Positions 1-64,000 of a stretch of 64,000 nucleotides of DNA are shown piece after piece. The DNA lies in NCBI RefSeq assembly GCF_004028275.1, contig NZ_CP035033.1:1736001-1800000 (forward strand). Reading direction: 5' to 3'. The position numbers and the translations under genes were made by a program. The stretch is from Hydrogenovibrio thermophilus. GTDB taxonomy: Bacteria > Pseudomonadota > Gammaproteobacteria > Thiomicrospirales > Thiomicrospiraceae. How positions within the stretch are numbered: the first letter of the stretch is position 1; every line of letters starts with the position of its first letter. The notes beneath the pieces are model-generated. The model ran no database searches. It saw nothing but the letters and a program-made list of their open reading frames with translations, and was not told the origin of the DNA.

Positions 1-416
1 TTGAACAACTTATTCACCACCGTGGTGACGCCGTCAAAGTGCCCTGGCCGGGTAGCGCCTTCCAAAATCGTGGTCAAATGCGACGGCGCCACCACCAATG
101 TCTGTTCTTGTCCATTTGGATACATTTCCTCGACGGAGGGCGCAAATACGGCATCCACGCGTTTTTCCCGCAAATAAGCACAATCCTGCTCATAGGTGCG
201 GGGGTAACGGTCAAAATCTTCATTCGGTCCAAACTGCAAAGGATTCACAAAAACGCTGACCACCACCCGGTCGGCCTTTTGCCGAGCCTTGTCCACCAAA
301 CTGAGATGACCCGCATGCAAATTGCCCATCGTCGGCACCAGTGCCACCCGTTGTCCGGCACGCTTCCATTCCATCACCGTCTCTCTCAGAGACGACACTT
401 TATCCAGCTGCAGCAT
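1..416 (-). CDS. panC: Pantoate--beta-alanine ligase, partial (N-terminal part)
   Basis: PanC joins pantoate and beta-alanine with ATP to make pantothenate, the last step of vitamin B5 synthesis, in the cytoplasm. The ATG at 416 directly follows the panB stop codon (TAA at 417-419), so the two genes are translationally adjacent. The 138 visible codons begin [12 protein letters not shown] and contain the family hallmarks [18 protein letters not shown] (nucleotide-binding HxGH-type motif), [16 protein letters not shown], and the [16 protein letters not shown] segment near the window edge. About half of a normal 280-residue PanC is missing because the gene runs off the left end; nothing suggests a real truncation. 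It is the fourth gene of a pcnB-folK-panB-panC operon, an order also known from E. coli. Identification is firm. Confidence 0.95.
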
Positions 417-1208
417 TTATTCGCCCATCCAGTGTTCCGGCCCCGGAAAACGCTGGTGCTTCACATCGGCCACGTATTGCGCCAAGGCCGTTTGTACGGA
501 ATCGGCTTCCTGCAAAAAGTTTTTGGCGAATTTCGGCGCTTTTCCCAGCGTCAAGCCCAGCACATCATGCCAAACCAGTACCTGTCCATCCGTATCCACA
601 CCGGCACCAATACCAATCACCGGAATCGACAAACGGTCGGTAACGGTTTTTGCCAAGCTGGCCGGCACACATTCCAAGACCAGCATTTCCGCCCCGGATT
701 CCTGCAAAGCGATTGCATCGTCCAACAACTTTTGCGCGGCCTGTTTTTCACGTCCGGCGACTTGATACCCTTTCAGCTGCACCGATTGCGGCAATAGCCC
801 CAAGTGCCCACAAACCGGCACACCCAAATCGGTCAAGGCACGCACCAGAGACAAAACCCGCTTGCCGCCTTCGACCTTGACCATATTGGCCAAACCTTCC
901 TTCATCAAACGGCTCGCCGCGGCCAAACCTTGCGACACGTCGGCATCCGCCATAAACGGCAAATCGGCGACACACCAGACCTGGTGGTTTTTACGTTGTA
1001 CCATTTGGGTGTGATAAACCATGTCATCCAGCGAAACCGGCAAGGTATTCTCATGCCCTTGCACCACCATACCGAGCGAATCGCCGACCAGCAGAACATC
1101 AACCCCCGCTTCCACGCCCCAATAGGCTTGGCTGGCTTCATAAGCCGTCAAACAGGCGATTTTTTCGCCTTCGACTTTCATCTTTCTGAGCTTCGATAAG
1201 GTTTTCAT
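417..1208 (-). CDS. panB: 3-methyl-2-oxobutanoate hydroxymethyltransferase
   Basis: PanB transfers a hydroxymethyl group from 5,10-methylenetetrahydrofolate to 2-ketoisovalerate, giving ketopantoate, the first committed step of pantothenate synthesis. The protein starts [24 protein letters not shown] and shows the Mg-binding and substrate segments [25 protein letters not shown] and the later [13 protein letters not shown] and [23 protein letters not shown] blocks typical of the family. A TTG at 1247 overlapping the folK stop would add 13 residues, but the ATG at 1208 has a GGAA-type ribosome site and gives 263 residues, matching the usual 264. It sits between folK and panC. Coupling of folate (folK) and pantothenate genes makes sense because PanB consumes a folate cofactor. 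Confidence 0.96.
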
Positions 1209-1243
1209 AATAATTTCCAGTGTGAGTGAAACCGATTTTGGAA

Positions 1244-1744
1244 TCAAATCGGTTTAACGAAAACGTCCGACACCCGGTCGGCCAATTCTTGAAACGACCG
1301 ACCGTCCGGCATGCAACCGTCCGGTTTTAAATCCAGTAGCGGCAACAATACAAAGTCCCGTTCCGTCATAAACGGGTGCGGCACCTGCAAACGCGGTCCG
1401 TCAATAACCGTTTCGCCATACAGCAGCACATCCAAATCAATCAAGCGCTCGCCCCAATGGCGTTTTTTGACTTTGCCCTGCGTACGCTCGATGTCCTGTA
1501 ATGCATCCAACAATGCCAAAGGCGACAGTCGGGTTCTGACCCAAGCGACGGCATTGACAAAATCCGGTTGATCCTGAGGTCCCTGCGGGCGAGAGCCATA
1601 CAATTGAGACACACCTTGCCAATGAGTTTCCGGTAACTTTTTCAAACGCTCAATCGCAGTCAAAACCTGCTGTTTGGGGTTTTCCAGGTTACTGCCAATG
1701 CCGATAAAGACATCGGTTTCCCTCGCCGTTATGGTCGTTGTCAT
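1244..1744 (-). CDS. folK: 2-amino-4-hydroxy-6-hydroxymethyldihydropteridine diphosphokinase
   Basis: HPPK transfers pyrophosphate from ATP to 6-hydroxymethyl-dihydropterin in folate synthesis. The 166-residue protein has the full family pattern: [15 protein letters not shown] near the N-terminus, [18 protein letters not shown] (substrate loop), and [17 protein letters not shown], which carries the two Asp residues that bind magnesium, followed by [16 protein letters not shown]. The gene begins 11 bases after the pcnB stop and its TGA overlaps a possible TTG start of panB, so it belongs to the same transcript. No strong Shine-Dalgarno is visible before its ATG, consistent with translational coupling to pcnB. 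Confidence 0.95.
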
Positions 1745-1755
1745 CGCTGTAGGCT

Positions 1756-3195
1756 TCAGGCGTCGTCCGACGACACCGTTTCCGCCTGGTCGCCACGACC
1801 GTGGCTGCGTTTACGGTAAGGATTTCGATTGCGTCGAGGACGACGACTCCGACCTTTCGGCTTTTCCACATCATTGGCAAACGCCACCTGATCGACCGCA
1901 TCCAAATTTTGATATTCCGTCCACCAGTCGAACACTTCTTTCAGACTGTCGTCACCCGCTGCAACGCGAATGCCCATAAAATCATAAGCCGCTCGGAAGC
2001 GTGGATGCCCCGACAATTTCTGCGGTCGATTACCGTGCCGGTTCAGCAGCCGGAATTGCAGGCTCCAGATTTCCTTGATTTGGGAAATGAAACGCTTCGG
2101 AATCGATGTGGAATAAATTTGTTGTTCAATCACATCGTTGGCCGCAGCAAACATCGCATCCTGACGGGAAAAGCCTTCCGCCAAATGCTGCTCCATACGC
2201 TGCAACATCGGCTCCCACAGCATGGCTGCGAACAAGAACGACGGATTAACCCCTTTTTCGGCCTGAATACGGGCATCGGTACTCTTCAGGGCTTCGATGA
2301 CCAGCATGCGCGGAAAGCCTTCCGACTCTTGCGACAATAGGTGATGCGTCTGCGGGAACAAAAAGGTGAAAAGCCCAAAGTGACGCAGTTTTTCAAAGAC
2401 TTCAATCGCCACCCCGCTGTGAAACAGCTTCAGAACCTCTTCGAACATACGGGCGTGCGACACGTCTTTCAACAAATGTCCCAACTCGTAAATCGGCGCC
2501 TTGGTGCGTGGCTCGATTTCGAAGCCCAGTTTGGCGGCAAAACGCACCGCACGAATCATGCGGACCGGGTCTTCCCGGTAACGGGTTTCCGGATCGCCGA
2601 TCAAACGCAGTTGTCCATTGCGCAAGTCGGTCATGCCGTCAGCGTAATCCACTACTGAAAAATCGCGAATATTGTAATAGAGACTGTTGATGGTAAAGTC
2701 ACGGCGCCAAACGTCTTCGTCGATGGAACCATACACATTATCACGCACCAAACGCCCGGAATCGTCCACCGCGCGGGTATTGTTGACTTGCTTACGATTG
2801 CCCGACTGACGCCCTTCGCCATCGCCACGGAAGGTCGCCACCTCAATGGCGTTTCGCCCGAAATACACATGGGCCAAACGGAAACGGCGCCCAATCAAGC
2901 GACAACGGCTCTTAAACACCGCTTTGACCTGCTCCGGCTCGGCATTGGTCACCACATCGAAATCCTTCGGTTCCAAACCTAACAAAATGTCACGTACCCC
3001 GCCACCGACCAGATAAGCCTCATAACCGGCACGCTTCAAACCGTAAAGTACATCCAACGCTTCCTTATCGATTTGCTTACGGGAAATCCCATGCTGTTTA
3101 CGATCAATAATCTTGAGTTTGGAAGGCGATTGAAAAGAAAGGTCTGAATCAGAGGCAGAGAAAAAGGATTTTATTTTATGAATCAATCGTTGCAT
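1756..3195 (-). CDS. pcnB: Poly(A) polymerase I
   Basis: PcnB adds 3' poly(A) tails that mark RNAs for decay. The 479-residue protein has the class II nucleotidyltransferase core: YLVGGGVRDILLGLEPKDFDVVTNAEPEQVKAVF (helical turn GG motif plus catalytic DxD) at about residues 60-95, then DVWRRDFTINSLYYN and the neck region RYREDPVRMIRAVRFAAKLGFEIE. The C-terminal tail is strongly basic (repeated RR, RNR, KR), as in E. coli PcnB, and probably helps bind RNA. A related tRNA CCA-adding enzyme is the alternative, but the basic tail, the length and the pcnB-folK gene order favour poly(A) polymerase. It is the first gene of the operon, and its promoter must lie in the 3196-3503 divergent spacer shared with trpS. 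Confidence 0.93.
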   Translation of the reverse strand: MQRLIHKIKSFFSASDSDLSFQSPSKLKIIDRKQHGISRKQIDKEALDVLYGLKRAGYEAYLVGGGVRDILLGLEPKDFDVVTNAEPEQVKAVFKSRCRLIGRRFRLAHVYFGRNAIEVATFRGDGEGRQSGNRKQVNNTRAVDDSGRLVRDNVYGSIDEDVWRRDFTINSLYYNIRDFSVVDYADGMTDLRNGQLRLIGDPETRYREDPVRMIRAVRFAAKLGFEIEPRTKAPIYELGHLLKDVSHARMFEEVLKLFHSGVAIEVFEKLRHFGLFTFLFPQTHHLLSQESEGFPRMLVIEALKSTDARIQAEKGVNPSFLFAAMLWEPMLQRMEQHLAEGFSRQDAMFAAANDVIEQQIYSTSIPKRFISQIKEIWSLQFRLLNRHGNRPQKLSGHPRFRAAYDFMGIRVAAGDDSLKEVFDWWTEYQNLDAVDQVAFANDVEKPKGRSRRPRRNRNPYRKRSHGRGDQAETVSSDDA

Positions 3196-3503
3196 ATTTA
3201 TAAGGATAGGATTTTCGAGTGGTTAAAGAAAACATTTTAACGACTTTTCCACAGACTGCAATCCACTTGCGCACGATTCACACTTTTACAAGTCCACTAA
3301 ACTCGAAATGCTTTCTCTCCGTTTCCAAACCAACAGACGCCTTGACCGCTCGCTTTTTCATTTTAAAAGTGCGAAAATAATCGGCTAAGTCCTTGCACGA
3401 CAAGGCCGATTTCACCGCCATTCGGCGAAAAACAATTGTGACCTTTAAAAATTATTAATAGGCTCTTTTTAAACAAACGTTAACGGAACCAACGGAAAAT
3501 ACC
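3196..3503. other. Divergent intergenic region pcnB/trpS
   Basis: This 308-base spacer must hold the promoters of pcnB (minus) and trpS (plus). The only structure seen is a bulged inverted repeat at 3381-3409 (TCGG...CCTTG-cacga-CAAGG...CCGA), followed by a short imperfect dyad near 3411-3430. No small gene or clear consensus promoter was recognised. Confidence 0.5.
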
Positions 3504-4508
3504 ATGAACAAACCGACATTATTCAGCGGCATCCAGCCTTCAGGCGACCTTATGATTGGCAACTACATCGGGTCCATCAAAAACTGGGTGCAGATGCAGG
3601 ATGATTACAACTGTCTTTTTTCGTTGGTCAATATGCACGCCATCACCGTCGAACAAAGTCCGCAAGAGCTGGCAAAGCGCAGTCTGGATTTTGTCGCCTT
3701 GTATCTGGCCAGCGGCATCGACCCGGAAAAAAGCACCGTCTTCATTCAGTCCCATGTACCGGAACACGCCGAACTGGCCTGGTTGCTGAACTGCTCGACT
3801 TACATGGGCGAGCTTAACCGCATGACGCAATTCAAGGACAAATCGCAGAAACACGCCCAGAACATCAATGTCGGGCTGTTCGACTACCCGGTTCTGATGG
3901 CGGCGGACATCCTGCTGTACCAAACCGAAATGGTACCGGTCGGCGCGGACCAAAAACAACATTTGGAACTGACTCGTGACTTGGCGGTACGTTACAACAA
4001 CCGTTTCGACCGGGAAATTTTCAAGGTACCGGAACCGTTCATTCCACCGGCGACGTCCGGCGGACGCATTATGAGTTTGCAGGACCCGACCTCGAAAATG
4101 TCCAAGTCCGACGAAAACAAAAACAACTTCATCGCTTTGCTCGATGACCCGAAAACCATCATCAAAAAATTCAAAAAAGCGCAAACCGATTCCGGCACGG
4201 AAATCACCTACGACGTGGAAAACAAACCGGGCGTGTCCAACCTCTTGACCATCTACTCGGTCATCAGCGGGCAACCCATCGACGAGGTGGTCAAACACTT
4301 CGAAGGCAAAATGTATGGCCACTTGAAAGTCGAACTGGGAGAATTGGTCGCCGACTACCTGCAGCCAATCCAGGAGCGTTACCATACGATTCGTAACGAT
4401 GAAGCCGAACTGAAAGCGATTTTGAAAAAAGGCGCCGACACGGCACGCGAAAACGCTCAAAAAACGTTGCGTGACGTTCAGGAAGCGATTGGTTTCGTTT
4501 TACCATAA
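3504..4508 (+). CDS. trpS: Tryptophanyl-tRNA synthetase
   Basis: TrpS charges tRNA-Trp. It is a class I synthetase of 334 residues, the normal length for the bacterial enzyme. The N-terminus [24 protein letters not shown] contains the HIGH-equivalent (IGNY) signature, and the ATP-binding KMSKS loop is perfect within [18 protein letters not shown] near residue 195. The [30 protein letters not shown] block is the conserved tryptophan and ATP pocket. The ATG at 3504 follows a purine-rich GGAAAA. The gene stands alone, ends in a perfect palindromic terminator (4535-4564), and has no leader peptide or T-box visible upstream. Confidence 0.97.
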
Positions 4509-4534
4509 ACGCTAAGATTTTTATCTTACCGCCC

Positions 4535-4564
4535 ATAAAAACGACCAGGCCTGGTCGTTTTTAT
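4535..4564. terminator. Palindromic terminator after trpS, CCAGGCCTGG core
   Basis: This is a perfect 30-base dyad: ATAAAAACGA, the central CCAGGCCTGG, then TCGTTTTTAT. The T-run on the plus strand fits rho-independent termination of trpS. The iterated 10-mer (4545-4554) lies exactly at the centre, so the hairpin has almost no natural loop. Confidence 0.8.
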
Positions 4565-4696
4565 GTTTTATGCGGAAAGCCGTTTTTCGTTCCTCGTATT
4601 TTTATGCTTAAATACCCTTCTCAAGCGCTCAAGAATTTTTTCGATTCAACCGCACTTTTTTCAGGCTTGATTCTTTTCCCCTTTTTCACCTAAAAT

Positions 4697-4728
4697 GTTA
4701 CACAAAAGTAACGCATTTAATTTATAAT
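4697..4728 (+). promoter_or_regulatory. Candidate promoter/operator of the RND pump
   Basis: A short dyad GTTAC-acaaaa-GTAAC (4697-4712) lies just upstream of a consensus-like -10 box TATAAT (4723-4728), about 115 bases before the adaptor gene. Local repressors often bind such dyads in front of efflux operons, but no regulator gene is adjacent and the -35 box is poor. Treat this as a candidate only. Confidence 0.35.
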
Positions 4729-4844
4729 CCCATAACAGTATATTTTCTGGCTTCCTCTGCCCGGCTCAAAGCGCCGCTCAACACAGTCGATGCCGTAATG
4801 CTCTGACCCTCATTCAAAGAACATAACAAATGGTAGGTAAAATA

Positions 4845-6068
4845 ATGAAAAATTTTACATCTCGTTCAGCACTCAAATTCAGCGCCCTGGTTTTATCGGC
4901 CGGGCTTGCGGTCACGCTCAACGGCTGTGACAGCCTAACGGGTGGCGGCGATGCAAAACAAAACGCCGGTGCCGGTATGCACCGTATGCCGCAAGTCGGT
5001 ATCCAAAAAGCCGAACCTACCCAAGTTCCCAATACGCTTTCCTTTACCGGGCGCGCGGTGCCGTTCACCATCGCCGAAGTCCGTCCACAGGTCGACGGCA
5101 TCATCACCGAGCGTTTGTTTGAAGAAGGTCAGCATGTATCAAAAGGTGACATCCTGTACAAAATCGACGATGAAACCTACCAAGCACTTTACGACAATGC
5201 CCAAGCCGAGATTAAAAAATCCCAGGCCTTGTTGACCAACGCCGAATTGAAAGTGAAGCGAAACCAGCGTTTGGTGAAAATCAACGCCGTCAGTGAGCAG
5301 GTGCTGGACGATGCCTTGGCGACTTTGAGAGAAGCCAAAGCCAACCTGGAAGCCAACAAGGCCGCCTTGAAAACCGCTTCCATCAACTTGGAAAGAACCA
5401 AAATCAAAGCACCGGTATCCGGCATGATCGGTCGATCCAGCTTCACCAAAGGCGCTTTGGTCATGAATAACCAAGCGGAAGTCATGGCCACCATCCAACA
5501 ACTAGACCCGATTTACGTGGATTTCTCCGTGCCGTCTTATTACGCGGCGATTCTGAAGCGTGCCATGAAAAAGAACCCGGAAATGAACATCGAAAAATTC
5601 CCGGTCACGATCACATTCGATAACGGCGAGAAATACGAGCACACCGGCCACATCAAACTGTCTGAATTCAGTGTCGACGAATCGACCGATACCATCATTC
5701 TCAGAACCGAGTTCGACAACCCGGACACACAACTGTTACCCGGCATGTTCATCCGTGGTTCCGTCATGACCGGCTACCATAAAGACGTTTACTTAGTGCC
5801 TTCCCTATCGCTCAGTCGCGATACGCTTGGCCATGCCTTTGTGATGGTCTTGGCCCAAGACGGCACCGTCACGGTACGTCCGGTCAAAGAAAAAGGATTG
5901 TACAAAGAAAGCTGGGTGATTACCGATGGCTTACAGCCAGGCGACCAAATCATCGTCAAAGGCTTGCAATTTATCCGTCCCGGCATAAAAGCCGCCGTTA
6001 TGGGCGCTAAACCCGATGCCGCACCAAGCGCCACAAAAGCACCCGAGAATGCTAAGGAAGGAAAATAA
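4845..6068 (+). CDS. RND efflux periplasmic adaptor lipoprotein (AcrA/MexA type)
   Basis: This is the membrane-fusion subunit that links an inner-membrane RND pump to an outer-membrane channel. The chosen ATG at 4845 has an AGGT ribosome site; an upstream ATG at 4830 has none. The protein starts with a signal peptide and lipobox ending LNGC, so it should be a lipid-anchored periplasmic protein. The order of domains is normal: a barrel-sandwich start (VDGIITERLFEEGQHVSKGDILYKID), an alpha-helical hairpin rich in Ala, Lys and Asn (roughly residues 110-170), then KAPVSGMIGRSSFTKGALV, followed by beta-barrel and membrane-proximal parts. It lies 2 bases before the pump gene. No outer-membrane factor (TolC/OprM) gene is adjacent. 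Substrate is unknown. Confidence 0.92.
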   Translation: MKNFTSRSALKFSALVLSAGLAVTLNGCDSLTGGGDAKQNAGAGMHRMPQVGIQKAEPTQVPNTLSFTGRAVPFTIAEVRPQVDGIITERLFEEGQHVSKGDILYKIDDETYQALYDNAQAEIKKSQALLTNAELKVKRNQRLVKINAVSEQVLDDALATLREAKANLEANKAALKTASINLERTKIKAPVSGMIGRSSFTKGALVMNNQAEVMATIQQLDPIYVDFSVPSYYAAILKRAMKKNPEMNIEKFPVTITFDNGEKYEHTGHIKLSEFSVDESTDTIILRTEFDNPDTQLLPGMFIRGSVMTGYHKDVYLVPSLSLSRDTLGHAFVMVLAQDGTVTVRPVKEKGLYKESWVITDGLQPGDQIIVKGLQFIRPGIKAAVMGAKPDAAPSATKAPENAKEGK

Positions 6069-6070
6069 AC

Positions 6071-9000
6071 ATGGCCGCAGAAAAGCTCAATAAAGCCCGT
6101 CGCAGCTTTGCGACCCATTTCATCGACCGGCCGGTCACCGCTTGGGTTATCGCGCTGTTAGTGATGATTGCCGGCGTCATTTCCATCAAAAGCTTACCGG
6201 TTTCCCAGTTCCCGTCCATCGCGCCGCCGATGATCAGTGTGACGGCCACCTATCCGGGGGCATCCGCTCAAGTCATTGAGGACACGGTCACCCAGGTCAT
6301 CGAGAACAAGATGAAAGGCCTGGACGGCTTGTTGTACATGTCGTCCACCAGTGAGTCGACCGGACAAGCTGAAATCCAACTGTATTTCAGAAACGGTACC
6401 GATGCCGACATTGCCCAGATGCAGATTCAAAACAAGCTGCAAACGGCCATGTCGTCAATCCCCGATGCTGTACAGAAACAAGGGATTCAAGTCGCCAAAA
6501 AGGCGCGGAACTTCTTGATGGTGGTCACGCTCGTTTCGCCGGACAAAAGCTTGAACGCCTTTGACCTGGGAGACTATGCCGCCACCCATATTATTGATCA
6601 AATTAGTCGCGTCGAAGGCGTAGGCGAAACCTTGCAGTTCAGTGCCGAATACGCCATGCGTATCTGGTTGAACCCGCATCAATTGGCGAAATACGAATTG
6701 ACGTCCACCGACGTCGTCAGCGCAATTCAAGCCAATAACGCCGTAGTCACCGCCGGTCAACTGGGCGCATCTCCGGCTGTTGAAGACCAACCGATTAACG
6801 TGACGGTGAACCTGCAAAGTCGCTTGAAGACGGTGGACGATTTCCGCAACGTCATCGTCAAAACCGATGAAAGTGGTGCCACCATCACGGTCGGCGATGT
6901 CTCCCGCGTTGAAATCGGGGCCGATACGTACAGCAAAATGGCTCGTTACGAAGGCACCCCGGCGGCCGGTTTTGCGGTCAAAATCACACCATCGGCCAAC
7001 GCACTGGACACGGCGGAACGTGTGAAAAAACGCATGGCTGAATTGTCGGAGCTGTTCCCGGACGGCATGGAATACCTCTTCCCATACGACACCACCCCGT
7101 TCATTCAAATTTCCATCGAATCGGTCATTCAAACCCTGATTGAAGCCGTCATCCTGGTGGTTTTGATTATGTACCTGTTCCTCGGGAACCTGCGCGCGAC
7201 CTTTATCCCGACAATTACGGTGCCGGTGGTGTTGCTCGGTACTTTCGGGGTACTGGCCTATTTCGGTTATTCCATCAACACCTTGACCATGTTCGCGATG
7301 GTACTCGCCATCGGGTTACTGGTGGATGACGCCATTGTCGTGGTGGAAAACGTCGAACGGGTGATGCACGAAGAAGGCCTGCCGGCCAAGGAAGCGACAC
7401 GTCGTTCCATGAATCAGATTTCCGGCGCCCTGATCGGCATCGGCCTGGTTTTGAGTGCCGTCTTCCTGCCGATGGCTTTCTTCCCGGGGTCGGCCGGGGT
7501 CATTTATAAACAGTTCGCCGTCACCATCGTATCGGCCATGGTGCTGTCGGTGATGGCCGCGTTCATTTTAACACCGGCGTTGTGTGCCACCATTTTGAAA
7601 CCGGTGGATAAAGAAAAAGAATCCCGCGGCTTTTTCGGTTGGTTTAATCGCAACTTCACCCGCGCGACCAACGGCTATGGTCGAGGCGTTAAGGGCGTTA
7701 TCAAACACCGTTATTCGTTCTTGCTGATTTATGCCCTGATCGTCGCGGCTACCGGTTATCTGTATACCAAAACGCCATCCGGCTTCCTGCCGGAAGAAGA
7801 TCAAGGCTTCATGTTCACTCAGGTCATGATGCCGCCAGGCGCGACACGCGAGCAAACCCTTGCAGTGGTCAAACAGGTCGAAGACCATTATTTGAGCACC
7901 GAGCGCGAAAACATCGCCAGCTTGTTCACGGTGTTGGGCTTTAACTTCTCAGGAACCGGGCAAAACACCGCCATCGCCTTCATCAACCTGAAACCATGGT
8001 CGGAACGTTCCAGCCCGGCACAAAGTGTCAACGCCATTGCCGGACGCGCCATGGCCAAGTTCAGCCAGATCAAGGAAGGCATGGTGTTCGCCTTCGGCCC
8101 GCCACCGGTCATCGAACTGGGGAACGCCACCGGCTTCAACCTTTACGTGAAGGATAATGCCGGACTCGGACGCGACAAACTGTACGACGCCCGTAACCAG
8201 GTATTGGGCATGGCGAGCCAAAATCCAAACTTGGTTGGCGTTCGTCCGAACGGCCAGGAACCGGCGCCAGTGTTGGAAATGAAAGTCGACAAACAGAAAG
8301 CCGAAGCATTAGGCTTGAAAGTTTCAGACATCAACACCGCCTTGTCTGTGGCCTGGGGGAGTGCTTACGTCGATGACTTCATCAAACAAAGTAAAGTGAA
8401 GAAAATCTACGTGCAGGCCGATGCCCCTTACCGGATGCGTCCGGAAGACATGCAGGACTGGTATGTTCGCAACAACCAAGGCGAAATGATTCCGGCGACG
8501 GCCTTCCTGACCACTCAGTGGACCAAGGAATCACCGAAGTTAGAACGTTATAACGGCGTTCCGGCCTTGCAAGTGCTCGGGGCGTCTCCGCCGAACGTCA
8601 GTTCCGGACAAGCCATGCAAGCGATTGAACAGATTGCCCAAACCCTGCCGAAAGGCATCGGCATCGAATGGACCGGCTTGTCTTATGAAGAAAAAGCGGC
8701 GGGATCGAAAGCTACCTTGCTTTACGCCCTGTCGATTCTGGTCGTCTTCCTGTGTTTGGCCGCGCTCTATGAGAGCTGGAGTTTACCGGTCTCGGTTATG
8801 TTGATCGTGCCATTGGGGGCCTTAGGGACTTTGATTGCCGCGAACTTCTTCCAGATGCCGAGCGACATTTATTTCCAAGTGGGCTTATTGACAATCGTCG
8901 GCCTGGCGACCAAAAACGCCATCCTGATTGTCGAGTTCTCTAAAGAATTGGTGGAAGAAGGTGTCGAAGCCGTCGAAGCCAGTATCCGTGCCGCAAAAAT

Positions 9001-9223
9001 GCGTTTGAGACCGATTTTGATGACCTCTTTGGCCTTCGGTTTCGGGGTTCTGCCATTGGCGTTGAGCGCGGGCGCCGGTTCCGGTGCGCACCATGCGATC
9101 GGGATCGGGGTATTGGGCGGTATGGTCAGTGCCACGGCACTGGGCATCTTCCTGGTACCAATGTTCTTCGTTGTGATGCAGCAATGGTTTGCCAAGAAAT
9201 TGACCAAACCCGCTGCAGAGTAA
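6071..9223 (+). CDS. RND efflux transporter, HAE1 family (AcrB/MexB type)
   Basis: This is a proton-driven inner-membrane multidrug or amphiphile exporter, 1050 residues, the standard length. It has the expected two halves, each one membrane helix, a large periplasmic loop and a block of further helices. Landmarks include FIDRPVTAWVIALLVMIAGV at the N-terminus, the proton-relay helix GLLVDDAIVVVENVERVM (paired Asp near residue 418), FLPMAFFPGSAGVIYKQFAVT, and the C-terminal repeat NAILIVEFSKELVEEG. Its start overlaps the strong site AAGGAAGG at the end of the adaptor gene, so the two are co-translated. A good terminator follows. Broad hydrophobic-drug specificity is the family norm; the natural substrate here cannot be told from sequence. 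Confidence 0.95.
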   Translation: MAAEKLNKARRSFATHFIDRPVTAWVIALLVMIAGVISIKSLPVSQFPSIAPPMISVTATYPGASAQVIEDTVTQVIENKMKGLDGLLYMSSTSESTGQAEIQLYFRNGTDADIAQMQIQNKLQTAMSSIPDAVQKQGIQVAKKARNFLMVVTLVSPDKSLNAFDLGDYAATHIIDQISRVEGVGETLQFSAEYAMRIWLNPHQLAKYELTSTDVVSAIQANNAVVTAGQLGASPAVEDQPINVTVNLQSRLKTVDDFRNVIVKTDESGATITVGDVSRVEIGADTYSKMARYEGTPAAGFAVKITPSANALDTAERVKKRMAELSELFPDGMEYLFPYDTTPFIQISIESVIQTLIEAVILVVLIMYLFLGNLRATFIPTITVPVVLLGTFGVLAYFGYSINTLTMFAMVLAIGLLVDDAIVVVENVERVMHEEGLPAKEATRRSMNQISGALIGIGLVLSAVFLPMAFFPGSAGVIYKQFAVTIVSAMVLSVMAAFILTPALCATILKPVDKEKESRGFFGWFNRNFTRATNGYGRGVKGVIKHRYSFLLIYALIVAATGYLYTKTPSGFLPEEDQGFMFTQVMMPPGATREQTLAVVKQVEDHYLSTERENIASLFTVLGFNFSGTGQNTAIAFINLKPWSERSSPAQSVNAIAGRAMAKFSQIKEGMVFAFGPPPVIELGNATGFNLYVKDNAGLGRDKLYDARNQVLGMASQNPNLVGVRPNGQEPAPVLEMKVDKQKAEALGLKVSDINTALSVAWGSAYVDDFIKQSKVKKIYVQADAPYRMRPEDMQDWYVRNNQGEMIPATAFLTTQWTKESPKLERYNGVPALQVLGASPPNVSSGQAMQAIEQIAQTLPKGIGIEWTGLSYEEKAAGSKATLLYALSILVVFLCLAALYESWSLPVSVMLIVPLGALGTLIAANFFQMPSDIYFQVGLLTIVGLATKNAILIVEFSKELVEEGVEAVEASIRAAKMRLRPILMTSLAFGFGVLPLALSAGAGSGAHHAIGIGVLGGMVSATALGIFLVPMFFVVMQQWFAKKLTKPAAE

Positions 9224-9256
9224 CCTAGAAAGACAGTTTTAAGTTTTCTTTCGATT

Positions 9257-9304
9257 GCCCGTCCCAAAACCGCCAGGTCTGGTGGTTTTCGACGGGCTTT
9301 TTTA
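9257..9304 (+). terminator. Terminator of the RND operon
   Basis: A long stem GCCCGTC...GACGGGC encloses an inner stem AAACCGCCAG/GGTGGTTTT and is followed by a run of seven T. The centre reads CCAGGTCTGG, one base away from the iterated CCAGGCCTGG palindrome. Confidence 0.8.
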
Positions 9305-9530
9305 TGCCCGCCTGATTCCCCCCAATCCCCCTTCTAACTATTCATACATTCCTGACGCCTTTTCCTCAAAGCCAATCAGAACCCAACCAATGTGTGGCCC
9401 CAAACTCACACATTCTCACAAACGCTATTCAGCACTATCTACTACAAGCACCCTCTTCCCCCCTTATTTCAAACGATGTCATACCGATACCGCATAGAAT
9501 GGATGACTCCAGAGACACCCAGTAGGCATA
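9305..9530. other. Intergenic stretch with no recognised feature
   Basis: The sequence between the two terminators is C-rich on the plus strand and holds no convincing open frame, promoter or repeat. It separates the convergent RND operon and SulP gene. Confidence 0.5.
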
Positions 9531-9565
9531 AAAAAACCCCGTATGAATTAACTCATACGGGGTTT
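9531..9565 (-). terminator. Terminator of the SulP gene
   Basis: The stem AAACCCCGTATGA / TCATACGGGGTTT has a 6-base loop, and on the minus strand it is followed by a T-run. It is placed right behind the stop codon at 9613. The iterated 10-mer is absent here. Confidence 0.8.
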
Positions 9566-9612
9566 GTTCGCCCTCATCACTGACGCCTATCGCGTCAGCC
9601 TATGGGTCTGGT

Positions 9613-11193
9613 TTATTTGCCCAGCGACACATGATAGTGCGGGTCTTCCGACACATTCACTTCCACCAAGTCTCTGGCTTCGTCCAACAGATTCTGGCAC
9701 TCAGGGCTCAAATGCTTCAATACGATTTTCTTGCCTTCGGCTTTGTATTTTTTCGTCAGGCTATCAATCGCTTCCACCCCGGTGTGATCGTACACACGGG
9801 AATGCTGAAAATCGATGTGTACGCATTCCGGATCGCTTTTCGGATTAAACATATCAATAAAGTTCTGCGACGACGCAAAGAACAAAGGGCCGTACACTTT
9901 ATAAATTTTACCTTTTCGGCCGTCATCCGACGTCATTTCCGAGGTTTCCACCATGACTCTTTGAGCATGTTGCCATGCAAAGACCAATGCCGACACAACC
10001 ACACCGGCAATCACCGCCACCGCCAAATCGAAAATCACCGTCAACGCCGTCACCAGCACCATGACAAACGCATCCATCTTGGTCATGCCGCGCATGATAT
10101 TCCAGCTCGACCAGTTAAAGGTGGCGATGACCACAAAGAACATCAAGCCAACCAACGCACCAATCGGCACCATCTCAATCCAGGGCGCCGCAATTAACAC
10201 GATCACCAACAAGCCCAACGCGGCGGTAATGCCGGACAAGCGCCCAGTGCCGCCGGAACTGACGTTAATCATCGACTGACCGATCAAAGCACAGCCGCCC
10301 ATGGTGCCGAAGGTACCGGCCGTACAGTTGGCCGCGCCCAACGCGATACATTCACGGTTCCCTTTACCGCGAGTTTCAGTGATGTCATCAATCAACGTCA
10401 TCGTCAACAAGGATTCCACCGAACCGATAATCGTCAAAATAATCGCATAGGGCAAAATAATCCAAAGCGTTTCCAGGCTGAAGAAGTTATCCGGCAACGC
10501 CGTCATCCAGGTCATGCCTTGGAAACCGTTTTCCGTTCCGTCACCGAACACCAACGATTCCAAAGTACCGGACACCGCCGCTTTATCGCCGACCGTAACG
10601 GTATTCATATCAAAGAAAATCACCGCCAAAGTCACCAGTACAATCGCCGCCAACGCGGATGGCACCGCCTTGGTCAAGCGCGGCAACAAATAAATAATCG
10701 CCATGGTGACGGCAATGATGCCCATCATGATGTACAGACTGTCGCCGGACAACCAATTGCCGTCCGTATCTTTAAACTGAGTAAACTGGGCAATCAAGAT
10801 GACCAATGCCAAACCGTTCACGAAGCCGAGCATGACCGGACTCGGCACCATGCGGATAAACCGCCCCCACTTCATCCAACCGATGAATATCTGGAAACCC
10901 CCCATCATAATGACCGCCGCGAACAGGTAAGTGGCGCCGTGCTCCATCACCAAATGCATCATCACCACCGCCAAGGAACCGGCCGCCGCGGAGATCATAC
11001 CCGGGCGCCCGCCGAACATGGAGGTGATGAAACCGACGATAATCGCGGCATACAACCCGACCAACGGATGCACCCCGGCCACGAAGGCAAAGGCGACCGC
11101 TTCCGGCACCAACGCCAGCGAAACGGTAATGCCCGACAAGGTGTCGGCTTTGTATTTACGCCAATCAAAGGCGTTAGAGGGGGACTGAGTCAT
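9613..11193 (-). CDS. SulP-family anion transporter with STAS domain
   Basis: This inner-membrane transporter of the SLC26/SulP family has 526 residues from the ATG at 11193, which has the strong site AAGGATTCAAG; a start 30 bases upstream lacks one. The N-terminal half has the family signature TLSGITVSLALVPEAVAFAFVAGVHPLVGLYAAIIVG and about a dozen hydrophobic helices. The last 110 residues form a STAS domain (HIDFQHSRVYDHTGVEAIDSLTKKY). Family members move sulfate, bicarbonate, chloride or dicarboxylates. In Hydrogenovibrio and relatives several SulP proteins act as dissolved-inorganic-carbon transporters, so bicarbonate uptake is a reasonable inference in this apparent autotroph, but substrate cannot be read from the sequence. 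It is monocistronic and divergent from a small membrane-protein gene. Confidence 0.9.
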   Translation of the reverse strand: MTQSPSNAFDWRKYKADTLSGITVSLALVPEAVAFAFVAGVHPLVGLYAAIIVGFITSMFGGRPGMISAAAGSLAVVMMHLVMEHGATYLFAAVIMMGGFQIFIGWMKWGRFIRMVPSPVMLGFVNGLALVILIAQFTQFKDTDGNWLSGDSLYIMMGIIAVTMAIIYLLPRLTKAVPSALAAIVLVTLAVIFFDMNTVTVGDKAAVSGTLESLVFGDGTENGFQGMTWMTALPDNFFSLETLWIILPYAIILTIIGSVESLLTMTLIDDITETRGKGNRECIALGAANCTAGTFGTMGGCALIGQSMINVSSGGTGRLSGITAALGLLVIVLIAAPWIEMVPIGALVGLMFFVVIATFNWSSWNIMRGMTKMDAFVMVLVTALTVIFDLAVAVIAGVVVSALVFAWQHAQRVMVETSEMTSDDGRKGKIYKVYGPLFFASSQNFIDMFNPKSDPECVHIDFQHSRVYDHTGVEAIDSLTKKYKAEGKKIVLKHLSPECQNLLDEARDLVEVNVSEDPHYHVSLGK

Positions 11194-11341
11194 CTTGAAT
11201 CCTTTCTTTTGAAAACCGCGCAAATTCTAACAGAAAAAGCGTAAAATGAGGCGTTTTATCCAGGCCTCGGCACAAGCCGGGCCCGAGCAACCCCTTAAAA
11301 ACAAACGGGAAAATCAAAGGCTATAAATCAAAGGCTATCTT

Positions 11342-11515
11342 ATGTGGATCAACCATATCGGCGAAATCATGATGGGCGTTTTCATCCTGCTGATTGCCGT
11401 TCATTTCGGACTGCACTTCTATTTCAAATCCGTCAAACGTAAAAAAGCGAAACAACGCAAAGCATCATCGGAAGCGGCTGCCAACCCAACGTCGGACCCA
11501 AAACCGAAAGAATAA
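11342..11515 (+). CDS. Small single-span membrane protein, 57 residues, unknown
   Basis: This short gene starts MWINHIGEIMMGVFILLIAV, with one strongly hydrophobic segment (about residues 10-30) followed by a very basic stretch (KSVKRKKAKQRK) and a polar tail ending KPKE. By the positive-inside rule the C-terminus should be cytoplasmic. Codon use resembles the surrounding genes and a palindromic terminator follows 19 bases after the stop, both supporting a real gene. No Shine-Dalgarno is obvious. It is divergent from the SulP transporter and convergent with ppnP. I do not recognise the family; a role as a small accessory subunit would be speculation. Confidence 0.6.
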   Translation: MWINHIGEIMMGVFILLIAVHFGLHFYFKSVKRKKAKQRKASSEAAANPTSDPKPKE

Positions 11516-11534
11516 ATATCGATTGAATAAATCA

Positions 11535-11558
11535 AAAACGCCCAGGCCTGGGCGTTTT
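11535..11558. terminator. Bidirectional palindromic terminator, CCAGGCCTGG core
   Basis: This is a perfect 24-base dyad, AAAACGC plus the core CCAGGCCTGG (11542-11551) plus GCGTTTT. It lies between convergent genes (small membrane protein on plus, ppnP on minus), so it can serve both. Confidence 0.8.
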
Positions 11559-11602
11559 AAAGCAACGAATATCGACCTCGCCGCCTACCGACGGCTTAGT
11601 CA

Positions 11603-11917
11603 TCACTCGATATAAGAACAGCAATAATCGGCCACGGTTTTGACCTTGATGCCGAATTTTGAATTGGCCGGTACATTGAAGGTTTCACCCCCAACCACGG
11701 TTTGCCATTCGGTTTCACCCGGCAACAACACCTCGACTTCTCCGGCCAACATTTCCATGATTTCCGCCGCTTCGGTACCGAATTCATAATCGCCCGGCAA
11801 CAAAATGCCTAACGTCTTCTTGCTGCCATCCGAAAACAACAACGTACGGCTGGTGACTTTTCCATCGTAATAAATATTCGCCGCTTTTACGGCGGTGACG
11901 TTCTCAAACTGTGACAT
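11603..11917 (-). CDS. ppnP: Pyrimidine/purine nucleoside phosphorylase
   Basis: PpnP (formerly YaiE, DUF1255) phosphorolyses several nucleosides to base and ribose-1-phosphate. The 104-residue protein is the usual small single-domain cupin. The sequence matches the family along its whole length: [15 protein letters not shown]-like N-terminal part, [35 protein letters not shown] in the middle and [17 protein letters not shown] near the end, where the beta-barrel closes. Here the N-terminal block reads [20 protein letters not shown]. It is a single gene, with the adjacent terminator at 11535-11558 downstream and the DUF2721 gene upstream on the same strand. The role is nucleoside salvage in the cytoplasm. 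Confidence 0.92.
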
Positions 11918-11982
11918 CGGCCATCCTTATCAGACACAAAAAAGAAACGTATTATAGCCGAAGCCCCGCTGAATGAAAGCGC

Positions 11983-12435
11983 TTAACGCGGGTGCGAGGC
12001 GTAATAAATCTCACGCAGGAAAATCAGCAACCCCACAATCAAGGAGGCCATGGCCAGAATAAACAGTACCGCGATGAGTACCGACCCGTTAAATGCGAAA
12101 AACGCACTCAAGAACATGATCATAATCACCAGCGCCACCAGCAAACCGGTCATGGTACAGGCCAGAATCGCGTGATTGAGATAACGGCGGCGGCGCTCCA
12201 GAAAATCCAAACGTTGGCGGATTTCGCTGGAACGACGGTCCACCGGGCTTTGCGATTTCTCCATGAGCAGGATGTTGCTCAACTCCTCCGACTTGGAAAC
12301 AATCCGAGACAGACGACTGACCAACACCCCGAGCAAGCTCCCGATACCGGCCAGCAAAAACACCGGCGCCACAGACAGCTGAATCAAGTGGGACACCGTA
12401 TTTACCGGCACGGCATCGGAAAACAACTCGGTCAT
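11983..12435 (-). CDS. DUF2721 family membrane protein
   Basis: This 150-residue inner-membrane protein matches the DUF2721 pattern. An N-terminal hydrophobic helix (SVAPVFLLAGIGSLLGVLVSRLSRI) leads into a charged cytoplasmic helix with the family segment RRSSEIRQRLDFLERRRRYLNHAI. Two further membrane helices follow (CTMTGLLVALVIMIMFLSAFFAF and VLIAVLFILAMASLIVGLLIFLREI). The ending REIYYASHPR is also family-like. No biochemical role is established for DUF2721. It lies between ppnP and gloA on the same strand with gaps of about 50-65 bases, so co-transcription is possible. Confidence 0.85.
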   Translation of the reverse strand: MTELFSDAVPVNTVSHLIQLSVAPVFLLAGIGSLLGVLVSRLSRIVSKSEELSNILLMEKSQSPVDRRSSEIRQRLDFLERRRRYLNHAILACTMTGLLVALVIMIMFLSAFFAFNGSVLIAVLFILAMASLIVGLLIFLREIYYASHPR

Positions 12436-12483
12436 GAAGTTACCTTTTTAAAGTGTTAGAAAATACTAAGAAATAAAACGACG

Positions 12484-12879
12484 TTACGAACGTTCGTGGT
12501 CCGCACCGATGAATTCGATCTGATAACCGTCCGGATCTTCGGCAAACGCAATAATGGTGGTACCGGCATTCATCGGCCCCGCCTCGCGAATGATTTTACC
12601 ACCGGCCGCTTTCACCGCGTCCGCCGCCTGATAGACATCGTCCACTTCAATGGCGATATGTCCATAGCCTTCGCCCAAGTCGTACGAGGAAACACCCCAA
12701 TTGTAGGTCAATTCCAAAACCGTGTTGTTCTCTTCATCGCCGTACCCCAAAAAGGCCAGGGTGAATTCGCCTTTCGGATAATCTTTGCGGCGCAACAATT
12801 TCATACCCAACACATCGGTGTAGAACTGAATCGATTTTTCCAAATCGCCCACTCGTAACATGGTGTGCAATAAACGCAT
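12484..12879 (-). CDS. gloA: Lactoylglutathione lyase (glyoxalase I)
   Basis: GloA isomerises the hemithioacetal of methylglyoxal and glutathione to S-lactoylglutathione. The 131-residue protein keeps all four metal ligands of the bacterial nickel-type enzyme: His5 (LLHTMLRV), Glu56 ([10 protein letters not shown]), His74 ([11 protein letters not shown]) and Glu122 (GYQIEFI). The conserved [17 protein letters not shown] and [11 protein letters not shown] blocks are present. The gene directly follows a 58-residue membrane-protein gene on the same strand, separated by 9 bases that contain AAGGAG, so the two form a small operon possibly starting with metY further upstream. Confidence 0.96.
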
Positions 12880-12888
12880 GTTGACTCC

Positions 12889-13065
12889 TTATTCTAATTC
12901 GTTTCCATTAATCGGTTTCAAGAACAGCAACACGATCAACGCCAGCGGGCCGAACAAAATGCCCAGAACCGCCCACGCGTACGGAGAACGCCCTTTCATT
13001 TCCGCCAGCTTCATGCAAATAATGCCGATGACCAGCAGCAACAGCAACCATAAAAAGTGCATCAT
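12889..13065 (-). CDS. Small two-span membrane protein, 58 residues
   Basis: A short open frame beginning MMHFLWLLLLLVIGIICMKLAEMKGRSPYAW is preceded by a near-perfect AGGAGG site 5 bases before the first ATG, which is strong evidence for translation. Two hydrophobic helices flank a short charged loop (KLAEMKGRSPY), and the protein ends in an acidic tail (NGNELE). The GRSPYAWAVLGILFGPLALIVL part resembles small phospholipase D-nuclease-N-terminal-like or PLDc_N-type membrane proteins, but I would not assign it. It lies 27 bases downstream of metY and 9 bases upstream of gloA on the same strand, so it is probably the middle gene of a metY-x-gloA transcript. Confidence 0.75.
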   Translation of the reverse strand: MMHFLWLLLLLVIGIICMKLAEMKGRSPYAWAVLGILFGPLALIVLLFLKPINGNELE

Positions 13066-13092
13066 CACGCCCTCCTGTCAGGAATCGTCGGC

Positions 13093-14370
13093 TTAGTCCT
13101 TGACGTTTTCCAGTGCTTGTTCGATATCCGCAATAATATCATCTATGTGCTCAATGCCAATGGACAAACGCACCAAATCTTCCGAAACGCCGGCTTTTTC
13201 CAACTCTTCCGGGCTCAATTGGCGGTGCGTCGTGGTCGCCGGGTGACACGCCAACGACTTGGCATCACCGATATTCACCAAACGCAGAATCATCTGCAAC
13301 GCATCAATGAACTGACCACCCGCTTCACGTCCGCCTTTAATGCCAAAGCTCAAAATACCGGAACCGGAACCTTTCGTGGTCTTCACGCAAACGTCATGAT
13401 ACTTGTCATCCGGCAAAGACGCATAATTCACCCAAGACACTTTCGGATGTTGTTTCAAGTATTCGGCCACCTTCAGGGTGTTCTCGCAATGGCGCTCCAT
13501 GCGCAGCCCCAAAGTCTCCAACCCTTGCAACAACAAGAAAGCGCTGTGTGCCGACAAGGCCGCGCCGGTATTACGCAACGGCACCACACGACAACGGGCG
13601 ATAAAGGCCGCCGCCCCAATATCACGCGTATAACTCACGCCGTGATAAGACGGATCCGGCTCGTTCAACATCGGGAAACGTTCCTTGTTCGCCACCCAGT
13701 CGAATTTACCGGAATCAATGACAATCCCGCCCAAGGTAGTGCCGTGACCACCCACGAATTTGGTCAAAGCGTGAATGACAATGTCCGCGCCCAAATCAAT
13801 CGGGCGACACAAATACGGCGTCGCGACGGTGTTATCCACCATCAACGGCAAACCGTGCTTATGCGCGATTTCCGCCAGGCGTGCCACGTCCACCACATTC
13901 CCGGCCGGATTTCCGATGGACTCACAGAAAATGGCGCGTGTTTTGTCGTCAATCGCCGCTTCAAACGCGTCGTAATCATCCGCCTTCACCATTCGCACTT
14001 CAATCCCCTGACGCGGGAACGTATGCGCGAATAGGTTATAGGTGCCGCCATACAACTGGCTGGTACTGACAATATTGTCCCCGGCCTGCGCGATGGTCTG
14101 AATCGCATAGGTAATCGCCGCCATACCGGTGGCCAACGCCAAACCCGCCACACCGCCTTCCATTTCCGCCATGCGTTTTTCCAATACATCGCACGTCGGG
14201 TTCATGATTCGGCTGTAAATGTTCCCCGGAACTTTCAGGTCAAACAAATCCGCCCCGTGTTGGGTGTCGTCGAAGGTATAAGACGTGGTTTGATAAATGG
14301 GAACAGCGGCCGATTTGGTGGTACTTTCCGATTCATAGCCGTGGTGAAGCGCGATGGATTCCAGTTTCAT
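13093..14370 (-). CDS. metY: O-acetylhomoserine sulfhydrylase (PLP enzyme)
   Basis: MetY makes homocysteine from O-acetylhomoserine and sulfide, so a sulfide-oxidising organism could assimilate sulfur directly. The 425-residue length is typical of MetY rather than the shorter MetB/MetC/MetZ. Signatures include AAVPIYQTTSYTFDDTQHGADLFDLK, YSRIMNPTCDVLEKRMAEMEGG, and the PLP-lysine motif HALTKFVGGHGTTLGG near residue 205. Note that the Tyr and Arg of YSRIMNPT bind the cofactor phosphate. The start has a good AAGGATC site. The 5' leader is predicted to fold (14395-14440), which hints at leader-mediated control. The related O-succinylhomoserine sulfhydrylase MetZ is the main alternative. Confidence 0.93.
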   Translation of the reverse strand: MKLESIALHHGYESESTTKSAAVPIYQTTSYTFDDTQHGADLFDLKVPGNIYSRIMNPTCDVLEKRMAEMEGGVAGLALATGMAAITYAIQTIAQAGDNIVSTSQLYGGTYNLFAHTFPRQGIEVRMVKADDYDAFEAAIDDKTRAIFCESIGNPAGNVVDVARLAEIAHKHGLPLMVDNTVATPYLCRPIDLGADIVIHALTKFVGGHGTTLGGIVIDSGKFDWVANKERFPMLNEPDPSYHGVSYTRDIGAAAFIARCRVVPLRNTGAALSAHSAFLLLQGLETLGLRMERHCENTLKVAEYLKQHPKVSWVNYASLPDDKYHDVCVKTTKGSGSGILSFGIKGGREAGGQFIDALQMILRLVNIGDAKSLACHPATTTHRQLSPEELEKAGVSEDLVRLSIGIEHIDDIIADIEQALENVKD

Positions 14371-14394
14371 ATTGATCCTTTATGAGTTAGCGAA

Positions 14395-14440
14395 GCAATG
14401 CCACGTCTCAAATAGCAAGCCGTGCTTGTTAAGACATTGT
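14395..14440 (-). promoter_or_regulatory. Structured 5' leader of metY
   Basis: On the minus strand the leader can form a stem of GUCUUAA with UUGAGAC (one wobble pair), topped by CAAGC-ACG-GCUUG with a CUAU bulge, and closed outside by CAAU with AUUG. The ribosome site lies about 18 bases further on. There is no T-run, so this is not a plain terminator. A metabolite-responsive or translational control element is possible, but it matches no riboswitch class I can name. Confidence 0.4.
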
Positions 14441-14625
14441 TATTGCAGTTATTTTATTATTTTCAGCACGCCAGCATCGAACATCATTAATAATTTCCAT
14501 CTCAACAGGACAAAAATTAATACTTTATTTTCAACAACATAGCGTTTGTTATCTAGCATTAATACTAGTGATATTTCCGTAATCTGTCAAATAGAGACGA
14601 CCTGAATTCACATACTTGAAATCTG

Positions 14626-14635
14626 CCAGGCCTGG
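14626..14635. repeat. CCAGGCCTGG copy, intergenic
   Basis: An exact copy lies 31 bases behind the stop of the 14666-15061 gene. The flanks pair only partly (GAAATCTG / TCAAATTC), so it is a weak terminator at best. Confidence 0.85.
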
Positions 14636-14665
14636 TCAAATTCTGCACAAAAACCGATGGGCGTC

Positions 14666-15061
14666 TCACGTCGATTTCAATGACAACCATTTCGGCAAAA
14701 AAGCAAACACCAACAGCGACACAACATAAGCGCTGCCGGACACCCAATCCCGCGTGGCCAAATACTCCGATACCGTCAAACCACGCAAACCCAAAACCAA
14801 TGTCAACTCCAACGTCAAGAGCATCCCCAACGCCACCCAGCCCATGCCGAAAAAACTCACCGGTTTCGGTTGGGCTTGCGCGCGTTTTACCCAGTAACGG
14901 GCTGAAAAATACACCACCGCCAGCATGATCGGCATTTCCAGTAACTCCGCATAGCGTACGCCCAGCCAAGGTTCCAAACTCAGCACTCGAATCGTCCCCA
15001 GTATAAAACCGGCGGCAAACACCGTTGCAAAGTACAGCAAGCCATAGCGCCACGTCATCAT
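14666..15061 (-). CDS. Small integral membrane protein, unknown
   Basis: This 131-residue protein is almost entirely hydrophobic, with four likely membrane helices: YGLLYFATVFAAGFILGTI, LLEMPIMLAVVYFSARYWV, FFGMGWVALGMLLTLELTLVLGL and WVSGSAYVVSLLVFAFLPKWL. Between helices 2 and 3 lies a short basic loop (KRAQAQPKP). The arrangement suggests both ends are cytoplasmic. I do not recognise a named family with certainty. The gene lies 27 bases downstream of an MFS-transporter gene on the same strand and so is probably co-transcribed with it. Function unknown. Confidence 0.75.
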   Translation of the reverse strand: MMTWRYGLLYFATVFAAGFILGTIRVLSLEPWLGVRYAELLEMPIMLAVVYFSARYWVKRAQAQPKPVSFFGMGWVALGMLLTLELTLVLGLRGLTVSEYLATRDWVSGSAYVVSLLVFAFLPKWLSLKST

Positions 15062-15088
15062 CTTGTAACCCCGTTGGTTGTGGCCCCT

Positions 15089-16240
15089 TTAGTCATAACG
15101 AACCCATTTTTGCGCAACCCCAATCGCCAACAATACCGCCAAGGCACACATACCAAACGCCCAATCTGCACCGCCGGCATACCAGGCATAACCGGCCGCC
15201 AACATCCCCAAGGCACCGCCCAACCCATGACTGGCCGAGGCATAAATCGCCTGCCCTTTACTTTGGTTGTCGCCATAAAAATGATGGTCGATCAGATAAA
15301 TCGCCGCGGCATGGAACAGGCCATAACTGGCGGCGTGTAGCAGTTGCGCGAACGCCAACCACACCCAATCGTCAATCACCAATGGAATGATCACCCAGCG
15401 CAATAACGTCAACACCAAGCTCGCCATCAACAAGGTTTTGACCCGGAAGCGCCGGAAGAGTGGCACCATCCAGAAGAACACCGCAATTTCCGCCAACACG
15501 CCCAGCGCCCACAACCAGGCAATGACGTTTTTGCTGTAACCGTGTTCGTCCAGAAAAATGCTGTAAAAGCTGTAATAGGTGCCGTGCGAGAATTGAATCA
15601 GAATGCTGGCGGCCAATAAACTCGCCACCCACGGCTGTTTGATAATGGTCCAAAACGAACTGGCGTGGTCTTCATGCTGCGCCACCGGGTGTTCTTGCAC
15701 CGCAAACGTTGCCAGCCAAATCACCACGGCCAAGCCCACCAAGGTCCACGGCAAGGTCGCGATCGACCAGGCCTCTATTTGCCACCCCAACCACAACACG
15801 GCGGCAATAAACCCGACCGAGCCCCACAGCCGCACCAAGCCATAGCGTTCCTTCACCCCTTTCAAGGTGGTGAACGTATAGGATTCAAATAATGGCAAAG
15901 CGGAATGAAAAAAGAAGCCGAAGCCGAACACCGTCAACAGCAAGCCCAGAAACGAATCGGTGGTCACAAAGCCAACTGAGAACACCACGGTTAAAAACGC
16001 CGTCCAGCGTAACCAGAAAATCGGTCGGCCGGTTTTATCCGCCAACCAGCCTAAGACATTCGGCGCCACGATTTTGGTGGCGATGAACATCGCCATCAAT
16101 TGGCCGATTTGAATGGCGTTGAAAGACAGCGACTGATAATACAAGCCGATATACGGAATCAGCCCGCCGAACAACATGAAATAGAAAAAGTAAAAACTGG
16201 AAAGCTTTGGATAGGCTTGTCGATAAAGCTGTTCCGGCAT
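15089..16240 (-). CDS. MFS transporter, HcaT/PPP-like family
   Basis: This 383-residue major-facilitator protein has twelve predicted helices and resembles the 3-phenylpropionate-transporter-like group. The N-terminus SFYFFYFMLFGGLIPYIGLYYQSLSFNAIQIGQLMAMFIATKI is very characteristic, followed by LGWLADKTGRPIFWLRW (MFS motif A region) and YGLVRLWGSVGFIAAV. The second half has FMVPLFRRFRVKTLLMASLVLTLLRW-type spacing, here read FFWMVPLFRRFRVKTLLM. Despite the family name, members in autotrophs are unlikely to carry aromatic acids and the substrate is unknown. The ATG has a strong GAGGAG site. It follows aroC on the same strand after 143 bases that include a small hairpin (CCCGTTT/AAACGGG, 16272-16286). 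Confidence 0.85.
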   Translation of the reverse strand: MPEQLYRQAYPKLSSFYFFYFMLFGGLIPYIGLYYQSLSFNAIQIGQLMAMFIATKIVAPNVLGWLADKTGRPIFWLRWTAFLTVVFSVGFVTTDSFLGLLLTVFGFGFFFHSALPLFESYTFTTLKGVKERYGLVRLWGSVGFIAAVLWLGWQIEAWSIATLPWTLVGLAVVIWLATFAVQEHPVAQHEDHASSFWTIIKQPWVASLLAASILIQFSHGTYYSFYSIFLDEHGYSKNVIAWLWALGVLAEIAVFFWMVPLFRRFRVKTLLMASLVLTLLRWVIIPLVIDDWVWLAFAQLLHAASYGLFHAAAIYLIDHHFYGDNQSKGQAIYASASHGLGGALGMLAAGYAWYAGGADWAFGMCALAVLLAIGVAQKWVRYD

Positions 16241-16383
16241 GCAAGCTCCTCAGAGACTCGAAAACATCACACCCGTTTGAAACGGGCGCTTCTCGAACCA
16301 TGATCGGGATTTATCAAACGCCATTGGCTCGAGCCGAATTTGAAATAGAAAAATGTAGCTTAATCAGCTTAGGTTAGGTGAAA

Positions 16384-17484
16384 TTAAGCTTCCGGGTGCG
16401 CCAAATCCATAATCGGCGGCACCACATCGCCGTTTTGGGCACGGTTTCGCATAAAATGATCCATCAGCACCAACGCCACTTTCGCCTCGGCAATCGGCGT
16501 GGCGCGAATACCCACGCAAGGGTCGTGACGGCCTTTGGTCACCATTTCGACCGCTTCGCCGTCGCGGTTAATGCTGCGCCCCGGCGTCATAATGCTGGAG
16601 GTCGGTTTCAAAGCGATGTGCGCAATGATGTCCTGCCCAGTGGAAATACCGCCCAGAATGCCACCGGCATGATTGGAATCAAAGCCTTCCGGCGTCATCT
16701 CATCGCGGTGTTCGGTGCCGCGTTGCGCAGCGACGGCAAACCCATCGCCGATTTCCACGCCCTTCACCGCATTGATGCTCATCAACGCATGGGCCAAATC
16801 GGCATCCAAACGGTCAAACACCGGCTCGCCCAACCCAACCGGCACATTCTTCGCCACGATGGAAATTTTCGCGCCGACGGAATCCTTCTGCTTCAGCAGA
16901 TTATCCATGTATTCACGAATTTCTTCTTTTTTGACCGGGTCCGGGCAAAAATATTGGTTATCGTTATCGAACGGCCAAGTCACGTTTTCCACCGTAATCG
17001 GCCCCAACTGTGACAGATAGCCTTTGATTTCAATGCCCAAACGCTCTTTTAAATATTTCTTGGCAATCGCCCCCGCTGCCACGCGCATAGCGGTTTCACG
17101 CGCGGAAGAACGCCCGCCGCCGCGATAATCGCGCACGCCGTATTTTTGGGTGTAAGTGTAATCGGCATGCGCCGGGCGAAAGGTTTCCGCCACTTTGGAA
17201 TAATCCTTGGAACGCTGGTCGGTGTTGTGAATAATCAGACCAATTGGCGTGCCGGTGGTTTTGCCTTCAAACACGCCGGAGAGAATCTGCACCTTGTCGT
17301 CTTCGCGGCGCGCCGTGGCGTGTTTTGACGTGCCCGGTTTGCGACGATCCAATTCAACCTGAATGTCCTCTTCCGTCAATTCCAGTCCCGGAGGGCAACC
17401 ATCGATAATCGCACCCAACGCGATTCCATGGCTTTCACCGAAGGTGGTCACACAAAAATTTTTCCCTAACGTATTGCCCGACAT
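16384..17484 (-). CDS. aroC: Chorismate synthase
   Basis: AroC converts 5-enolpyruvylshikimate-3-phosphate to chorismate with reduced FMN, the last common step of aromatic amino-acid synthesis. The 366-residue protein is of normal length and begins [33 protein letters not shown]. Other family signatures are [37 protein letters not shown], with the FMN and substrate-binding Arg residues, and [17 protein letters not shown] plus [13 protein letters not shown] near the C-terminus. It is followed on the same strand by the MFS gene and diverges from a thioesterase gene with a 68-base spacer. Confidence 0.97.
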
Positions 17485-17552
17485 AATTTACTTTCTCGAA
17501 TTTCTTTCATGTAATCGGTGCATTATACTAGGAGTCACGCCAAATTACCTCA

Positions 17553-18014
17553 ATGAACCGCAATCCGGCAAACCGAATGAACGCATCACTTAAATGGCGG
17601 CATCCCAAGCCCTTTATCGAAAACCACACCGTCACCGAAGACGAAATCGACTTTCTCGATCACGTCAACAACAAGGTGTATTTGAATTGGATGGAACACA
17701 TCTCCTGGCAACACAGTCTGGCGGTAGGCATCGACGAATCGGTGCAACGCCAAGTCGGTAAAATCATGGTGGTGCGGCAGCATGAGTTGAATTATCGTTC
17801 CGCCTGTCATCTGGGCGACGAATTGCTGATTGGCACTTGGGTGGGCGAACAAATCGGCTGCTGCCAACGCCGCCGCTATTATCAGGTATTCCGGCTAGCC
17901 GACGGCAAAGAGGTGTTTTTCGGCCATACGCAATGGGCCTGCATGAATCTGAAAACCCACCAGGCCTGCAAGATTCCACCGGAATTCATTACACCGTACG
18001 AAACGACGCAATGA
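17553..18014 (+). CDS. Acyl-CoA thioesterase, 4HBT (hot-dog) family
   Basis: This 153-residue protein has the hot-dog thioesterase signature DFLDHVNNKVYLNWMEHISWQHS, in which the Asp-His-Val-Asn segment forms the active site of 4-hydroxybenzoyl-CoA-thioesterase-like enzymes. The central strand block QHELNYRSACHLGDELLIGTWVGE is also typical. Such YbgC/FadM-like proteins hydrolyse acyl-CoAs in the cytoplasm; the natural substrate is not evident. Neither the ATG at 17553 nor the one at 17577 has a good ribosome site, so the first eight residues are uncertain. A near copy of the iterated 10-mer (CCAGGCCTGC) lies in its 3' part. Confidence 0.85.
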   Translation: MNRNPANRMNASLKWRHPKPFIENHTVTEDEIDFLDHVNNKVYLNWMEHISWQHSLAVGIDESVQRQVGKIMVVRQHELNYRSACHLGDELLIGTWVGEQIGCCQRRRYYQVFRLADGKEVFFGHTQWACMNLKTHQACKIPPEFITPYETTQ

Positions 18015-18027
18015 CCCATAACACAGC

Positions 18028-18414
18028 TTATTGCTCGGATAAGGTGACGATCAAGCCTTTATTGGAAAACCAATAACCACGCCCCATACCGCTGTTGGCC
18101 ATGGTGCCCGGAATATTGTGCTGACCGCGCACCAACGTGCCCACCGCCACTTTCTGCCCCTGATGCACGCATTGCGGTGCCTGTAAGGTGTATTCGTAAC
18201 GGCGATGACGCTTGTTCAGCACCGCCTCACCTTCGATAATGCACCCTTTCGCCTTACCGTTGATGACCTCCAGTTTCACCGGCAACGGATTTTGCGGTGT
18301 GGCATCTCCATAGAGACCGTTCAAGAAAATGGCTTTGGTTTCATCCGCCTGAGCCAGGCCTGGCATGCCCAGCACTCCAAAAACCAAACCATACCCGAGT
18401 TGCTTGATATTCAT
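18028..18414 (-). CDS. Exported protein of unknown function
   Basis: The ATG at 18414 has a strong GAGGAG site and gives 128 residues starting MNIKQLGYGLVFGVLGMPGLAQA, a clear Sec signal peptide cut near AQA-DE. The mature part is about 105 residues and has two Cys (CIIEGEAVL and APQCVHQG) that could form a disulfide, with a later IPGTMANSGMGRGYWFSNKG segment. The mature domain looks like a small beta-rich periplasmic protein, but I do not recognise it. An exact CCAGGCCTGG at 18354-18363 lies inside the signal-peptide codons (Pro-Gly-Leu frame). It is convergent with the thioesterase gene with 13 bases between stops. Confidence 0.75.
   Translation of the reverse strand: MNIKQLGYGLVFGVLGMPGLAQADETKAIFLNGLYGDATPQNPLPVKLEVINGKAKGCIIEGEAVLNKRHRRYEYTLQAPQCVHQGQKVAVGTLVRGQHNIPGTMANSGMGRGYWFSNKGLIVTLSEQ
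18354..18363. repeat. CCAGGCCTGG copy inside the signal-peptide codons
   Basis: An exact copy in the frame CCA GGC CTG (Pro-Gly-Leu) of the exported-protein gene. The flanks extend the dyad to GCCAGGCCTGGC. Confidence 0.9.
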
Positions 18415-18751
18415 GACCACTCTCCTCAGCTTCATGGATAAGCTGCTCTGCATTCTGACCTCTCGAAATGGCCGGATACGGCAGCCTTGAAACTATCCTA
18501 CCGCCGTCCACCATCAAAAAGATAATAGAATATAATGAGATGTTAATAAGTATTCGTAATAAGCCGTAAAACGGTTTGAGTAGAAATGAGCGTTTTCCAC
18601 TCAAACCGTCACCCGGAATTTGTCTCAAAATATTCACTTGGCAAGCGGCAAGCGATTGCTTACACTTTAACCGAAAGCCTCACGACAGCGGCAACGGCGC
18701 CCGGTTCGAGCATCCCGCGGTTTTCATTATCGAATCACAAAGAGACTGAGC
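18415..18751. other. Divergent spacer with a long hairpin at 18571-18609
   Basis: The spacer lies between two divergent genes. It contains an 11-base perfect inverted repeat ACGGTTTGAGT ... ACTCAAACCGT whose inner flanks GAAA/TTTC extend the stem past one mismatch to a 7-base loop. There is no following T-run, and no coding frame was recognised. The hairpin could be an operator, a small-RNA element or a relic. Confidence 0.55.
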
Positions 18752-19288
18752 ATGTTAAGCATTGAACCCGGCGCCCGCCAAACCTATATCGAACACCTGT
18801 GTTTTATCATTCCCCTGAAACCGTTACGCAACACCCCAAACGTCCAGTTTTTCAGCGTTGAAGGCGTCACCGACGGCCTGGCGGGCGTGGATTTGGTAAT
18901 TCACGAACCGGGCGGCAAAAGCCCATTGATTGCCGGTGACGACACCTGGTATTGGTACATGCACACCGACCAGGAAGACAAACTGGTGGTGCATCAAGGG
19001 AAGCGTTTAGTGGAGTTGTATTCGGAAAAGCACGGCCAGGTGGAACGCTTTGAAGTCACCGCCGATGCGGTCTATCACAACGGCGAAAAAATTCACGACG
19101 GCGCCGCCATTCTCGGCTGGGAGCCTTATGTTTTCCACCGCGTGCATTCACCGGAAGGCAGTCTGTCCACCAACTACGCCAAGCGTTTACAAGGCTTCGA
19201 CATCGACACCAATTTCAATATCTATCAACTCGATACTGAATCCGGTGCCTATGACGTGGCGCGTCTGGGTGCGTTGGACCAACCTTAA
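18752..19288 (+). CDS. Conserved-looking protein of unknown function, possibly cupin-like
   Basis: This 178-residue soluble protein has no signal peptide and no membrane segment. It begins MLSIEPGARQTYIEHLCFIIPLKPLRN and has an aromatic-rich centre (DDTWYWYMHTDQEDKLVVHQGKRLVELY). The run of alternating hydrophobic residues with HQGKRLVELY and a later HDGAAILGWEPYVFHRVHS resembles a single-domain beta-barrel of the cupin type, with several His residues that could hold a metal. This is inference from residue pattern only. The start has an AGAGA site. It is convergent with the Tas-like reductase gene. I do not recognise a named family. Confidence 0.65.
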   Translation: MLSIEPGARQTYIEHLCFIIPLKPLRNTPNVQFFSVEGVTDGLAGVDLVIHEPGGKSPLIAGDDTWYWYMHTDQEDKLVVHQGKRLVELYSEKHGQVERFEVTADAVYHNGEKIHDGAAILGWEPYVFHRVHSPEGSLSTNYAKRLQGFDIDTNFNIYQLDTESGAYDVARLGALDQP

Positions 19289-19321
19289 AACCGATTCATC
19301 CCAACGCCAACGATTAGACCA

Positions 19322-20365
19322 TCAAGGCGATGGAATGGTGTATTGGGCGTGAATACGCTCGATTTGATGCAAGACTTCATCGCTTAATTCAACATGGATA
19401 CTGTCGATGTTCTCTTTGAGCTGTTCCATGGTGGTCGCGCCGATGATGTTCGCCGTCAAGAACGGGCGACTGTTGATAAACGCCAGCGCCAATTGCGTCG
19501 GCGTCAAACCGTTGCCACGCGCCAGGGCCGCATACAGTTCCGTCGCTTTCACCGCATTGTCGTTGGAATAACGGTCATAATGCGGGAACAGCTTCAAACG
19601 CGCATTCGCCGCCGCCGAATCATTCAGATACTTGCCACTCAGTACCCCGAAACCCAGCGGTGAATACGCCAACAAACCGACGTTTTCACGGTGCGACACT
19701 TCCGCCAGCCCCACTTCATAACTGCGGTTCAACAAACTGTACGGATTCTGCACCGTCACAATCTTGCTCAAATCATGCTGCTCGGCCAACTGCAAAAACT
19801 TCATCGTGCCCCACGGCGTTTCATTCGACAAACCGATGTGGCGGATTTTGCCCTGGTTGACGAACTGCGTCAGCACTTCCAGAGTTTCTTCCATCGGCGT
19901 CAGGTCGCTCGGGTCTTCCCCCGCTTCATAGCCCAACTGTCCGAAAAAGTTGGTGTTGCGCTCCGGCCAATGCAGTTGGTATAAATCCAAATAATCGGTT
20001 TGCAACCGTTTCAAAGACGCATCCAATGCCTGCGTAATCTGCTCACGGTTAAAACGGCTTTTGCCGCCGCGAATGTGTTGCGAAATCTCCGACGGCCCCG
20101 CCATTTTCGAGGCCAATACGATCTCATCCCGCTTGCCGGTCTTCGCCAACCAATGACCGATGATTTCTTCGGTTCGGCCATAGGTTTCGGCACGCGGCGG
20201 CACCGCATACAGCTCCGCCGTATCCCAGAAATTCACGCCCTGATCCAAGGCGTAATCCATCTGTTCAAACGCCTCTTCTTGCGTATTTTGTTCGCCCCAA
20301 GTCATGGTGCCCAAACAAATGCGGCTGACTTGAATATCGGAATGTCCTAACGCGTTGTAAAGCAT
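19322..20365 (-). CDS. tas: NADP(H)-dependent aldo-keto reductase, Tas-like
   Basis: This 347-residue cytoplasmic oxidoreductase closely fits the Tas (YgdS) group of aldo-keto reductases. The N-terminus MLYNALGHSDIQVSRICLGTMTWGEQNTQEEAFEQMDYA is diagnostic for Tas. The catalytic tetrad can be located: Asp and Tyr in NFWDTAELYAVP, Lys in EIVLASKM and His in LYQLHWPERN. The C-terminal NADPH-binding segment is LAFINSRPFLTANIIGATTMEQLKENI. The physiological substrate of Tas is not well defined. The gene is probably expressed on its own or with the PsiE-like gene upstream on the same strand (136-base gap containing a CCAGGCCTGG copy). Confidence 0.9.
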   Translation of the reverse strand: MLYNALGHSDIQVSRICLGTMTWGEQNTQEEAFEQMDYALDQGVNFWDTAELYAVPPRAETYGRTEEIIGHWLAKTGKRDEIVLASKMAGPSEISQHIRGGKSRFNREQITQALDASLKRLQTDYLDLYQLHWPERNTNFFGQLGYEAGEDPSDLTPMEETLEVLTQFVNQGKIRHIGLSNETPWGTMKFLQLAEQHDLSKIVTVQNPYSLLNRSYEVGLAEVSHRENVGLLAYSPLGFGVLSGKYLNDSAAANARLKLFPHYDRYSNDNAVKATELYAALARGNGLTPTQLALAFINSRPFLTANIIGATTMEQLKENIDSIHVELSDEVLHQIERIHAQYTIPSP

Positions 20366-20484
20366 GACGCCTCCTAATCAGTTGAATCTTGAGTTTGAAT
20401 TTCGGATTAAAGCTTTATCCGGTTTGACTAAATGCTGTTTGATTGATAACGACTTTTTACCCTGCCATTCCATCTATGAAACGG

Positions 20485-20494
20485 CCAGGCCTGG
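20485..20494. repeat. CCAGGCCTGG copy behind the psiE-like gene
   Basis: An exact copy six bases downstream of the PsiE-like stop (minus strand). The immediate flanks (GG...TC) barely extend the stem and there is no T-run, so its use as a terminator is doubtful. Confidence 0.85.
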
Positions 20495-20500
20495 TCAAAA

Positions 20501-21010
20501 TCAAGGCATTTTAATGCCGGTCGGTTCCTCTTCCTGACCGGGGCGGTCACGGTCTTCCAGCCGCCAGCGGCGAATCAGGTTATGAATATAAATCAGCAAC
20601 ACAAAAAACGCCGTGGACACCACGCCCAGAATCAGCAAGGTCCAATTCTCCTCCGGCACCGTTTCCAGCAGAATCAGTTTTCGGATAATCACCACGAATG
20701 CGATTTCCAAGAACGTCAATGCATACACGAAACTGTCCTTGATAAACAGCGCTTTCACAATCGCCAGAACGATCAGCGTGAACAACGCATCCGTCAGCAG
20801 AATCTTCATCGACGGAAAATTCAATGCACCTTGATGCGATAAAAACTCGAACAACTTGCTCGAAATACTGAACAGGCACGCGGCCAGATACACAATCATA
20901 AAAATCGTCAAAATGATTCGCAACACATTGACGGATTTTTTGAGTTGCTCCTCAAAATCTTCTTGAAAAAAGTGATTGGCTTTTTTCAAAAACGCATACA
21001 GTGATGACAT
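20501..21010 (-). CDS. PsiE-like phosphate-starvation-inducible membrane protein
   Basis: This 169-residue inner-membrane protein has four likely helices, at about residues 28-48 (VLRIILTIFMIVYLAACLFSI), 73-90, 95-113 and 123-143, and matches the PsiE family (PF06146), including the segment LLTDALFTLIVLAIVKALFI and YALTFLEIAFVVIIRKLILLE. The tail is hydrophilic and acidic (RLEDRDRPGQEEEPTG). In E. coli psiE responds to phosphate starvation, but the function is unknown. No Pho box was recognised. The upstream spacer, shared with a divergent Ntn-hydrolase gene, carries an extended copy of the iterated palindrome. Confidence 0.8.
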   Translation of the reverse strand: MSSLYAFLKKANHFFQEDFEEQLKKSVNVLRIILTIFMIVYLAACLFSISSKLFEFLSHQGALNFPSMKILLTDALFTLIVLAIVKALFIKDSFVYALTFLEIAFVVIIRKLILLETVPEENWTLLILGVVSTAFFVLLIYIHNLIRRWRLEDRDRPGQEEEPTGIKMP

Positions 21011-21105
21011 CTTTTAAAACACCTTAACACCCGAGAACCGAGCCATAAAACATAGGAAGGAAGAAATTTATTGTAGCAGATTCACTTCCGTACAAATAAC
21101 GAAAA

Positions 21106-21121
21106 TCACCAGGCCTGGTGA
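21106..21121. repeat. CCAGGCCTGG dyad in a divergent promoter region
   Basis: The 16-base perfect palindrome TCACCAGGCCTGGTGA is centred between the psiE-like gene (minus) and the Ntn-hydrolase gene (plus). As both genes point away from it, it is not a terminator of either. Confidence 0.85.
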
Positions 21122-21280
21122 AATTAAGCATTTAAATTTGCACCTTGAACCATCTCAAATAAAAAACGGATTAAACAAGAGAAACGCCCGTAATCGGCCG
21201 CTATCCAGCCAGCTTTTGCTTGCATGCATTTTTGAGAACGTTTAGGCTAATCATTAGTACTTATCAGACTAGGACATATA

Positions 21281-22468
21281 ATGAAAAAAACGAGTGTTAC
21301 GTTGATACCTCTTTTAACCATCAGCTTGGCGGCCACGACGTTTGCATTAACCAATACAGCCCAGGCCTGCACCTCATTACTCTACAAAGATGCCAATGGC
21401 GCGCCCTATGCCGGTCGAACCATGGAACTGCCGATGGAACTGGCGTATCAAGTGAGTTACTTTCCGAAAGGCTCCGGTTTCACTTCAAAAATCAAAGACC
21501 ACCCGGATTTGTCCTACCAATCAAAATACCCGTTTATCGCCATCACCGTACCCGATCCGCTGGACAAAACCTTAAAAGTATCGGAAGGGATGAATGACCA
21601 AGGATTGACGTTCAGCCTGCTCGCCTTTGCCAGCACCAAAGGTCCTGCAGATACCATTAAAAAAACCAAAAGCATTCTCGCCGCCATTGACCTCGGCGCC
21701 TGGACCTTATCGCAATTCAAGAATGTCTCAGAAGTCAAAGCGGCCCTTAAAAAACAACCGGTATTGGTCTCCGCTCTCTTACCGCTGGGCCTCATGAAAA
21801 CACCCTTTCATTACACTTTGCACGATGCCCAGGGCCAATCCGTAGTCATTGAATTTGCCAACGGCAAACAAACCATTATCGATAACCCTATCGGCGTCAT
21901 GACCAATGGCCCAAAATTCGATTGGCACATGACCAACTTAAACAACTACACCTTTTTAAACAATATCGACCAATCCAAAACCACCTTTCACGGCGTGGAG
22001 TTCAACCAACCTGATTCCGGTATCGCTACCGCGGGCTTGCCCGCCTCCAACACCTCCGTTGGACGCTTTGTTCGCGCGGTTTATTACTCGCAGTTTGCCG
22101 AAAAGGTCGACAAACCCGACGCCGCCATGACCACCCTCGCCCACATCATGAACAACTTTGATCGTCCTCGCGGCGTTACCATGGACGAACGTTTCAAAGA
22201 AGAAATCGCCAATATCACCGCCCCGGAAGTGGCCGGTCATCCGCTCTACACCTCGGAATACACTTCCTGGACCGCACTGGGTGATTTGCGTAACCTGCAA
22301 TTTAAAATCAAACCCTATAGCCAGCTCAACTACATCAGTTTCGACTTGGCCAAACTCGCTAAAGAGAAACAACCCAAGTCCATTCCGCTCAGCCAAATGC
22401 CATTTAATGTGAATGACGTCACCGACTGGTTCCGCAAAGCCAGCGCCAAAAATCACCAGGCCTGGTGA
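21281..22468 (+). CDS. Exported linear-amide C-N hydrolase (choloylglycine-hydrolase family)
   Basis: This is an Ntn-hydrolase of the bile-salt-hydrolase/penicillin-V-acylase family. A signal peptide (SLAATTFALTNTAQA) is followed immediately by CTSLLYKDANGAPYAGRTMELP. Cleavage after AQA would expose Cys as the N-terminal catalytic nucleophile, and Arg of GRTME is the expected active-site partner. Later family blocks are GVMTNGPKFDWHMTNLNNY and DRPRGVTMDERFKEE. In free-living bacteria such exported enzymes may cleave N-acyl amides, including acyl-homoserine lactones, but substrate is unknown. The start has AGGACAT. The last codons overlap the terminator, so its CCAGGCCTGG encodes the final Gln-Ala-Trp. 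A paralogue lies at 31518-32615. Confidence 0.88.
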   Translation: MKKTSVTLIPLLTISLAATTFALTNTAQACTSLLYKDANGAPYAGRTMELPMELAYQVSYFPKGSGFTSKIKDHPDLSYQSKYPFIAITVPDPLDKTLKVSEGMNDQGLTFSLLAFASTKGPADTIKKTKSILAAIDLGAWTLSQFKNVSEVKAALKKQPVLVSALLPLGLMKTPFHYTLHDAQGQSVVIEFANGKQTIIDNPIGVMTNGPKFDWHMTNLNNYTFLNNIDQSKTTFHGVEFNQPDSGIATAGLPASNTSVGRFVRAVYYSQFAEKVDKPDAAMTTLAHIMNNFDRPRGVTMDERFKEEIANITAPEVAGHPLYTSEYTSWTALGDLRNLQFKIKPYSQLNYISFDLAKLAKEKQPKSIPLSQMPFNVNDVTDWFRKASAKNHQAW

Positions 22469-22473
22469 TTTTT
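22448..22473 (+). terminator. Palindromic terminator overlapping the hydrolase stop codon
   Basis: A perfect dyad of AAAAATCA, the core CCAGGCCTGG (22456-22465) and TGATTTTT. It begins inside the last codons of the gene, supplies its TGA stop and ends with the T-run. Confidence 0.8.
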
Positions 22474-22563
22474 AAGTATGATTTTATAGGTGGTCATGAT
22501 GACTAATATGGCAATAAGCAGCCCAAAATGCTTATCTAATGATTAGACCGCTAGGGGAGCGAT

Positions 22564-23052
22564 GTGTTTGAAGTCGTAAGAGCCGTTTTTCCGGATGATT
22601 TAAAGGATGTGCTCGATCTGTATGTTGAATATGTGAATAGCGCTTCTGTCGATCTTTCATTTCAAGACAACGAACGTGAGTTCAGTCAATTGCCCGAAAA
22701 ATACAGTTCTAAAGAATCAAAGATTTTTTTGCTGAAAAAAGATGGAAAACCTGTTGGCTGTGCTGCATTTCGTAAGTTGGATGACACTGTTTGCGAAATG
22801 AAACGAGTTTATATTCGACCGAGTGCCCGTGGCAGTAATCAGGGAGCGAAGCTGATTGATAGAGTGTTGCAAGAGGCGGTTAGCAGCGGATATCAAAAAA
22901 TCTGTTTAGACGTGCTGCCTGAATTCAAAACCGCCTTGAGATTATACAAATCATATGGATTTGTTGACCATCCTCCTGTCACGAACAACCCTGTACCAGG
23001 AACCTATTTTTTGGGGTTAAATTTAGAGAAATACGACTCAAAATTACAATAA
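22564..23052 (+). CDS. GNAT-family N-acetyltransferase
   Basis: This 162-residue acetyltransferase starts at a GTG (22564) with a GGGGAG ribosome site. The GNAT fold is visible: KPVGCAAFRKLDDTVCEMKRVYIRPSARGSNQGAKLID contains beta-strand 4 and the acetyl-CoA pyrophosphate loop (R-G-S-N-Q-G-A, a variant of the Q/RxxGxG/A motif), followed by GYQKICLDVLPEFKTALRLYKSYGFV. The target may be a small molecule or a protein N-terminus; nothing in the sequence decides. It is the first gene of an AT-rich block (22.5-24.5 kb) whose composition differs from its neighbours, suggesting recent acquisition. Confidence 0.85.
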   Translation: MFEVVRAVFPDDLKDVLDLYVEYVNSASVDLSFQDNEREFSQLPEKYSSKESKIFLLKKDGKPVGCAAFRKLDDTVCEMKRVYIRPSARGSNQGAKLIDRVLQEAVSSGYQKICLDVLPEFKTALRLYKSYGFVDHPPVTNNPVPGTYFLGLNLEKYDSKLQ

Positions 23053-23093
23053 ACGAGCTCTTAGAATTCAGCATTTAGGACAATACACACCTC

Positions 23094-23750
23094 ATGAAAG
23101 GATACACTCAAAAAAATTGGAAGACATTTAGAGAAGAAGTCATCGAACTAGATGGCAAGGTTTGCAGTATCTGCGGGCGCGGCGAACCAGACGTTTACTT
23201 GCAAGTTCACCACAAACGCTATGTTCAAAATAAACTTCCATGGGAATATCCATACAAGGATTGCATTACACTCTGCAAAGGCTGTCATGCTGCAGAACAT
23301 GGAAAAGTACCTCCTAAATTTGGCTGGGAATACGTTGGCTATGACGACCTAGGTGATCTTATTGGCATCTGTGAATTATGTGGCAGCAGCTTACGTCATC
23401 AATTCTTTGTTTTTCATGAAAACTGGGGGACTATGGAAGTCGGAACATACTGTTGTGACTCCCTATTAGATACAGAAATCGCTTCAAACCAAGTCGATTC
23501 TAAAAAACGCTATGAAAATAGAAAAAAACGCTTCATCCAATCAAGTAGATGGAAATCAAGCTGTAATACACATAAAATCAAACAAAACAAAATTTCCGTA
23601 GTCATATCGTTGAATGAAAACAAATATTACATTGCAATGGATGATTTCAAGGGAAAGCGTCTTTTCCATACTATTGATGAAGCGAAAGAACACGTATTTA
23701 AAGTAATTGAAAATGGAGAAGCCAGCAAATATCTTGAACAACATAAATAA
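23094..23750 (+). CDS. HNH-type nuclease with a second Cys cluster
   Basis: This 218-residue protein has an N-terminal HNH-like domain: CSICGRGEPDVYLQVHHKRYVQNKLPWEYPYKDCITLCKGCHAAEH. It contains the paired Cys-x2-Cys zinc ligands, the His-His catalytic dyad and the closing Cys-x2-CH. A second cluster follows at about residues 98-125 (CELCGSSLRHQF ... YCCD), which looks like another zinc-binding knuckle. The C-terminal third is basic and ends in a short alpha/beta domain. HNH proteins are used in restriction, phage, intron and DNA-repair settings. The low GC content and position beside a HEPN-like protein suggest defence, but no methylase or specificity gene is present. No ribosome site is evident. 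Confidence 0.8.
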   Translation: MKGYTQKNWKTFREEVIELDGKVCSICGRGEPDVYLQVHHKRYVQNKLPWEYPYKDCITLCKGCHAAEHGKVPPKFGWEYVGYDDLGDLIGICELCGSSLRHQFFVFHENWGTMEVGTYCCDSLLDTEIASNQVDSKKRYENRKKRFIQSSRWKSSCNTHKIKQNKISVVISLNENKYYIAMDDFKGKRLFHTIDEAKEHVFKVIENGEASKYLEQHK

Positions 23751-23825
23751 TCAAAAATGGCATTTCTAATAACCGCACTGCAGCGTTCTATAGTAACTAC
23801 CTCATGGATTGAAACTTAAACTTTT

Positions 23826-24419
23826 ATGAATCTATCTGCACCAAAAAAAGATCTCGATATCGCAAGAAAAGCAATTGACAACATGAAGTCCACTCAGGAC
23901 TTTTCTGAGTTTCAGGAAAGTTGGGAAAACTTTCTATTTAGGATAGAAAGAGCCTGGGAATTTACAGAGAGAACATTAAAAAGCAGGAAAGGCTTCCAAC
24001 AATGGCACAAGCCCTATACTGATTTAAGAAAAAAAGATTCCCTATTGGTTTTCTTAAAACAAGCTAGAAACGCAGAAATGCACAGTGTTTCGCCTACAGT
24101 TACAAATCCTCTTAAAATGACTATAGTCGAAAGTAATGGACGAAAATTTCAAATAAACTCCATATCGTCAAAGCTAGAAGATGGGACTTTGACAATAGAC
24201 TTAGATTCTCCCGATATCTTACTCGACCTAGATACTCGAATAATACCTACTGCCCCTGAAGTCATGCGTTTCAAAAATAGAGGTAAATGGTTTAATCCTC
24301 CATGGCAGCACCTCAAGAAGAGAATCCGGGACCTACATCCAGTTGCTTTGGCAGAGCTTGGCCTTACCTTCTACAATACATATGTCCATGAAGCTGAGCT
24401 GTGGTGTCAAAAAACTTAA
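23826..24419 (+). CDS. HEPN-like protein with RN-x3-H motif
   Basis: I do not recognise a named family for this 197-residue protein. The first 90 residues are predominantly helical and end with FLKQARNAEMHS, which contains R81-N82-x3-H86, the arrangement (R, polar residue, 4-6 spacing, H) that defines HEPN ribonuclease domains. The rest is mixed, with a beta-rich middle (residues 95-145) and a Trp-rich stretch (GKWFNPPWQHLKKRI), then a helical end (ALAELGLTFYNTYVHEAELW). The GC content is low (hand counts of 22 and 20 in two 60-base stretches). No ribosome site is visible. HEPN RNases are common in toxin-antitoxin and abortive-infection systems, but no antitoxin-like neighbour is evident. Confidence 0.65.
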   Translation: MNLSAPKKDLDIARKAIDNMKSTQDFSEFQESWENFLFRIERAWEFTERTLKSRKGFQQWHKPYTDLRKKDSLLVFLKQARNAEMHSVSPTVTNPLKMTIVESNGRKFQINSISSKLEDGTLTIDLDSPDILLDLDTRIIPTAPEVMRFKNRGKWFNPPWQHLKKRIRDLHPVALAELGLTFYNTYVHEAELWCQKT

Positions 24420-24513
24420 GAGAGCACTAACGGAGAAACGTTATTCAACCTCCTCCACTATACAACTAGCATTGTGTAATGAAATCACACACCAAGGGCT
24501 GGAAAAAACAGGG

Positions 24514-25707
24514 TTAGTGGTTTAGAACTCCAGCGGCATCTTTAAAGCGCTTAAGCGCCTCATCCATGGTTTCCGTCGGCACAGCAATATTGATTCGCAT
24601 AAAGCCTTTTCCAACTTCCCCAAAACTTTCGCCGTCATTCAAGCCCAGTTGAGCGGTTTCAGTGAGCCAGCGTTTTAAGTCTTCTTGGCTTTGAAACTTT
24701 GTGCCAAAGAGTTCAGAAAAATCCAACCATACCAGAAAGGATGCTTCCGGGCGCATGACGCGCACGGCGGGCAAGCAGTCGGCCAGAGTTTGTTCCAGCC
24801 GGTCAATATTATGTTGCAAATGCGCCAGCAAAGTGTCGCGATAGGCTTTACCCGCTTCCGAATAAGCGGCTTGCATGGCTTCTTTGCCGAACAGGTTTAA
24901 GTCGTGAATGGAATTGGCGCGACACACTTTCAGATAAGCCGCTTTCAAGACACGATTGGCGATAATCGCATAACCGCTTTGCAGGCCGCCGAGATTAAAG
25001 GTTTTGCCCGGTGAACTGAGTGTCACGGTGTTGTGCGCCACTTCTTCCGACAAGGAAGCCATGGGCGTGTGTTGCAATGGCGGAAAGGTCATGTCGGCAT
25101 GGATTTCATCGGACACTACCGTCACGCCGTGTTTCAGGCAAATGTCTGCCAGGCGTTGCAGTTCTTCCCGCCGCCAAACGCGGCCGGACGGGTTTTGTGG
25201 ATTGCAGAACAAAAACAGCTTCACATCGTTTTCGGTAATGGCGGTTTCAAACGCTTCAAAATCGATTTGATAACGGTTGTCCTGTAAGACCAGCGGCGCT
25301 TCCACCAGACGGCGACCGTTATTTTCCGGTGCGTGCAAAAACGGCGGATAAATCGGCGGTTGCACCAGCACAGCATCGCCCGGTTCCGAAAAGGCGGACA
25401 CCGCCATAAAAAAACCGTTGGCAACATTGTGCGTGAACAGAATTTCCGAAGCCTTCACGTCGTAACCGTATTGCGCCTGCCAATCCATAATCGACTGATA
25501 CAAACTGTCCGGCATGACGTTATACCCCAGAATCGGGTGTTCCAAACGGCGTTTCAAAGCGTCCAGAATAAAATCCGGCGTAGGCAGATCTTGGTCCGCC
25601 ACCCACATCGGCAACACCGATTCCGAACCGAACAAGCGTTGCCGCAGTTCGTACTTTTCGGCGTCAGTGCCTAAGCGGGAAATGGCGTGTTCAAAATCTG
25701 GAAACAT
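24514..25707 (-). CDS. PLP-dependent C-S lyase, PatB/MalY type; probable OvoB
   Basis: This is a 397-residue fold-type I PLP enzyme of the MalY/PatB cystathionine beta-lyase group. It begins FPDFEHAISRLGTDAEKYELRQRLFG and has LPMWVADQDLPTPDFILDAL, which is diagnostic. PLP-site features are FCNPQNPSGRVW, VVSDEIHADMTF (Asp) and the Schiff-base lysine in LSSPGKTFNLGGLQSGYAI. It lies immediately downstream of the ovoA-like gene on the same strand (20 bases after the full-length ovoA reading frame ends). OvoB in ovothiol synthesis is a PLP-dependent lyase that cleaves the 5-histidylcysteine sulfoxide made by OvoA, so OvoB is the likeliest role. A general cysteine-conjugate lyase is the alternative. 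Confidence 0.85.
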   Translation of the reverse strand: MFPDFEHAISRLGTDAEKYELRQRLFGSESVLPMWVADQDLPTPDFILDALKRRLEHPILGYNVMPDSLYQSIMDWQAQYGYDVKASEILFTHNVANGFFMAVSAFSEPGDAVLVQPPIYPPFLHAPENNGRRLVEAPLVLQDNRYQIDFEAFETAITENDVKLFLFCNPQNPSGRVWRREELQRLADICLKHGVTVVSDEIHADMTFPPLQHTPMASLSEEVAHNTVTLSSPGKTFNLGGLQSGYAIIANRVLKAAYLKVCRANSIHDLNLFGKEAMQAAYSEAGKAYRDTLLAHLQHNIDRLEQTLADCLPAVRVMRPEASFLVWLDFSELFGTKFQSQEDLKRWLTETAQLGLNDGESFGEVGKGFMRINIAVPTETMDEALKRFKDAAGVLNH

Positions 25708-25727
25708 GACGGCTACTCAGCGACTTC

Positions 25728-27857
25728 TCAGGATTTCTTTTTCCAAAGCGTAACTTCGGACAAGGAATGCTGGAACTTGCGTTGGGTTTCACGAATCACA
25801 AACGGCAACTCGAACGGTTCTTGAACCCGCTCAAATTCAGCATCCAACACGGCGTGCAACCCTTCTAAGGTAGTGACGTTTTCACCGCTTTGCGCATCCT
25901 TATAACCGCCCAGCTAATGTTCTTTGGCCGTGAATTCTTCCAACCAAGTGTAAGGTGACGCCAACAATAGCAAACCGCCGTCGTTCATGCGTTCGTGAAT
26001 CATGCTCAAGAAGCGCTTCGGTTCGTACAAACGGTCAATCAGATTGACGGCCACCACCATGTCGTACCCGGTGAAATGCGGTTTCAGGTTGGCGGCATCC
26101 TGTTGCATAAATTCACAGCGTTGCGCCACATCGGACAAGCCTAAATCGGCCAACGTCTGCTCTTTGAAATCCATGATTTCACCTTCCGTCGGAATGGTGT
26201 AGAGCACATTGCCGGATTCTTTCAATTGGTTGGCGACCTGAATAAAACGCGCCGAAAAATCCAAGCCGGTGACCTGCGCGAAATGATGCGCCAGTTCGAA
26301 ACTGGCACGCCCGACTGAACAGCCCACTTCCAGTACGCTCAAATCATCACGACCGGCCAAGTCGTTATCGTCACGCGCCGCTTTAATCGCCAATTCGGCA
26401 TAAGCCTGCGCAAAATTCGCCACACCGAAATATTCATCGCCGTAATGGAATTCACAGTATTGCGACACCAGATCATCGGTTTCATAAGTGGAGAAATGGG
26501 TTTGAACGCTTTCATCCGACTCGATGTAACGGAAACCGGCGTGCTGGAAAAAGTGACGGCGGAAAGCGTAACGTGAATGGCCGTTGGCTTCGTTACCGGT
26601 GGAAATCCAGCTCCCGCCTTTGAACAGGTTGTGCTGGTTATCGAACGTCGGCGTGGTGAAGTCATCGTATAACGGATGCACTTTGAAGCCGTCGTATGGG
26701 TAAATCGGCGTTTGCGTCCATTGCCAGACGTTACCGACCACGTCGAAAAAATCGCCGGTTTCAAAACGGTTCACCGGCACCGACGAGGCGTATTGCTGCA
26801 AATTGATATTGGCCTTGTCCTGCTTTTCCAACGCGCGGGTATGGTCGCGCAGCCTTAAATATTCATCTTCACTCGGCAGGCGAATCGGACGGCCGGTCTG
26901 ATGCCCTTTCCAGTTACAGAAGGCATTCGCTTCCAGATAGTTCACTTCCACCGGCCAATCCCATGGCATGGGGATTTCATCGGTCATACAGCGTAAATAC
27001 CAGGCCTGGTCTTTTTTCACCCAAAAGGTCGGATGTTTGTCCGGCGTGAACTGACGCCAGCGATTGCCCTCATCGGTCCAATATTCCGGGTTGTCGTAAC
27101 CGCCGGCTTCGACAAACTCCAGATATTCATGATTGGACACTAAAAAAGCGGCGGCTTTAAAGCCGCTGACATCGGCTTGATGCTGGCCGTATTCATTGTC
27201 CCAGCCGTAAGTTTCCGCCGGGTCTTGGTGGTCGATGGTGACGCGTCCGCCGGGGACGTCGAACAAAATGTTTTCCGGCGCCTGACCGCTGTCCGGGCAC
27301 ACCGGAAACAACGGATGCGGCTTGACCGATTCAATCGGCAATTGGCGAATCAGCACTGACGAGGTTTCCAGATGAATGCGTTCGTGTTCAATACCCATCA
27401 TCACCGGCCACATCGGGCTTTCCCAATCAATCGGCAGGTGGAAATCCACGGAGTCAATCAACTGATTGACCGCATCGCGCACTTGCTGACGATATTCACG
27501 GACCGCATCGACACTCGGCCAGTCGTAATGAGATTCGTCCAAATCGTCCCAAGACATTTCATCCACGCCGATGGCACACATGGATTCGATTTTCGGGTTG
27601 ATGCGTTCCGGTAGCAACTTGGCGAGCACCAGCTTATTGGTGAAAAAGGTGGCGGTGTGGCCGAAATAAAAAATCAGCGGATGGCGCAGTTCACAGGGGC
27701 GTTCATAGTAAGCCTCGTCCGACACCAGGGTTTCGAATAAGGTTTCGTAGGCATCGTAGGTGGCGTTGAAATAGGCCTTGATTTCGGCGCGTTTGGCTTC
27801 AATTTCACCTTGATTTAAAAACACCGGTTTTGAAATCAAATCGTCTCGGTTTAACAT
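25728..27857 (-). pseudogene. ovoA: 5-histidylcysteine sulfoxide synthase / mercaptohistidine methyltransferase, interrupted by amber codon
   Basis: OvoA joins histidine and cysteine oxidatively and then N-methylates the product to give ovothiol. The N-terminal DinB-like and FGE-sulfatase-like part has the iron ligands (FYFGHTATF and GIEHERIHLETSS), then WGNE-like repeats and the VGNVWQWTQTPIYPYDGF and FKGGSWISTGNEA blocks. A SAM-dependent methyltransferase follows (SVLEVGCSVGRASFELAHHF). The frame meets TAG at 25914-25916 after residue 647. Beyond it the same frame stays open for 61 more codons (LGGYKDAQSGENVTTLEGLHAVL ... RETQRKFQHSLSEVTLW) to a TGA at 25728, matching the expected family C-terminus. 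The amber codon occupies a site where related enzymes carry Trp, so one base (TGG to TAG) explains it. The product may be truncated, read through, or a sequencing error. Confidence 0.85.
27000..27009. repeat. CCAGGCCTGG copy inside ovoA
   Basis: An exact copy in the frame CAG GCC TGG (Gln-Ala-Trp, within KKDQAWYL) of the ovoA-like gene; the flanks extend it to ACCAGGCCTGGT. Confidence 0.9.
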
Positions 27858-27914
27858 GAATACTCCGTGAACAACTGCTTTTATGGTTTCTGACTTAAAA
27901 TAATACGGTTTGGC

Positions 27915-30900
27915 CTACATCGATAACATGACGCCACTATCCGGCAAATCCTCAAAGCTCGGATAACAGGTGGTCAAGCGGCTGGACTCGATGCCACCTT
28001 CTTCGACCAACCAGGTTTTGACCTGAATCTGACGCTGACGCGCCAGTTGATAGAGCTTGTCTTCCAGCTCCGTCCCTTTCAAGCCTTTCTTGACCCAATA
28101 ATCGCGGTCGGACTGGTTGTAAAAACCACACACTTTCAAGGTGACGGATTTTTTATCTTTCAACAGCTTGGTGATTTTCTTCAGATACTCCGGCATATCC
28201 GCCCGCCATTCATCCAGGCCTGGCTGATATTGCACCGGCTGCAGGGTCATTTCCCCGGCCTTCTTATAAGCGTATTCCGCCGCCAGGTAAATCGCGCCGT
28301 AAGGTTGAAGCGTCATCGCCAGCATGGCTTTTGAACCGCCTTTCATCGCATTAAAGAAGGCCACCGAAATCACTTGTGCAATGTTGAAACCGGGGTCGGA
28401 CAAGTCACCGTTGACCGGCACACTCAAATCGATGTTGTTGTCACCGTCGCGCAACAGGTTCAGCGCCAGACTCATGGAGCCGGCACTGGCGGCTTTTCCG
28501 AGATCGCTTGCGGCTTTGTCGACATCGGAAGCCGCTTTGTCGAGACCATCCCCTTTGGTTTTCGACGGGACCGGAACCGAATCGGCTTCCATCTCAAAAC
28601 CGGTCAATTTCAAACGATTGTCGGCATCCAGAATATCTTGTTTGATTTGAATATCCGACTTCATATTCAAGGAACCGCTTTGAATGCGATAGCCAAGCGA
28701 ACGACGAATCAACGGTGAGAAGGCGTACAAGTCCATATCCTGGATGTTCACTTTGATGTCGGCGTTCACTTTCGGTGAAAACGGCTGGAAGTCCCCTTTT
28801 GCGGTGACTTTGGTGAACCGGTCGATGGCCGCTTGGATATCCAACGGCGTTTTTTCATGCGCCTGGGCCGAATCGAGTGTGCCGATATGCCAGGTTTGAA
28901 TGGTCATATTCTGGTTCAGCGGTGGCGTAATGCCGGTGGACGTCAAATGCACATGGCTGTCACCGGTGATGTCGAATTGCTGCAGTCTGAATGGCGGCGC
29001 TTTCTCTTGAGAGGCTTTGGCCGTGTCGTTTGGTTCGGCCTTTTGTTCGGCTTTTTGCTCCGCCTCGGTTTTTTCGGACTTAGTTTTCGGCTGCGGCTGT
29101 AATGCGGCTTTCAAAGCCTCGATTTGTCCCAGTTTCGTTTCTTCGTTGAATGCCAAGGTCAAGTAAAAATCCTGCAAGGTCACCGTTCCAACATCCACCG
29201 CTTGATTGTTTTTCACATTGGCGTGGTCAATCGTCACGTCACCGGTGGATAACAAAGGCTGAGGGTATTCAGGGCTGGCGGCCACTTTAAGACCTTTCAC
29301 ATTCAAGCCTTTCAAAGACACCGCTTGCGGAGCGGTAAACGCCAAACCGGTTTTCAGGTTCGCGACATCGGCTACCGTCATCTTCGTGCGGGTATTGTCC
29401 AGTTTGACCGACTGCACAGCCAGTTGCCCCGCCGTCTTCACTTGAGGCGTTTCAGATACGGTCAATTGTGTTTTGCCTTTCCAATCCAGCGCTTTCAGCC
29501 CCGCGGATAAATCCTGATACGCCGCCGCCAGTTGTTTTACATCCAGGTGACCATCGGTCTGAACGGCTGGATGCGGCGAGGTGCCCACTTGAATGCCGCC
29601 TTGCCAATTCAAGCGACTGACATCGGCTTTGGAGCCATCTGCGTTGACGCCCACTGACGTCAACGCAATGCGGTTGTCGGTTAAGACGATATCGACCGGC
29701 GTTTGGGCCTTTTTCGATTCGGCGTTTTTTTCGTCTGATTTGACCGTGACGTTGACCGGCCCTTTCCAATCCAAATGTTGCAACTTGGCTTCGGTTTTCG
29801 GTTGCGAAAACTCGACGTGTTCCATCACTAAAGCGCTGCTCGGCAGAGAAACCAACAACCCGTTCTGGCTTGACTGAGTGATGTTCAAACCGCCCTGCCA
29901 GTCCAATTGGTTGACATCGACTTTCGCGTCATTCGCTTTCACGGCCACGTCCGTGACGGCGATGTGGGTGTCAGATAACGCGACCTTCATCGGCGTATCC
30001 GCTTTGGCCACGTCCACATTTTTTGCATCGGCTTGACGATCGGTTTGAGTGTCAGCTTTTTTCGAGGGCTTAAGCGTGACTTTCATCGGGCCGTTCCAAT
30101 CCAACTTTTGCAACTTGGCCTCGGTCCCCGACTGTTTGAATAGAAATTCTTCCGCCGTCAAAGCATTGCTCGGCAACACAATTTCCAGTCCGGACTTGTC
30201 AGACTGAGTGACATTGATTTCGCCCTGCCAGTTCAAGTGACGGTTATCCAGCGCGATGGCTTTATCCGCCATCGCCAGGTGGCTGACTTTCAGTTCACCG
30301 TCCGTCTTCACTTTCGGCACGCCGTCGGTCACGTCAACCTGGCTGTGGTTTTTCCAATGCACTTCGCCCAATTTGATGTCGGCGTCTTGCGCACGGACGC
30401 CGATGTCTTTCAAGTGCCATTCACCCTGGGTTTTAACCGCGGCATGCCCTTTACGGACCAAGGCTTGAATGTCTCCGTCCCAGTTAACAAGGTCGCCGGC
30501 CACGCGTAAGTCTTGTTGTTCAAACGCCAGTTTCTGAAAGGAAAAACGGCCTTTTTGGGTGATTTTGAGTTCACCGCCTTCGTTGACAACGTCCAATTTC
30601 AAATCACCGAAAACCAGGCCGGACAACTCTAAAATCTCCGGCGGCAGATATTTTCGGTAGGTCGACAAATCAAGATTTTTAACAACAATGTCACCGCTTA
30701 GACGCTGTTTTTCAGCAAACGGCCACATTTGAAAATTTCCGACCAGATGATTTTTATCTTCTTGAATTTCAAATACCAGTTTGGCCGCATCGTCCGGTTG
30801 CCAGTTAATGGCTTTTTCGAGCAGCACCTTGTCGAATTCGATGTGTTTATCCAGTTCCGGTGTTTTCAGTTCCAATACGGCTTTGTTCAATTCCAACGAC

Positions 30901-31364
30901 TGAATGCCCAGCCCCCATGAAAACGGGTCTTTTTTTTCTTCCGGTATCGCTGCTTTGTCGGATTTTTTATCGAGCGAATAAGACAAACCCGCCACCCGAA
31001 TGCGCTCGCCGGGACGGTAATCGATTTCAATCCGGGTATCGAAAATCGCCAGTTCTTGAATTTTGATTTTTTTGTGGAAAAGCGCGGTCCAGGAGAGATT
31101 GACTTTCAGATGCCCCAGATGCAGGTATTGATGCTTTTCAACTTCAACTTCCAGATTGAAAATCTCCAAGCGACCGGTAAACAGATTGACCGACACCCTT
31201 TCGATGTGAACCGACTCCGCGCCTTGTTTCAACAACGCTTGTTCAAATCCCTTTTGCAACATCCAAGGCAATGCCAATAAAAACACACCAAACAAAACCA
31301 GTGTGTACGCCAACACCTTGTAACGGGTTTTAAGGGACTTCCAACGAGAATATAAAGCAGTCAT
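27915..31364 (-). CDS. Very large DUF748 protein (AsmA-like), 1149 residues
   Basis: The ATG at 31364 has the site GAGGCCGG; an upstream ATG at 31388 has none. The protein starts with one membrane helix (YKVLAYTLVLFGVFLLALPWML) and is otherwise periplasmic. It opens with an AsmA-like segment (HIERVSVNLFTGRLEIFNLEVEV), and its final 250 residues include the DUF748 block (LRLTGFEMEADSVPVPSK-like end, GDNNIDLSVPVNGDLSDPGFN, and KGGSKAMLAMTLQPYGAIYL). The middle contains three roughly 120-residue repeats around LDWNGPMKVTL, LDWKGPVNVTV and LDWKGKTQLTV. Such long beta-helix or bridge-like proteins are proposed to span the periplasm and move lipid, but function is not established for this family. 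Lys/Glu/Ala-rich stretches link the repeats. Confidence 0.85.
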   Translation of the reverse strand: MTALYSRWKSLKTRYKVLAYTLVLFGVFLLALPWMLQKGFEQALLKQGAESVHIERVSVNLFTGRLEIFNLEVEVEKHQYLHLGHLKVNLSWTALFHKKIKIQELAIFDTRIEIDYRPGERIRVAGLSYSLDKKSDKAAIPEEKKDPFSWGLGIQSLELNKAVLELKTPELDKHIEFDKVLLEKAINWQPDDAAKLVFEIQEDKNHLVGNFQMWPFAEKQRLSGDIVVKNLDLSTYRKYLPPEILELSGLVFGDLKLDVVNEGGELKITQKGRFSFQKLAFEQQDLRVAGDLVNWDGDIQALVRKGHAAVKTQGEWHLKDIGVRAQDADIKLGEVHWKNHSQVDVTDGVPKVKTDGELKVSHLAMADKAIALDNRHLNWQGEINVTQSDKSGLEIVLPSNALTAEEFLFKQSGTEAKLQKLDWNGPMKVTLKPSKKADTQTDRQADAKNVDVAKADTPMKVALSDTHIAVTDVAVKANDAKVDVNQLDWQGGLNITQSSQNGLLVSLPSSALVMEHVEFSQPKTEAKLQHLDWKGPVNVTVKSDEKNAESKKAQTPVDIVLTDNRIALTSVGVNADGSKADVSRLNWQGGIQVGTSPHPAVQTDGHLDVKQLAAAYQDLSAGLKALDWKGKTQLTVSETPQVKTAGQLAVQSVKLDNTRTKMTVADVANLKTGLAFTAPQAVSLKGLNVKGLKVAASPEYPQPLLSTGDVTIDHANVKNNQAVDVGTVTLQDFYLTLAFNEETKLGQIEALKAALQPQPKTKSEKTEAEQKAEQKAEPNDTAKASQEKAPPFRLQQFDITGDSHVHLTSTGITPPLNQNMTIQTWHIGTLDSAQAHEKTPLDIQAAIDRFTKVTAKGDFQPFSPKVNADIKVNIQDMDLYAFSPLIRRSLGYRIQSGSLNMKSDIQIKQDILDADNRLKLTGFEMEADSVPVPSKTKGDGLDKAASDVDKAASDLGKAASAGSMSLALNLLRDGDNNIDLSVPVNGDLSDPGFNIAQVISVAFFNAMKGGSKAMLAMTLQPYGAIYLAAEYAYKKAGEMTLQPVQYQPGLDEWRADMPEYLKKITKLLKDKKSVTLKVCGFYNQSDRDYWVKKGLKGTELEDKLYQLARQRQIQVKTWLVEEGGIESSRLTTCYPSFEDLPDSGVMLSM
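28214..28223. repeat. CCAGGCCTGG copy inside the DUF748 gene
   Basis: An exact copy read as CCA GGC CTG (Pro-Gly-Leu, within QYQPGLDEW) on the minus strand. Confidence 0.9.
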
Positions 31365-31460
31365 ACCGGCCTCTGAACGGGATTTCATTCATTGTAGCAG
31401 AAAGATTCTAAACCCAGTAGATGACAATGGCATTTCAATCCACCGGGTGCGTGATATGAA

Positions 31461-31484
31461 AAAACCGCCAGGCCTGGCGGTTTT
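31461..31484. terminator. Palindromic terminator, CCAGGCCTGG core
   Basis: A perfect 24-base dyad of AAAACCG, the core CCAGGCCTGG (31468-31477) and CGGTTTT. It lies between two minus-strand genes, so it probably ends the Ntn-hydrolase transcript (31518-32615) before the DUF748 gene. Confidence 0.75.
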
Positions 31485-31517
31485 GGGTGTTGTATTTTCA
31501 GATGTCGCACCCGGTCA

Positions 31518-32615
31518 TCAATAACTGAGTTCCTCGGCCGAGAGGCCTTCAAACTTAAAGGGTTTGGATGTGACATAGTGCCCGGATACCTCACCGTGCA
31601 ACACTCTCGCCTGATCCGGGCCGAGTTCCAGCTTTTTGACCTGACCGGTTTCTTTGGAAAAATCCAATTTATTCAAATCGGTCCAAAACCCGCTCGCAGC
31701 CAAAGCGGATTCAAAAAAATAAAGTTTGCGTTTATGGTCGATGGCGGTTCGCCAGCGTGTGGAGGATATTTCCGGTGCGTCCGCGGTATGAAGCCCGTAA
31801 GGAACCGACACATTCCGCATCACACTCAATACACTGGCCAATGCCTTATTGAGCGTTGTTTTTTGCGGAATGGCATTGATATAAAACTGCGCTCTGGCAA
31901 ACCGGTCGGGCGAACGATTCGACCCGGGCAACATGGTTGTGCCGCCGATGTCCTTCCAATACTCTTCCATTGCGAGCTGTTTATCGTAAGTCGGCGAATT
32001 GGTCATCACCTGATACTGACGACCATGATGGATGACTTGTTTGCCATCAATGTATTCGATAATGGCGCTATCGCCGGTGGCATCGGAAATGGCCAGATGC
32101 AAGCTGGCCTGACGGTTCTGACCGGGCACCTTGTCGGTAACGACCACCAGCGGTTTGTTCCGTAAGGCTTCGACCGCTTCCGACACCGTTGCGAAATTAT
32201 CCAGCAGATACTGCGCCCAGACAGACACGCTGATGGGGTGTTGCCCTTTTTGAACCGTCGGATAATTGCTCTCCGCCAACCATAATAAATTGGCCGCCAA
32301 ACCTTTTTCATTGAGGCCGTCGGTTGTCGAAACATCATACCCCGTTGCAATCACACTGCCGTATTTGGACACCCATTGCAAAGAGTTCGGGCCACCCACA
32401 CCGTTACGCGTCATGCCTCTCGGGAAAACCCATAAATTGGTACCGATATCGTATTTCCAGTCCATGGAACGACCCGTCATGATTTGATCGTTTTCGCCCA
32501 AATACACCACACGCGTACACGCCCAGACCTGGTTAATTGTCATGAATCCGGTGATAACAACCAACGCAAAGGTTGCAAATCGGTGCGGGGAGATTTGTCT
32601 CAAGAGAATGTCCAT
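31518..32615 (-). CDS. Exported linear-amide C-N hydrolase, second paralogue
   Basis: This is a second choloylglycine-hydrolase-family Ntn-hydrolase, 365 residues. The N-terminal signal segment (RFATFALVVITGFMTINQVWA) is followed directly by CTRVVYLGENDQIMTGRSMDWKYDIGTNLWVFPRG, so processing after VWA would expose the catalytic Cys. The conserved Arg and Asp (GRSMDW), YDVSTTDGLNEKGL, and the RTAIDHKRKLYFFE motif with its essential Arg are present. The start has the clear site AGGAAACTTGT. It shares the fold and motif layout with 21281-22468 but is diverged (for example GRSMDW against GRTMEL), so the two are old paralogues with perhaps different acyl-amide substrates. The gene is followed by a palindromic terminator. 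Confidence 0.88.
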   Translation of the reverse strand: MDILLRQISPHRFATFALVVITGFMTINQVWACTRVVYLGENDQIMTGRSMDWKYDIGTNLWVFPRGMTRNGVGGPNSLQWVSKYGSVIATGYDVSTTDGLNEKGLAANLLWLAESNYPTVQKGQHPISVSVWAQYLLDNFATVSEAVEALRNKPLVVVTDKVPGQNRQASLHLAISDATGDSAIIEYIDGKQVIHHGRQYQVMTNSPTYDKQLAMEEYWKDIGGTTMLPGSNRSPDRFARAQFYINAIPQKTTLNKALASVLSVMRNVSVPYGLHTADAPEISSTRWRTAIDHKRKLYFFESALAASGFWTDLNKLDFSKETGQVKKLELGPDQARVLHGEVSGHYVTSKPFKFEGLSAEELSY

Positions 32616-32851
32616 ACAAGTTTCCTGTGCCTCTGTAAAAAGCGTAATTGCGTTCTATAAGATAAATTAGCGAATACGACAAGGGTTTCGGAAAGGGGCT
32701 TAACGGATCGGCGGCCATTTCCAACTAAGGGTTATAACCTGCCGAAGTCAGAAGTTCAAATGAAAACTTAAATGAAATTTAGCGATTTGGGTTGGGAGCG
32801 CCGGGAGCAGCGAACGCCTCCCGGTTTGAACGGTTTTAGGGTTTTAAAGTT

Positions 32852-33841
32852 TTAATAAAGGTAGAAACTTTCCTGCGCCTGACGATCCGGCCAGGACTTG
32901 AGCGGTGTACGCGCATTCAAAGGCTGCACCGGGCGCGCATTGGTACCCAGGTATTCCTTCATTTGTTGCAATTGCGCGGCGGACGCTTCCACCGGCTGTT
33001 TGAACACCATCCAGTAAACGCCTTCATCGCAAGGCGGCTGTGTCATGGAACCGCTGTACTTGTAAAAACGCTTGTCCACCGGGAAAAAGGCTTTCGCCGG
33101 ATGCACCAAGACTTTGTCATGGACATCCAACTTGTTCAGCTGTTTCGGCAAACGGTCTAAAAACGCCGCCAGGGCTTCGTTTTCCGCGCCTTCCTGAAAC
33201 AAGATGCTCACCACCGCATAGTCTCCGTTGCCGTCTTTATGCACCAGTTGCATTTCCATTGGATAACTGAAGCCGTCGATTTGGTGTTCGGACGGTGTAT
33301 GGAACTCATATTCCATCAACTCATAACGCTGGCCGTTCAACATAATGTAACTGCCGAGCGGCACTTCCACTTTCAGGACGTGGCCATCGTTGATCATCTT
33401 CAGAATGCTTTTACGGTAATAGACATCAAAGCCGTTCAAGGACGTGGTGCCGACCGCATCGTCCCGTTTGAAATTTATTGGCGATTGGTTTTTCCCGGCT
33501 TTACAGGTGGCGTAAGCGGTCGACAGTTGCCCCCAATTTTGCGGACCGTCGTCACCAAAATAACTCCAAGCCACCGGTTTGGTTTCAGCCGGTTCAGGTG
33601 CTGGCTTGGCCGCTTCGGGTTTGGCGGCAACTTTCGCCTTGTCGGCATCATCGGCTTGTGCTTTCGGCTGAGAGGTCTCCGCCGACTTCGGTTGGCTCAC
33701 CGCAATTTTTTTCTGCTTTTCCGCTTGTTTTTTCGCTTCCGCGCCCAAGTCAATCAACGGCGGGACATTACTGTCCGCCGCATACAACGGCAAACAGACG
33801 AGGCAACCGAGCAGCATCAAAAAGCTGGACCTTGTGTTCAT
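32852..33841 (-). CDS. Periplasmic alpha-carbonic anhydrase
   Basis: This zinc enzyme interconverts CO2 and bicarbonate in the periplasm. A Sec signal peptide (SSFLMLLGCLVCLPLYAADS) is followed by a 70-residue Lys/Ala/Pro/Glu-rich linker and a 240-residue catalytic domain. The domain begins WSYFGDDGPQNWGQLSTAY and shows the three zinc His: two in EFHTPSEHQIDG and one in MQLVHKDGNGDYAVV. The gatekeeper region and NQSPINF at the start are also conserved. The low-complexity linker is unusual and could tether the enzyme to the envelope. In thiotrophic autotrophs such enzymes help equilibrate CO2 near the membrane; the nearby SulP transporter at 9.6 kb is a possible functional partner, though not an operon neighbour. 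Confidence 0.93.
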   Translation of the reverse strand: MNTRSSFLMLLGCLVCLPLYAADSNVPPLIDLGAEAKKQAEKQKKIAVSQPKSAETSQPKAQADDADKAKVAAKPEAAKPAPEPAETKPVAWSYFGDDGPQNWGQLSTAYATCKAGKNQSPINFKRDDAVGTTSLNGFDVYYRKSILKMINDGHVLKVEVPLGSYIMLNGQRYELMEYEFHTPSEHQIDGFSYPMEMQLVHKDGNGDYAVVSILFQEGAENEALAAFLDRLPKQLNKLDVHDKVLVHPAKAFFPVDKRFYKYSGSMTQPPCDEGVYWMVFKQPVEASAAQLQQMKEYLGTNARPVQPLNARTPLKSWPDRQAQESFYLY

Positions 33842-33965
33842 TCGTTTTCCTTCTTTATCGCTTTACCGGATAAATCATCTAACATCGGAAATGACTAAGC
33901 AAATACCTCACCAAATCCGAGTTTTCAAACACAAAAATCGTTTTTAAGCGTGTGAAAAGCGTCTA

Positions 33966-34898
33966 TCAGCCGTTTTTCCGTTGGTCGAAAATATCCTGAA
34001 AAGTGTCCAGCTCCGACTTTTGAAGCGCGAACACGCCTTCACCGCCCTGCTCGAATTCGAACCAGTAAAACGGCACTTCCGGATAGGCTTGTTCCAGATA
34101 ATATTGCGACACCCCCACTTCGACAATCAAAGTACCGTCGTCTTTCAAGTGTGCGGCGGCTTCCGCCAAAATATGGCGTACCAGGTCCAAGCCATCTTCA
34201 CCGGCTTCCAACCCCAAACGCGGTTCCTGATGGAATTCTTCCGGCAATGCGGACATTTCAATCGCATCGACATACGGCGGATTGGACACAATCAAATCGT
34301 ATTGTTTGCCTTCCAAGGCACTGAACAAATCGGATTCGACGGCGCGGGCAATGCCTTTCAAATCGTAACGGTCGATGTTGCGCTGCGCCACGGCCAAGGC
34401 GTCTGGCGAAATATCCGCCAAATCCACTTGAGCATTCGGACAGGCTTGCAAGCTGGCAATGCCGATACAGCCGCTGCCGGTACACAAATCGAGAATATCG
34501 GTCACCGCTTCCGGTTCGACCCAAGGGCGATATTGCTCGGCAATCAATTCGGCAATCGGCGAGCGCGGCACTAGGGTCGCTTCGGAAACGTAGAACTTCA
34601 ACCCCGCAAACCAGGCTTCACCAGTCAGATACGGCGTCGGTTTCCGGCTTTCGATGCGTTGACGGAATAACTCGGTCACTTCCCGCTTCTCGGTAATGCT
34701 TAAACGCGCCGACCAATAATTGTCGGGAATCTCCCAAGGCAATCGCAACACATGAAACACCAGCACGCGCGCATCATCGAAGGCGTTGTCGGTTCCATGA
34801 CCAAAAGCGAGTCCCGCTTTCTGAAACAAGGTCCCGCCCCACCGGACAAAATCGGTCACGGTCTCCAAGTGTTCGTACTGGTAATTGAAATTTGTCAT
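33966..34898 (-). CDS. prmB: Ribosomal protein L3 N5-glutamine methyltransferase
   Basis: PrmB methylates a Gln of ribosomal protein L3. The 310-residue protein has an N-terminal helical domain (FVRWGGTLFQKAGLAFGHGTDNAFDDARVLVFHVLRLPW) that fits PrmB, then LVPRSPIAELIAEQYRPWVEP and a Rossmann-fold methyltransferase with ILDLCTGSGCIGIASLQA (SAM-binding motif I) and the catalytic motif NPPYVDAIEMSALPEEFHQEPRLGLEAGEDGLDLV. The release-factor methyltransferase PrmC is related, but its N-terminal domain and length differ. The gene lies 42 bases downstream of mog on the same strand and may share its transcript. Confidence 0.92.
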   Translation of the reverse strand: MTNFNYQYEHLETVTDFVRWGGTLFQKAGLAFGHGTDNAFDDARVLVFHVLRLPWEIPDNYWSARLSITEKREVTELFRQRIESRKPTPYLTGEAWFAGLKFYVSEATLVPRSPIAELIAEQYRPWVEPEAVTDILDLCTGSGCIGIASLQACPNAQVDLADISPDALAVAQRNIDRYDLKGIARAVESDLFSALEGKQYDLIVSNPPYVDAIEMSALPEEFHQEPRLGLEAGEDGLDLVRHILAEAAAHLKDDGTLIVEVGVSQYYLEQAYPEVPFYWFEFEQGGEGVFALQKSELDTFQDIFDQRKNG

Positions 34899-34940
34899 AT
34901 CTTGGTCTCTTGGTAATGGAAGCCTAGTGTGGTGCTGAAT

Positions 34941-35498
34941 TCAGGCACCCGGTTTTTTAGCGTGCTTCGGGCGGAAAGCTTTAACGAAGGCTTCGTCGGT
35001 TTCCATATAAGCGCCTTCAATCAAATCGATGCAATAAGGCACCGCTGGAAAAACCGCCTCCAAACACTCGCCGATGGCGGACGGTTTGCCCGGTAGATTA
35101 ATGATCAGACAAGCGCCGCGTGTGCCGGCGATTTGGCGCGATAAAATTGCTGTGGGCACATACTGCAAGGACACCGCGCGCATCTGTTCGGCAAACCCGT
35201 CGAGAATCTTGTCGCACACCGCCTCGGTCGCTTCCGGCGTCACATCACGTTTGGCCGGGCCGGTGCCACCGGTGGTCAAAATCAAATCGCACTGTTCGCT
35301 ATCGGCCAGCTCAATCAGGTTGGATTCGATTAACGATTGTTCATCCTCGATGATTCGCGACACCCCGTCCCATTCCGACACCAAAGCGTTGCCAATCCAT
35401 TCACGCATCGCCGGGCCACCCAAATCTTCATACTCACCGCGGCTGGCACGATCCGATACCGTTACAAATCCGACTTTGACTTTTTTCATGCTGCTCAT
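34941..35498 (-). CDS. mog: Molybdopterin adenylyltransferase
   Basis: Mog adenylates molybdopterin before molybdenum insertion into the cofactor. The chosen ATG at 35498 has a CGGAA site 8 bases upstream and gives 185 residues beginning MSSMKKVKVGFVTVSDRASRGEYEDLGGPAMREW, which is the Mog signature start. The catalytic TTGGTGPAKRDVTPEATEAV block and NLPGKPSAIGECLEAVFPAVPYCIDLI near the end are diagnostic. Related MoaB has a different N-terminus and is less likely. An extra in-frame extension up to 35642 has no ribosome site and runs through the dyad at 35521-35548, so it is excluded. The gene is divergent from lon. Confidence 0.9.
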   Translation of the reverse strand: MSSMKKVKVGFVTVSDRASRGEYEDLGGPAMREWIGNALVSEWDGVSRIIEDEQSLIESNLIELADSEQCDLILTTGGTGPAKRDVTPEATEAVCDKILDGFAEQMRAVSLQYVPTAILSRQIAGTRGACLIINLPGKPSAIGECLEAVFPAVPYCIDLIEGAYMETDEAFVKAFRPKHAKKPGA

Positions 35499-35520
35499 AC
35501 TGTGTTCCGTTGATTTCATT

Positions 35521-35548
35521 GAATATTCGCCAGGCCTGGTGAATATTC
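35521..35548. repeat. CCAGGCCTGG dyad upstream of mog and lon
   Basis: The core (35530-35539) is flanked by GAATATTC on both sides, with one G/T position unmatched. It lies 23-50 bases before the mog start in the divergent mog/lon spacer, so it is in leader or promoter DNA, not a terminator position. Confidence 0.85.
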
Positions 35549-35721
35549 GTCCGTATTCAAATTCAATTGTGCATATGATACTGCATCTCACCAAATCAGA
35601 GAACCGAAAGTCCACGACAAAATCCACCGCAATGAAATGCAAAATTTCTATTGAAAGGCCTTGAATTTCAGTCCTTGCCCCCTATTAACACAACATCGAA
35701 TTTCAAAAAGATACGAGTGAT

Positions 35722-38364
35722 ATGACAAAACACGATGATGCAAATGCCCTGAAAGACTTGCTCGCTCAAGCACTTGAGGACGACAACCCGGAAATGAACG
35801 ACGAGGAAATTACCTTCAGCGAATTCGTCGACCATACCGACGAGTACGCCCAATCGGAAGCGGTCGACGGCGGCGATGCCCTGGACGGCGAGCACATCGC
35901 GCATGACGGCGACAAGCCGAACGACTCGGCACACATGCTGGTGAAAGCGAATATGTCACGCCCGGAAGCCTTGTTCTTGCTGCCGGTCAAAGAGCGCCCA
36001 TTTTTCCCAGGCCAGACACTGCCGATCATTCTGGACAAGGACATTTGGCACGATACCATCCAAAGCGTTATCGACAACAAGATCCAATACATCGGCATCA
36101 TTTATGTCGATACCGACGATCACTTCAAAGCGGTGCCGGACGACTTCGCCCAAACCGGAACGTTGGTGCGCATCCACGATCCGAAAATCAAACCCGATTA
36201 CATTCAATTGATTGCCGAGGGCATTTGCCGTTTCCAAATCAGCGAATGGATTCATGAAGCGCCGCCTTACCGTGCACGCGTGACCTATCCGTCCGACATC
36301 CGCAACGCCAACCCGAGCGAATACAAAGCCTACGGCCTGGCGATTATGAATGCCTTCAAGGAACTGTTGCCGCTGAACCCGCTGTACAGCGAAGAACTGA
36401 AGTATTTCCTGAACCGTTACAGCGCATCCGACTCACATCACCTGGCGGACTTTGCCGCCAGCTTGACAGCCGCCAGCAACGAGAAACTGCAAGACTTGCT
36501 CGACACCTTGGATTTGAGCGAGCGCCTGGAGAAGGTACTGAACCTGTTCAAGCACGAAATCGAAGTGACCAAGTTGCAGTTCAATATTCGCGAACGCGTG
36601 GAAGAAAACCTGACGCAACAACAGCGTGAGTTTTTCCTGCATCAGCAGCTTAAGGAAATTCAAAAAGAACTGGGCATGGTCAAAGACGACCGTACCGCCG
36701 ATGCCGACCTCTTCCAGGAACGCATCGAAAAGCTGGCCCTGTCGGACGAAGCCCAACAAAAGTCCGAAGAGGAATTGAACAAAATCAATATGCTGGACCC
36801 GCAATCACCGGAATACGGCGTGGCGCGCAACTGGCTGGATTGGTTGACGCAATTGCCGTGGGGACAGTACAGCAAAGACAAGCTCGACCTGAAACGTGCC
36901 AAGAAAATTCTCGACAAAGGCCACGACGGCCTGAGCGACGTCAAAGACCGTATTCTGGAGTTTTTGGCGGTGGGCGCGTTGAAAGGCGAAATTTCCGGTT
37001 CCATCATCTGCCTGGTCGGGCCGCCGGGCGTGGGGAAAACCTCCATCGGCCGCTCGATTGCCGATACGCTGGGGCGTAAATTCTATCGCTTTTCGGTCGG
37101 GGGGATGCGCGACGAGGCCGAAATCAAGGGCCACCGCCGCACGTACATCGGCGCCATGCCGGGAAAATTCGTACAGGCCTTGAAAGATTGCGGCACCGCC
37201 AACCCGGTCATCATGCTGGATGAGGTCGATAAAATCGGTTCTTCGTATCAAGGTGACCCGGCCTCGGCGCTCTTGGAAGTGCTGGACCCGGAACAGAACA
37301 CCGAGTTTATGGACCATTATATGGACGTACGCTTCGATTTATCGAAAGCCTTGTTCATCTGTACCGCCAACACGCTGGATACAATTCCCGGCCCGTTGTT
37401 GGACCGTATGGAAGTGATTCGCCTGTCGGGTTACATCACCGAAGAGAAAGTACAAATTGCCAAACACCATCTGTGGCCAACCTTACTGGACGAAGCCGGT
37501 TTGGATAAAAAACAGGTGCAGATCACCCCGGCCACCATCCGTCATGTCATTGAGGGCTATGCGCGGGAAGCCGGTGTGCGGAACCTGAAAAAGCAGTTGG
37601 CGAAGCTGATTCGTAAACTGGCGATTCGTTTCGTCAAAGGCGAACTGGAACAGACCACCATTCATGTGAACGATTTGGAATCCATGCTGGGTCAACCGCG
37701 TTTCTCACCGGAAAAAACCAATCTGCAAATCGGCACCGTCACCGGCCTGGCCTGGACCTCCATGGGCGGCGCCACCCTGACCATCGAAGCCAGTCGTGTT
37801 CATACCTTGAACCGAGGCTTCAAATTGTCCGGTCAACTCGGTGAGGTGATGCAGGAATCCGCCAGCATCGCTTACAGCTACATCGCGTCTAACCTGGATA
37901 AGTACAAGGCCGATCCGGAATTCTTCGATAAGGCATTCGTCCACTTGCACGTGCCGGATGGCGCCACGCCGAAAGACGGGCCAAGTGCCGGTATCACCAT
38001 GGCGACGGCATTGCTGTCATTGGCGCGCGACGAAGCGATCAAAAAGCCGCTGGCCATGACCGGGGAACTGAGTTTGACCGGACAGGTGTTGCCAGTGGGC
38101 GGGATTCGTGAGAAGGTGATTGCGGCGCGCCGTATCGGCATTCGTGAAATTATCCTGCCGGAAGAAAACCGCAAGGATTACGATGAGTTGCCGGATTACC
38201 TGAAAGAAGGTGTGACCATTCACTTTGCCAAACATTTTGACGACGTGGCGAAACTGACGTTCCAGATTCGCAGCAAGTCCAAAGCCCTGAAGGCTTATTT
38301 GACTAAAGCGCCGTCCGCAACTGCGGAAACCGAAACCGACAAACGCGGCGATTCGGTCTCTTAA
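35722..38364 (+). CDS. lon: ATP-dependent protease Lon
   Basis: Lon is a cytoplasmic AAA+ serine-lysine protease that degrades misfolded and regulatory proteins. The LonN substrate domain begins at about residue 85 (ALFLLPVKERPFFPGQ). Walker A is GPPGVGKTSIGRSIADTL near residue 432, Walker B is VIMLDEVDKIG, and the protease domain carries the catalytic Ser in KDGPSAGITMATALLSLA (about residue 755) and the Lys in VGGIREKVIAARRIG. The 880 residues exceed the common 780-820 because of an acidic N-terminal extension (about 85 residues, rich in Asp and Glu). The start has a weak GAGTGAT site, so a shorter form remains possible. It has its own palindromic terminator. Confidence 0.95.
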   Translation: MTKHDDANALKDLLAQALEDDNPEMNDEEITFSEFVDHTDEYAQSEAVDGGDALDGEHIAHDGDKPNDSAHMLVKANMSRPEALFLLPVKERPFFPGQTLPIILDKDIWHDTIQSVIDNKIQYIGIIYVDTDDHFKAVPDDFAQTGTLVRIHDPKIKPDYIQLIAEGICRFQISEWIHEAPPYRARVTYPSDIRNANPSEYKAYGLAIMNAFKELLPLNPLYSEELKYFLNRYSASDSHHLADFAASLTAASNEKLQDLLDTLDLSERLEKVLNLFKHEIEVTKLQFNIRERVEENLTQQQREFFLHQQLKEIQKELGMVKDDRTADADLFQERIEKLALSDEAQQKSEEELNKINMLDPQSPEYGVARNWLDWLTQLPWGQYSKDKLDLKRAKKILDKGHDGLSDVKDRILEFLAVGALKGEISGSIICLVGPPGVGKTSIGRSIADTLGRKFYRFSVGGMRDEAEIKGHRRTYIGAMPGKFVQALKDCGTANPVIMLDEVDKIGSSYQGDPASALLEVLDPEQNTEFMDHYMDVRFDLSKALFICTANTLDTIPGPLLDRMEVIRLSGYITEEKVQIAKHHLWPTLLDEAGLDKKQVQITPATIRHVIEGYAREAGVRNLKKQLAKLIRKLAIRFVKGELEQTTIHVNDLESMLGQPRFSPEKTNLQIGTVTGLAWTSMGGATLTIEASRVHTLNRGFKLSGQLGEVMQESASIAYSYIASNLDKYKADPEFFDKAFVHLHVPDGATPKDGPSAGITMATALLSLARDEAIKKPLAMTGELSLTGQVLPVGGIREKVIAARRIGIREIILPEENRKDYDELPDYLKEGVTIHFAKHFDDVAKLTFQIRSKSKALKAYLTKAPSATAETETDKRGDSVS

Positions 38365-38387
38365 TTAACCGTCGGCTTCGAAAACGC

Positions 38388-38413
38388 AAAAACCACCAGG
38401 CCTGGTGGTTTTT
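38388..38413 (+). terminator. Palindromic terminator after lon, CCAGGCCTGG core
   Basis: A perfect dyad of AAAAACCA, the core CCAGGCCTGG (38396-38405) and TGGTTTTT. It follows the lon stop by 23 bases. Confidence 0.8.
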
Positions 38414-38467
38414 TTATATGCTGAATTTAGGCTAGACAAACTGTTGTGCCATCTGAAACGCCCATAA

Positions 38468-38493
38468 AAAAAGCCCGCTTATGCGGGCTTTTT
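38468..38493. terminator. Second, ordinary terminator between lon and soxB
   Basis: A stem AAAAAGCCCGC / GCGGGCTTTTT with a 4-base loop. It can act in both directions between the convergent lon and soxB genes, and lacks the iterated 10-mer. Confidence 0.85.
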
Positions 38494-38514
38494 GATTTGA
38501 CTCAAATCATTCGA

Positions 38515-40422
38515 TTAAGCCATTTCACCTGGGTATGCTTCGATACCTGGGTTGCCTTTCACGCCAACCAACTTAGGATGGTTCACTTTCTTCAGCTTCA
38601 TGTCGTTTTTGTGGTTACGTAGGTAATCCGCAGCAACGTCCCACATCAAGCGGCCGTCTCCCACGGAATCCACTTGCGCCCAACCGGAAACCGTGTAGGT
38701 TTTGCTGGCTTCAAGCGGTGTACCGTCGTCCAAACGCATGTCAGAGATACGGTTACCCAAAGTCGCGTTTGGTTCACAAGTATAGTCCATACCACCCAGA
38801 CGAACCATGTCCCCACCAGATTGCAGGTATGGGTCTTTTTGGAATAGGTTTTCACAGATACCTTCCAGGATATCTTTCATTTGTGCACCCGTCACTTCAG
38901 ACTTATAGGTTTCACCGTAAGTCATAGACGTTTCATCCATAACACGCGCCATCGTGATGGTTTCACCCGCCAGTACGGAGGTACCCCAACGTACACCCGC
39001 TGACATAGCGATTTGCGTGTCATGCTCTTCACGTAGAGAGTTTACGATGATTTGGTCCCACGTCCCCATGAAGTTACCACGACGGTATAGAGTATCTTCC
39101 GCCACAGCCAATTCTTCATTTAGGATTTCGTCGTAAGTCTTACCTAGACGCTCTTTGTTGTAAGCACGCGCTGGGTCACGAGACTCAACGATGTCTTTGT
39201 TGTACACTTTGGTACCTAGGTGTTCGATGAAGGTTTTAACACTTTCGTCGGCCGCCAATACGTTAGAGAAAACCGGCAACAATTTGTAGTCGACGCCTTT
39301 CAATTTACCGTTTTGGATATCCAAATCCATACAACCAACGAACTTACCGTTAGAACCGGCGTTGGTGACGTAGCACACACCACCGTCAGGTGTTTTGACG
39401 TTGATGGTCTTAGGAATACCGTCATGAGTGTGACCACCGAAGACCGCATCGATACCGCTGACGCGAGATGCCATTTTGATGTCCACGTCCATACCGTTAT
39501 GGGAAATCATCACGACCGCCGCGACTTTCTCGTTTTCACGGATGTGGTTAACGGTTTCTTGCAACGCATCTTCACGCAGACCAAAAGACCAATCCGGGAA
39601 GTTGGATTGTGGGTTGGCGTTCGCAGTACGTGGGAAAGCTTGACCCACAACCGCGATGCGCTCACCGTTAACGATTTTAATCGTGTAAGGCTTGAACGGA
39701 CGCGCATCGTCTTCGTCATACATACCCAAACCGTTATGACGTTCCGTCATTTCACGGTAAGCGTCACCGAACAAAGAATCTTCTTTGATACGGATGTTTT
39801 GCGCCAAGAACTCACCCTTGAACTTGCCAAGGTTGGTTAGGACTTCGTCTTCTTTATAAGTGAATTCCCAGTGACCGGTCATAATGTCAACACCGATCAG
39901 GTTAGAGGCTTCCACCATGTCCTGACCGCGTGTCCACAAAGCCGTACCGGAACCGTGCCACAAGTCACCACCGTCCATTGTCAAAGTGTTTTCACGACCA
40001 CCGGCCGCTTCACGCAACTTGTCCAACAAAGTCTTAACGTGCGCGAAACCACCGACTTTACCGTATTGCTCGGAAGCGTCCTGGAAGTTCAGGTAAGTGA
40101 AGGCATTCGCCAAAGGCGTGTTTTCTGGGATGTTCAATTCTTTCAACAAGTGGTGACCGACAACATGCGGCAATTTACCGTAAGCAGGACCGGTCCCCAG
40201 GTTCACGTTTGGTTCACGGAAGTAGATCGGCTTTAACTGCGCGTGTGTATCCGTAAGGTGCAACAAACGTACTTTCCCTTTCATCGGAACGTTGTACATA
40301 TCGGAAGAGACAGCGGATCCCTTGCTTGGGCTTGAAGACATCGCTTTCGCTGTACCAGGAAGCATCCCGGCGGCGGCAGCCATAGACATTACATGAAGAA
40401 ATTCACGACGATTTAAAGACAT
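38515..40422 (-). CDS. soxB: Thiosulfohydrolase SoxB
   Basis: SoxB releases sulfate from the cysteine-S-thiosulfonate carried on SoxYZ in the periplasmic Sox pathway of thiosulfate oxidation. The 635-residue protein begins with a Tat signal (NRREFLHVMSMAAAAGMLPG). It has the dimanganese ligands of the 5'-nucleotidase-like fold: LLHLTDTHAQLKP, TMDGGDLWHGSG, GHWEFTY, VMISHNGMDVDI and FGGHTHDG. The C-terminal nucleotidase domain (ITMARVMDETSMTYGETYKSEVTGAQMKDIL) is intact. It stands alone, with no soxXYZACD nearby, as seen in Thiomicrospira-type genomes where the sox genes are dispersed. A leader hairpin and a dyad lie upstream. This is the clearest metabolic marker in the window. Confidence 0.96.
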   Translation of the reverse strand: MSLNRREFLHVMSMAAAAGMLPGTAKAMSSSPSKGSAVSSDMYNVPMKGKVRLLHLTDTHAQLKPIYFREPNVNLGTGPAYGKLPHVVGHHLLKELNIPENTPLANAFTYLNFQDASEQYGKVGGFAHVKTLLDKLREAAGGRENTLTMDGGDLWHGSGTALWTRGQDMVEASNLIGVDIMTGHWEFTYKEDEVLTNLGKFKGEFLAQNIRIKEDSLFGDAYREMTERHNGLGMYDEDDARPFKPYTIKIVNGERIAVVGQAFPRTANANPQSNFPDWSFGLREDALQETVNHIRENEKVAAVVMISHNGMDVDIKMASRVSGIDAVFGGHTHDGIPKTINVKTPDGGVCYVTNAGSNGKFVGCMDLDIQNGKLKGVDYKLLPVFSNVLAADESVKTFIEHLGTKVYNKDIVESRDPARAYNKERLGKTYDEILNEELAVAEDTLYRRGNFMGTWDQIIVNSLREEHDTQIAMSAGVRWGTSVLAGETITMARVMDETSMTYGETYKSEVTGAQMKDILEGICENLFQKDPYLQSGGDMVRLGGMDYTCEPNATLGNRISDMRLDDGTPLEASKTYTVSGWAQVDSVGDGRLMWDVAADYLRNHKNDMKLKKVNHPKLVGVKGNPGIEAYPGEMA

Positions 40423-40455
40423 ATTGTCCTACTCCGTTTGAAATTTAAAAAACGA

Positions 40456-40480
40456 TTTCGGGCGGATATCCTGCCCGAAA
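40456..40480 (-). promoter_or_regulatory. Leader hairpin of soxB
   Basis: TTTCGGGC and GCCCGAAA enclose a 9-base loop, starting 33 bases before the soxB ATG. It lies in the expected mRNA leader, has no T-run, and could affect mRNA stability or translation. Confidence 0.55.
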
Positions 40481-40505
40481 CAAAAGCAAAAAATAAAGTT
40501 GTGTA

Positions 40506-40574
40506 ACATTAATGGAAAGCGCCCTGAAAAGTCAAATAAACTAAAATGATGATTGATAAAATTTTATTTATCAA
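40506..40574 (-). promoter_or_regulatory. Candidate soxB promoter with upstream dyad
   Basis: Read on the minus strand, TTGACT (40530-40535) and TAATGT (40506-40511) are 18 bases apart, a fair sigma-70 promoter. Just upstream lies the palindrome TTGATAAA-n6-TTTATCAA (40553-40574), which may be an operator. The assignment is by eye. Confidence 0.4.
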
Positions 40575-40617
40575 TAATAGGTTTATTTTATATTAGCACT
40601 TCCTGATTTACTGGTTG

Positions 40618-40637
40618 GCTGGGCATTTTTACCCAGC
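40618..40637. terminator. Weak hairpin behind purL
   Basis: GCTGGG and CCCAGC pair with an 8-base loop, 14 bases after the purL stop (minus strand). The T-run is only on the plus strand, so its role as the purL terminator is uncertain. Confidence 0.4.
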
Positions 40638-40651
40638 TTTTCATCGGGTTC

Positions 40652-43600
40652 TTAACCGACCCATTTCCGCGCATTTCGGAACAGACGCATCCAAGGTGCG
40701 TCTTCCTGCCAATCGTCCGGGTGCCAAGAGTTTTGTACCGTACGGAACACGCGCTCCGGATGCGGCATCATAATGGTGACTCGGCCATCCTGCGTGGTCA
40801 AGCCGGTCATACCACCTTCAGAACCGTTCGGATTGAAAGGATAGGCTTCGGTTGGATTACCGGCCGAATCCACATAACGCAAACCGACCAGGCCTGATAC
40901 ATCCGCCGCGGAACCGTCGCCGAAGTCCATACGCCCTTCACCGTGCGCCACCGCAACCGGAATACGCGTACCGGCCATGCCTTGCAACAGAATCGATGGC
41001 GACTCTTGAATCTCCACCAACGAGAAGCGCGCCTCGAACTGCTCGGAACGGTTACGAACGAACGCCGGCCAGTGCTCGGCGCCCGGAATGATTTCTTTCA
41101 GGTTCGACAACATCTGACAGCCGTTACAGACCCCCAAGGTAAAGGTGTCTTCACGCTGGAAGAATTGTTCAAAGGTCTGACGCGCCGTGTCGTTGAACAG
41201 GATGGAATTGGCCCAGCCGCGGCCGGCCCCCAAAACGTCTCCATAAGAGAAGCCGCCACACGCCACCAAACCGCGGAAATCGTCAAACGCCACTTCGCCG
41301 GACAAGACATCCGACATGTGCACGTCAATCGCATCAAAACCGGCACGGTCGAATGCCGCAGCCATTTCCTGCTGGCCGTTCACCCCTTGTTCGCGCAAAA
41401 TCGCCACCTTCGGACGCTGAGCAGGATTGAACCCTGCGGTGATGTCTTCACTCGGATCAAACGTCACGACCGGGCGGATCTCGGTGTTGGCGTCTTGCTG
41501 AATCGCATCGAATTCTTGCTGTGCGCAGGCTTCGTTATCACGCAATGCTTGCATGCGATAACTGGTTTCCGACCACCAGGCCTGGTAAGTTTTGCGGTTT
41601 CCACTCAACAGCGTTTGACCGTGCGCGGAAATTTGAATGGCATCGTCGTTATTGGTCGTACCAATCCAATGCGCCATCTCGGCCAAGCCGTGCGCTTCCA
41701 ACAGTCCGGCAATTACCGCTTCGTCATCCGCAGACACCTGAACGACCGCCCCCACTTCTTCGGCACACAAAGCGGACACCGGTTCATCGCCCAAAGCGGT
41801 GGTATCCAACGTCAAACCACAATGTCCGGCAAACGCCATTTCCAATAAGGTAATCAAGAAACCGCCGTCGGAACGGTCATGGTACGCCAGCATCAAATCA
41901 TCGGCCATCAACGCTTGAACGAAATCGAACAACTTCAACAGATCGTCAGCGGAATCCAAATCCGCCGCCACATCACCGACTTGGTTATAAACCTGCGCCA
42001 AACAACTGCCACCCAAACGGTTCTGGCCACGGCTCAAATCAATCGCCAACAACTTGGTGTCACCCAAACCGGTACGCAATTGCGGCGTGACCGTCTTGCG
42101 GACATCCTGCACCGGTGCAAAGGTGGTGATGTTCAACGACACCGGCGACGTCACCGACTTGGATTCGTCGCCGTCCTGCCAGACGGTTTTCATCGACATG
42201 GAATCTTTTCCGACCGGCACGGCGATGCCCAAGGCCGGACACAATTCCAGCCCGACCGCTTCCACGGCATCATACAAGGCGGAATCTTCGCCCGGGTGAC
42301 CCGCCGCCGCCATCCAGTTGGCGGAAATCTTAATATCGCTCATTTTCTCGATTTTGGCACAGGCGATATTGGTAATCGCTTCGGCAATCGACAAACGCGC
42401 CGAGGCTTTCGGATTAATCAACGCCACAGGCGGACGTTCGCCGGATGCCATCGCTTCACCGGTATAGCCTTGATAATCGGAGCAGGTAATACCCGCATCC
42501 GCTACCGGAACCTGCCAAGGTCCGACCATTTGGTCGCGCGTCACCATCCCGGTGATGGTACGGTCACCGATGGTGATCAGGAAACTTTTACTGGCAATGG
42601 TCGGCAGTTTCAACAAACGTTCGGTCACATCGTTGAAGTCCAATACCGCCGGCTCAAAGCCGGGTTGCGGCAATCGACGGGATTCCACCTGACGGTGCAT
42701 TTTCGGCGGCTTGCCCAGCAATACATTCAATGGCATATCAACCGGGTTATTATCGAACTCGGTATCGTTGACCACCAGCTTCTGCTCCGCCGTGGCTTCA
42801 CCGACAATCGCATACAAACACCGTTCACGGCGGCAAATCGCTTCAAACTGTTCGATTTGGTCCGGATAGATGGCGATGACATAACGTTCCTGGGATTCGT
42901 TACACCAGATTTCCATCGGCGACATACCCGGTTCGTCGTTTGGCACATCACGCAATTGGAAACGACCGCCTTTGCCAGCATCGTTCACCAGTTCCGGGAA
43001 AGCGTTCGACAAACCACCGGCCCCAACATCGTGAATGGACGCAATCGGAGATTTCTCTCCTAAATAGGTACAACGGTCGATGACTTCTTGGGCACGTCTT
43101 TCCATTTCCGGGTTTTCACGCTGAACGGAAGCAAAATCCAGATTCTCGGAACCGGCACCACTGTCCACCGAAGACGCGGCACCGCCGCCCAAACCGATCA
43201 ACATCGCCGGACCACCCAGCACCACCAGTTTGGCGCCCACCGGAATATCGTTCTTTTCGATGTGCATTTCACGGATGTTCCCAAGACCACCGGCCAACAT
43301 AATCGGCTTGTGATAACCGCGAATTTCTTCACCCTCGTGCGTAATCAATGCATTTTCATAGGTACGAAAATAGCCGTTGATGGCCGGACGACCGAATTCG
43401 TTGTTGAATCCGGCCGCGCCCAATGGGCCTTCAATCATAATATCAAACGCGGAGACAATACGGTTCGGTTTGCCGTAAGCGCGCTCCCAAGGCTGTTCAA
43501 AGCCCGGAATATTCAAATTGGAGACGGTAAAACCGGTCAAACCGGCTTTTGGCTTGGAACCGCGACCGGTTGCACCTTCATCCCGAATCTCGCCACCGGA

Positions 43601-44527
43601 ACCGGTTGCCGCACCCGGCCAGGGTGAAATGGCGGTTGGGTGGTTATGGGTTTCCACCTTGATTTGAAAGTGGACATTTTCGTCGCAGTACTGATAACGG
43701 CGATTTTCGGCATCCGGAAAGAAACGCGTCGCTTGATAACCTTCAACCACAGCCGCGTTATCACTGTAAGCGGACAAGACCCCTTGTGGATTTTTCTGAT
43801 AGGTATTACGGATCATCCCGAACAAGGAGTTCGGTTTATCCTGACCGTCAATGGTCCAATCCGCATTAAAAATTTTATGTCGACAGTGCTCTGAGTTCGC
43901 TTGCGCGAACATCATCAATTCGGCATCGGACGGATTACGTTGCAACCCGTTAAAGGCTTCAACCAGATAATCGATTTCATCTTCCGACAACGCCAAGCCC
44001 ATGGCGCCATTCGCCTCAGCCAAGGCATCCCGTCCGCCACCCAGCACATCAACCGTGCTCAACGGCTTCGGCGTTTGATGCGAGAACAGACCTTCCAGCG
44101 TCGTCACGTCGTAACTGACCTGTTCCATCATGCGGTCGTATAATTCGGTCACCATCATTTGACGCGCCGATTCGTCGACACCTTTCAGATAATAGACAAT
44201 ACCGCGTTCGATACGGTGAACACCATCCAAGCCACACGTATGGGTAATATCGGTCGCCTTGGAAGCCCAGGGCGAAATCGTACCCAGGCGCGGCGTGATG
44301 ATGCAGCCGTTTTCACCCTGCTCGTCCAAAACCGCGTCGGAGCCGTTCAGCAACACACGCAACTTGGCCCAATCACCGGCGCTCAAGTCCGCAACACCGT
44401 CGTTCAAATCGACGAAATAAACATACTGTGAAGCCAATCCCGCAATCGCGTCTTTGTCAGACAGCTGATTGAGCAATTGATTCAAACGGTAATCGGAATG
44501 AGCGGATTTTCCCCAGATAACGTGCAT
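40652..44527 (-). CDS. purL: Phosphoribosylformylglycinamidine synthase
   Basis: PurL (FGAM synthase, large single-chain form) makes formylglycinamidine ribonucleotide in the fourth step of purine synthesis, using glutamine. Its 1291 residues match the length of the E. coli enzyme. The N-terminal FGAR-binding part ([22 protein letters not shown]) is followed by the ATPase-like domains with [20 protein letters not shown] and [37 protein letters not shown]-type sequence. The C-terminal class I glutaminase has [15 protein letters not shown] (catalytic Cys) and HPERVF (catalytic His). Central sites such as [11 protein letters not shown] are also present. An exact CCAGGCCTGG at 41576-41585 lies in the gene. 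It is separated from bamC by 77 bases. Confidence 0.97.
41576..41585. repeat. CCAGGCCTGG copy inside purL
   Basis: An exact copy read as CAG GCC TGG (Gln-Ala-Trp, within TYQAWW); the flanks make ACCAGGCCTGGT. Confidence 0.9.
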
Positions 44528-44604
44528 ACTTTTTTCCTATACAAAAAGCCCTCGGAAACACCAAGGGCAATCTTAAAACAATTTTGAATGAATTCGAATC
44601 GGTC

Positions 44605-45795
44605 CTATTCGGCCAACAGGCCCAGCGATTGGAAGATGTAATGGCGCTTCTCAGCCGTCAAAGGTTCCATGCCTTCCGGGGCCTCGACTTTCAACAAGCT
44701 GCCATTGGTGACACCGTCTTCTTGCAAGGATGTCACTGAGAATTTCACAATTTCCGGCAGGTATTTCCCGGCCTCTTTATCATCACGCCAGAAAGCCAGC
44801 TTGGACATCAAGGTGTTCTCTTTTCGAGCTTCTTCCGGAACCTTGACCCATACCTCGCGGGTGTCCGCCTTGATACGGTCATAATGCCAGTCGGCACGGT
44901 ACAACATCGCTTTCAAATAACTCCAGGTTTCGGAAGCGTCGGCTTTCACACGCAATCCTTCATATTCGTCTTCGCCTTCAACGGAAACCAACCCTTCGGT
45001 CGACTCAACCGCTTTCAACGATTCTTCTTGCGAGGCGCCGAAGAAAATCATCGACTGATAAATCGCTTCCGCTTCAACCATCGGGTTGTACGGGCGAATG
45101 CGCCAGCCCGAAGACACCACCATGGAACCGTTGGCCGATTCCGCTGCGTCCGGATCGGCAACCATATAATGGTGGAAATAGATTTTCGTGACTTGACGTT
45201 CTTTATCGAACTCAACCTGCGCAATCAAACGATCATACAAGCCTTCAGCCTGTTCAGGACGCCAGCTGTTCAGCAGTTTGGTCAAAGGCCCTTGGTCATC
45301 GAGCGGCACCAGCTCTTTACGCGGTACAAATTCGGTACGAATGAACCCGGTATCTTTTCGCGCTTCCGCAATCGGCATGCCCAACGATTCCAAGAAGGCT
45401 TTGGTGCCATCCCAGACTTTCTCGCTTCTCATGCCTTTGATTTCCAACCAACGGTCGGACAAATTGGATTTCACGCTCAGGTTATCGGCGCGATAAGTCG
45501 GCACATAGCGATACTCTTCTTGAGCGGTTTGATTGGCGGTGTTTTGCAAGGTGACATCAAATCGGTCTTGGCGTTTGGCCGGCGCGAACAAATTCGGCGG
45601 CACCTCCAAATCTTGGGAGAGGGATTTTTCGGTTTTCCGATAGTCGGTATCGGCATCATAGTCGAGCACTTCTTTGGCATTTTGACCACTGGATGGGGTG
45701 GAAGAACACCCTGCCATCAGGGTCGGCAAGCCGACGATCAGCACGCCATAACCGGCGGCATTCAACAGTTTTTGCGAAAAGGTCTTCAATTTCAT
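44605..45795 (-). CDS. bamC: Outer-membrane assembly lipoprotein BamC
   Basis: BamC is a lipoprotein subunit of the BAM complex that inserts beta-barrel proteins in the outer membrane. The ATG at 45795, 4 bases after the dapA stop, gives 396 residues. An alternative start would add 16 residues inside dapA. The signal peptide ends in a lipobox (GLPTLMAGC). The protein shows the conserved unstructured N-terminus and the two helix-grip domains with DRWLEIKGMRSEKVWDGTKAFLESLGMPIAEARKDTGFIRTEFVPR-like and SETWSYLKAMLYRADWHYDRIKADTREVWVKV segments. The dapA-bamC gene order is the same as in E. coli, which supports the name. Confidence 0.9.
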   Translation of the reverse strand: MKLKTFSQKLLNAAGYGVLIVGLPTLMAGCSSTPSSGQNAKEVLDYDADTDYRKTEKSLSQDLEVPPNLFAPAKRQDRFDVTLQNTANQTAQEEYRYVPTYRADNLSVKSNLSDRWLEIKGMRSEKVWDGTKAFLESLGMPIAEARKDTGFIRTEFVPRKELVPLDDQGPLTKLLNSWRPEQAEGLYDRLIAQVEFDKERQVTKIYFHHYMVADPDAAESANGSMVVSSGWRIRPYNPMVEAEAIYQSMIFFGASQEESLKAVESTEGLVSVEGEDEYEGLRVKADASETWSYLKAMLYRADWHYDRIKADTREVWVKVPEEARKENTLMSKLAFWRDDKEAGKYLPEIVKFSVTSLQEDGVTNGSLLKVEAPEGMEPLTAEKRHYIFQSLGLLAE

Positions 45796-45799
45796 TCGT

Positions 45800-46675
45800 T
45801 TACAGGGCTCCTGCCGTTCGCAATGCTTGACGCACCACTTCATGATACTTTTCAGACAGCGGTGTCAACGGCAAGCGAATGGCGCCACCCATCAGCCCCA
45901 TTTCCATCATCGCCCACTTCACCGGAATCGGGTTGGCTTCAACAAACAAGGCTTTGTGCAACTCCGTTAAAGGCGCATCCAATTCACGCGCTTTCTCAGC
46001 GTCGCCGGCAACGGCGGCATCATACACTTCGGAAACGCGTTGCGGCGCGACATTCGCCGTTACCGAAATCCCGCCATGCCCACCGGCCAACAGAAAATCG
46101 ACCGCAGTCCCGTCATCACCGGTATAAAGGTCGAAATCATCGCCAACCAACGCTTTGATTTGCGCCACACGACCAACATCGCCGGTGGCTTCTTTCACGC
46201 CGACAATGTTTTGAATGCTCGCCAAGCGCCCGATGGTTTCCGGCAACAGGTCGCAAGCCGTTCGCCCCGGCACATTGTAGAGAATTTGTGGAATATCGAC
46301 GGTTTCGGCGATTTTTTTGTAATGCAGATACAAACCTTCCTGTGTCGGCTTGTTGTAATAAGGCGTGACCAAAAGACACGCATCTGCCCCCACATCTTTG
46401 GCATACTCGGTGAGTTCGATGGCTTCGGTGGTGGAGTTGGCGCCGGTACCGGCAATCACCGGAATGCGCCCCGCGGTTTTATCGACCACAAAACGCACCA
46501 CTTCACGGTGCTCTTCAAAGTCCAAGGTGGCCGATTCCCCGGTCGTGCCCATGGCGACGATGGCCTTGGTCTTGGATTTGATGTGAAACTCGATTAATTT
46601 TTCAAGCGCATCAAAATCCACTGATTCGTCCGCCTTCATCGGCGTGACCAAGGCAACCATACTCCCTCTAAACAC
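45800..46675 (-). CDS. dapA: 4-hydroxy-tetrahydrodipicolinate synthase
   Basis: DapA condenses pyruvate with aspartate semialdehyde, the first step of the diaminopimelate/lysine branch. A GTG at 46675 with GGAGA 8 bases upstream gives 291 residues starting (M)FRGSMVALVTPMKADESVDFDALEKLIEFH, matching the typical 292. A TTG 15 bases upstream lies inside the ribosome site. The family signatures are VAMGTTGESATLDFEEHREVVRFV, the active-site Tyr in ILYNVPGRTACDLLPETI and the Schiff-base Lys in GVKEATGDVGRV. It precedes bamC with a 4-base gap, so the two are one operon. Confidence 0.96.
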   Translation of the reverse strand: MFRGSMVALVTPMKADESVDFDALEKLIEFHIKSKTKAIVAMGTTGESATLDFEEHREVVRFVVDKTAGRIPVIAGTGANSTTEAIELTEYAKDVGADACLLVTPYYNKPTQEGLYLHYKKIAETVDIPQILYNVPGRTACDLLPETIGRLASIQNIVGVKEATGDVGRVAQIKALVGDDFDLYTGDDGTAVDFLLAGGHGGISVTANVAPQRVSEVYDAAVAGDAEKARELDAPLTELHKALFVEANPIPVKWAMMEMGLMGGAIRLPLTPLSEKYHEVVRQALRTAGAL

Positions 46676-46854
46676 GATGATTTTCTCCAAAAAATGAATG
46701 TAAAAACAAAAGAGTAATATTACCTTCTAACCCCCTTTTCTTCAAGCGATTATTTTGCCTCTCATGCCCTTTTAAAGGTGTCGTCATCTTTTCATAATTT
46801 TTTCATTGAACAATTTTTTCAAACCCTGCATACTGGTTACAAAAAGGAGAAAAA

Positions 46855-47331
46855 ATGACTGACAAAGCACGACTGGGTGAAAGCATCCCCGCTTTCTCTT
46901 TACCCGCCACCAACGACCGCACCATCACCGATTCCGACTTTTCCGGCCATTACACCATTCTCTACTTCTACCCCAAAGACAATACGCCAGGCTGCACCAC
47001 GGAAGGCCAGGATTTCAGCGCCGCTTATGCAGAACTGAAACAGCTCAACGCACAGGTTTTCGGCGTGTCCAAAGACTCGATTCGCAAGCATGAAAATTTC
47101 AAAGCGAAATTCGACTTTCCTTTCGATTTGATTTCCGACCCGGACGAAACCTTATGTAACATCTTCGACGTCATCAAATTGAAAAAAAATTACGGCCGCG
47201 AATACATGGGCATTGAACGCAGCACCTTTCTCATTAGCCCGGAAGGCAAGCTGATTCACGAATGGCGCAAAGTGAAAGTCAAAGAACACGTCAAGGAGGT
47301 CATGGACACACTCAAAACCCTTTCAGAATAA
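46855..47331 (+). CDS. bcp: Bcp/PrxQ-type peroxiredoxin
   Basis: This is a thioredoxin-dependent peroxiredoxin that reduces H2O2 and organic hydroperoxides in the cytoplasm. The 158-residue protein begins MTDKARLGESIPAFSLPATNDRTITDSDFSG and contains the peroxidatic Cys in YFYPKDNTPGCTTEGQDFS. A resolving Cys position (DETLCNIFDVI) is further along, which fits an atypical 2-Cys PrxQ enzyme. The start has a textbook AAGGAGAAAAAATG. The PIN-PhoH gene begins 40 bases downstream with its own ribosome site, so the two may be co-transcribed. Confidence 0.93.
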   Translation: MTDKARLGESIPAFSLPATNDRTITDSDFSGHYTILYFYPKDNTPGCTTEGQDFSAAYAELKQLNAQVFGVSKDSIRKHENFKAKFDFPFDLISDPDETLCNIFDVIKLKKNYGREYMGIERSTFLISPEGKLIHEWRKVKVKEHVKEVMDTLKTLSE

Positions 47332-47371
47332 CGAACCGGCGACTTGCCACGTATACCATAGGATTCCATCG

Positions 47372-48784
47372 ATGACCAACAGTCCAAACAGATTATTCAT
47401 TCTCGACACCAATGTTTTAATGCATGACCCGATGGCGCTGTTCAATTTTGAAGAACACGACATTTTCATTTCCATGACCGTACTGGAAGAACTGGACGCC
47501 GGCAAAAAAGGGATGTCGGAAGTCTCCCGAAACGTCCGTGAAACCAACCGACTCATCGACCAGATCATCAGCAACGCCAGCTTTGACGACATCAAGGCCG
47601 GGCTTGATCTGGAACGCATTCACCCCAATAAAGAATCGGAAACATTACATCTAGGCAAACTGTTCTTCGAAACCGAACCGCTCATCGCTAGCCTACCGGA
47701 ATCCTTACCCAGCCACAAAGCCGACAACCATATCCTGCAAACAGGTCTGGCTCTGAAAGAACATTACCCGAACCGCAACGTCACCCTGGTCACCAAAGAC
47801 ATCAACATGCGCATCAAGTCGTCGGCGGTCGGGTTGCACTCCGAAGATTATTACAACGACCGGGTTTTGGAAGACGCCGACTTACTGTTCACCGGCTGGG
47901 AAGTTCTGCCGGAGCACTTTTTCGAAGAAAATTTCAGCAAAATGAAGTCCTGGCAGGAAGACAACAAAACCTTCTACGAACTGGAAATCAACGACGACAA
48001 CCTGCACTGGTTTCCCAACCAATGCCTGATCAGCGAAAACGAATCCGGTTTCAGCGCGATCGTGCGCAAGGTGGATCACCAATCGGCGGTTTTGGAATAT
48101 ATGCACAACTTCGAGCAATCCAAAAACAGCGTTTGGGGCATCACCGCCCGCAATCAGGAACAAAACATGGCCATGAACTTCCTGATGGATCCGGAAATCG
48201 ACTTTGTTTCGCTACTCGGCACCGCCGGGACGGGGAAAACCCTGCTGGCCTTGGCCGCGGCGCTCGAGCAGACGCTGGATGAAGGCATCTATAATGAAAT
48301 CATCATGACGCGTGCCACTATTCCAATCGGTGACGATATCGGCTTCCTACCGGGCACGGAAGAAGAGAAAATGACGCCTTGGATGGGTGCATTGATGGAT
48401 AACCTCGAAGTCCTGACCAAATCCGATGGCCATGCCACCGATTGGGAAAAGGAATCGACTCAGGAATTGCTGAACAAACGCATTAAAATCAAGTCCCTGA
48501 ATTTCATGCGCGGACGCACCTTCCAGAATAAATTCATCATCCTCGACGAGGCCCAGAACTTGACTCCCAAACAGATGAAAACCCTCATCACCCGCTCCGG
48601 CGAAGGCACCAAAATCGTTTGTCTGGGGAACATCGGACAGATTGACTCTCCCTACCTGACCGAAACCACCACCGGCTTGACCTACATTGTCGACCGCTTT
48701 AAATACTGGCCGCACAGCGCCCACATCACTTTGAGACAGGGTGAACGTTCTCGCTTGGCGGAATACGCTTCCGACAACCTGTAA
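47372..48784 (+). CDS. PIN-PhoH protein (PhoH2-like NTPase/RNase)
   Basis: This 470-residue fusion has an N-terminal PIN domain (RLFILDTNVLMHDPMALFNFEEHDIFISMTVLEELDAGKKG; acidic residues for metal binding) and a C-terminal PhoH-type ATPase. The ATPase has Walker A in LLGTAGTGKTLLALAAALEQT (about residue 282), DDIGFLPGTEEEKMTPW and the Walker B-like FIILDEAQNLTPKQMKTLITRSGEGTK. PIN-PhoH (PhoH2) proteins have been described as RNA-unwinding ribonucleases, and YlaK-type homologues are widespread. The start has AGGATTC. The gene ends with two stacked terminators. Confidence 0.92.
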   Translation: MTNSPNRLFILDTNVLMHDPMALFNFEEHDIFISMTVLEELDAGKKGMSEVSRNVRETNRLIDQIISNASFDDIKAGLDLERIHPNKESETLHLGKLFFETEPLIASLPESLPSHKADNHILQTGLALKEHYPNRNVTLVTKDINMRIKSSAVGLHSEDYYNDRVLEDADLLFTGWEVLPEHFFEENFSKMKSWQEDNKTFYELEINDDNLHWFPNQCLISENESGFSAIVRKVDHQSAVLEYMHNFEQSKNSVWGITARNQEQNMAMNFLMDPEIDFVSLLGTAGTGKTLLALAAALEQTLDEGIYNEIIMTRATIPIGDDIGFLPGTEEEKMTPWMGALMDNLEVLTKSDGHATDWEKESTQELLNKRIKIKSLNFMRGRTFQNKFIILDEAQNLTPKQMKTLITRSGEGTKIVCLGNIGQIDSPYLTETTTGLTYIVDRFKYWPHSAHITLRQGERSRLAEYASDNL

Positions 48785-48793
48785 AGCCTTTCG

Positions 48794-48818
48794 GGCGGGT
48801 TATTCCACCCGCCTTTTT
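48794..48818 (+). terminator. Terminator of the PIN-PhoH gene
   Basis: A stem GGCGGGT / ACCCGCC with a 6-base loop, followed by TTTTT. It is an ordinary rho-independent terminator 10 bases after the stop codon. Confidence 0.85.
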
Positions 48819-48840
48819 ATCATTACAAACCCCGAAAACA

Positions 48841-48882
48841 AAAAAGCCGATAATGACCAGGCCTGGTCATTATCGGCTTTTT
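48841..48882. terminator. 42-base perfect palindrome, bidirectional terminator, CCAGGCCTGG core
   Basis: The longest perfect dyad seen: AAAAAGCCGATAATGA, the core CCAGGCCTGG (48857-48866) and its mirror ending TTTTT. It separates the convergent PIN-PhoH and LysR genes and can serve both. Confidence 0.85.
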
Positions 48883-48914
48883 ATCAAGCGTTCCGACTTA
48901 ACGGAACGAAGCAA

Positions 48915-49880
48915 TCAACTCTGTCCGCGAGAAGTGTACTTTTTCATGTCCTCTTCCGTCGGCAACTGGAAACCTTGTTCAACGGCTTTCTCTTTACAGT
49001 AATCCACGGCAAAATCCAGCAACTCGCCCACGGCACGATGACGGAACTTGTGCTTCTGACGCACGTGAGAGAAAGGACGCGTTAACGGAGGATCCAACGG
49101 CAATGCCTTGAGGGTACCCAGCTTCATCTCTTTCACGATGGTAGTACGGGAAACGATGGCAATCCCCACATCCGATTCCACCGCCATCTTCACGGCTTCC
49201 GGGCTGCCCAGCTCCATGACCACATTCAAATCGGAATAACTCAACCCTTGTTCACGGATGTAATTATCGATGACCGAACGCGAACCGGAACCTTCCTCTC
49301 GGGAAATATAACGGTACTTACGCATGTCTTCGACGGAAATTTTGTCACGGTTCGACAAAGGATGTCCTTCCGGCACAATCAACACCATCTCATCCAAACG
49401 ACAGACTTCGACTTCCAGGTTTTTGTTGTAAACCGGCGCTTCCACCACGCCCAAGTCGATCATATTGTTTTCAACCATGGCGACAATGGCATCGGTATTC
49501 CCAACCTGCAAACGGATATTGACGTCTTCAAATTGCTTTTTGAAGGCGCCCAGCAAGCTTGGCAGCATATATTCGGCAATGGTGGTACTGGCCCCGATGA
49601 GAAGACTGCCCGTCACCTCACCGGTGAGCTCCCTCACTTCGCTGTTCATCTTCTCGTAGTGGTCGAGTATTTTTTCGGCATAGTCATACACAATCTTGCC
49701 CGCCTCGGTGAGCGTAATCTTGTTGTGTGTCCTGTCGAATAAGCGGGTGTTGAAGAATTCTTCAAGTTGTTTGACTTGGAAGGTGACCGCAGGCTGGGTC
49801 ATGTGAAGGGTCTCTGCTGCCTTAGTAAAGCTCAATACTTTCGCAACCGTGTAAAATACTTGAAGCCGTCTGTCAGCCAT
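48915..49880 (-). CDS. LysR-family transcriptional regulator
   Basis: This 321-residue regulator has the usual N-terminal winged helix: RRLQVFYTVAKVLSFTKAAETLHMTQPAVTFQVKQLEEFFNTRLFDRTHNKITLTEAG. The C-terminal effector domain starts at about residue 92 with GSLLIGASTTIAEYMLPSLLGAFKKQFEDVNIRLQVGNTDAIVAMV. The sequence resembles the CbbR/CysL-like group of LysR regulators, but I cannot fix the target; Rubisco control is conceivable in an autotroph, although no cbb genes are in the window. A start at 49880 has AGGCAT. It lies alone, convergent with PIN-PhoH and 144 bases downstream from a K+ channel gene on the same strand. Confidence 0.88.
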   Translation of the reverse strand: MADRRLQVFYTVAKVLSFTKAAETLHMTQPAVTFQVKQLEEFFNTRLFDRTHNKITLTEAGKIVYDYAEKILDHYEKMNSEVRELTGEVTGSLLIGASTTIAEYMLPSLLGAFKKQFEDVNIRLQVGNTDAIVAMVENNMIDLGVVEAPVYNKNLEVEVCRLDEMVLIVPEGHPLSNRDKISVEDMRKYRYISREEGSGSRSVIDNYIREQGLSYSDLNVVMELGSPEAVKMAVESDVGIAIVSRTTIVKEMKLGTLKALPLDPPLTRPFSHVRQKHKFRHRAVGELLDFAVDYCKEKAVEQGFQLPTEEDMKKYTSRGQS

Positions 49881-50023
49881 TCTTAAAATGCCTTTGTCGT
49901 CTATAAATTTTTTTAGTGTTTTAGACTATAGTTCTATCACTGAAAAATGTCAAAATTTATTTTATAGCCAAGCCCCCACCCCACCTTATATTATGAGATG
50001 CTTTAAAATATTACCTGATGAAA

Positions 50024-50992
50024 TCATTGAATTTTTTTATCTTTCTTCAAATCATCCACCAGAGACTTAACCTCGGCTAAAGTCCGCTCGTTTTCACGGC
50101 GAATTTGGTGCAATAAATTGTCGTGTTCTTCGCGGCGTTTCACATCCAGTTTATCCAAACCGTGCCCGATATTTTCGGTATGAAACACCTTCATGCGACG
50201 TTCAACCTCTTCAACACTTTCGGAAACCTTCTGTAAGACTTCATCAATGTGAGCCTTACTCATCTCGGTTTGCTTATCCAAATGGGTTTGTAACAGCTTG
50301 ACGTTTTTCAGGATTTCCTTTTCACGCTCTTTCTGTTCGGCGCCAATCAAAAAAGCGGAAATATTCGCCGTCACCAAGGAAAACAACACCACACCGAACA
50401 CGATCAGAACCGTGCCAAACGCACGCCCTTTTTCAGTCACCGGCACCACATCACCGTAACCGATGGTCGTCACCGTCACCAGGGAATACCAGACACCGTT
50501 TGAAAAGGTCGTGTCTTCCAGGACGGCGAAAATGGCGCCGGACATCACCACAAACACCACATAGACCACCAGCACCACGCCAAAGTTGTTGCGCCTCAAC
50601 AGCGCCACGACATCGATGAAGACATCCGACATCACGCGCAGGAAAAGCAACAACCGCAAGGCCCGGAAAATTGCGGCCCAGTTGCCGCCGTAATCGATCC
50701 ACGGGAACACCAGTATCACAATCAACACATTCAACCAGTTGTGCAGTAAATAACGTTTTTTATCGCGCACCAGCCACAGGTTCACCACCAGTTCGGAAGC
50801 AAACACAGCCCAAACCAAGGCCGAAATCCAGATACTGTCACGACCGCGATCGGCATAATCCAGCACCAACTGAACCACCACGACCAACAAGGCCGCAAAG
50901 ACGGCATAAGAGAAATAACGCCCGACCTGAATCGCTCTGGCGCTTTCGACCTGACTGACCCCTTCGACCCCGATAATGGCTTTTAAATTCAT
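50024..50992 (-). CDS. Voltage-gated K+ channel-like protein
   Basis: This is a 322-residue ion channel with six membrane helices and the pore signature VWYSLVTVTTIGYGDVVPVTEKGRAFG; TIGYGD is the K+ selectivity filter. The fourth helix region FRALRLLLFLRVMSDVF carries regularly spaced Arg residues, as in a voltage sensor. The C-terminal 90 residues form a long charged coiled-coil (KEREKEILKNVKLLQTHLDKQTEMSKAHIDEVL). The gene starts 15 bases after the UbiI-like stop and may belong to the ygfB-pepP-ubiH operon; channels of this type are not expected to take part in ubiquinone synthesis. Confidence 0.9.
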   Translation of the reverse strand: MNLKAIIGVEGVSQVESARAIQVGRYFSYAVFAALLVVVVQLVLDYADRGRDSIWISALVWAVFASELVVNLWLVRDKKRYLLHNWLNVLIVILVFPWIDYGGNWAAIFRALRLLLFLRVMSDVFIDVVALLRRNNFGVVLVVYVVFVVMSGAIFAVLEDTTFSNGVWYSLVTVTTIGYGDVVPVTEKGRAFGTVLIVFGVVLFSLVTANISAFLIGAEQKEREKEILKNVKLLQTHLDKQTEMSKAHIDEVLQKVSESVEEVERRMKVFHTENIGHGLDKLDVKRREEHDNLLHQIRRENERTLAEVKSLVDDLKKDKKIQ

Positions 50993-51007
50993 ACCTTTAC
51001 CATTCCG

Positions 51008-52246
51008 TTATTTAGCCAAGGCCGGTAAAACTTCCCGGCCATTCAACGCCTGACTCATCAACCAGCGCTTCAACGGCTTGGCCTGATCCGCCAAGGGCAA
51101 CACCCATTGTCTGAATTGGTTTTTCAAACCTTGATCCTGTTTGAACAGCCAGTCAAATCCTTCCATTGATCGTTGCACGATGACATTATCGCCGCGGCGC
51201 CAACGCTCATAACGGCGTAATACGGCAAATCGATCCCAATGTTCCGGATTGGCCTGCTTCGCCTCCGTCAGCACCTCCACCAAAGCGGCCGCATCCAGCA
51301 ACCCCAGGTTCACGCCTTGACCTGCTTGCGGATGAACGGTATGCGCGGCGTCCCCGACCAACACAAAATGCGGTTTGACGTATTGCTCGGCATGGCGGCG
51401 CACCAACGGGAAGGCCGAACGCTCCCCCACTTCAACGACTTCTCCCAGCTTATGACCCGACGCTTCGGCGATGGCGGCCGCAAAAGCGTCATCCGATAAC
51501 GATAACGCCCATTGCATTTGTTCGACCGGCAGATACCAGGCAATAGAGCTCATATTATTGTCCATCGCCAGATAAGCGAAAGGCCCTTCCGCTTGATAGC
51601 GCTGCCAACAGGTGTCTTGGTTCGACAACTCGGTCTTCACGCAACCGACCACGGCACATTGCTGGTAATCATGCTCTTGAACCGCAATTCCGGCCATATC
51701 GCGCGTCTTCGACAAAGCACCATCCGCGCCCACCACCAAACGGGCTTGCAAGCGAACCCCATTATCCAAGATCAGCCAGGCCTGGTCGTTTTCCAGAATC
51801 AAGTCCGTCGGAGTTTGGCCGACGATAAGATGCAGATTCGGGTAGTCCGGTATCTGCTCCCAAAGCGCGGCTTGAATCACATTGTTTTCGACCACATACC
51901 CCAGGTTCGGTTCTTGCACATCACGCGCATCAAAGTGCACTTCGGCATCGGACACCGACTCCCAAACGTGCATATCGGTAAATGCATGACAGCGACGACG
52001 TTCGATGCCTGCCCAGGCATTCAAACGCTTAAGAATATTTTCCGAAGCCCGCGTCAGGGCACTGACCCTGGTTTGATAAGGCGCGTCATCCGACCATTCC
52101 AACGAAGGCGCCCGACGTTCCAACAAGGTGACGTCAAAGCCGGCTTGCGCCAACCCCAATGCCACCGTCGCGCCAACCATGCCGCCGCCGACAATCACCA
52201 CGTCAGTTTGCGTAGGCGTATTTTTTGGTTTTGACGACTCTGTCAC
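51008..52246 (-). CDS. FAD-dependent ubiquinone-biosynthesis hydroxylase (UbiI/VisC type)
   Basis: This is a 412-residue flavoprotein hydroxylase of the UbiH/UbiF/UbiI/Coq6 family. The start is GTG, overlapping the ubiH stop by 4 bases (GTGA), which couples the two. The FAD motif is VVIVGGGMVGATVALGLAQAGFDVTLLER, the DG motif ARLVVGADGALSKTR, and the GD motif FVLVGDAAHTVHPQAGQGVNLGLLDA. The order ygfB-pepP-ubiH-ubiI is that of gammaproteobacteria, where UbiI (VisC) performs C5-hydroxylation. UbiF or another paralogue is less likely from context. One exact CCAGGCCTGG is present at 51776-51785. Confidence 0.88.
   Translation of the reverse strand: MTESSKPKNTPTQTDVVIVGGGMVGATVALGLAQAGFDVTLLERRAPSLEWSDDAPYQTRVSALTRASENILKRLNAWAGIERRRCHAFTDMHVWESVSDAEVHFDARDVQEPNLGYVVENNVIQAALWEQIPDYPNLHLIVGQTPTDLILENDQAWLILDNGVRLQARLVVGADGALSKTRDMAGIAVQEHDYQQCAVVGCVKTELSNQDTCWQRYQAEGPFAYLAMDNNMSSIAWYLPVEQMQWALSLSDDAFAAAIAEASGHKLGEVVEVGERSAFPLVRRHAEQYVKPHFVLVGDAAHTVHPQAGQGVNLGLLDAAALVEVLTEAKQANPEHWDRFAVLRRYERWRRGDNVIVQRSMEGFDWLFKQDQGLKNQFRQWVLPLADQAKPLKRWLMSQALNGREVLPALAK
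51776..51785. repeat. CCAGGCCTGG copy inside the UbiI-like gene
   Basis: An exact copy read as CAG GCC TGG (Gln-Ala-Trp, within NDQAWLIL). Confidence 0.9.
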
Positions 52247-53433
52247 GATGAGACTCCCATGGTCATTTTAGTAAAGCGTTTCCGCAATCCGGGCAAAGCG
52301 TTCATGGCCATTAAGCCTAAACCGCGCATGTGCCCGACCACCGGCGATTCCACTTGAAACAGCTGAATCAAACCATCGGTCAGCCCCATGATTTTTTCGT
52401 GATGACGGGCACGTTCATCGGCATAGGACGCCAAGAAAGCCTCATCGCCCACATCTGTGGTTTCCACATCATGGTCTTGCATCATTTCCAGAAATACCGC
52501 CACATCCCGAATCCCCAGATTCAAGCCTTGTGCCGCCACCGGGTGTTGGGTGTGAGAGGCATTGCCCATCAGCACCGCTCGCTCGGCGTAAAACCTGGGT
52601 ACATAAGTTTCCGTCAACGGATAAGCGACCCGTTCGCTTACCTTGACAAAAGCGCCCAAGCGTTCGCCCATACGGGCCGCAAAGGCTTGCATAAAATCGG
52701 TATCATTCAGTGCTCGAACGCGTTCGATGTCGTCTTTCGGCACCACCCAGACCGCTTTGCTTTCATGGCCGTGCATTGGCAATAAGGCCACCGGCCCTTG
52801 TTCGGTAAATCGTTCGAATGCCCAGCCATTCGGGTGCTGTTCGGTTTCAATTTTGGCAATCACGCCGAAGGCCTCATACGCCTTGATTTCGATGGGTAAA
52901 TCCAGACATTTGCGCACCGTGGATTCGGTGCCGTCGGCCCCGACCACCAAACCGGCTTCATACTCGACCATCCCGTCCGGCGTATTCAACTCCGCTCGAC
53001 GACGATTGCCTTGAATGGATAAATCCACCAGGCCTGACTCGGACAGCAGCGTCACATTCGGCGTATTTTGAGCGGTTTGCCACAAAACACGTCCGAGGTC
53101 GGATGCGGTGACACTGTACCCCAAAGCGGGAACACGCATCTCATCGGCGTGCAATTGCGTCAGGCCCAAATAACCTTTTTGCGACACATGAACATGCTCG
53201 ATTGGCGTGGTCATCGACTCCAGATCGGGCCAAATATTCAGCGTTTTCAGCACTTGAACGGAACCATAGGTCAAAGCCAGCACTCGCCCGTCGAAGGAAC
53301 CGGTTTCGCCCTTTTCAAAGGCATTTTTTTCCGCCACGACAACCTGCTGTCCCGCCTGCCCTAAACCGATGGCCAGCAACAACCCCACCGGTCCGCCCCC
53401 GGAAATCAATACATCGGTTTGATTCGTCGCCAT
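52243..53433 (-). CDS. ubiH: 2-polyprenyl-6-methoxyphenol hydroxylase UbiH
   Basis: UbiH carries out a ring hydroxylation in ubiquinone synthesis with FAD and O2. The 396-residue protein has the FAD dinucleotide-binding motif VLISGGGPVGLLLAIGLGQAGQQVVVAEK, the DG motif LVVGADGTESTVRKCL, and MGNASHTQHPVAAQGLNLGIRDVAVFLEMM, the family GD-like motif with Asn-Ala-Ser-His in UbiH style. It follows pepP on the minus strand with a 41-base gap and overlaps the next hydroxylase gene by 4 bases. A near copy of the iterated palindrome (CCAGGCCTGA) lies at 53028-53037. UbiI or UbiF could be considered, but the pepP-ubiH order supports UbiH. Confidence 0.9.
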   Translation of the reverse strand: MATNQTDVLISGGGPVGLLLAIGLGQAGQQVVVAEKNAFEKGETGSFDGRVLALTYGSVQVLKTLNIWPDLESMTTPIEHVHVSQKGYLGLTQLHADEMRVPALGYSVTASDLGRVLWQTAQNTPNVTLLSESGLVDLSIQGNRRRAELNTPDGMVEYEAGLVVGADGTESTVRKCLDLPIEIKAYEAFGVIAKIETEQHPNGWAFERFTEQGPVALLPMHGHESKAVWVVPKDDIERVRALNDTDFMQAFAARMGERLGAFVKVSERVAYPLTETYVPRFYAERAVLMGNASHTQHPVAAQGLNLGIRDVAVFLEMMQDHDVETTDVGDEAFLASYADERARHHEKIMGLTDGLIQLFQVESPVVGHMRGLGLMAMNALPGLRKRFTKMTMGVSS

Positions 53434-53474
53434 GCCTTGTTTCCTCTCATGCAGTTGATTCTTAAGAGACCCCG

Positions 53475-54791
53475 TTAACGCTGCGCCATCCAGCTTTCAA
53501 TTTCGGCCACCGTGCGTGGCAAGCCTTGCGTCAACACCTCATGCCCTTGCTCGGTCACCACCACATCGTCTTCAATGCGAATACCGATACCACGGTAGGC
53601 GTCCGGCACCGATTCGGCGGTTTCGGAGATGTACAGCCCCGGCTCCACGGTCAGCACCATGCCCGGTTGCAGGCAACGCCATTCGCCGTCTTGTTTGTAA
53701 TCGCCGACATCGTGCACGTCCATGCCCAGCCAATGACCGGTGCCGTGCATAAAGAAAGCTTTGTAAGCTTCCTGTTCAATCAAGTCGTCAACCGTGCCGG
53801 TCAAAATGTCCAGTGCCACCAATCCTTCGGTCAACACCTCGACCGAGATTTCATGCAAACGGTTGTAAGGCACGCCGGGCCGAATCGCATCAATGACCGA
53901 CTGTTGCGCTTTTAATACCAAATTATACAACTCGGCTTGCGGCGGGGTAAAACGGCCATTGGCCGGGAAGGTATGGGTAATGTCCCCGGCATAACCGGCG
54001 TACTCCGCTCCGGCATCAATCAACACCAGTTGACCGTCCTCGATACGGGCGTCGTTTTCGGTGTAATGTAGAATACAGGCATTCTCTCCGGACGCCACAA
54101 TGCTGTTGAAGCCGACGCGCGGCGACCCCGACTGCTTGAAACCGTTTTCCAGTTCCGCCTGCACCTGATATTCGTAGCGCCCCGGCGCGGTCGCTTTCAT
54201 GGCGGCCAAATGCCCGGCCACCGATATTTGCGCCGCTTCACGCATCCATTCGATTTCCCGAGCGGATTTAAACAACCGCATTTCATGCAAAATGGTATCC
54301 AGGTCTTGCAATCGGCTTGGCGCTTGCACCCCTTTACGGGCTTTGGCTTTTTGCGCGCCGATCCAGCCGGACACCCAATCCGACCAATGCGCCAGTTCCG
54401 CGAAACTGAACACCAGATGGACGGCCCCTTCCACCAGTTCATTCATCTGTTCTTCAAAGTCGTCAATCGACCAGGCCTGGTCGATTTTCAAGAAAGAGGC
54501 CGCCGCCTCAACGCCCAGACGACGTCCCTGCCAAATCTCCTGCTCTTCGTCTTTGGGCCGTAAAAACAAGTGGGTTTGCCGGAGCTCACCGGACTTGACC
54601 AGCACCAACACACTGTCGGGCTCGGCAAAGCCGGTCAAATAAAAGAAATCCGACGCTGGACGAAACGGGTATTCGACATCGCGATTGCGAATCTGTTCTT
54701 CGCCCGCCGACACAAACGCCACCGAATGGTCCGGAAGCTGGTCGAATAGGGTTTGGCGGCGCTCAATAAAAGGTGTGAAATCCTGTGTCAT
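53475..54791 (-). CDS. pepP: Xaa-Pro aminopeptidase
   Basis: PepP releases N-terminal residues from peptides with proline in second position; it is a cytoplasmic dimanganese 'pita-bread' metallopeptidase. The 438 residues match E. coli PepP (441). The metal ligands are two Asp (VLIDAGAEYAGYAGDITHTFPANG), His (FFMHGTGHWLGMDVHDVG) and two Glu (TVEPGLYI and GIGIRIEDDVVVT). The first ATG overlaps the ygfB stop (TGATG), so the two are translationally coupled. An exact CCAGGCCTGG copy lies in the gene at 54471-54480. The gene order ygfB-pepP-ubiH-ubiI is conserved in Gammaproteobacteria. Confidence 0.96.
   Translation of the reverse strand: MTQDFTPFIERRQTLFDQLPDHSVAFVSAGEEQIRNRDVEYPFRPASDFFYLTGFAEPDSVLVLVKSGELRQTHLFLRPKDEEQEIWQGRRLGVEAAASFLKIDQAWSIDDFEEQMNELVEGAVHLVFSFAELAHWSDWVSGWIGAQKAKARKGVQAPSRLQDLDTILHEMRLFKSAREIEWMREAAQISVAGHLAAMKATAPGRYEYQVQAELENGFKQSGSPRVGFNSIVASGENACILHYTENDARIEDGQLVLIDAGAEYAGYAGDITHTFPANGRFTPPQAELYNLVLKAQQSVIDAIRPGVPYNRLHEISVEVLTEGLVALDILTGTVDDLIEQEAYKAFFMHGTGHWLGMDVHDVGDYKQDGEWRCLQPGMVLTVEPGLYISETAESVPDAYRGIGIRIEDDVVVTEQGHEVLTQGLPRTVAEIESWMAQR
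54471..54480. repeat. CCAGGCCTGG copy inside pepP
   Basis: An exact copy read as CAG GCC TGG (Gln-Ala-Trp, within KIDQAWSI). The flanking GA/TC extends it to GACCAGGCCTGGTC. Confidence 0.9.
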
Positions 54792-55360
54792 CAGTGCAAA
54801 GTATCCGTCGGCGCGTCCTGCATCATAATCGGTGAACCTTCCACCGGATTCAACTCTTCATTAATGGTCAGGACACCAATCTTGACGAATTCGACCAGTT
54901 CCATAAAATCCGATTCTTCCTGTTCACCGGCCTCACTCAAACCGTCGATTTCAATACGGGCAATGTCGCCGAAATCACGGAACAGTTCGGCCACATCGCC
55001 TTTTAATTTTTGCTCCGATTGACCGGCCAAGCCCATGCCATATAAGAAACCTTCACACCATTGTCCGAGCATCGCCACCCGCCAGGCCAGTTCTTCGTTT
55101 TCTTCCGGCAGACATAAAGTCAGCTCAAAACCGGAACCGTTCAAGGTTTTGTTACTTTCCAAATACAACTCGTGTAACTGCACCAACAAGTTTTCTTTCA
55201 CGGATTTGACCTCGGCTTCTTCCAAAATGCGCTTAATCCAGACCGCTTCCTTCAAGTCCGAATCGCCGCACATCAACCCCACCAGCATACCTTGCAAAAA
55301 AGAAGGTGATTCCAATTCCGGGTGGGCTTTCAGAGCCTCGTTGAGTTGATCAAAATCCAT
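54791..55360 (-). CDS. ygfB: YgfB family (UPF0149) protein
   Basis: This is a 189-residue helical protein of the UPF0149/YgfB family. The start MDFDQLNEALKAHPELESPSFLQGMLVGLMCG at 55360 is preferred: an in-frame extension upstream to 55456 lacks family sequence. A diagnostic block is LAWRVAMLGQWCEGFLYGMGLAGQ, followed by VAELFRDFGDIARIEI and EFVKIGVLTINEEL. The biochemical role is not settled; in Pseudomonas YgfB affects antibiotic-resistance gene expression, and its position before pepP-ubiH is conserved across Gammaproteobacteria. Its ribosome site is weak. It is divergent from zapA. Confidence 0.9.
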   Translation of the reverse strand: MDFDQLNEALKAHPELESPSFLQGMLVGLMCGDSDLKEAVWIKRILEEAEVKSVKENLLVQLHELYLESNKTLNGSGFELTLCLPEENEELAWRVAMLGQWCEGFLYGMGLAGQSEQKLKGDVAELFRDFGDIARIEIDGLSEAGEQEESDFMELVEFVKIGVLTINEELNPVEGSPIMMQDAPTDTLH

Positions 55361-55726
55361 ATTCGGTTCAGTCCTATTGAGTCGTCGGTGATAAAAAAGT
55401 GATTGTCCGGCATGCTCAAAGCGATGATTTCGCCTGTTCCAGCACACGTTCCGCATACACTCAGCGCATGCCGGGCCTTATGACGGGAATCATACCATGA
55501 GCGATACATTCAACCAAGATGAACGCATCCGTCGCCAAACGTCACGCCGGATTTTGGCGGCGAAATCCGGGTGACAAACCCGATTGAAATGCGTACCATA
55601 TAAATGAGCGGCGAAAACAACGACAAGCCGCCAAACAATCCGGGCCTCGCTTTACCGACGACAGGCCATTGCGCTTCGGATACCCGGCTGTTGCCACTTT
55701 GAATTCAACTGGATGAGAGAACTGTC
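55361..55726. other. Divergent spacer ygfB/zapA
   Basis: The 366-base region must hold promoters for ygfB (minus) and zapA (plus). An in-frame extension of ygfB up to about 55456 is not family-like. Apart from an ordinary GAGAGAAC ribosome site before zapA, no repeat or small gene was recognised. Confidence 0.5.
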
Positions 55727-56005
55727 ATGCTAACGTTATCTTTAATGAACCACACGTTTGAAGTGCCTTGCGAACCGGAAGACCGCGAGCGACTGATTGA
55801 AGCCGCCACCATGCTGGAAGACAAGCTGGATCAAGTCACCACTCTGAAAGGCGAAAGCAAAGTCCTGATGGTCGCCTTGAATCTATGCTACGACTATCTG
55901 CAAATGAAGCAGGACACCACTCAGTACTGCCTGCGTTTGGACGACCAACTGGAAGATGCCATGACACAAATCGCCAGTAGCCAGGACTCACCATCAAACA
56001 ACTGA
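55727..56005 (+). CDS. zapA: Cell-division protein ZapA
   Basis: ZapA binds FtsZ and promotes Z-ring bundling. The 92-residue protein has the ZapA form: a short N-terminal beta region (LTLSLMNHTFEVPCEPEDRERLIEAATMLEDKLDQVTT) followed by one long helix (KVLMVALNLCYDYLQMKQDTTQYCLRLDDQLEDAM) that makes the coiled-coil dimer. A GAGAGAAC site precedes the ATG. It is followed by the 6S RNA gene and then the 5-formyl-THF cyclo-ligase gene, an arrangement conserved in Gammaproteobacteria. Confidence 0.92.
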   Translation: MLTLSLMNHTFEVPCEPEDRERLIEAATMLEDKLDQVTTLKGESKVLMVALNLCYDYLQMKQDTTQYCLRLDDQLEDAMTQIASSQDSPSNN

Positions 56006-56124
56006 CCTCTTCCATTGCAACTGAAACGCGACGCGATAGAAGCGGTTAATCCCTCTTCGCGCTACCATCAAAACATCCAATCAAGAAAAGCCAACCTCCC
56101 CCTATCAATGGCCCTATAAATTGT

Positions 56125-56130
56125 TATAAT
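56125..56130 (+). promoter_or_regulatory. -10 box of the 6S RNA gene
   Basis: A consensus TATAAT lies 7 bases before the predicted 6S RNA start. Confidence 0.7.
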
Positions 56131-56135
56131 GTATT

Positions 56136-56294
56136 CACACGGGCTAGGTTCAAATCCCCTGCCGATAGCTATGATCTCGGGGCCAGAAACTTTAGACGGT
56201 GAGCATCTCGCTTATGTCCGAGAAGCCTAAGTCTTTAGCGGAGGCTGCCACCTGAACTTTACGGTTCAGGGATAAATGGCCTAGTCCGTTCCTT
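56136..56294 (+). ncRNA. ssrS: 6S RNA
   Basis: 6S RNA sequesters the sigma-70 RNA polymerase holoenzyme in stationary phase by mimicking an open promoter. The conserved stretch GGTGAGCATCTCG and the adjoining TCCGAGAAGCCT match the E. coli 6S core. The ends pair (ACGGGCTAGG with CCTAGTCCGT) to form the closing stem, giving a roughly 159-base RNA. The gene lies between zapA and the 5-formyl-THF cyclo-ligase gene, the classic 6S location. A TATAAT box precedes it. The exact 5' and 3' ends are estimates to within a few bases. Confidence 0.88.
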
Positions 56295-56351
56295 TTTATT
56301 GACAACGTCGTCAAGGTCGCGCTTTTATCCAATCCGAGATTACCGGCTGAT

Positions 56352-56933
56352 ATGAATTTACGACAATCCTGCCGCCAACAGCGCAACCAACTCACCCCAA
56401 GAGAACAGTTCGAACACGCTCGCCTCGCAACGGCTCGCTTACTACGAAGCCCCTGGCTGCAACGCCCGAAACGCATTGCGGTGTATTTATCCCAAGACGG
56501 CGAACTCAGCACCGAACTTTTGACCCACCAGCTTTGGAAAAGCCATCATCACGTTTATTTACCGGTTTTGAAAACCTTGCGCGGACGCCACATGGCCTTT
56601 GCCCGCTACACACCGGACACCCCCATGGCACCCAATCGATTCGGCATACTGGAACCGGACATACCGAACCATCAGCATTTGACCGGCAATCAACTCGATG
56701 TCGTCTTAATGCCGCTCACCTGTTTTGACGAACAAGGCCATCGCATCGGCATGGGCGGCGGCTTTTATGACCGAACGTTTCAATTCAAACGCTGGCTGCC
56801 AAGCGCGCATTCTCGCCCCAAGCTCATCGGCTGGGCCCACGAATGTCAAAAAGTGAAATCCATTCCCAGCGAACCCTGGGACATTCCGTTGGAAGGCCTG
56901 GTGAGCGAAAAGCACCTGTACCGGTTTCGTTGA
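56352..56933 (+). CDS. fau: 5-formyltetrahydrofolate cyclo-ligase
   Basis: This is a 193-residue cyclo-ligase (YgfA/Fau) that converts 5-formyl-THF to 5,10-methenyl-THF with ATP. The signature GMGGGFYDRTFQF (phosphate-binding glycine loop) is intact, preceded by the QLDVVLMPLTCFDEQGHRI block. The N-terminal helical start MNLRQSCRQQRNQLTPREQFEHARLAT is also typical. It follows 6S RNA and, as in E. coli, may be processed from a common transcript with it. It ends in a bidirectional palindromic terminator shared with the convergent ilvA gene. Confidence 0.92.
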   Translation: MNLRQSCRQQRNQLTPREQFEHARLATARLLRSPWLQRPKRIAVYLSQDGELSTELLTHQLWKSHHHVYLPVLKTLRGRHMAFARYTPDTPMAPNRFGILEPDIPNHQHLTGNQLDVVLMPLTCFDEQGHRIGMGGGFYDRTFQFKRWLPSAHSRPKLIGWAHECQKVKSIPSEPWDIPLEGLVSEKHLYRFR

Positions 56934-56950
56934 ACACGACCCCTGAAACC

Positions 56951-56978
56951 AAAAAACGCCCAGGCCTGGGCGTTTTTT
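56951..56978. terminator. Bidirectional palindromic terminator, CCAGGCCTGG core
   Basis: A perfect 28-base dyad of AAAAAACGC, the core CCAGGCCTGG (56960-56969) and GCGTTTTTT. It separates the convergent fau and ilvA genes. Confidence 0.85.
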
Positions 56979-57016
56979 ATTAAATAACATACTAAATATA
57001 TTAGATGACAGGCTGC

Positions 57017-58540
57017 TTATTCAATCGGTCGTAAAAACAGTTGATACCCCACATTATCCTGTTCCGGGAAGAAGCGATAGCCGAGGCTCTGTAAATAGGA
57101 TTCGAATTGCTCGATTTGCGACGGCGGCACCTGCACCCCAACCAACACCCGGCCATACGCCGCACCGTGGTTGCGGTAATGGAACAAGCTGATGTTCCAT
57201 TCTTCACTCATTTTAATCAAGAACTGTAACAAAGCCCCCGGGCGCTCCGGGAACTGGAAGCGATACAGCAATTCATTCTCCACGCCTTTGGCATGACCGC
57301 CGACCATATAGCGCAAATGCAACTTCGCCATTTCATCGTCGCTCAAATCCTCCAACGGGTAATCACAGGCTTGCAATTGTTTGACCAACTGATCCTTCTC
57401 GGCCTGGCCGCCTTCGGTCCGCACCCCGACAAACACCACCGCTTTATTGGCGTCCGAATAACGGTAATTGAATTCGGTGATGGCGCGGCGGTCGCCCAAT
57501 AATTCACAGAACTGTTTAAAGCTGCCCGGACGCTCGTCAATCGTGACCGCGAAAATCGCCTCGCGTTTTTCGCCGATTTCCGTCCGCTCGGAAATGTAAC
57601 GCAAGCCGTCGAAATTCATATTGGCGCCACTGACAATCACCGCCATATTTTTATCGGCCACACCTTTTTCCTCAACGAACTTTTTCATACCCGCCAACGC
57701 CAGCGCTCCCGCCGGTTCGGCAATGGCACGGGTGTCTTCGAAAATATCCTTAACGGCGGCGCAGATTTCGTCTGTCTTGACAGTCACCATTTCATCCACG
57801 CAGGTTTGCGCGATGCGAAACGGAATCTCACCGGCTTGCGCCACGGCCACACCATCGGCAAAGATGCCGACGGAATCCAGTTTTACCCGTTCACCGGCTT
57901 TCAAGGCTTCGGTCATACAGGCGGCGTCTTCCGGCTCCACCCCCACAATACGCGTTTCCGGCGAAACTTGTTTTATCACCGCCGCCACACCGGCAATGAG
58001 GCCACCACCGCCCACCGGTACGAAAATGACATCAAACGGTTTGCTTTGACGCAACATTTCCAGCGCAATCGTGCCCTGGCCGGCAATGACGTCCAAATCA
58101 TCGTAAGGGGGAATATAGGTGTAACCGTTTTCTTCACACAGCTTGGCGGCATGCGCCGCGGCCTGATCGTAAGCATCGCCGTGCAACACCACTTCCCCGC
58201 CGAAATTCCGTACCGAATTGACTTTAATCATCGGCGTAGTGCGCGGCATCACAATGGTGGCTTTAATGCCCATTTTGGTCGCCGACAACGCAACGCCCTG
58301 CGCATGGTTACCGGCGGACGCCGCAATCACCCCACGGGCTTTTTCGTCGTCGGTGAGTTGATACAGTCGGTTATAGGCGCCGCGCAACTTGAACGAAAAC
58401 ACCGGCTGCAAGTCTTCACGCTTCAACCAGATATTGTTGCGCATGCGTTGAGAAATCAGCGGCGCCTTCTCCAAAGGCGTTTGCTCCGCCACGTCGTAAA
58501 CGGGCGCTTTCAAAACACGGCGTAATATGGTTTCTGGCAT
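57017..58540 (-). CDS. ilvA: Threonine ammonia-lyase, biosynthetic
   Basis: IlvA deaminates threonine to 2-ketobutyrate, the first step to isoleucine. The 507-residue length matches the biosynthetic, isoleucine-sensitive enzyme. PLP features: the Schiff-base Lys in VFSFKLRGAYNRLYQL, AASAGNHAQGVALSATKMGIKATIVMP and the VPVGGGGLIAGVAAVIK loop. The C-terminal third carries two ACT-like regulatory subdomains (AIFAVTIDERPGSFKQFCELLG and LLYRFQFPERPGALLQFLIKMSEEWNISLFHYRNHGAAYGRVLVGVQVP). A catabolic TdcB would lack the ACT region. It is a single gene, divergent from the copper-receptor gene. Confidence 0.96.
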   Translation of the reverse strand: MPETILRRVLKAPVYDVAEQTPLEKAPLISQRMRNNIWLKREDLQPVFSFKLRGAYNRLYQLTDDEKARGVIAASAGNHAQGVALSATKMGIKATIVMPRTTPMIKVNSVRNFGGEVVLHGDAYDQAAAHAAKLCEENGYTYIPPYDDLDVIAGQGTIALEMLRQSKPFDVIFVPVGGGGLIAGVAAVIKQVSPETRIVGVEPEDAACMTEALKAGERVKLDSVGIFADGVAVAQAGEIPFRIAQTCVDEMVTVKTDEICAAVKDIFEDTRAIAEPAGALALAGMKKFVEEKGVADKNMAVIVSGANMNFDGLRYISERTEIGEKREAIFAVTIDERPGSFKQFCELLGDRRAITEFNYRYSDANKAVVFVGVRTEGGQAEKDQLVKQLQACDYPLEDLSDDEMAKLHLRYMVGGHAKGVENELLYRFQFPERPGALLQFLIKMSEEWNISLFHYRNHGAAYGRVLVGVQVPPSQIEQFESYLQSLGYRFFPEQDNVGYQLFLRPIE

Positions 58541-58894
58541 GGTGCATCCTTACAGCGTTGGTTCAACTCGAATATCGACCAGGCCGATACCTAATCGAAA
58601 AACAAAGCTCGATTATATCAAAGCCAGCCTTCGCCGTTTTGAAATCCCATTAGGAATTCCAAAACGACCAGGCCTGGTGATTTCTGAGACAAGCCGGTCA
58701 CATTTTTCCATAAATTTCGTAGGGTTAAGACTCTCTCAATTTTTCCACCAGCCTATCGCCAGACTTAAGCAAAGTCTCTCAAGAGTCTGGTACGAATTCT
58801 TACATACAATACGTCGAAATTATAAATCTAAAAACTTTCGTCAGACACCCACCGTTTAGAGTGTGATTCTGACCTTAACTTAAGGAACCCAACC
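58541..58894. other. Divergent spacer ilvA / copper receptor with CCAGGCCTGG copy
   Basis: The spacer carries an exact copy of the iterated palindrome at 58668-58677 and a partial one (GACCAGGCCGAT) near 58577. No terminator-like T-run adjoins the exact copy. The promoter of the receptor gene should lie in the AT-rich part around 58800-58870, but no clear box was recognised, and no copper-repressor site was identified. Confidence 0.5.
58668..58677. repeat. CCAGGCCTGG copy in the ilvA/receptor divergent spacer
   Basis: An exact copy within GACCAGGCCTGGTG; both flanking genes point away, so it is not a terminator. Confidence 0.85.
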
Positions 58895-60970
58895 ATGAAG
58901 CCTACACCGCTTTATTTCGCCATCCTCAGCGCCCTGTCCTCGTCGGCGTTTATTCCAACAGCCATGGCGGCCGAAACCGCCAAACTGGAAAAAATCACCG
59001 TGGAAGCTCAGGATGACATCACCCCGCAATCCGATACCGTCAGCACCGAATCCTTGCTGAACACGGGGAACAGCGAAACCGGTGCGGTGTTGCGCGAAAT
59101 CAACGGCGTCAATGCTTCCCGTAAAGGCGGTCATGGTTTGGACCCGCAAATTCGCGGTCAACAATATTCCCAATTAAACGTTTTGCTGGATGGCGCCAAA
59201 ATCGCCGGCGGCTGCCCGAACCGAATGGACCCGCCATCCTCTTACGCCGAAGTCTCCTCCTATGACGAAATCGAAGTCATCCGCGGCGTAAAAACCGTGA
59301 CACAAGGTGCGGGCGGCAGTGGCGGTACGATTCTGTTCAAGCGTAGCAAACCGCAATACGACCCGAACAAATTGGTCTCCGGTGAAATCACCGTCGGTAA
59401 ATCCAATGTCATGAACTATGAAGCCGATGCCACCGTCCGCGCGGTCGGCCAAGAAGGGTATGTGGTTGTACAAGGCTCCCGTAAGGACGCCAACAACTAC
59501 ACGGACGGTAACGGCGACATCGTCAAATCCAGCTACAACACCAACCAAGGGCATGTGGACTTAGGCTGGACACCGAGCGAACACCATCACCTGAAATTAT
59601 CGGCCGAGAAAAGCCGTACCGAAGATGCCTTGTACCCAGGTGCCGCCATGGATGCCCCGGAAACCGAAGGCACCATGCTGCGCTTACAGTATGAAGGCCG
59701 TCAGTTGTCCGACGCCATTGCCGATGTGGATGTCGACCTATACCGTTCCACCGTCGACCACACCATGAACAACTATGACCTGAGGACACCGCCTTCTCCA
59801 ATGATGTTGCGCGAAACACCGACCTCCACCGAAACCAACGGTGCCAAAATCAAATTGACCAGCCAGGTGGGTAATACTCAAGTCGACTACGGGGTACAAT
59901 ATGAAAGCGTCAATAAGGACGCCACTTTATGGAACCGTTACGTCGATCCGAACACGTCTTTGAACTACATGTGGCCGGACGTTACCAACACCACCAAAAG
60001 CGTGTTTGCCGAAACCAATACCGAATTCACGCCGAGCACCAATTTGATTGTCGGCGTGCGTTACGATGATGTGTACGCCAAAGCCGATAAAACAAACGAC
60101 GCGCCATCCGGTGCGCCCGCCAACGTACCGAGCAACGTCTATAACAACACCTACTCGGATTACGACGGGGAAGACTCGGCCAGCGAAGGCAATTTCAACG
60201 GTTTGATTCGCCTGGAAAACCGTTTTGGCGCCGGTTATAACTGGTACCTGGGGGCCAGCCGCACCATGCGTACTGCGGATGCCACCGAGCGTTTTATGTC
60301 TAAGGCGGCCGGCCCAAGTTCCTGGGTCGGCAACCCGAACATCAAGCCGGAAGAGCACAATCAAATCGACCTCGGCGTCGGTCAACAGACCGGCACCTTG
60401 CAGTGGAATGCGTCCGTCTGGTATGACCGCGTCAATAACTACATTTTGCGGGATTTGGCCGCCAACCAGCAAAACAATGGTGTCAAGACCACCAACGGTG
60501 AAGTCTACGTCAACGTCGATGCGGACCTGTACGGTGCTGACCTGGAAGCGGATTACGCCGTGACCAACGCTTTGACCTTCGGCGGGCAGTTCAGCATCAC
60601 CCAAGGTCGCAACACCACCGACAACCGTAATATCGCGATGATTTCGGCACCGACCGGCCAATTGCGCGCCACCTACCAACCGAGTAACTGGCACGTCGGC
60701 GGGCGTTTCAATTTCGCACTGGAGCAAACCGAAATCGACAAAGACTACACGCCAACCGCCGATTACGGCAACACGCCGGCGTGGAGCACGGTGGATGTTT
60801 TCGGCGGCTACCAAATCAACCGCAACTGGATTGTCAAAGCCGGTGTGGACAACCTGTTCGATCAGGCCTATTATGACCACTTGAACTATGATATTACCGA
60901 AGGTTCCAGCGTATACAAGTATAATGAACCGGGGCGTAACTTCTGGGCGAAGGTCACGGCCAAGTTTTAA
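58895..60970 (+). CDS. TonB-dependent copper receptor, OprC family
   Basis: This 691-residue outer-membrane receptor has a Sec signal peptide and a plug-plus-barrel layout. A TonB-box-like stretch comes early (KLEKITVEAQ). The plug contains QIRGQQYSQLNVLLDGAKIAGGCPNRMDPPSSYAEVSSYDEIEVIRG; the C-x3-M arrangement in GGCPNRMDPP is the copper-site signature of OprC. The C-terminus ends in an aromatic-rich strand (FWAKVTAKF), as expected for BamA recognition. The start has AAGGAACCC. A terminator follows, then SCO and PCuAC genes, so it heads a copper-handling cluster. Specificity for copper is inferred from the motif and neighbours. Confidence 0.9.
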   Translation: MKPTPLYFAILSALSSSAFIPTAMAAETAKLEKITVEAQDDITPQSDTVSTESLLNTGNSETGAVLREINGVNASRKGGHGLDPQIRGQQYSQLNVLLDGAKIAGGCPNRMDPPSSYAEVSSYDEIEVIRGVKTVTQGAGGSGGTILFKRSKPQYDPNKLVSGEITVGKSNVMNYEADATVRAVGQEGYVVVQGSRKDANNYTDGNGDIVKSSYNTNQGHVDLGWTPSEHHHLKLSAEKSRTEDALYPGAAMDAPETEGTMLRLQYEGRQLSDAIADVDVDLYRSTVDHTMNNYDLRTPPSPMMLRETPTSTETNGAKIKLTSQVGNTQVDYGVQYESVNKDATLWNRYVDPNTSLNYMWPDVTNTTKSVFAETNTEFTPSTNLIVGVRYDDVYAKADKTNDAPSGAPANVPSNVYNNTYSDYDGEDSASEGNFNGLIRLENRFGAGYNWYLGASRTMRTADATERFMSKAAGPSSWVGNPNIKPEEHNQIDLGVGQQTGTLQWNASVWYDRVNNYILRDLAANQQNNGVKTTNGEVYVNVDADLYGADLEADYAVTNALTFGGQFSITQGRNTTDNRNIAMISAPTGQLRATYQPSNWHVGGRFNFALEQTEIDKDYTPTADYGNTPAWSTVDVFGGYQINRNWIVKAGVDNLFDQAYYDHLNYDITEGSSVYKYNEPGRNFWAKVTAKF

Positions 60971-60994
60971 TCCAGAACGGAAATCGTAAACCCC

Positions 60995-61018
60995 AAAAGG
61001 AGCTTTGGCTCCTTTTTT
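60995..61018 (+). terminator. Terminator after the copper receptor gene
   Basis: A stem AAAAGGAGC / GCTCCTTTT with a 4-base loop and a T-run. Confidence 0.8.
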
Positions 61019-61032
61019 GACTATAAAGCATT

Positions 61033-61650
61033 ATGAAAAAATTTATCTTCTTCACCGTTTTATTGGGCATCGTCATCGGGCTGTTTATCCTGGCCTGGCC
61101 GTTTTCCCAGCAAAACTCGGAACAAACCACCGCCCACCTGATTCTGAACGACAAGCCGGTCGGCGGTGACTTTACCTTAAAGTCGGCCCAAGGGCCGGTT
61201 TCGTTGAGCGACTTCAACGACAAGCTGGTTCTGGTTTACTTCGGCTACACCTTTTGCCCGGACATCTGCCCGACCAACCTGGGCAACTTGGCGCTGGCCT
61301 ATCGCCAGCTCAGCGAAGACGAAAAAGCCAAACTGCAGATACTGTTCGTATCGGTTGACTCCAATCGCGACACCCCGCAACGCCTTAAACAATATGCCGA
61401 CTACTTTAACAGCGGTATCATCGGGCTTACCGGCAGCAAAGCCGAGCTGGACGATATCGTCAACCGCTACGGCGTAGTGTATATGATCCACCAGGAGGAC
61501 CCGAAAGACGAGCACTACTCTGTCGACCACTCGGCCTTTACCTATGTCATCACGCCCGGTGGTGAACTGGCGACACAACTGCCGCACGCCACCAGCCCGG
61601 ATGACTTCGTCAAAACCATTAGAACCTATTTAACCCAAACACAACCTTAG
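61033..61650 (+). CDS. SCO1/SenC-family copper chaperone
   Basis: This 205-residue protein is a membrane-anchored thioredoxin-fold protein that delivers copper to the CuA site of cytochrome oxidase. One N-terminal helix (FIFFTVLLGIVIGLFILAWPF) anchors it in the membrane. The copper ligands are visible: Cys-x3-Cys in YFGYTFCPDICPTNLGNL and the distal His in YSVDHSAFTYVITP. It is separated by 8 bases from the PCuAC gene, so the two are co-transcribed. The ribosome site is weak, and its terminator-bounded position suggests a promoter of its own in the short spacer or read-through from the receptor gene. Confidence 0.93.
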   Translation: MKKFIFFTVLLGIVIGLFILAWPFSQQNSEQTTAHLILNDKPVGGDFTLKSAQGPVSLSDFNDKLVLVYFGYTFCPDICPTNLGNLALAYRQLSEDEKAKLQILFVSVDSNRDTPQRLKQYADYFNSGIIGLTGSKAELDDIVNRYGVVYMIHQEDPKDEHYSVDHSAFTYVITPGGELATQLPHATSPDDFVKTIRTYLTQTQP

Positions 61651-61658
61651 GAGTTTCC

Positions 61659-62126
61659 ATGTTTAAGCACACCCTGGCCCTGTTTGCCGCCGCCCTTTCG
61701 ATTATCAGCGTCAATGCATTCGCAGACAACGCGGCTGACATTGAAGTCGAACAACCCTATGTGCGTGAAGTCCCACCCGGTGCCATGGCCACCGGTAGCT
61801 TCATGACGCTCACCAACATGAGCGATCAGGACATTCAACTGGTGCAAGCCAAATCCAACGCGGCCAAAAAAGTCGAGCTGCACACCCATGTTCACGACAA
61901 CGGCGTGATGAAGATGCGCCAGATTCCAGCCATCAAAATACCGGCGGACGGCCAGGCCCATTTGAAACCGGGCGGTCTGCACATTATGCTGATTGGTTTG
62001 CAAGACGGCATTCAAGCCGGCCAAACCATTGAGATGACTTTGGTTTTCAAAGACGGCAGTGAAAAATCGATTTCCATGCCGGTCAAATCGGTCATGTCTC
62101 ATTCCGGTCACATGATGTCGCATTAA
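61659..62126 (+). CDS. PCuAC-type periplasmic copper chaperone
   Basis: This 155-residue periplasmic protein (signal FAAALSIISVNAFADN) belongs to the PCuA(C) family that passes Cu(I) to the oxidase with SCO. The metal site is visible as the His and Met set in VELHTHVHDNGVMKMRQI and LKPGGLHIMLIGL (the H-x10-M-x21-H-x-M pattern of the family). A Met/His tail (SGHMMSH) may add a second copper site. The ATG has an excellent AGGAG site and lies 8 bases after the SCO stop. A 36-base hairpin follows. Function as a cytochrome oxidase assembly factor is a family inference. Confidence 0.93.
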   Translation: MFKHTLALFAAALSIISVNAFADNAADIEVEQPYVREVPPGAMATGSFMTLTNMSDQDIQLVQAKSNAAKKVELHTHVHDNGVMKMRQIPAIKIPADGQAHLKPGGLHIMLIGLQDGIQAGQTIEMTLVFKDGSEKSISMPVKSVMSHSGHMMSH

Positions 62127-62145
62127 ACCGCCTGCATTCAGCCTT

Positions 62146-62181
62146 AACCGGTTTTTACGATGCCAGTCGTAAAAACCGGTT
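62146..62181. other. Perfect 15-base inverted repeat behind the PCuAC gene
   Basis: AACCGGTTTTTACGA and its exact complement are separated by 6 bases (62161-62166). No T-run follows on either strand, so it is an atypical terminator at best; it could be a regulatory or RNA-stability hairpin. Confidence 0.65.
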
Positions 62182-62275
62182 CCATACTCTTTCCAACTTT
62201 CAGGCTTGAAAATCCGCCTGACATCCCTATAGAATCCCTGAACCAAATCAATCAAACAAAACAGGTTATAGAATA

Positions 62276-62767
62276 ATGACAGGCCAAAACCTTTCCCTTT
62301 ACGCACTGATGATCGGTGCTTTGAGCTTTACGTCGGCCTCCCAAGCGGCAGACACCAAACAGTCGCTTGAAGACCAGCAAACTCTGAAACTGTGTGTCGA
62401 TTACAACGGACTGACCTCCGATGAAGACAGACAAGCCTATATCAAGGAATTGGATCGTCGCGGACAACTCAGTGTTAAAGACCATGAAAACCTGAAGACC
62501 CACCACGTTGTCAATGGTTCCACCATGTGCGGCATGTACATGATGATGGGCAAACCACTGGCGGAAGAAGGTAAACAACTGCGTCCAATGGTCTACAAGG
62601 TCGTCCACGTTTATCCGAAAAACTATTACGTCACCCAAGTGGGCATGGTCGTCGCCTCTTATGACCGCAAACCGGGTGAACTGCCACCGAAACTGTCCGA
62701 AACCAAACCGGCCGTTCAACCGCCACCAGTGATGTTCAACGCCCCGGGCGGCAGCCCGCACCACTGA
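62276..62767 (+). CDS. Exported Met/His-rich protein beside the copper genes, unknown
   Basis: I do not recognise a family for this 163-residue protein. It starts with a signal peptide (SLYALMIGALSFTSASQAAD) and has a soluble mature part of about 138 residues. Met, His and Cys are grouped: KLCVDYNG, then TMCGMYMMMGKPL in the middle and SPHH at the end. The Met-rich central run with one Cys looks like a possible Cu(I) site. Two Cys about 45 residues apart may form a disulfide. It lies 149 bases downstream of the PCuAC gene on the same strand, past a long hairpin, so membership of the copper operon is plausible but not shown. Confidence 0.65.
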   Translation: MTGQNLSLYALMIGALSFTSASQAADTKQSLEDQQTLKLCVDYNGLTSDEDRQAYIKELDRRGQLSVKDHENLKTHHVVNGSTMCGMYMMMGKPLAEEGKQLRPMVYKVVHVYPKNYYVTQVGMVVASYDRKPGELPPKLSETKPAVQPPPVMFNAPGGSPHH

Positions 62768-62778
62768 TTCCATCCGTT

Positions 62779-62805
62779 CCTTTCAAACCCCTCCGGTTTG
62801 AAAGG
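62779..62805 (+). terminator. Hairpin after the Met/His-rich gene
   Basis: CCTTTCAAACC and GGTTTGAAAGG flank a 5-base loop, 12 bases after the stop. There is only a weak T-run afterwards, so it is a probable but imperfect terminator. Confidence 0.55.
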
Positions 62806-62918
62806 ACATTCTTGCCTCAAGCCTTTCTCCATAGGCGTTCAACACCCCACGCTATACATTTTTCTCCAAAGTGATTAGAATACTGGCATCTTTATTTTTA
62901 TGATTCAGGATGGATACA

Positions 62919-63584
62919 ATGACACAAGACGAATTGAAACAAGAAGTGGCTAAAGCCGCCATCGATTATGTTGTTCCGGATACTTACATTGGCGTTGGCA
63001 CAGGCTCCACAGCTAATTTCTTCATTGACGAACTGGCCAAAATCAAAGGCAAAATCAAAGGCGCGGTCGCCAGCTCCGAAGCCACCGCCGAGCGTTTGAA
63101 AGGACACGGCATTCCGGTTTTGGAACTCAATGCCGTGGACGAAATGTCGGTTTACATCGACGGCGCCGATGAAGCCGATCCAAACCTAAACTTGATTAAA
63201 GGCGGCGGCGGTGCTTTGACGCGTGAAAAAATCGTCTTGGCTGTGGCCAAAAAATTCGTGTGCATCGCCGACGACAGCAAAAAAGTTGACGTACTCGGCA
63301 AGTTCCCGCTTCCGATTGAAGTCATCCCAATGGCGCGCAGCTACGTGGCTCGCGAAGTCGTCAAACGTTTCGGCGGTGAACCGGTACTGCGCGAAGGCTT
63401 CGTGACCGATAACGGTAACGTGATTCTGGACATTCACGGTCTGGAAATCGTTAACCCGGTGGCCATGGAAACCGAATTGAACAGCATCGTCGGTGTCGTC
63501 ACCAATGGTTTGTTCGCGGCACGCAATGCGGATATTTTCCTTTGCGGTACAGCTAACGGCGTGGAAACCATCGAGCGCCCTTAA
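62919..63584 (+). CDS. rpiA: Ribose-5-phosphate isomerase A
   Basis: RpiA interconverts ribose-5-phosphate and ribulose-5-phosphate; in an autotroph it also feeds the Calvin cycle. The ATG at 62919 has AGGA 8 bases upstream and gives 221 residues starting [19 protein letters not shown], as in E. coli. An ATG at 62910 has no space for a ribosome site. The family motifs are [44 protein letters not shown] (active-site Asp, Lys and Glu) and [19 protein letters not shown]. It stands between the Met/His-rich gene and a thioredoxin-like gene. Confidence 0.96.
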
Positions 63585-63624
63585 AATGGTCGCCTCTTAT
63601 TTCGTTTAAACTCAAGAGATTGCC

Positions 63625-64000
63625 ATGAACAAACTCGGTAGCAAACTTTTCGGTCTTCTCGTCGTGGTACTCATCGGTACCTTGCTCTATCTCACCGTCT
63701 TCTCGGACGGGTTGGGCAAAGCGCCGGACATCACGGTAAAAACCGCGCAAGGTGACACCCTGCAACTCAGTAAACCGCTCAAACCGGTTCTGGTCAGTTT
63801 CTGGGCGACCACCTGCCCGGGGTGTATCGCTGAAATGCCGCACCTGGCACAGATGAAAGAAAAGTTCGGCGATAAATTCGAAATCGTCGCCATTTCGATG
63901 TCGTACGACCCGGCGGAGCAAGTCGCCAAATTCATCGAGAAAAATCCTTATCCGTTCTCGTTTGTGCGCGATACCGACGGCCAAATGTCGCAGGCGTTCG
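63625..64000 (+). CDS. Membrane-anchored thioredoxin-like protein, TlpA type (partial)
   Basis: The gene starts with ATG at 63625 (AGAGA site) and runs off the right edge. The first 25 residues form a membrane anchor (KLFGLLVVVLIGTLLYLTVF). The mature part has the thioredoxin-fold signature VSFWATTCPGCIAEMPHLAQMKEKFGDKFEIVAISM, with a CPGC redox site. TlpA/ResA-like proteins reduce apo-cytochrome c haem-binding cysteines or copper chaperones in the periplasm, which would fit the nearby SCO and PCuAC genes. The C-terminus is not visible, so a specific name is not given. Confidence 0.88.
   Translation, partial: MNKLGSKLFGLLVVVLIGTLLYLTVFSDGLGKAPDITVKTAQGDTLQLSKPLKPVLVSFWATTCPGCIAEMPHLAQMKEKFGDKFEIVAISMSYDPAEQVAKFIEKNPYPFSFVRDTDGQMSQAF

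Follow-up and report, generated by a model that had tools for sequence, protein, structure and literature searches.

The ovoA gene of Hydrogenovibrio thermophilus is interrupted by an in-frame amber codon, which raises the question whether the gene has lost part of its function, the sequence holds a mistake or the codon is read through. OvoA, which serves the synthesis of the antioxidant ovothiol, is taken here to be the 5-histidylcysteine sulfoxide synthase / 4-mercaptohistidine N1-methyltransferase. The gene is located in a window of 64,000 nucleotides, the whole stretch of DNA that was analysed (positions 1,736,001 to 1,800,000 of contig NZ_CP035033.1), and the source genome (G000) is a single contig of 2,612,894 bases. 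A preliminary description of this DNA had offered three explanations: a recent pseudogene, a sequencing error and suppressed amber readthrough. The first two, a recent nonsense mutation or an error, are both possible, and the third found no support. A nonsense mutation ranks first and a sequencing error second. The literature collection searched contained no paper joining 'ovothiol' with 'Hydrogenovibrio'.

Organization of the ovoA locus

On the minus strand, ovoA (25914..27857) starts with ATG at 27857 and continues for 647 sense codons to a TAG at 25914-25916, codon 648, in the assembly sequence. Past the TAG, the same frame comprises 61 further sense codons, LGGYKDAQ...RETQRKFQHSLSEVTLWKKKS, and ends with a TGA at 25728-25730 (25728..25913 in total), 20 bases ahead of the ATG of the next gene (25707). 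A search of the frame up to this TGA detected no stop besides codon 648. The 647-residue part matches the sulfoxide synthase profile TIGR04344 (ovoA_Nterm) over residues 11-445 with 695.3 bits, above the cut-off of 400. It also carries most of the methyltransferase domain, matching TIGR04345 with 249.9 bits (cut-off 170) at profile positions 1-184 of 242 only, and the complete domain is not contained within one open frame. Read through, the match covers positions 1-242 with 328.4 bits and one TAG inside. The 61-codon tail by itself matches positions 186-242 (E 2.8e-16), a family likeness far beyond chance. The preliminary description is thus confirmed in placing the TAG inside ovoA, with profile matches on either side, and in extending the family-like sequence to the TGA before the next gene. 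The domain order equals that of the OvoA structure 8khq (PDB; TIGR04344 and TIGR04345), with which the read-through product aligns over residues 7-707. Known OvoA frames extend to about position 709, whereas the source gene ends at codon 648.

Downstream on the same strand, an intact PatB-family PLP C-S lyase gene (24514..25707), the expected OvoB, adjoins ovoA. Judged from the spacing, both genes presumably form an operon. The order of ovoA and lyase recurs in G008, which belongs to the same genus and has a very similar lyase there. Upstream, a DUF748 gene (27915..31388, minus strand) terminates with a TAG that is in frame with ovoA. The segment beside ovoB, window positions 22469-24511, has a GC content of 38.6% versus 51.1% for the window and no match at this place in G009, the nearest genome compared and a member of the same genus. 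Three genes lie in it: a GNAT gene, one with an HNH domain and one of 197 aa for which Pfam and NCBIfam gave no match at E 0.01. The segment looks like a recent insertion.

Conservation of codon 648

The residue at codon 648 was compared in 110 OvoA loci, the best 30 matches of one search and the best 80 of 586 of another. Tryptophan occupies the position in 109 of them; the sole exception is the source locus itself (L002). The 109 other loci represent 103 distinct sequences, and every one has tryptophan. All 103 align onward to query position 705-709, in a set that describes full-length OvoA and outside of which the truncated homologues reported in PMC12631010 would fall. Homologues that normally end at codon 648 are refuted for the loci examined. 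Within positions 648-709, 12 positions are at least 98% conserved. G009 has TGG at codon 648. Its ovoA differs from the source gene in 101 of 2130 bases, and the OvoA proteins are otherwise 99% identical. These comparisons support the proposal that a conserved tryptophan codon in a W-L/I-G-G motif turned into amber. A plasmid search with the 3' end of ovoA gave one record, 10% covered.

Isolation of the stop

Samples of 360 kb per genome were compared between the source and G009; about 146 kb aligned, with a synteny break near 1.70 Mb of G000. Of 276 source open reading frames (ORFs), 98 align to their ends in G009 (at least 75% identity). Ninety-three of these stop at the same place, and in four the difference is confined to short tails. 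The only one to lose a long conserved C-terminus is ovoA, in a count restricted to genes aligned to their ends. Seven of 104 G009 ORFs with a source match were flagged for stops or two frames: four start differences, one ORF antisense to a conserved gene, one short divergent ORF (223 vs 141 aa) and ovoA. In the reverse direction, source versus G009, 6 of 102 source ORFs were flagged. One of them differs at its end, by three residues; the remaining five, judged by eye on ORF maps, seem to be start differences or else spurious or antisense frames. The pair at sample position 328291 shows an internal in-frame length change, 345 vs 277 aa.

These data bear on the possibility that the TAG is a sequencing or assembly error and that the strain in truth carries TGG here and makes a normal OvoA of full length. 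Such an error is a tenable second explanation, clearly less probable than a mutation. It would account for a single substitution in a frame that is open elsewhere, at a strongly conserved codon, and for the lack of any amino acid change beyond the stop relative to G009. In a genome of 2.6 Mb, a single spurious nonsense codon is not unusual. Against an error, no other conserved gene interrupted internally was found in the roughly 146 kb aligned to G009, and a second genome of the genus carries an independent ovoA stop (see below), where chance errors would rarely place one.

Age of the stop and selection on ovoA

Over codons 1-647, the source and G009 genes differ by 76 synonymous substitutions and 9 nonsynonymous ones (dN/dS 0.027); over codons 649-709, all 15 substitutions are synonymous. 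A rough neutral simulation of the tail (1500 runs, branch equal to half the pairwise dS) put the probability of 0 nonsynonymous changes at 0.056 for a tail released from constraint during 20% of the branch and at 0.23 for 10%, using the gene-wide dS; with the higher local dS, the value for 10% was 0.03. The absence of amino acid changes past the stop indicates that the TAG is young, or an error, or, as an unlikely case, read through. Neither further disabling changes nor relaxed selection, the marks of a decayed pseudogene, were found in ovoA; if it is a pseudogene, it would be a very young one. Over the longer term, the gene is under strong purifying selection (dN/dS 0.027), which does not suggest dispensability and counts against a real loss.

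The ovoA gene is 95% identical to its G009 counterpart, while the mean of its 16.8 kb aligned piece is 87.6%. Its dS is 0.215 for codons 1-647 and 0.51 at the more diverged 3' end. The gene (25728-27857) is possibly a recombination tract.

Stops in ovoA of other genomes

In a search of 93 genomes, the source among them, ovoA was present in 10 of the 11 genomes of the genus. Two of these ten, G000 and G008, carry stops, which are unrelated. In the G008 gene (loci L004 and L156), codon 17 is an in-frame TGA; the other 12 sequences compared with it have glycine codons there. As in the source gene, one in-frame stop interrupts a frame that is otherwise open; it affects another codon and residue, and an N-terminal TGA would abolish the whole enzyme. 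An alternative start behind it is not favoured: of the codons ATG, GTG and TTG, the first in frame is a TTG at codon 40, and no Shine-Dalgarno sequence was evident by eye. Elsewhere in the family, 34 of 47 genomes have an ovoA match, none with an in-frame stop. In a sample of the class, matches at E<=1e-60 came from 20 of 369 genomes, and a stop occurred in the window's own genome only; four of the 19 others (G012, G015, G059, G064) are shared with the 93-genome search. A family genome that is 83% complete holds OvoA in two overlapping pieces (G053:C132:4806-6925), likely by a frameshift. One of the 19 other genomes in the class sample contains a 252-aa methyltransferase-only, OvoM-like match (G273:C4:101150-101884) and no other OvoA match at E 1e-60.

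The independent stop in G008 makes two unlinked sequencing errors in one gene less likely. Two unrelated stops among ten genomes of the genus, a small number, argue for a real, recent and recurrent loss, although the G008 TGA could itself be an error.

Amber suppression and readthrough

Partial decoding of UAG, with production of some full-length OvoA, had been listed as an option in the preliminary description; it is the least probable of the readings weighed here. The 61-codon tail is conserved in full relative to G009, and the base directly 3' of the TAG is a C. A stop codon followed by C is a weak termination context in bacteria. Both observations fit readthrough. All anticodons were read in the 43 tRNA places of the source genome found with RF00005, a search that may miss a very divergent tRNA and does not separately cover tRNA-Sec, tRNA-Pyl and PylS; none of the 43 is CUA (CTA in the DNA), and an amber suppressor tRNA was rejected as explanation. 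The only tRNA-Trp found has the anticodon CCA. TAG also serves as an ordinary stop: in the 360 kb sample it terminates 28 of the 276 non-overlapping ORFs that reach 150 aa, which are mechanical ORFs and in part not genes. Under efficient amber readthrough, the TAG-ended DUF748 frame would fuse into OvoA. In view of the absent CUA tRNA, the ordinary use of TAG and the DUF748 stop, a general amber suppressor is unlikely. A conserved recoding site is not apparent either, as the stop is present in one genome alone and none of the 109 other loci keeps it.

As a control, the ten TAG-ending ORFs among the 98 end-aligned source ORFs were compared with G009 past their stops. Seven have no more than 8 residues in common with G009, and the control is not clean: 105 of 120 residues are shared at sample position 227991 and 28 of 51 at 277032, compared with 61 of 61 in ovoA. 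The ORF at 227991 is antisense to two conserved ORFs; at 277032, the extension overlaps an adjacent ORF. Readthrough was rejected at both positions, the shared sequence being read as ORF overlap.

Predicted consequences for the OvoA protein

The favoured and probable explanation is a single-base nonsense mutation in an otherwise intact and strongly conserved ovoA. One base change would have turned the tryptophan codon 648 into TAG very recently, and the ribosome would halt there. The effect was predicted by modelling the methyltransferase domain (265 residues, 65 sequences, mean pLDDT 93.6); the stop falls at domain residue 204. The lost domain residues 204-265 contain the elements H219-227, E231-233, E238-245 and E251-263 in the model. 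With these 62 residues, the methyltransferase fold loses its final helix and its two final long strands. In class I methyltransferases, these are the closing strands of the sheet. Together with the TIGR04345 match, the model supports the earlier statement that the methyltransferase domain loses its C-terminal end. A class I domain lacking these elements is expected to be inactive as N-methyltransferase, with loss of N-methylation. The truncated methyltransferase presumably neither folds nor works, and ovothiol A would not be made.

Replacement from elsewhere in the genome was rejected. No stand-alone OvoM was found in the source genome with the TIGR04345 profile, which was applied to 11 genomes of the genus; ovoA alone scores above the cut-off there, and two further matches are weak general methyltransferases. 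Formally, the stop leaves the sulfoxide synthase domain and the OvoB-like lyase intact. The sulfoxide synthase half may persist or be lost as well. Given a stable shortened protein, it might still yield 5-thiohistidine together with OvoB; otherwise ovoA would simply be a fresh pseudogene.

An established rather than fresh state is conceivable as well, in which the stop is tolerated or favoured, OvoA is a stable truncated variant restricted to its sulfoxide synthase activity and the cell makes 5-thiohistidine, with OvoB, in place of ovothiol A. Natural precedents are reported: PMC12631010 describes truncated OvoA homologues without the whole methyltransferase module, co-encoded with 5THNAT, and OvoA-associated acetyltransferases with strictly conserved Glu119, Arg153 and Trp155. 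Methyltransferase activity is expected to be absent in these homologues and in the source protein alike. The complete sulfoxide synthase domain (11-445), the intact lyase and the missing OvoM replacement agree with such a variant. It is nevertheless improbable. Compared with the homologues described in PMC12631010, the source protein loses its last 62 residues by a stop and retains about 200 residues of a broken methyltransferase domain, a remnant that a clean domain loss would not leave; a 5THNAT-like gene was not recognised. At the locus, judged by the reported residues, no adjacent acetyltransferase with Glu119, Arg153 and Trp155 was found. The GNAT near ovoB (22564-23052) contains no tryptophan at all, thus no Trp155, and was rejected as 5THNAT. 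Furthermore, the stop shows no sign of age and recurs at codon 648 in none of the 109 other loci.

Significance for ovothiol biosynthesis

A far-reaching interpretation would hold that Hydrogenovibrio repeatedly loses ovothiol synthesis by nonsense mutations and that this strain carries a separation-of-function allele, accumulating unmethylated 5-thiohistidine as working thiol. It is highly doubtful. The TAG in ovoA does not point to a new genetic code or to recoding, and if the codon is an error, its relevance is limited to annotation. Should the TAG prove genuine, this strain would be a natural mutant of the OvoA methyltransferase next to a related species whose gene is intact, and the two would form a usable pair for probing the role of the N-methyl group of ovothiol.
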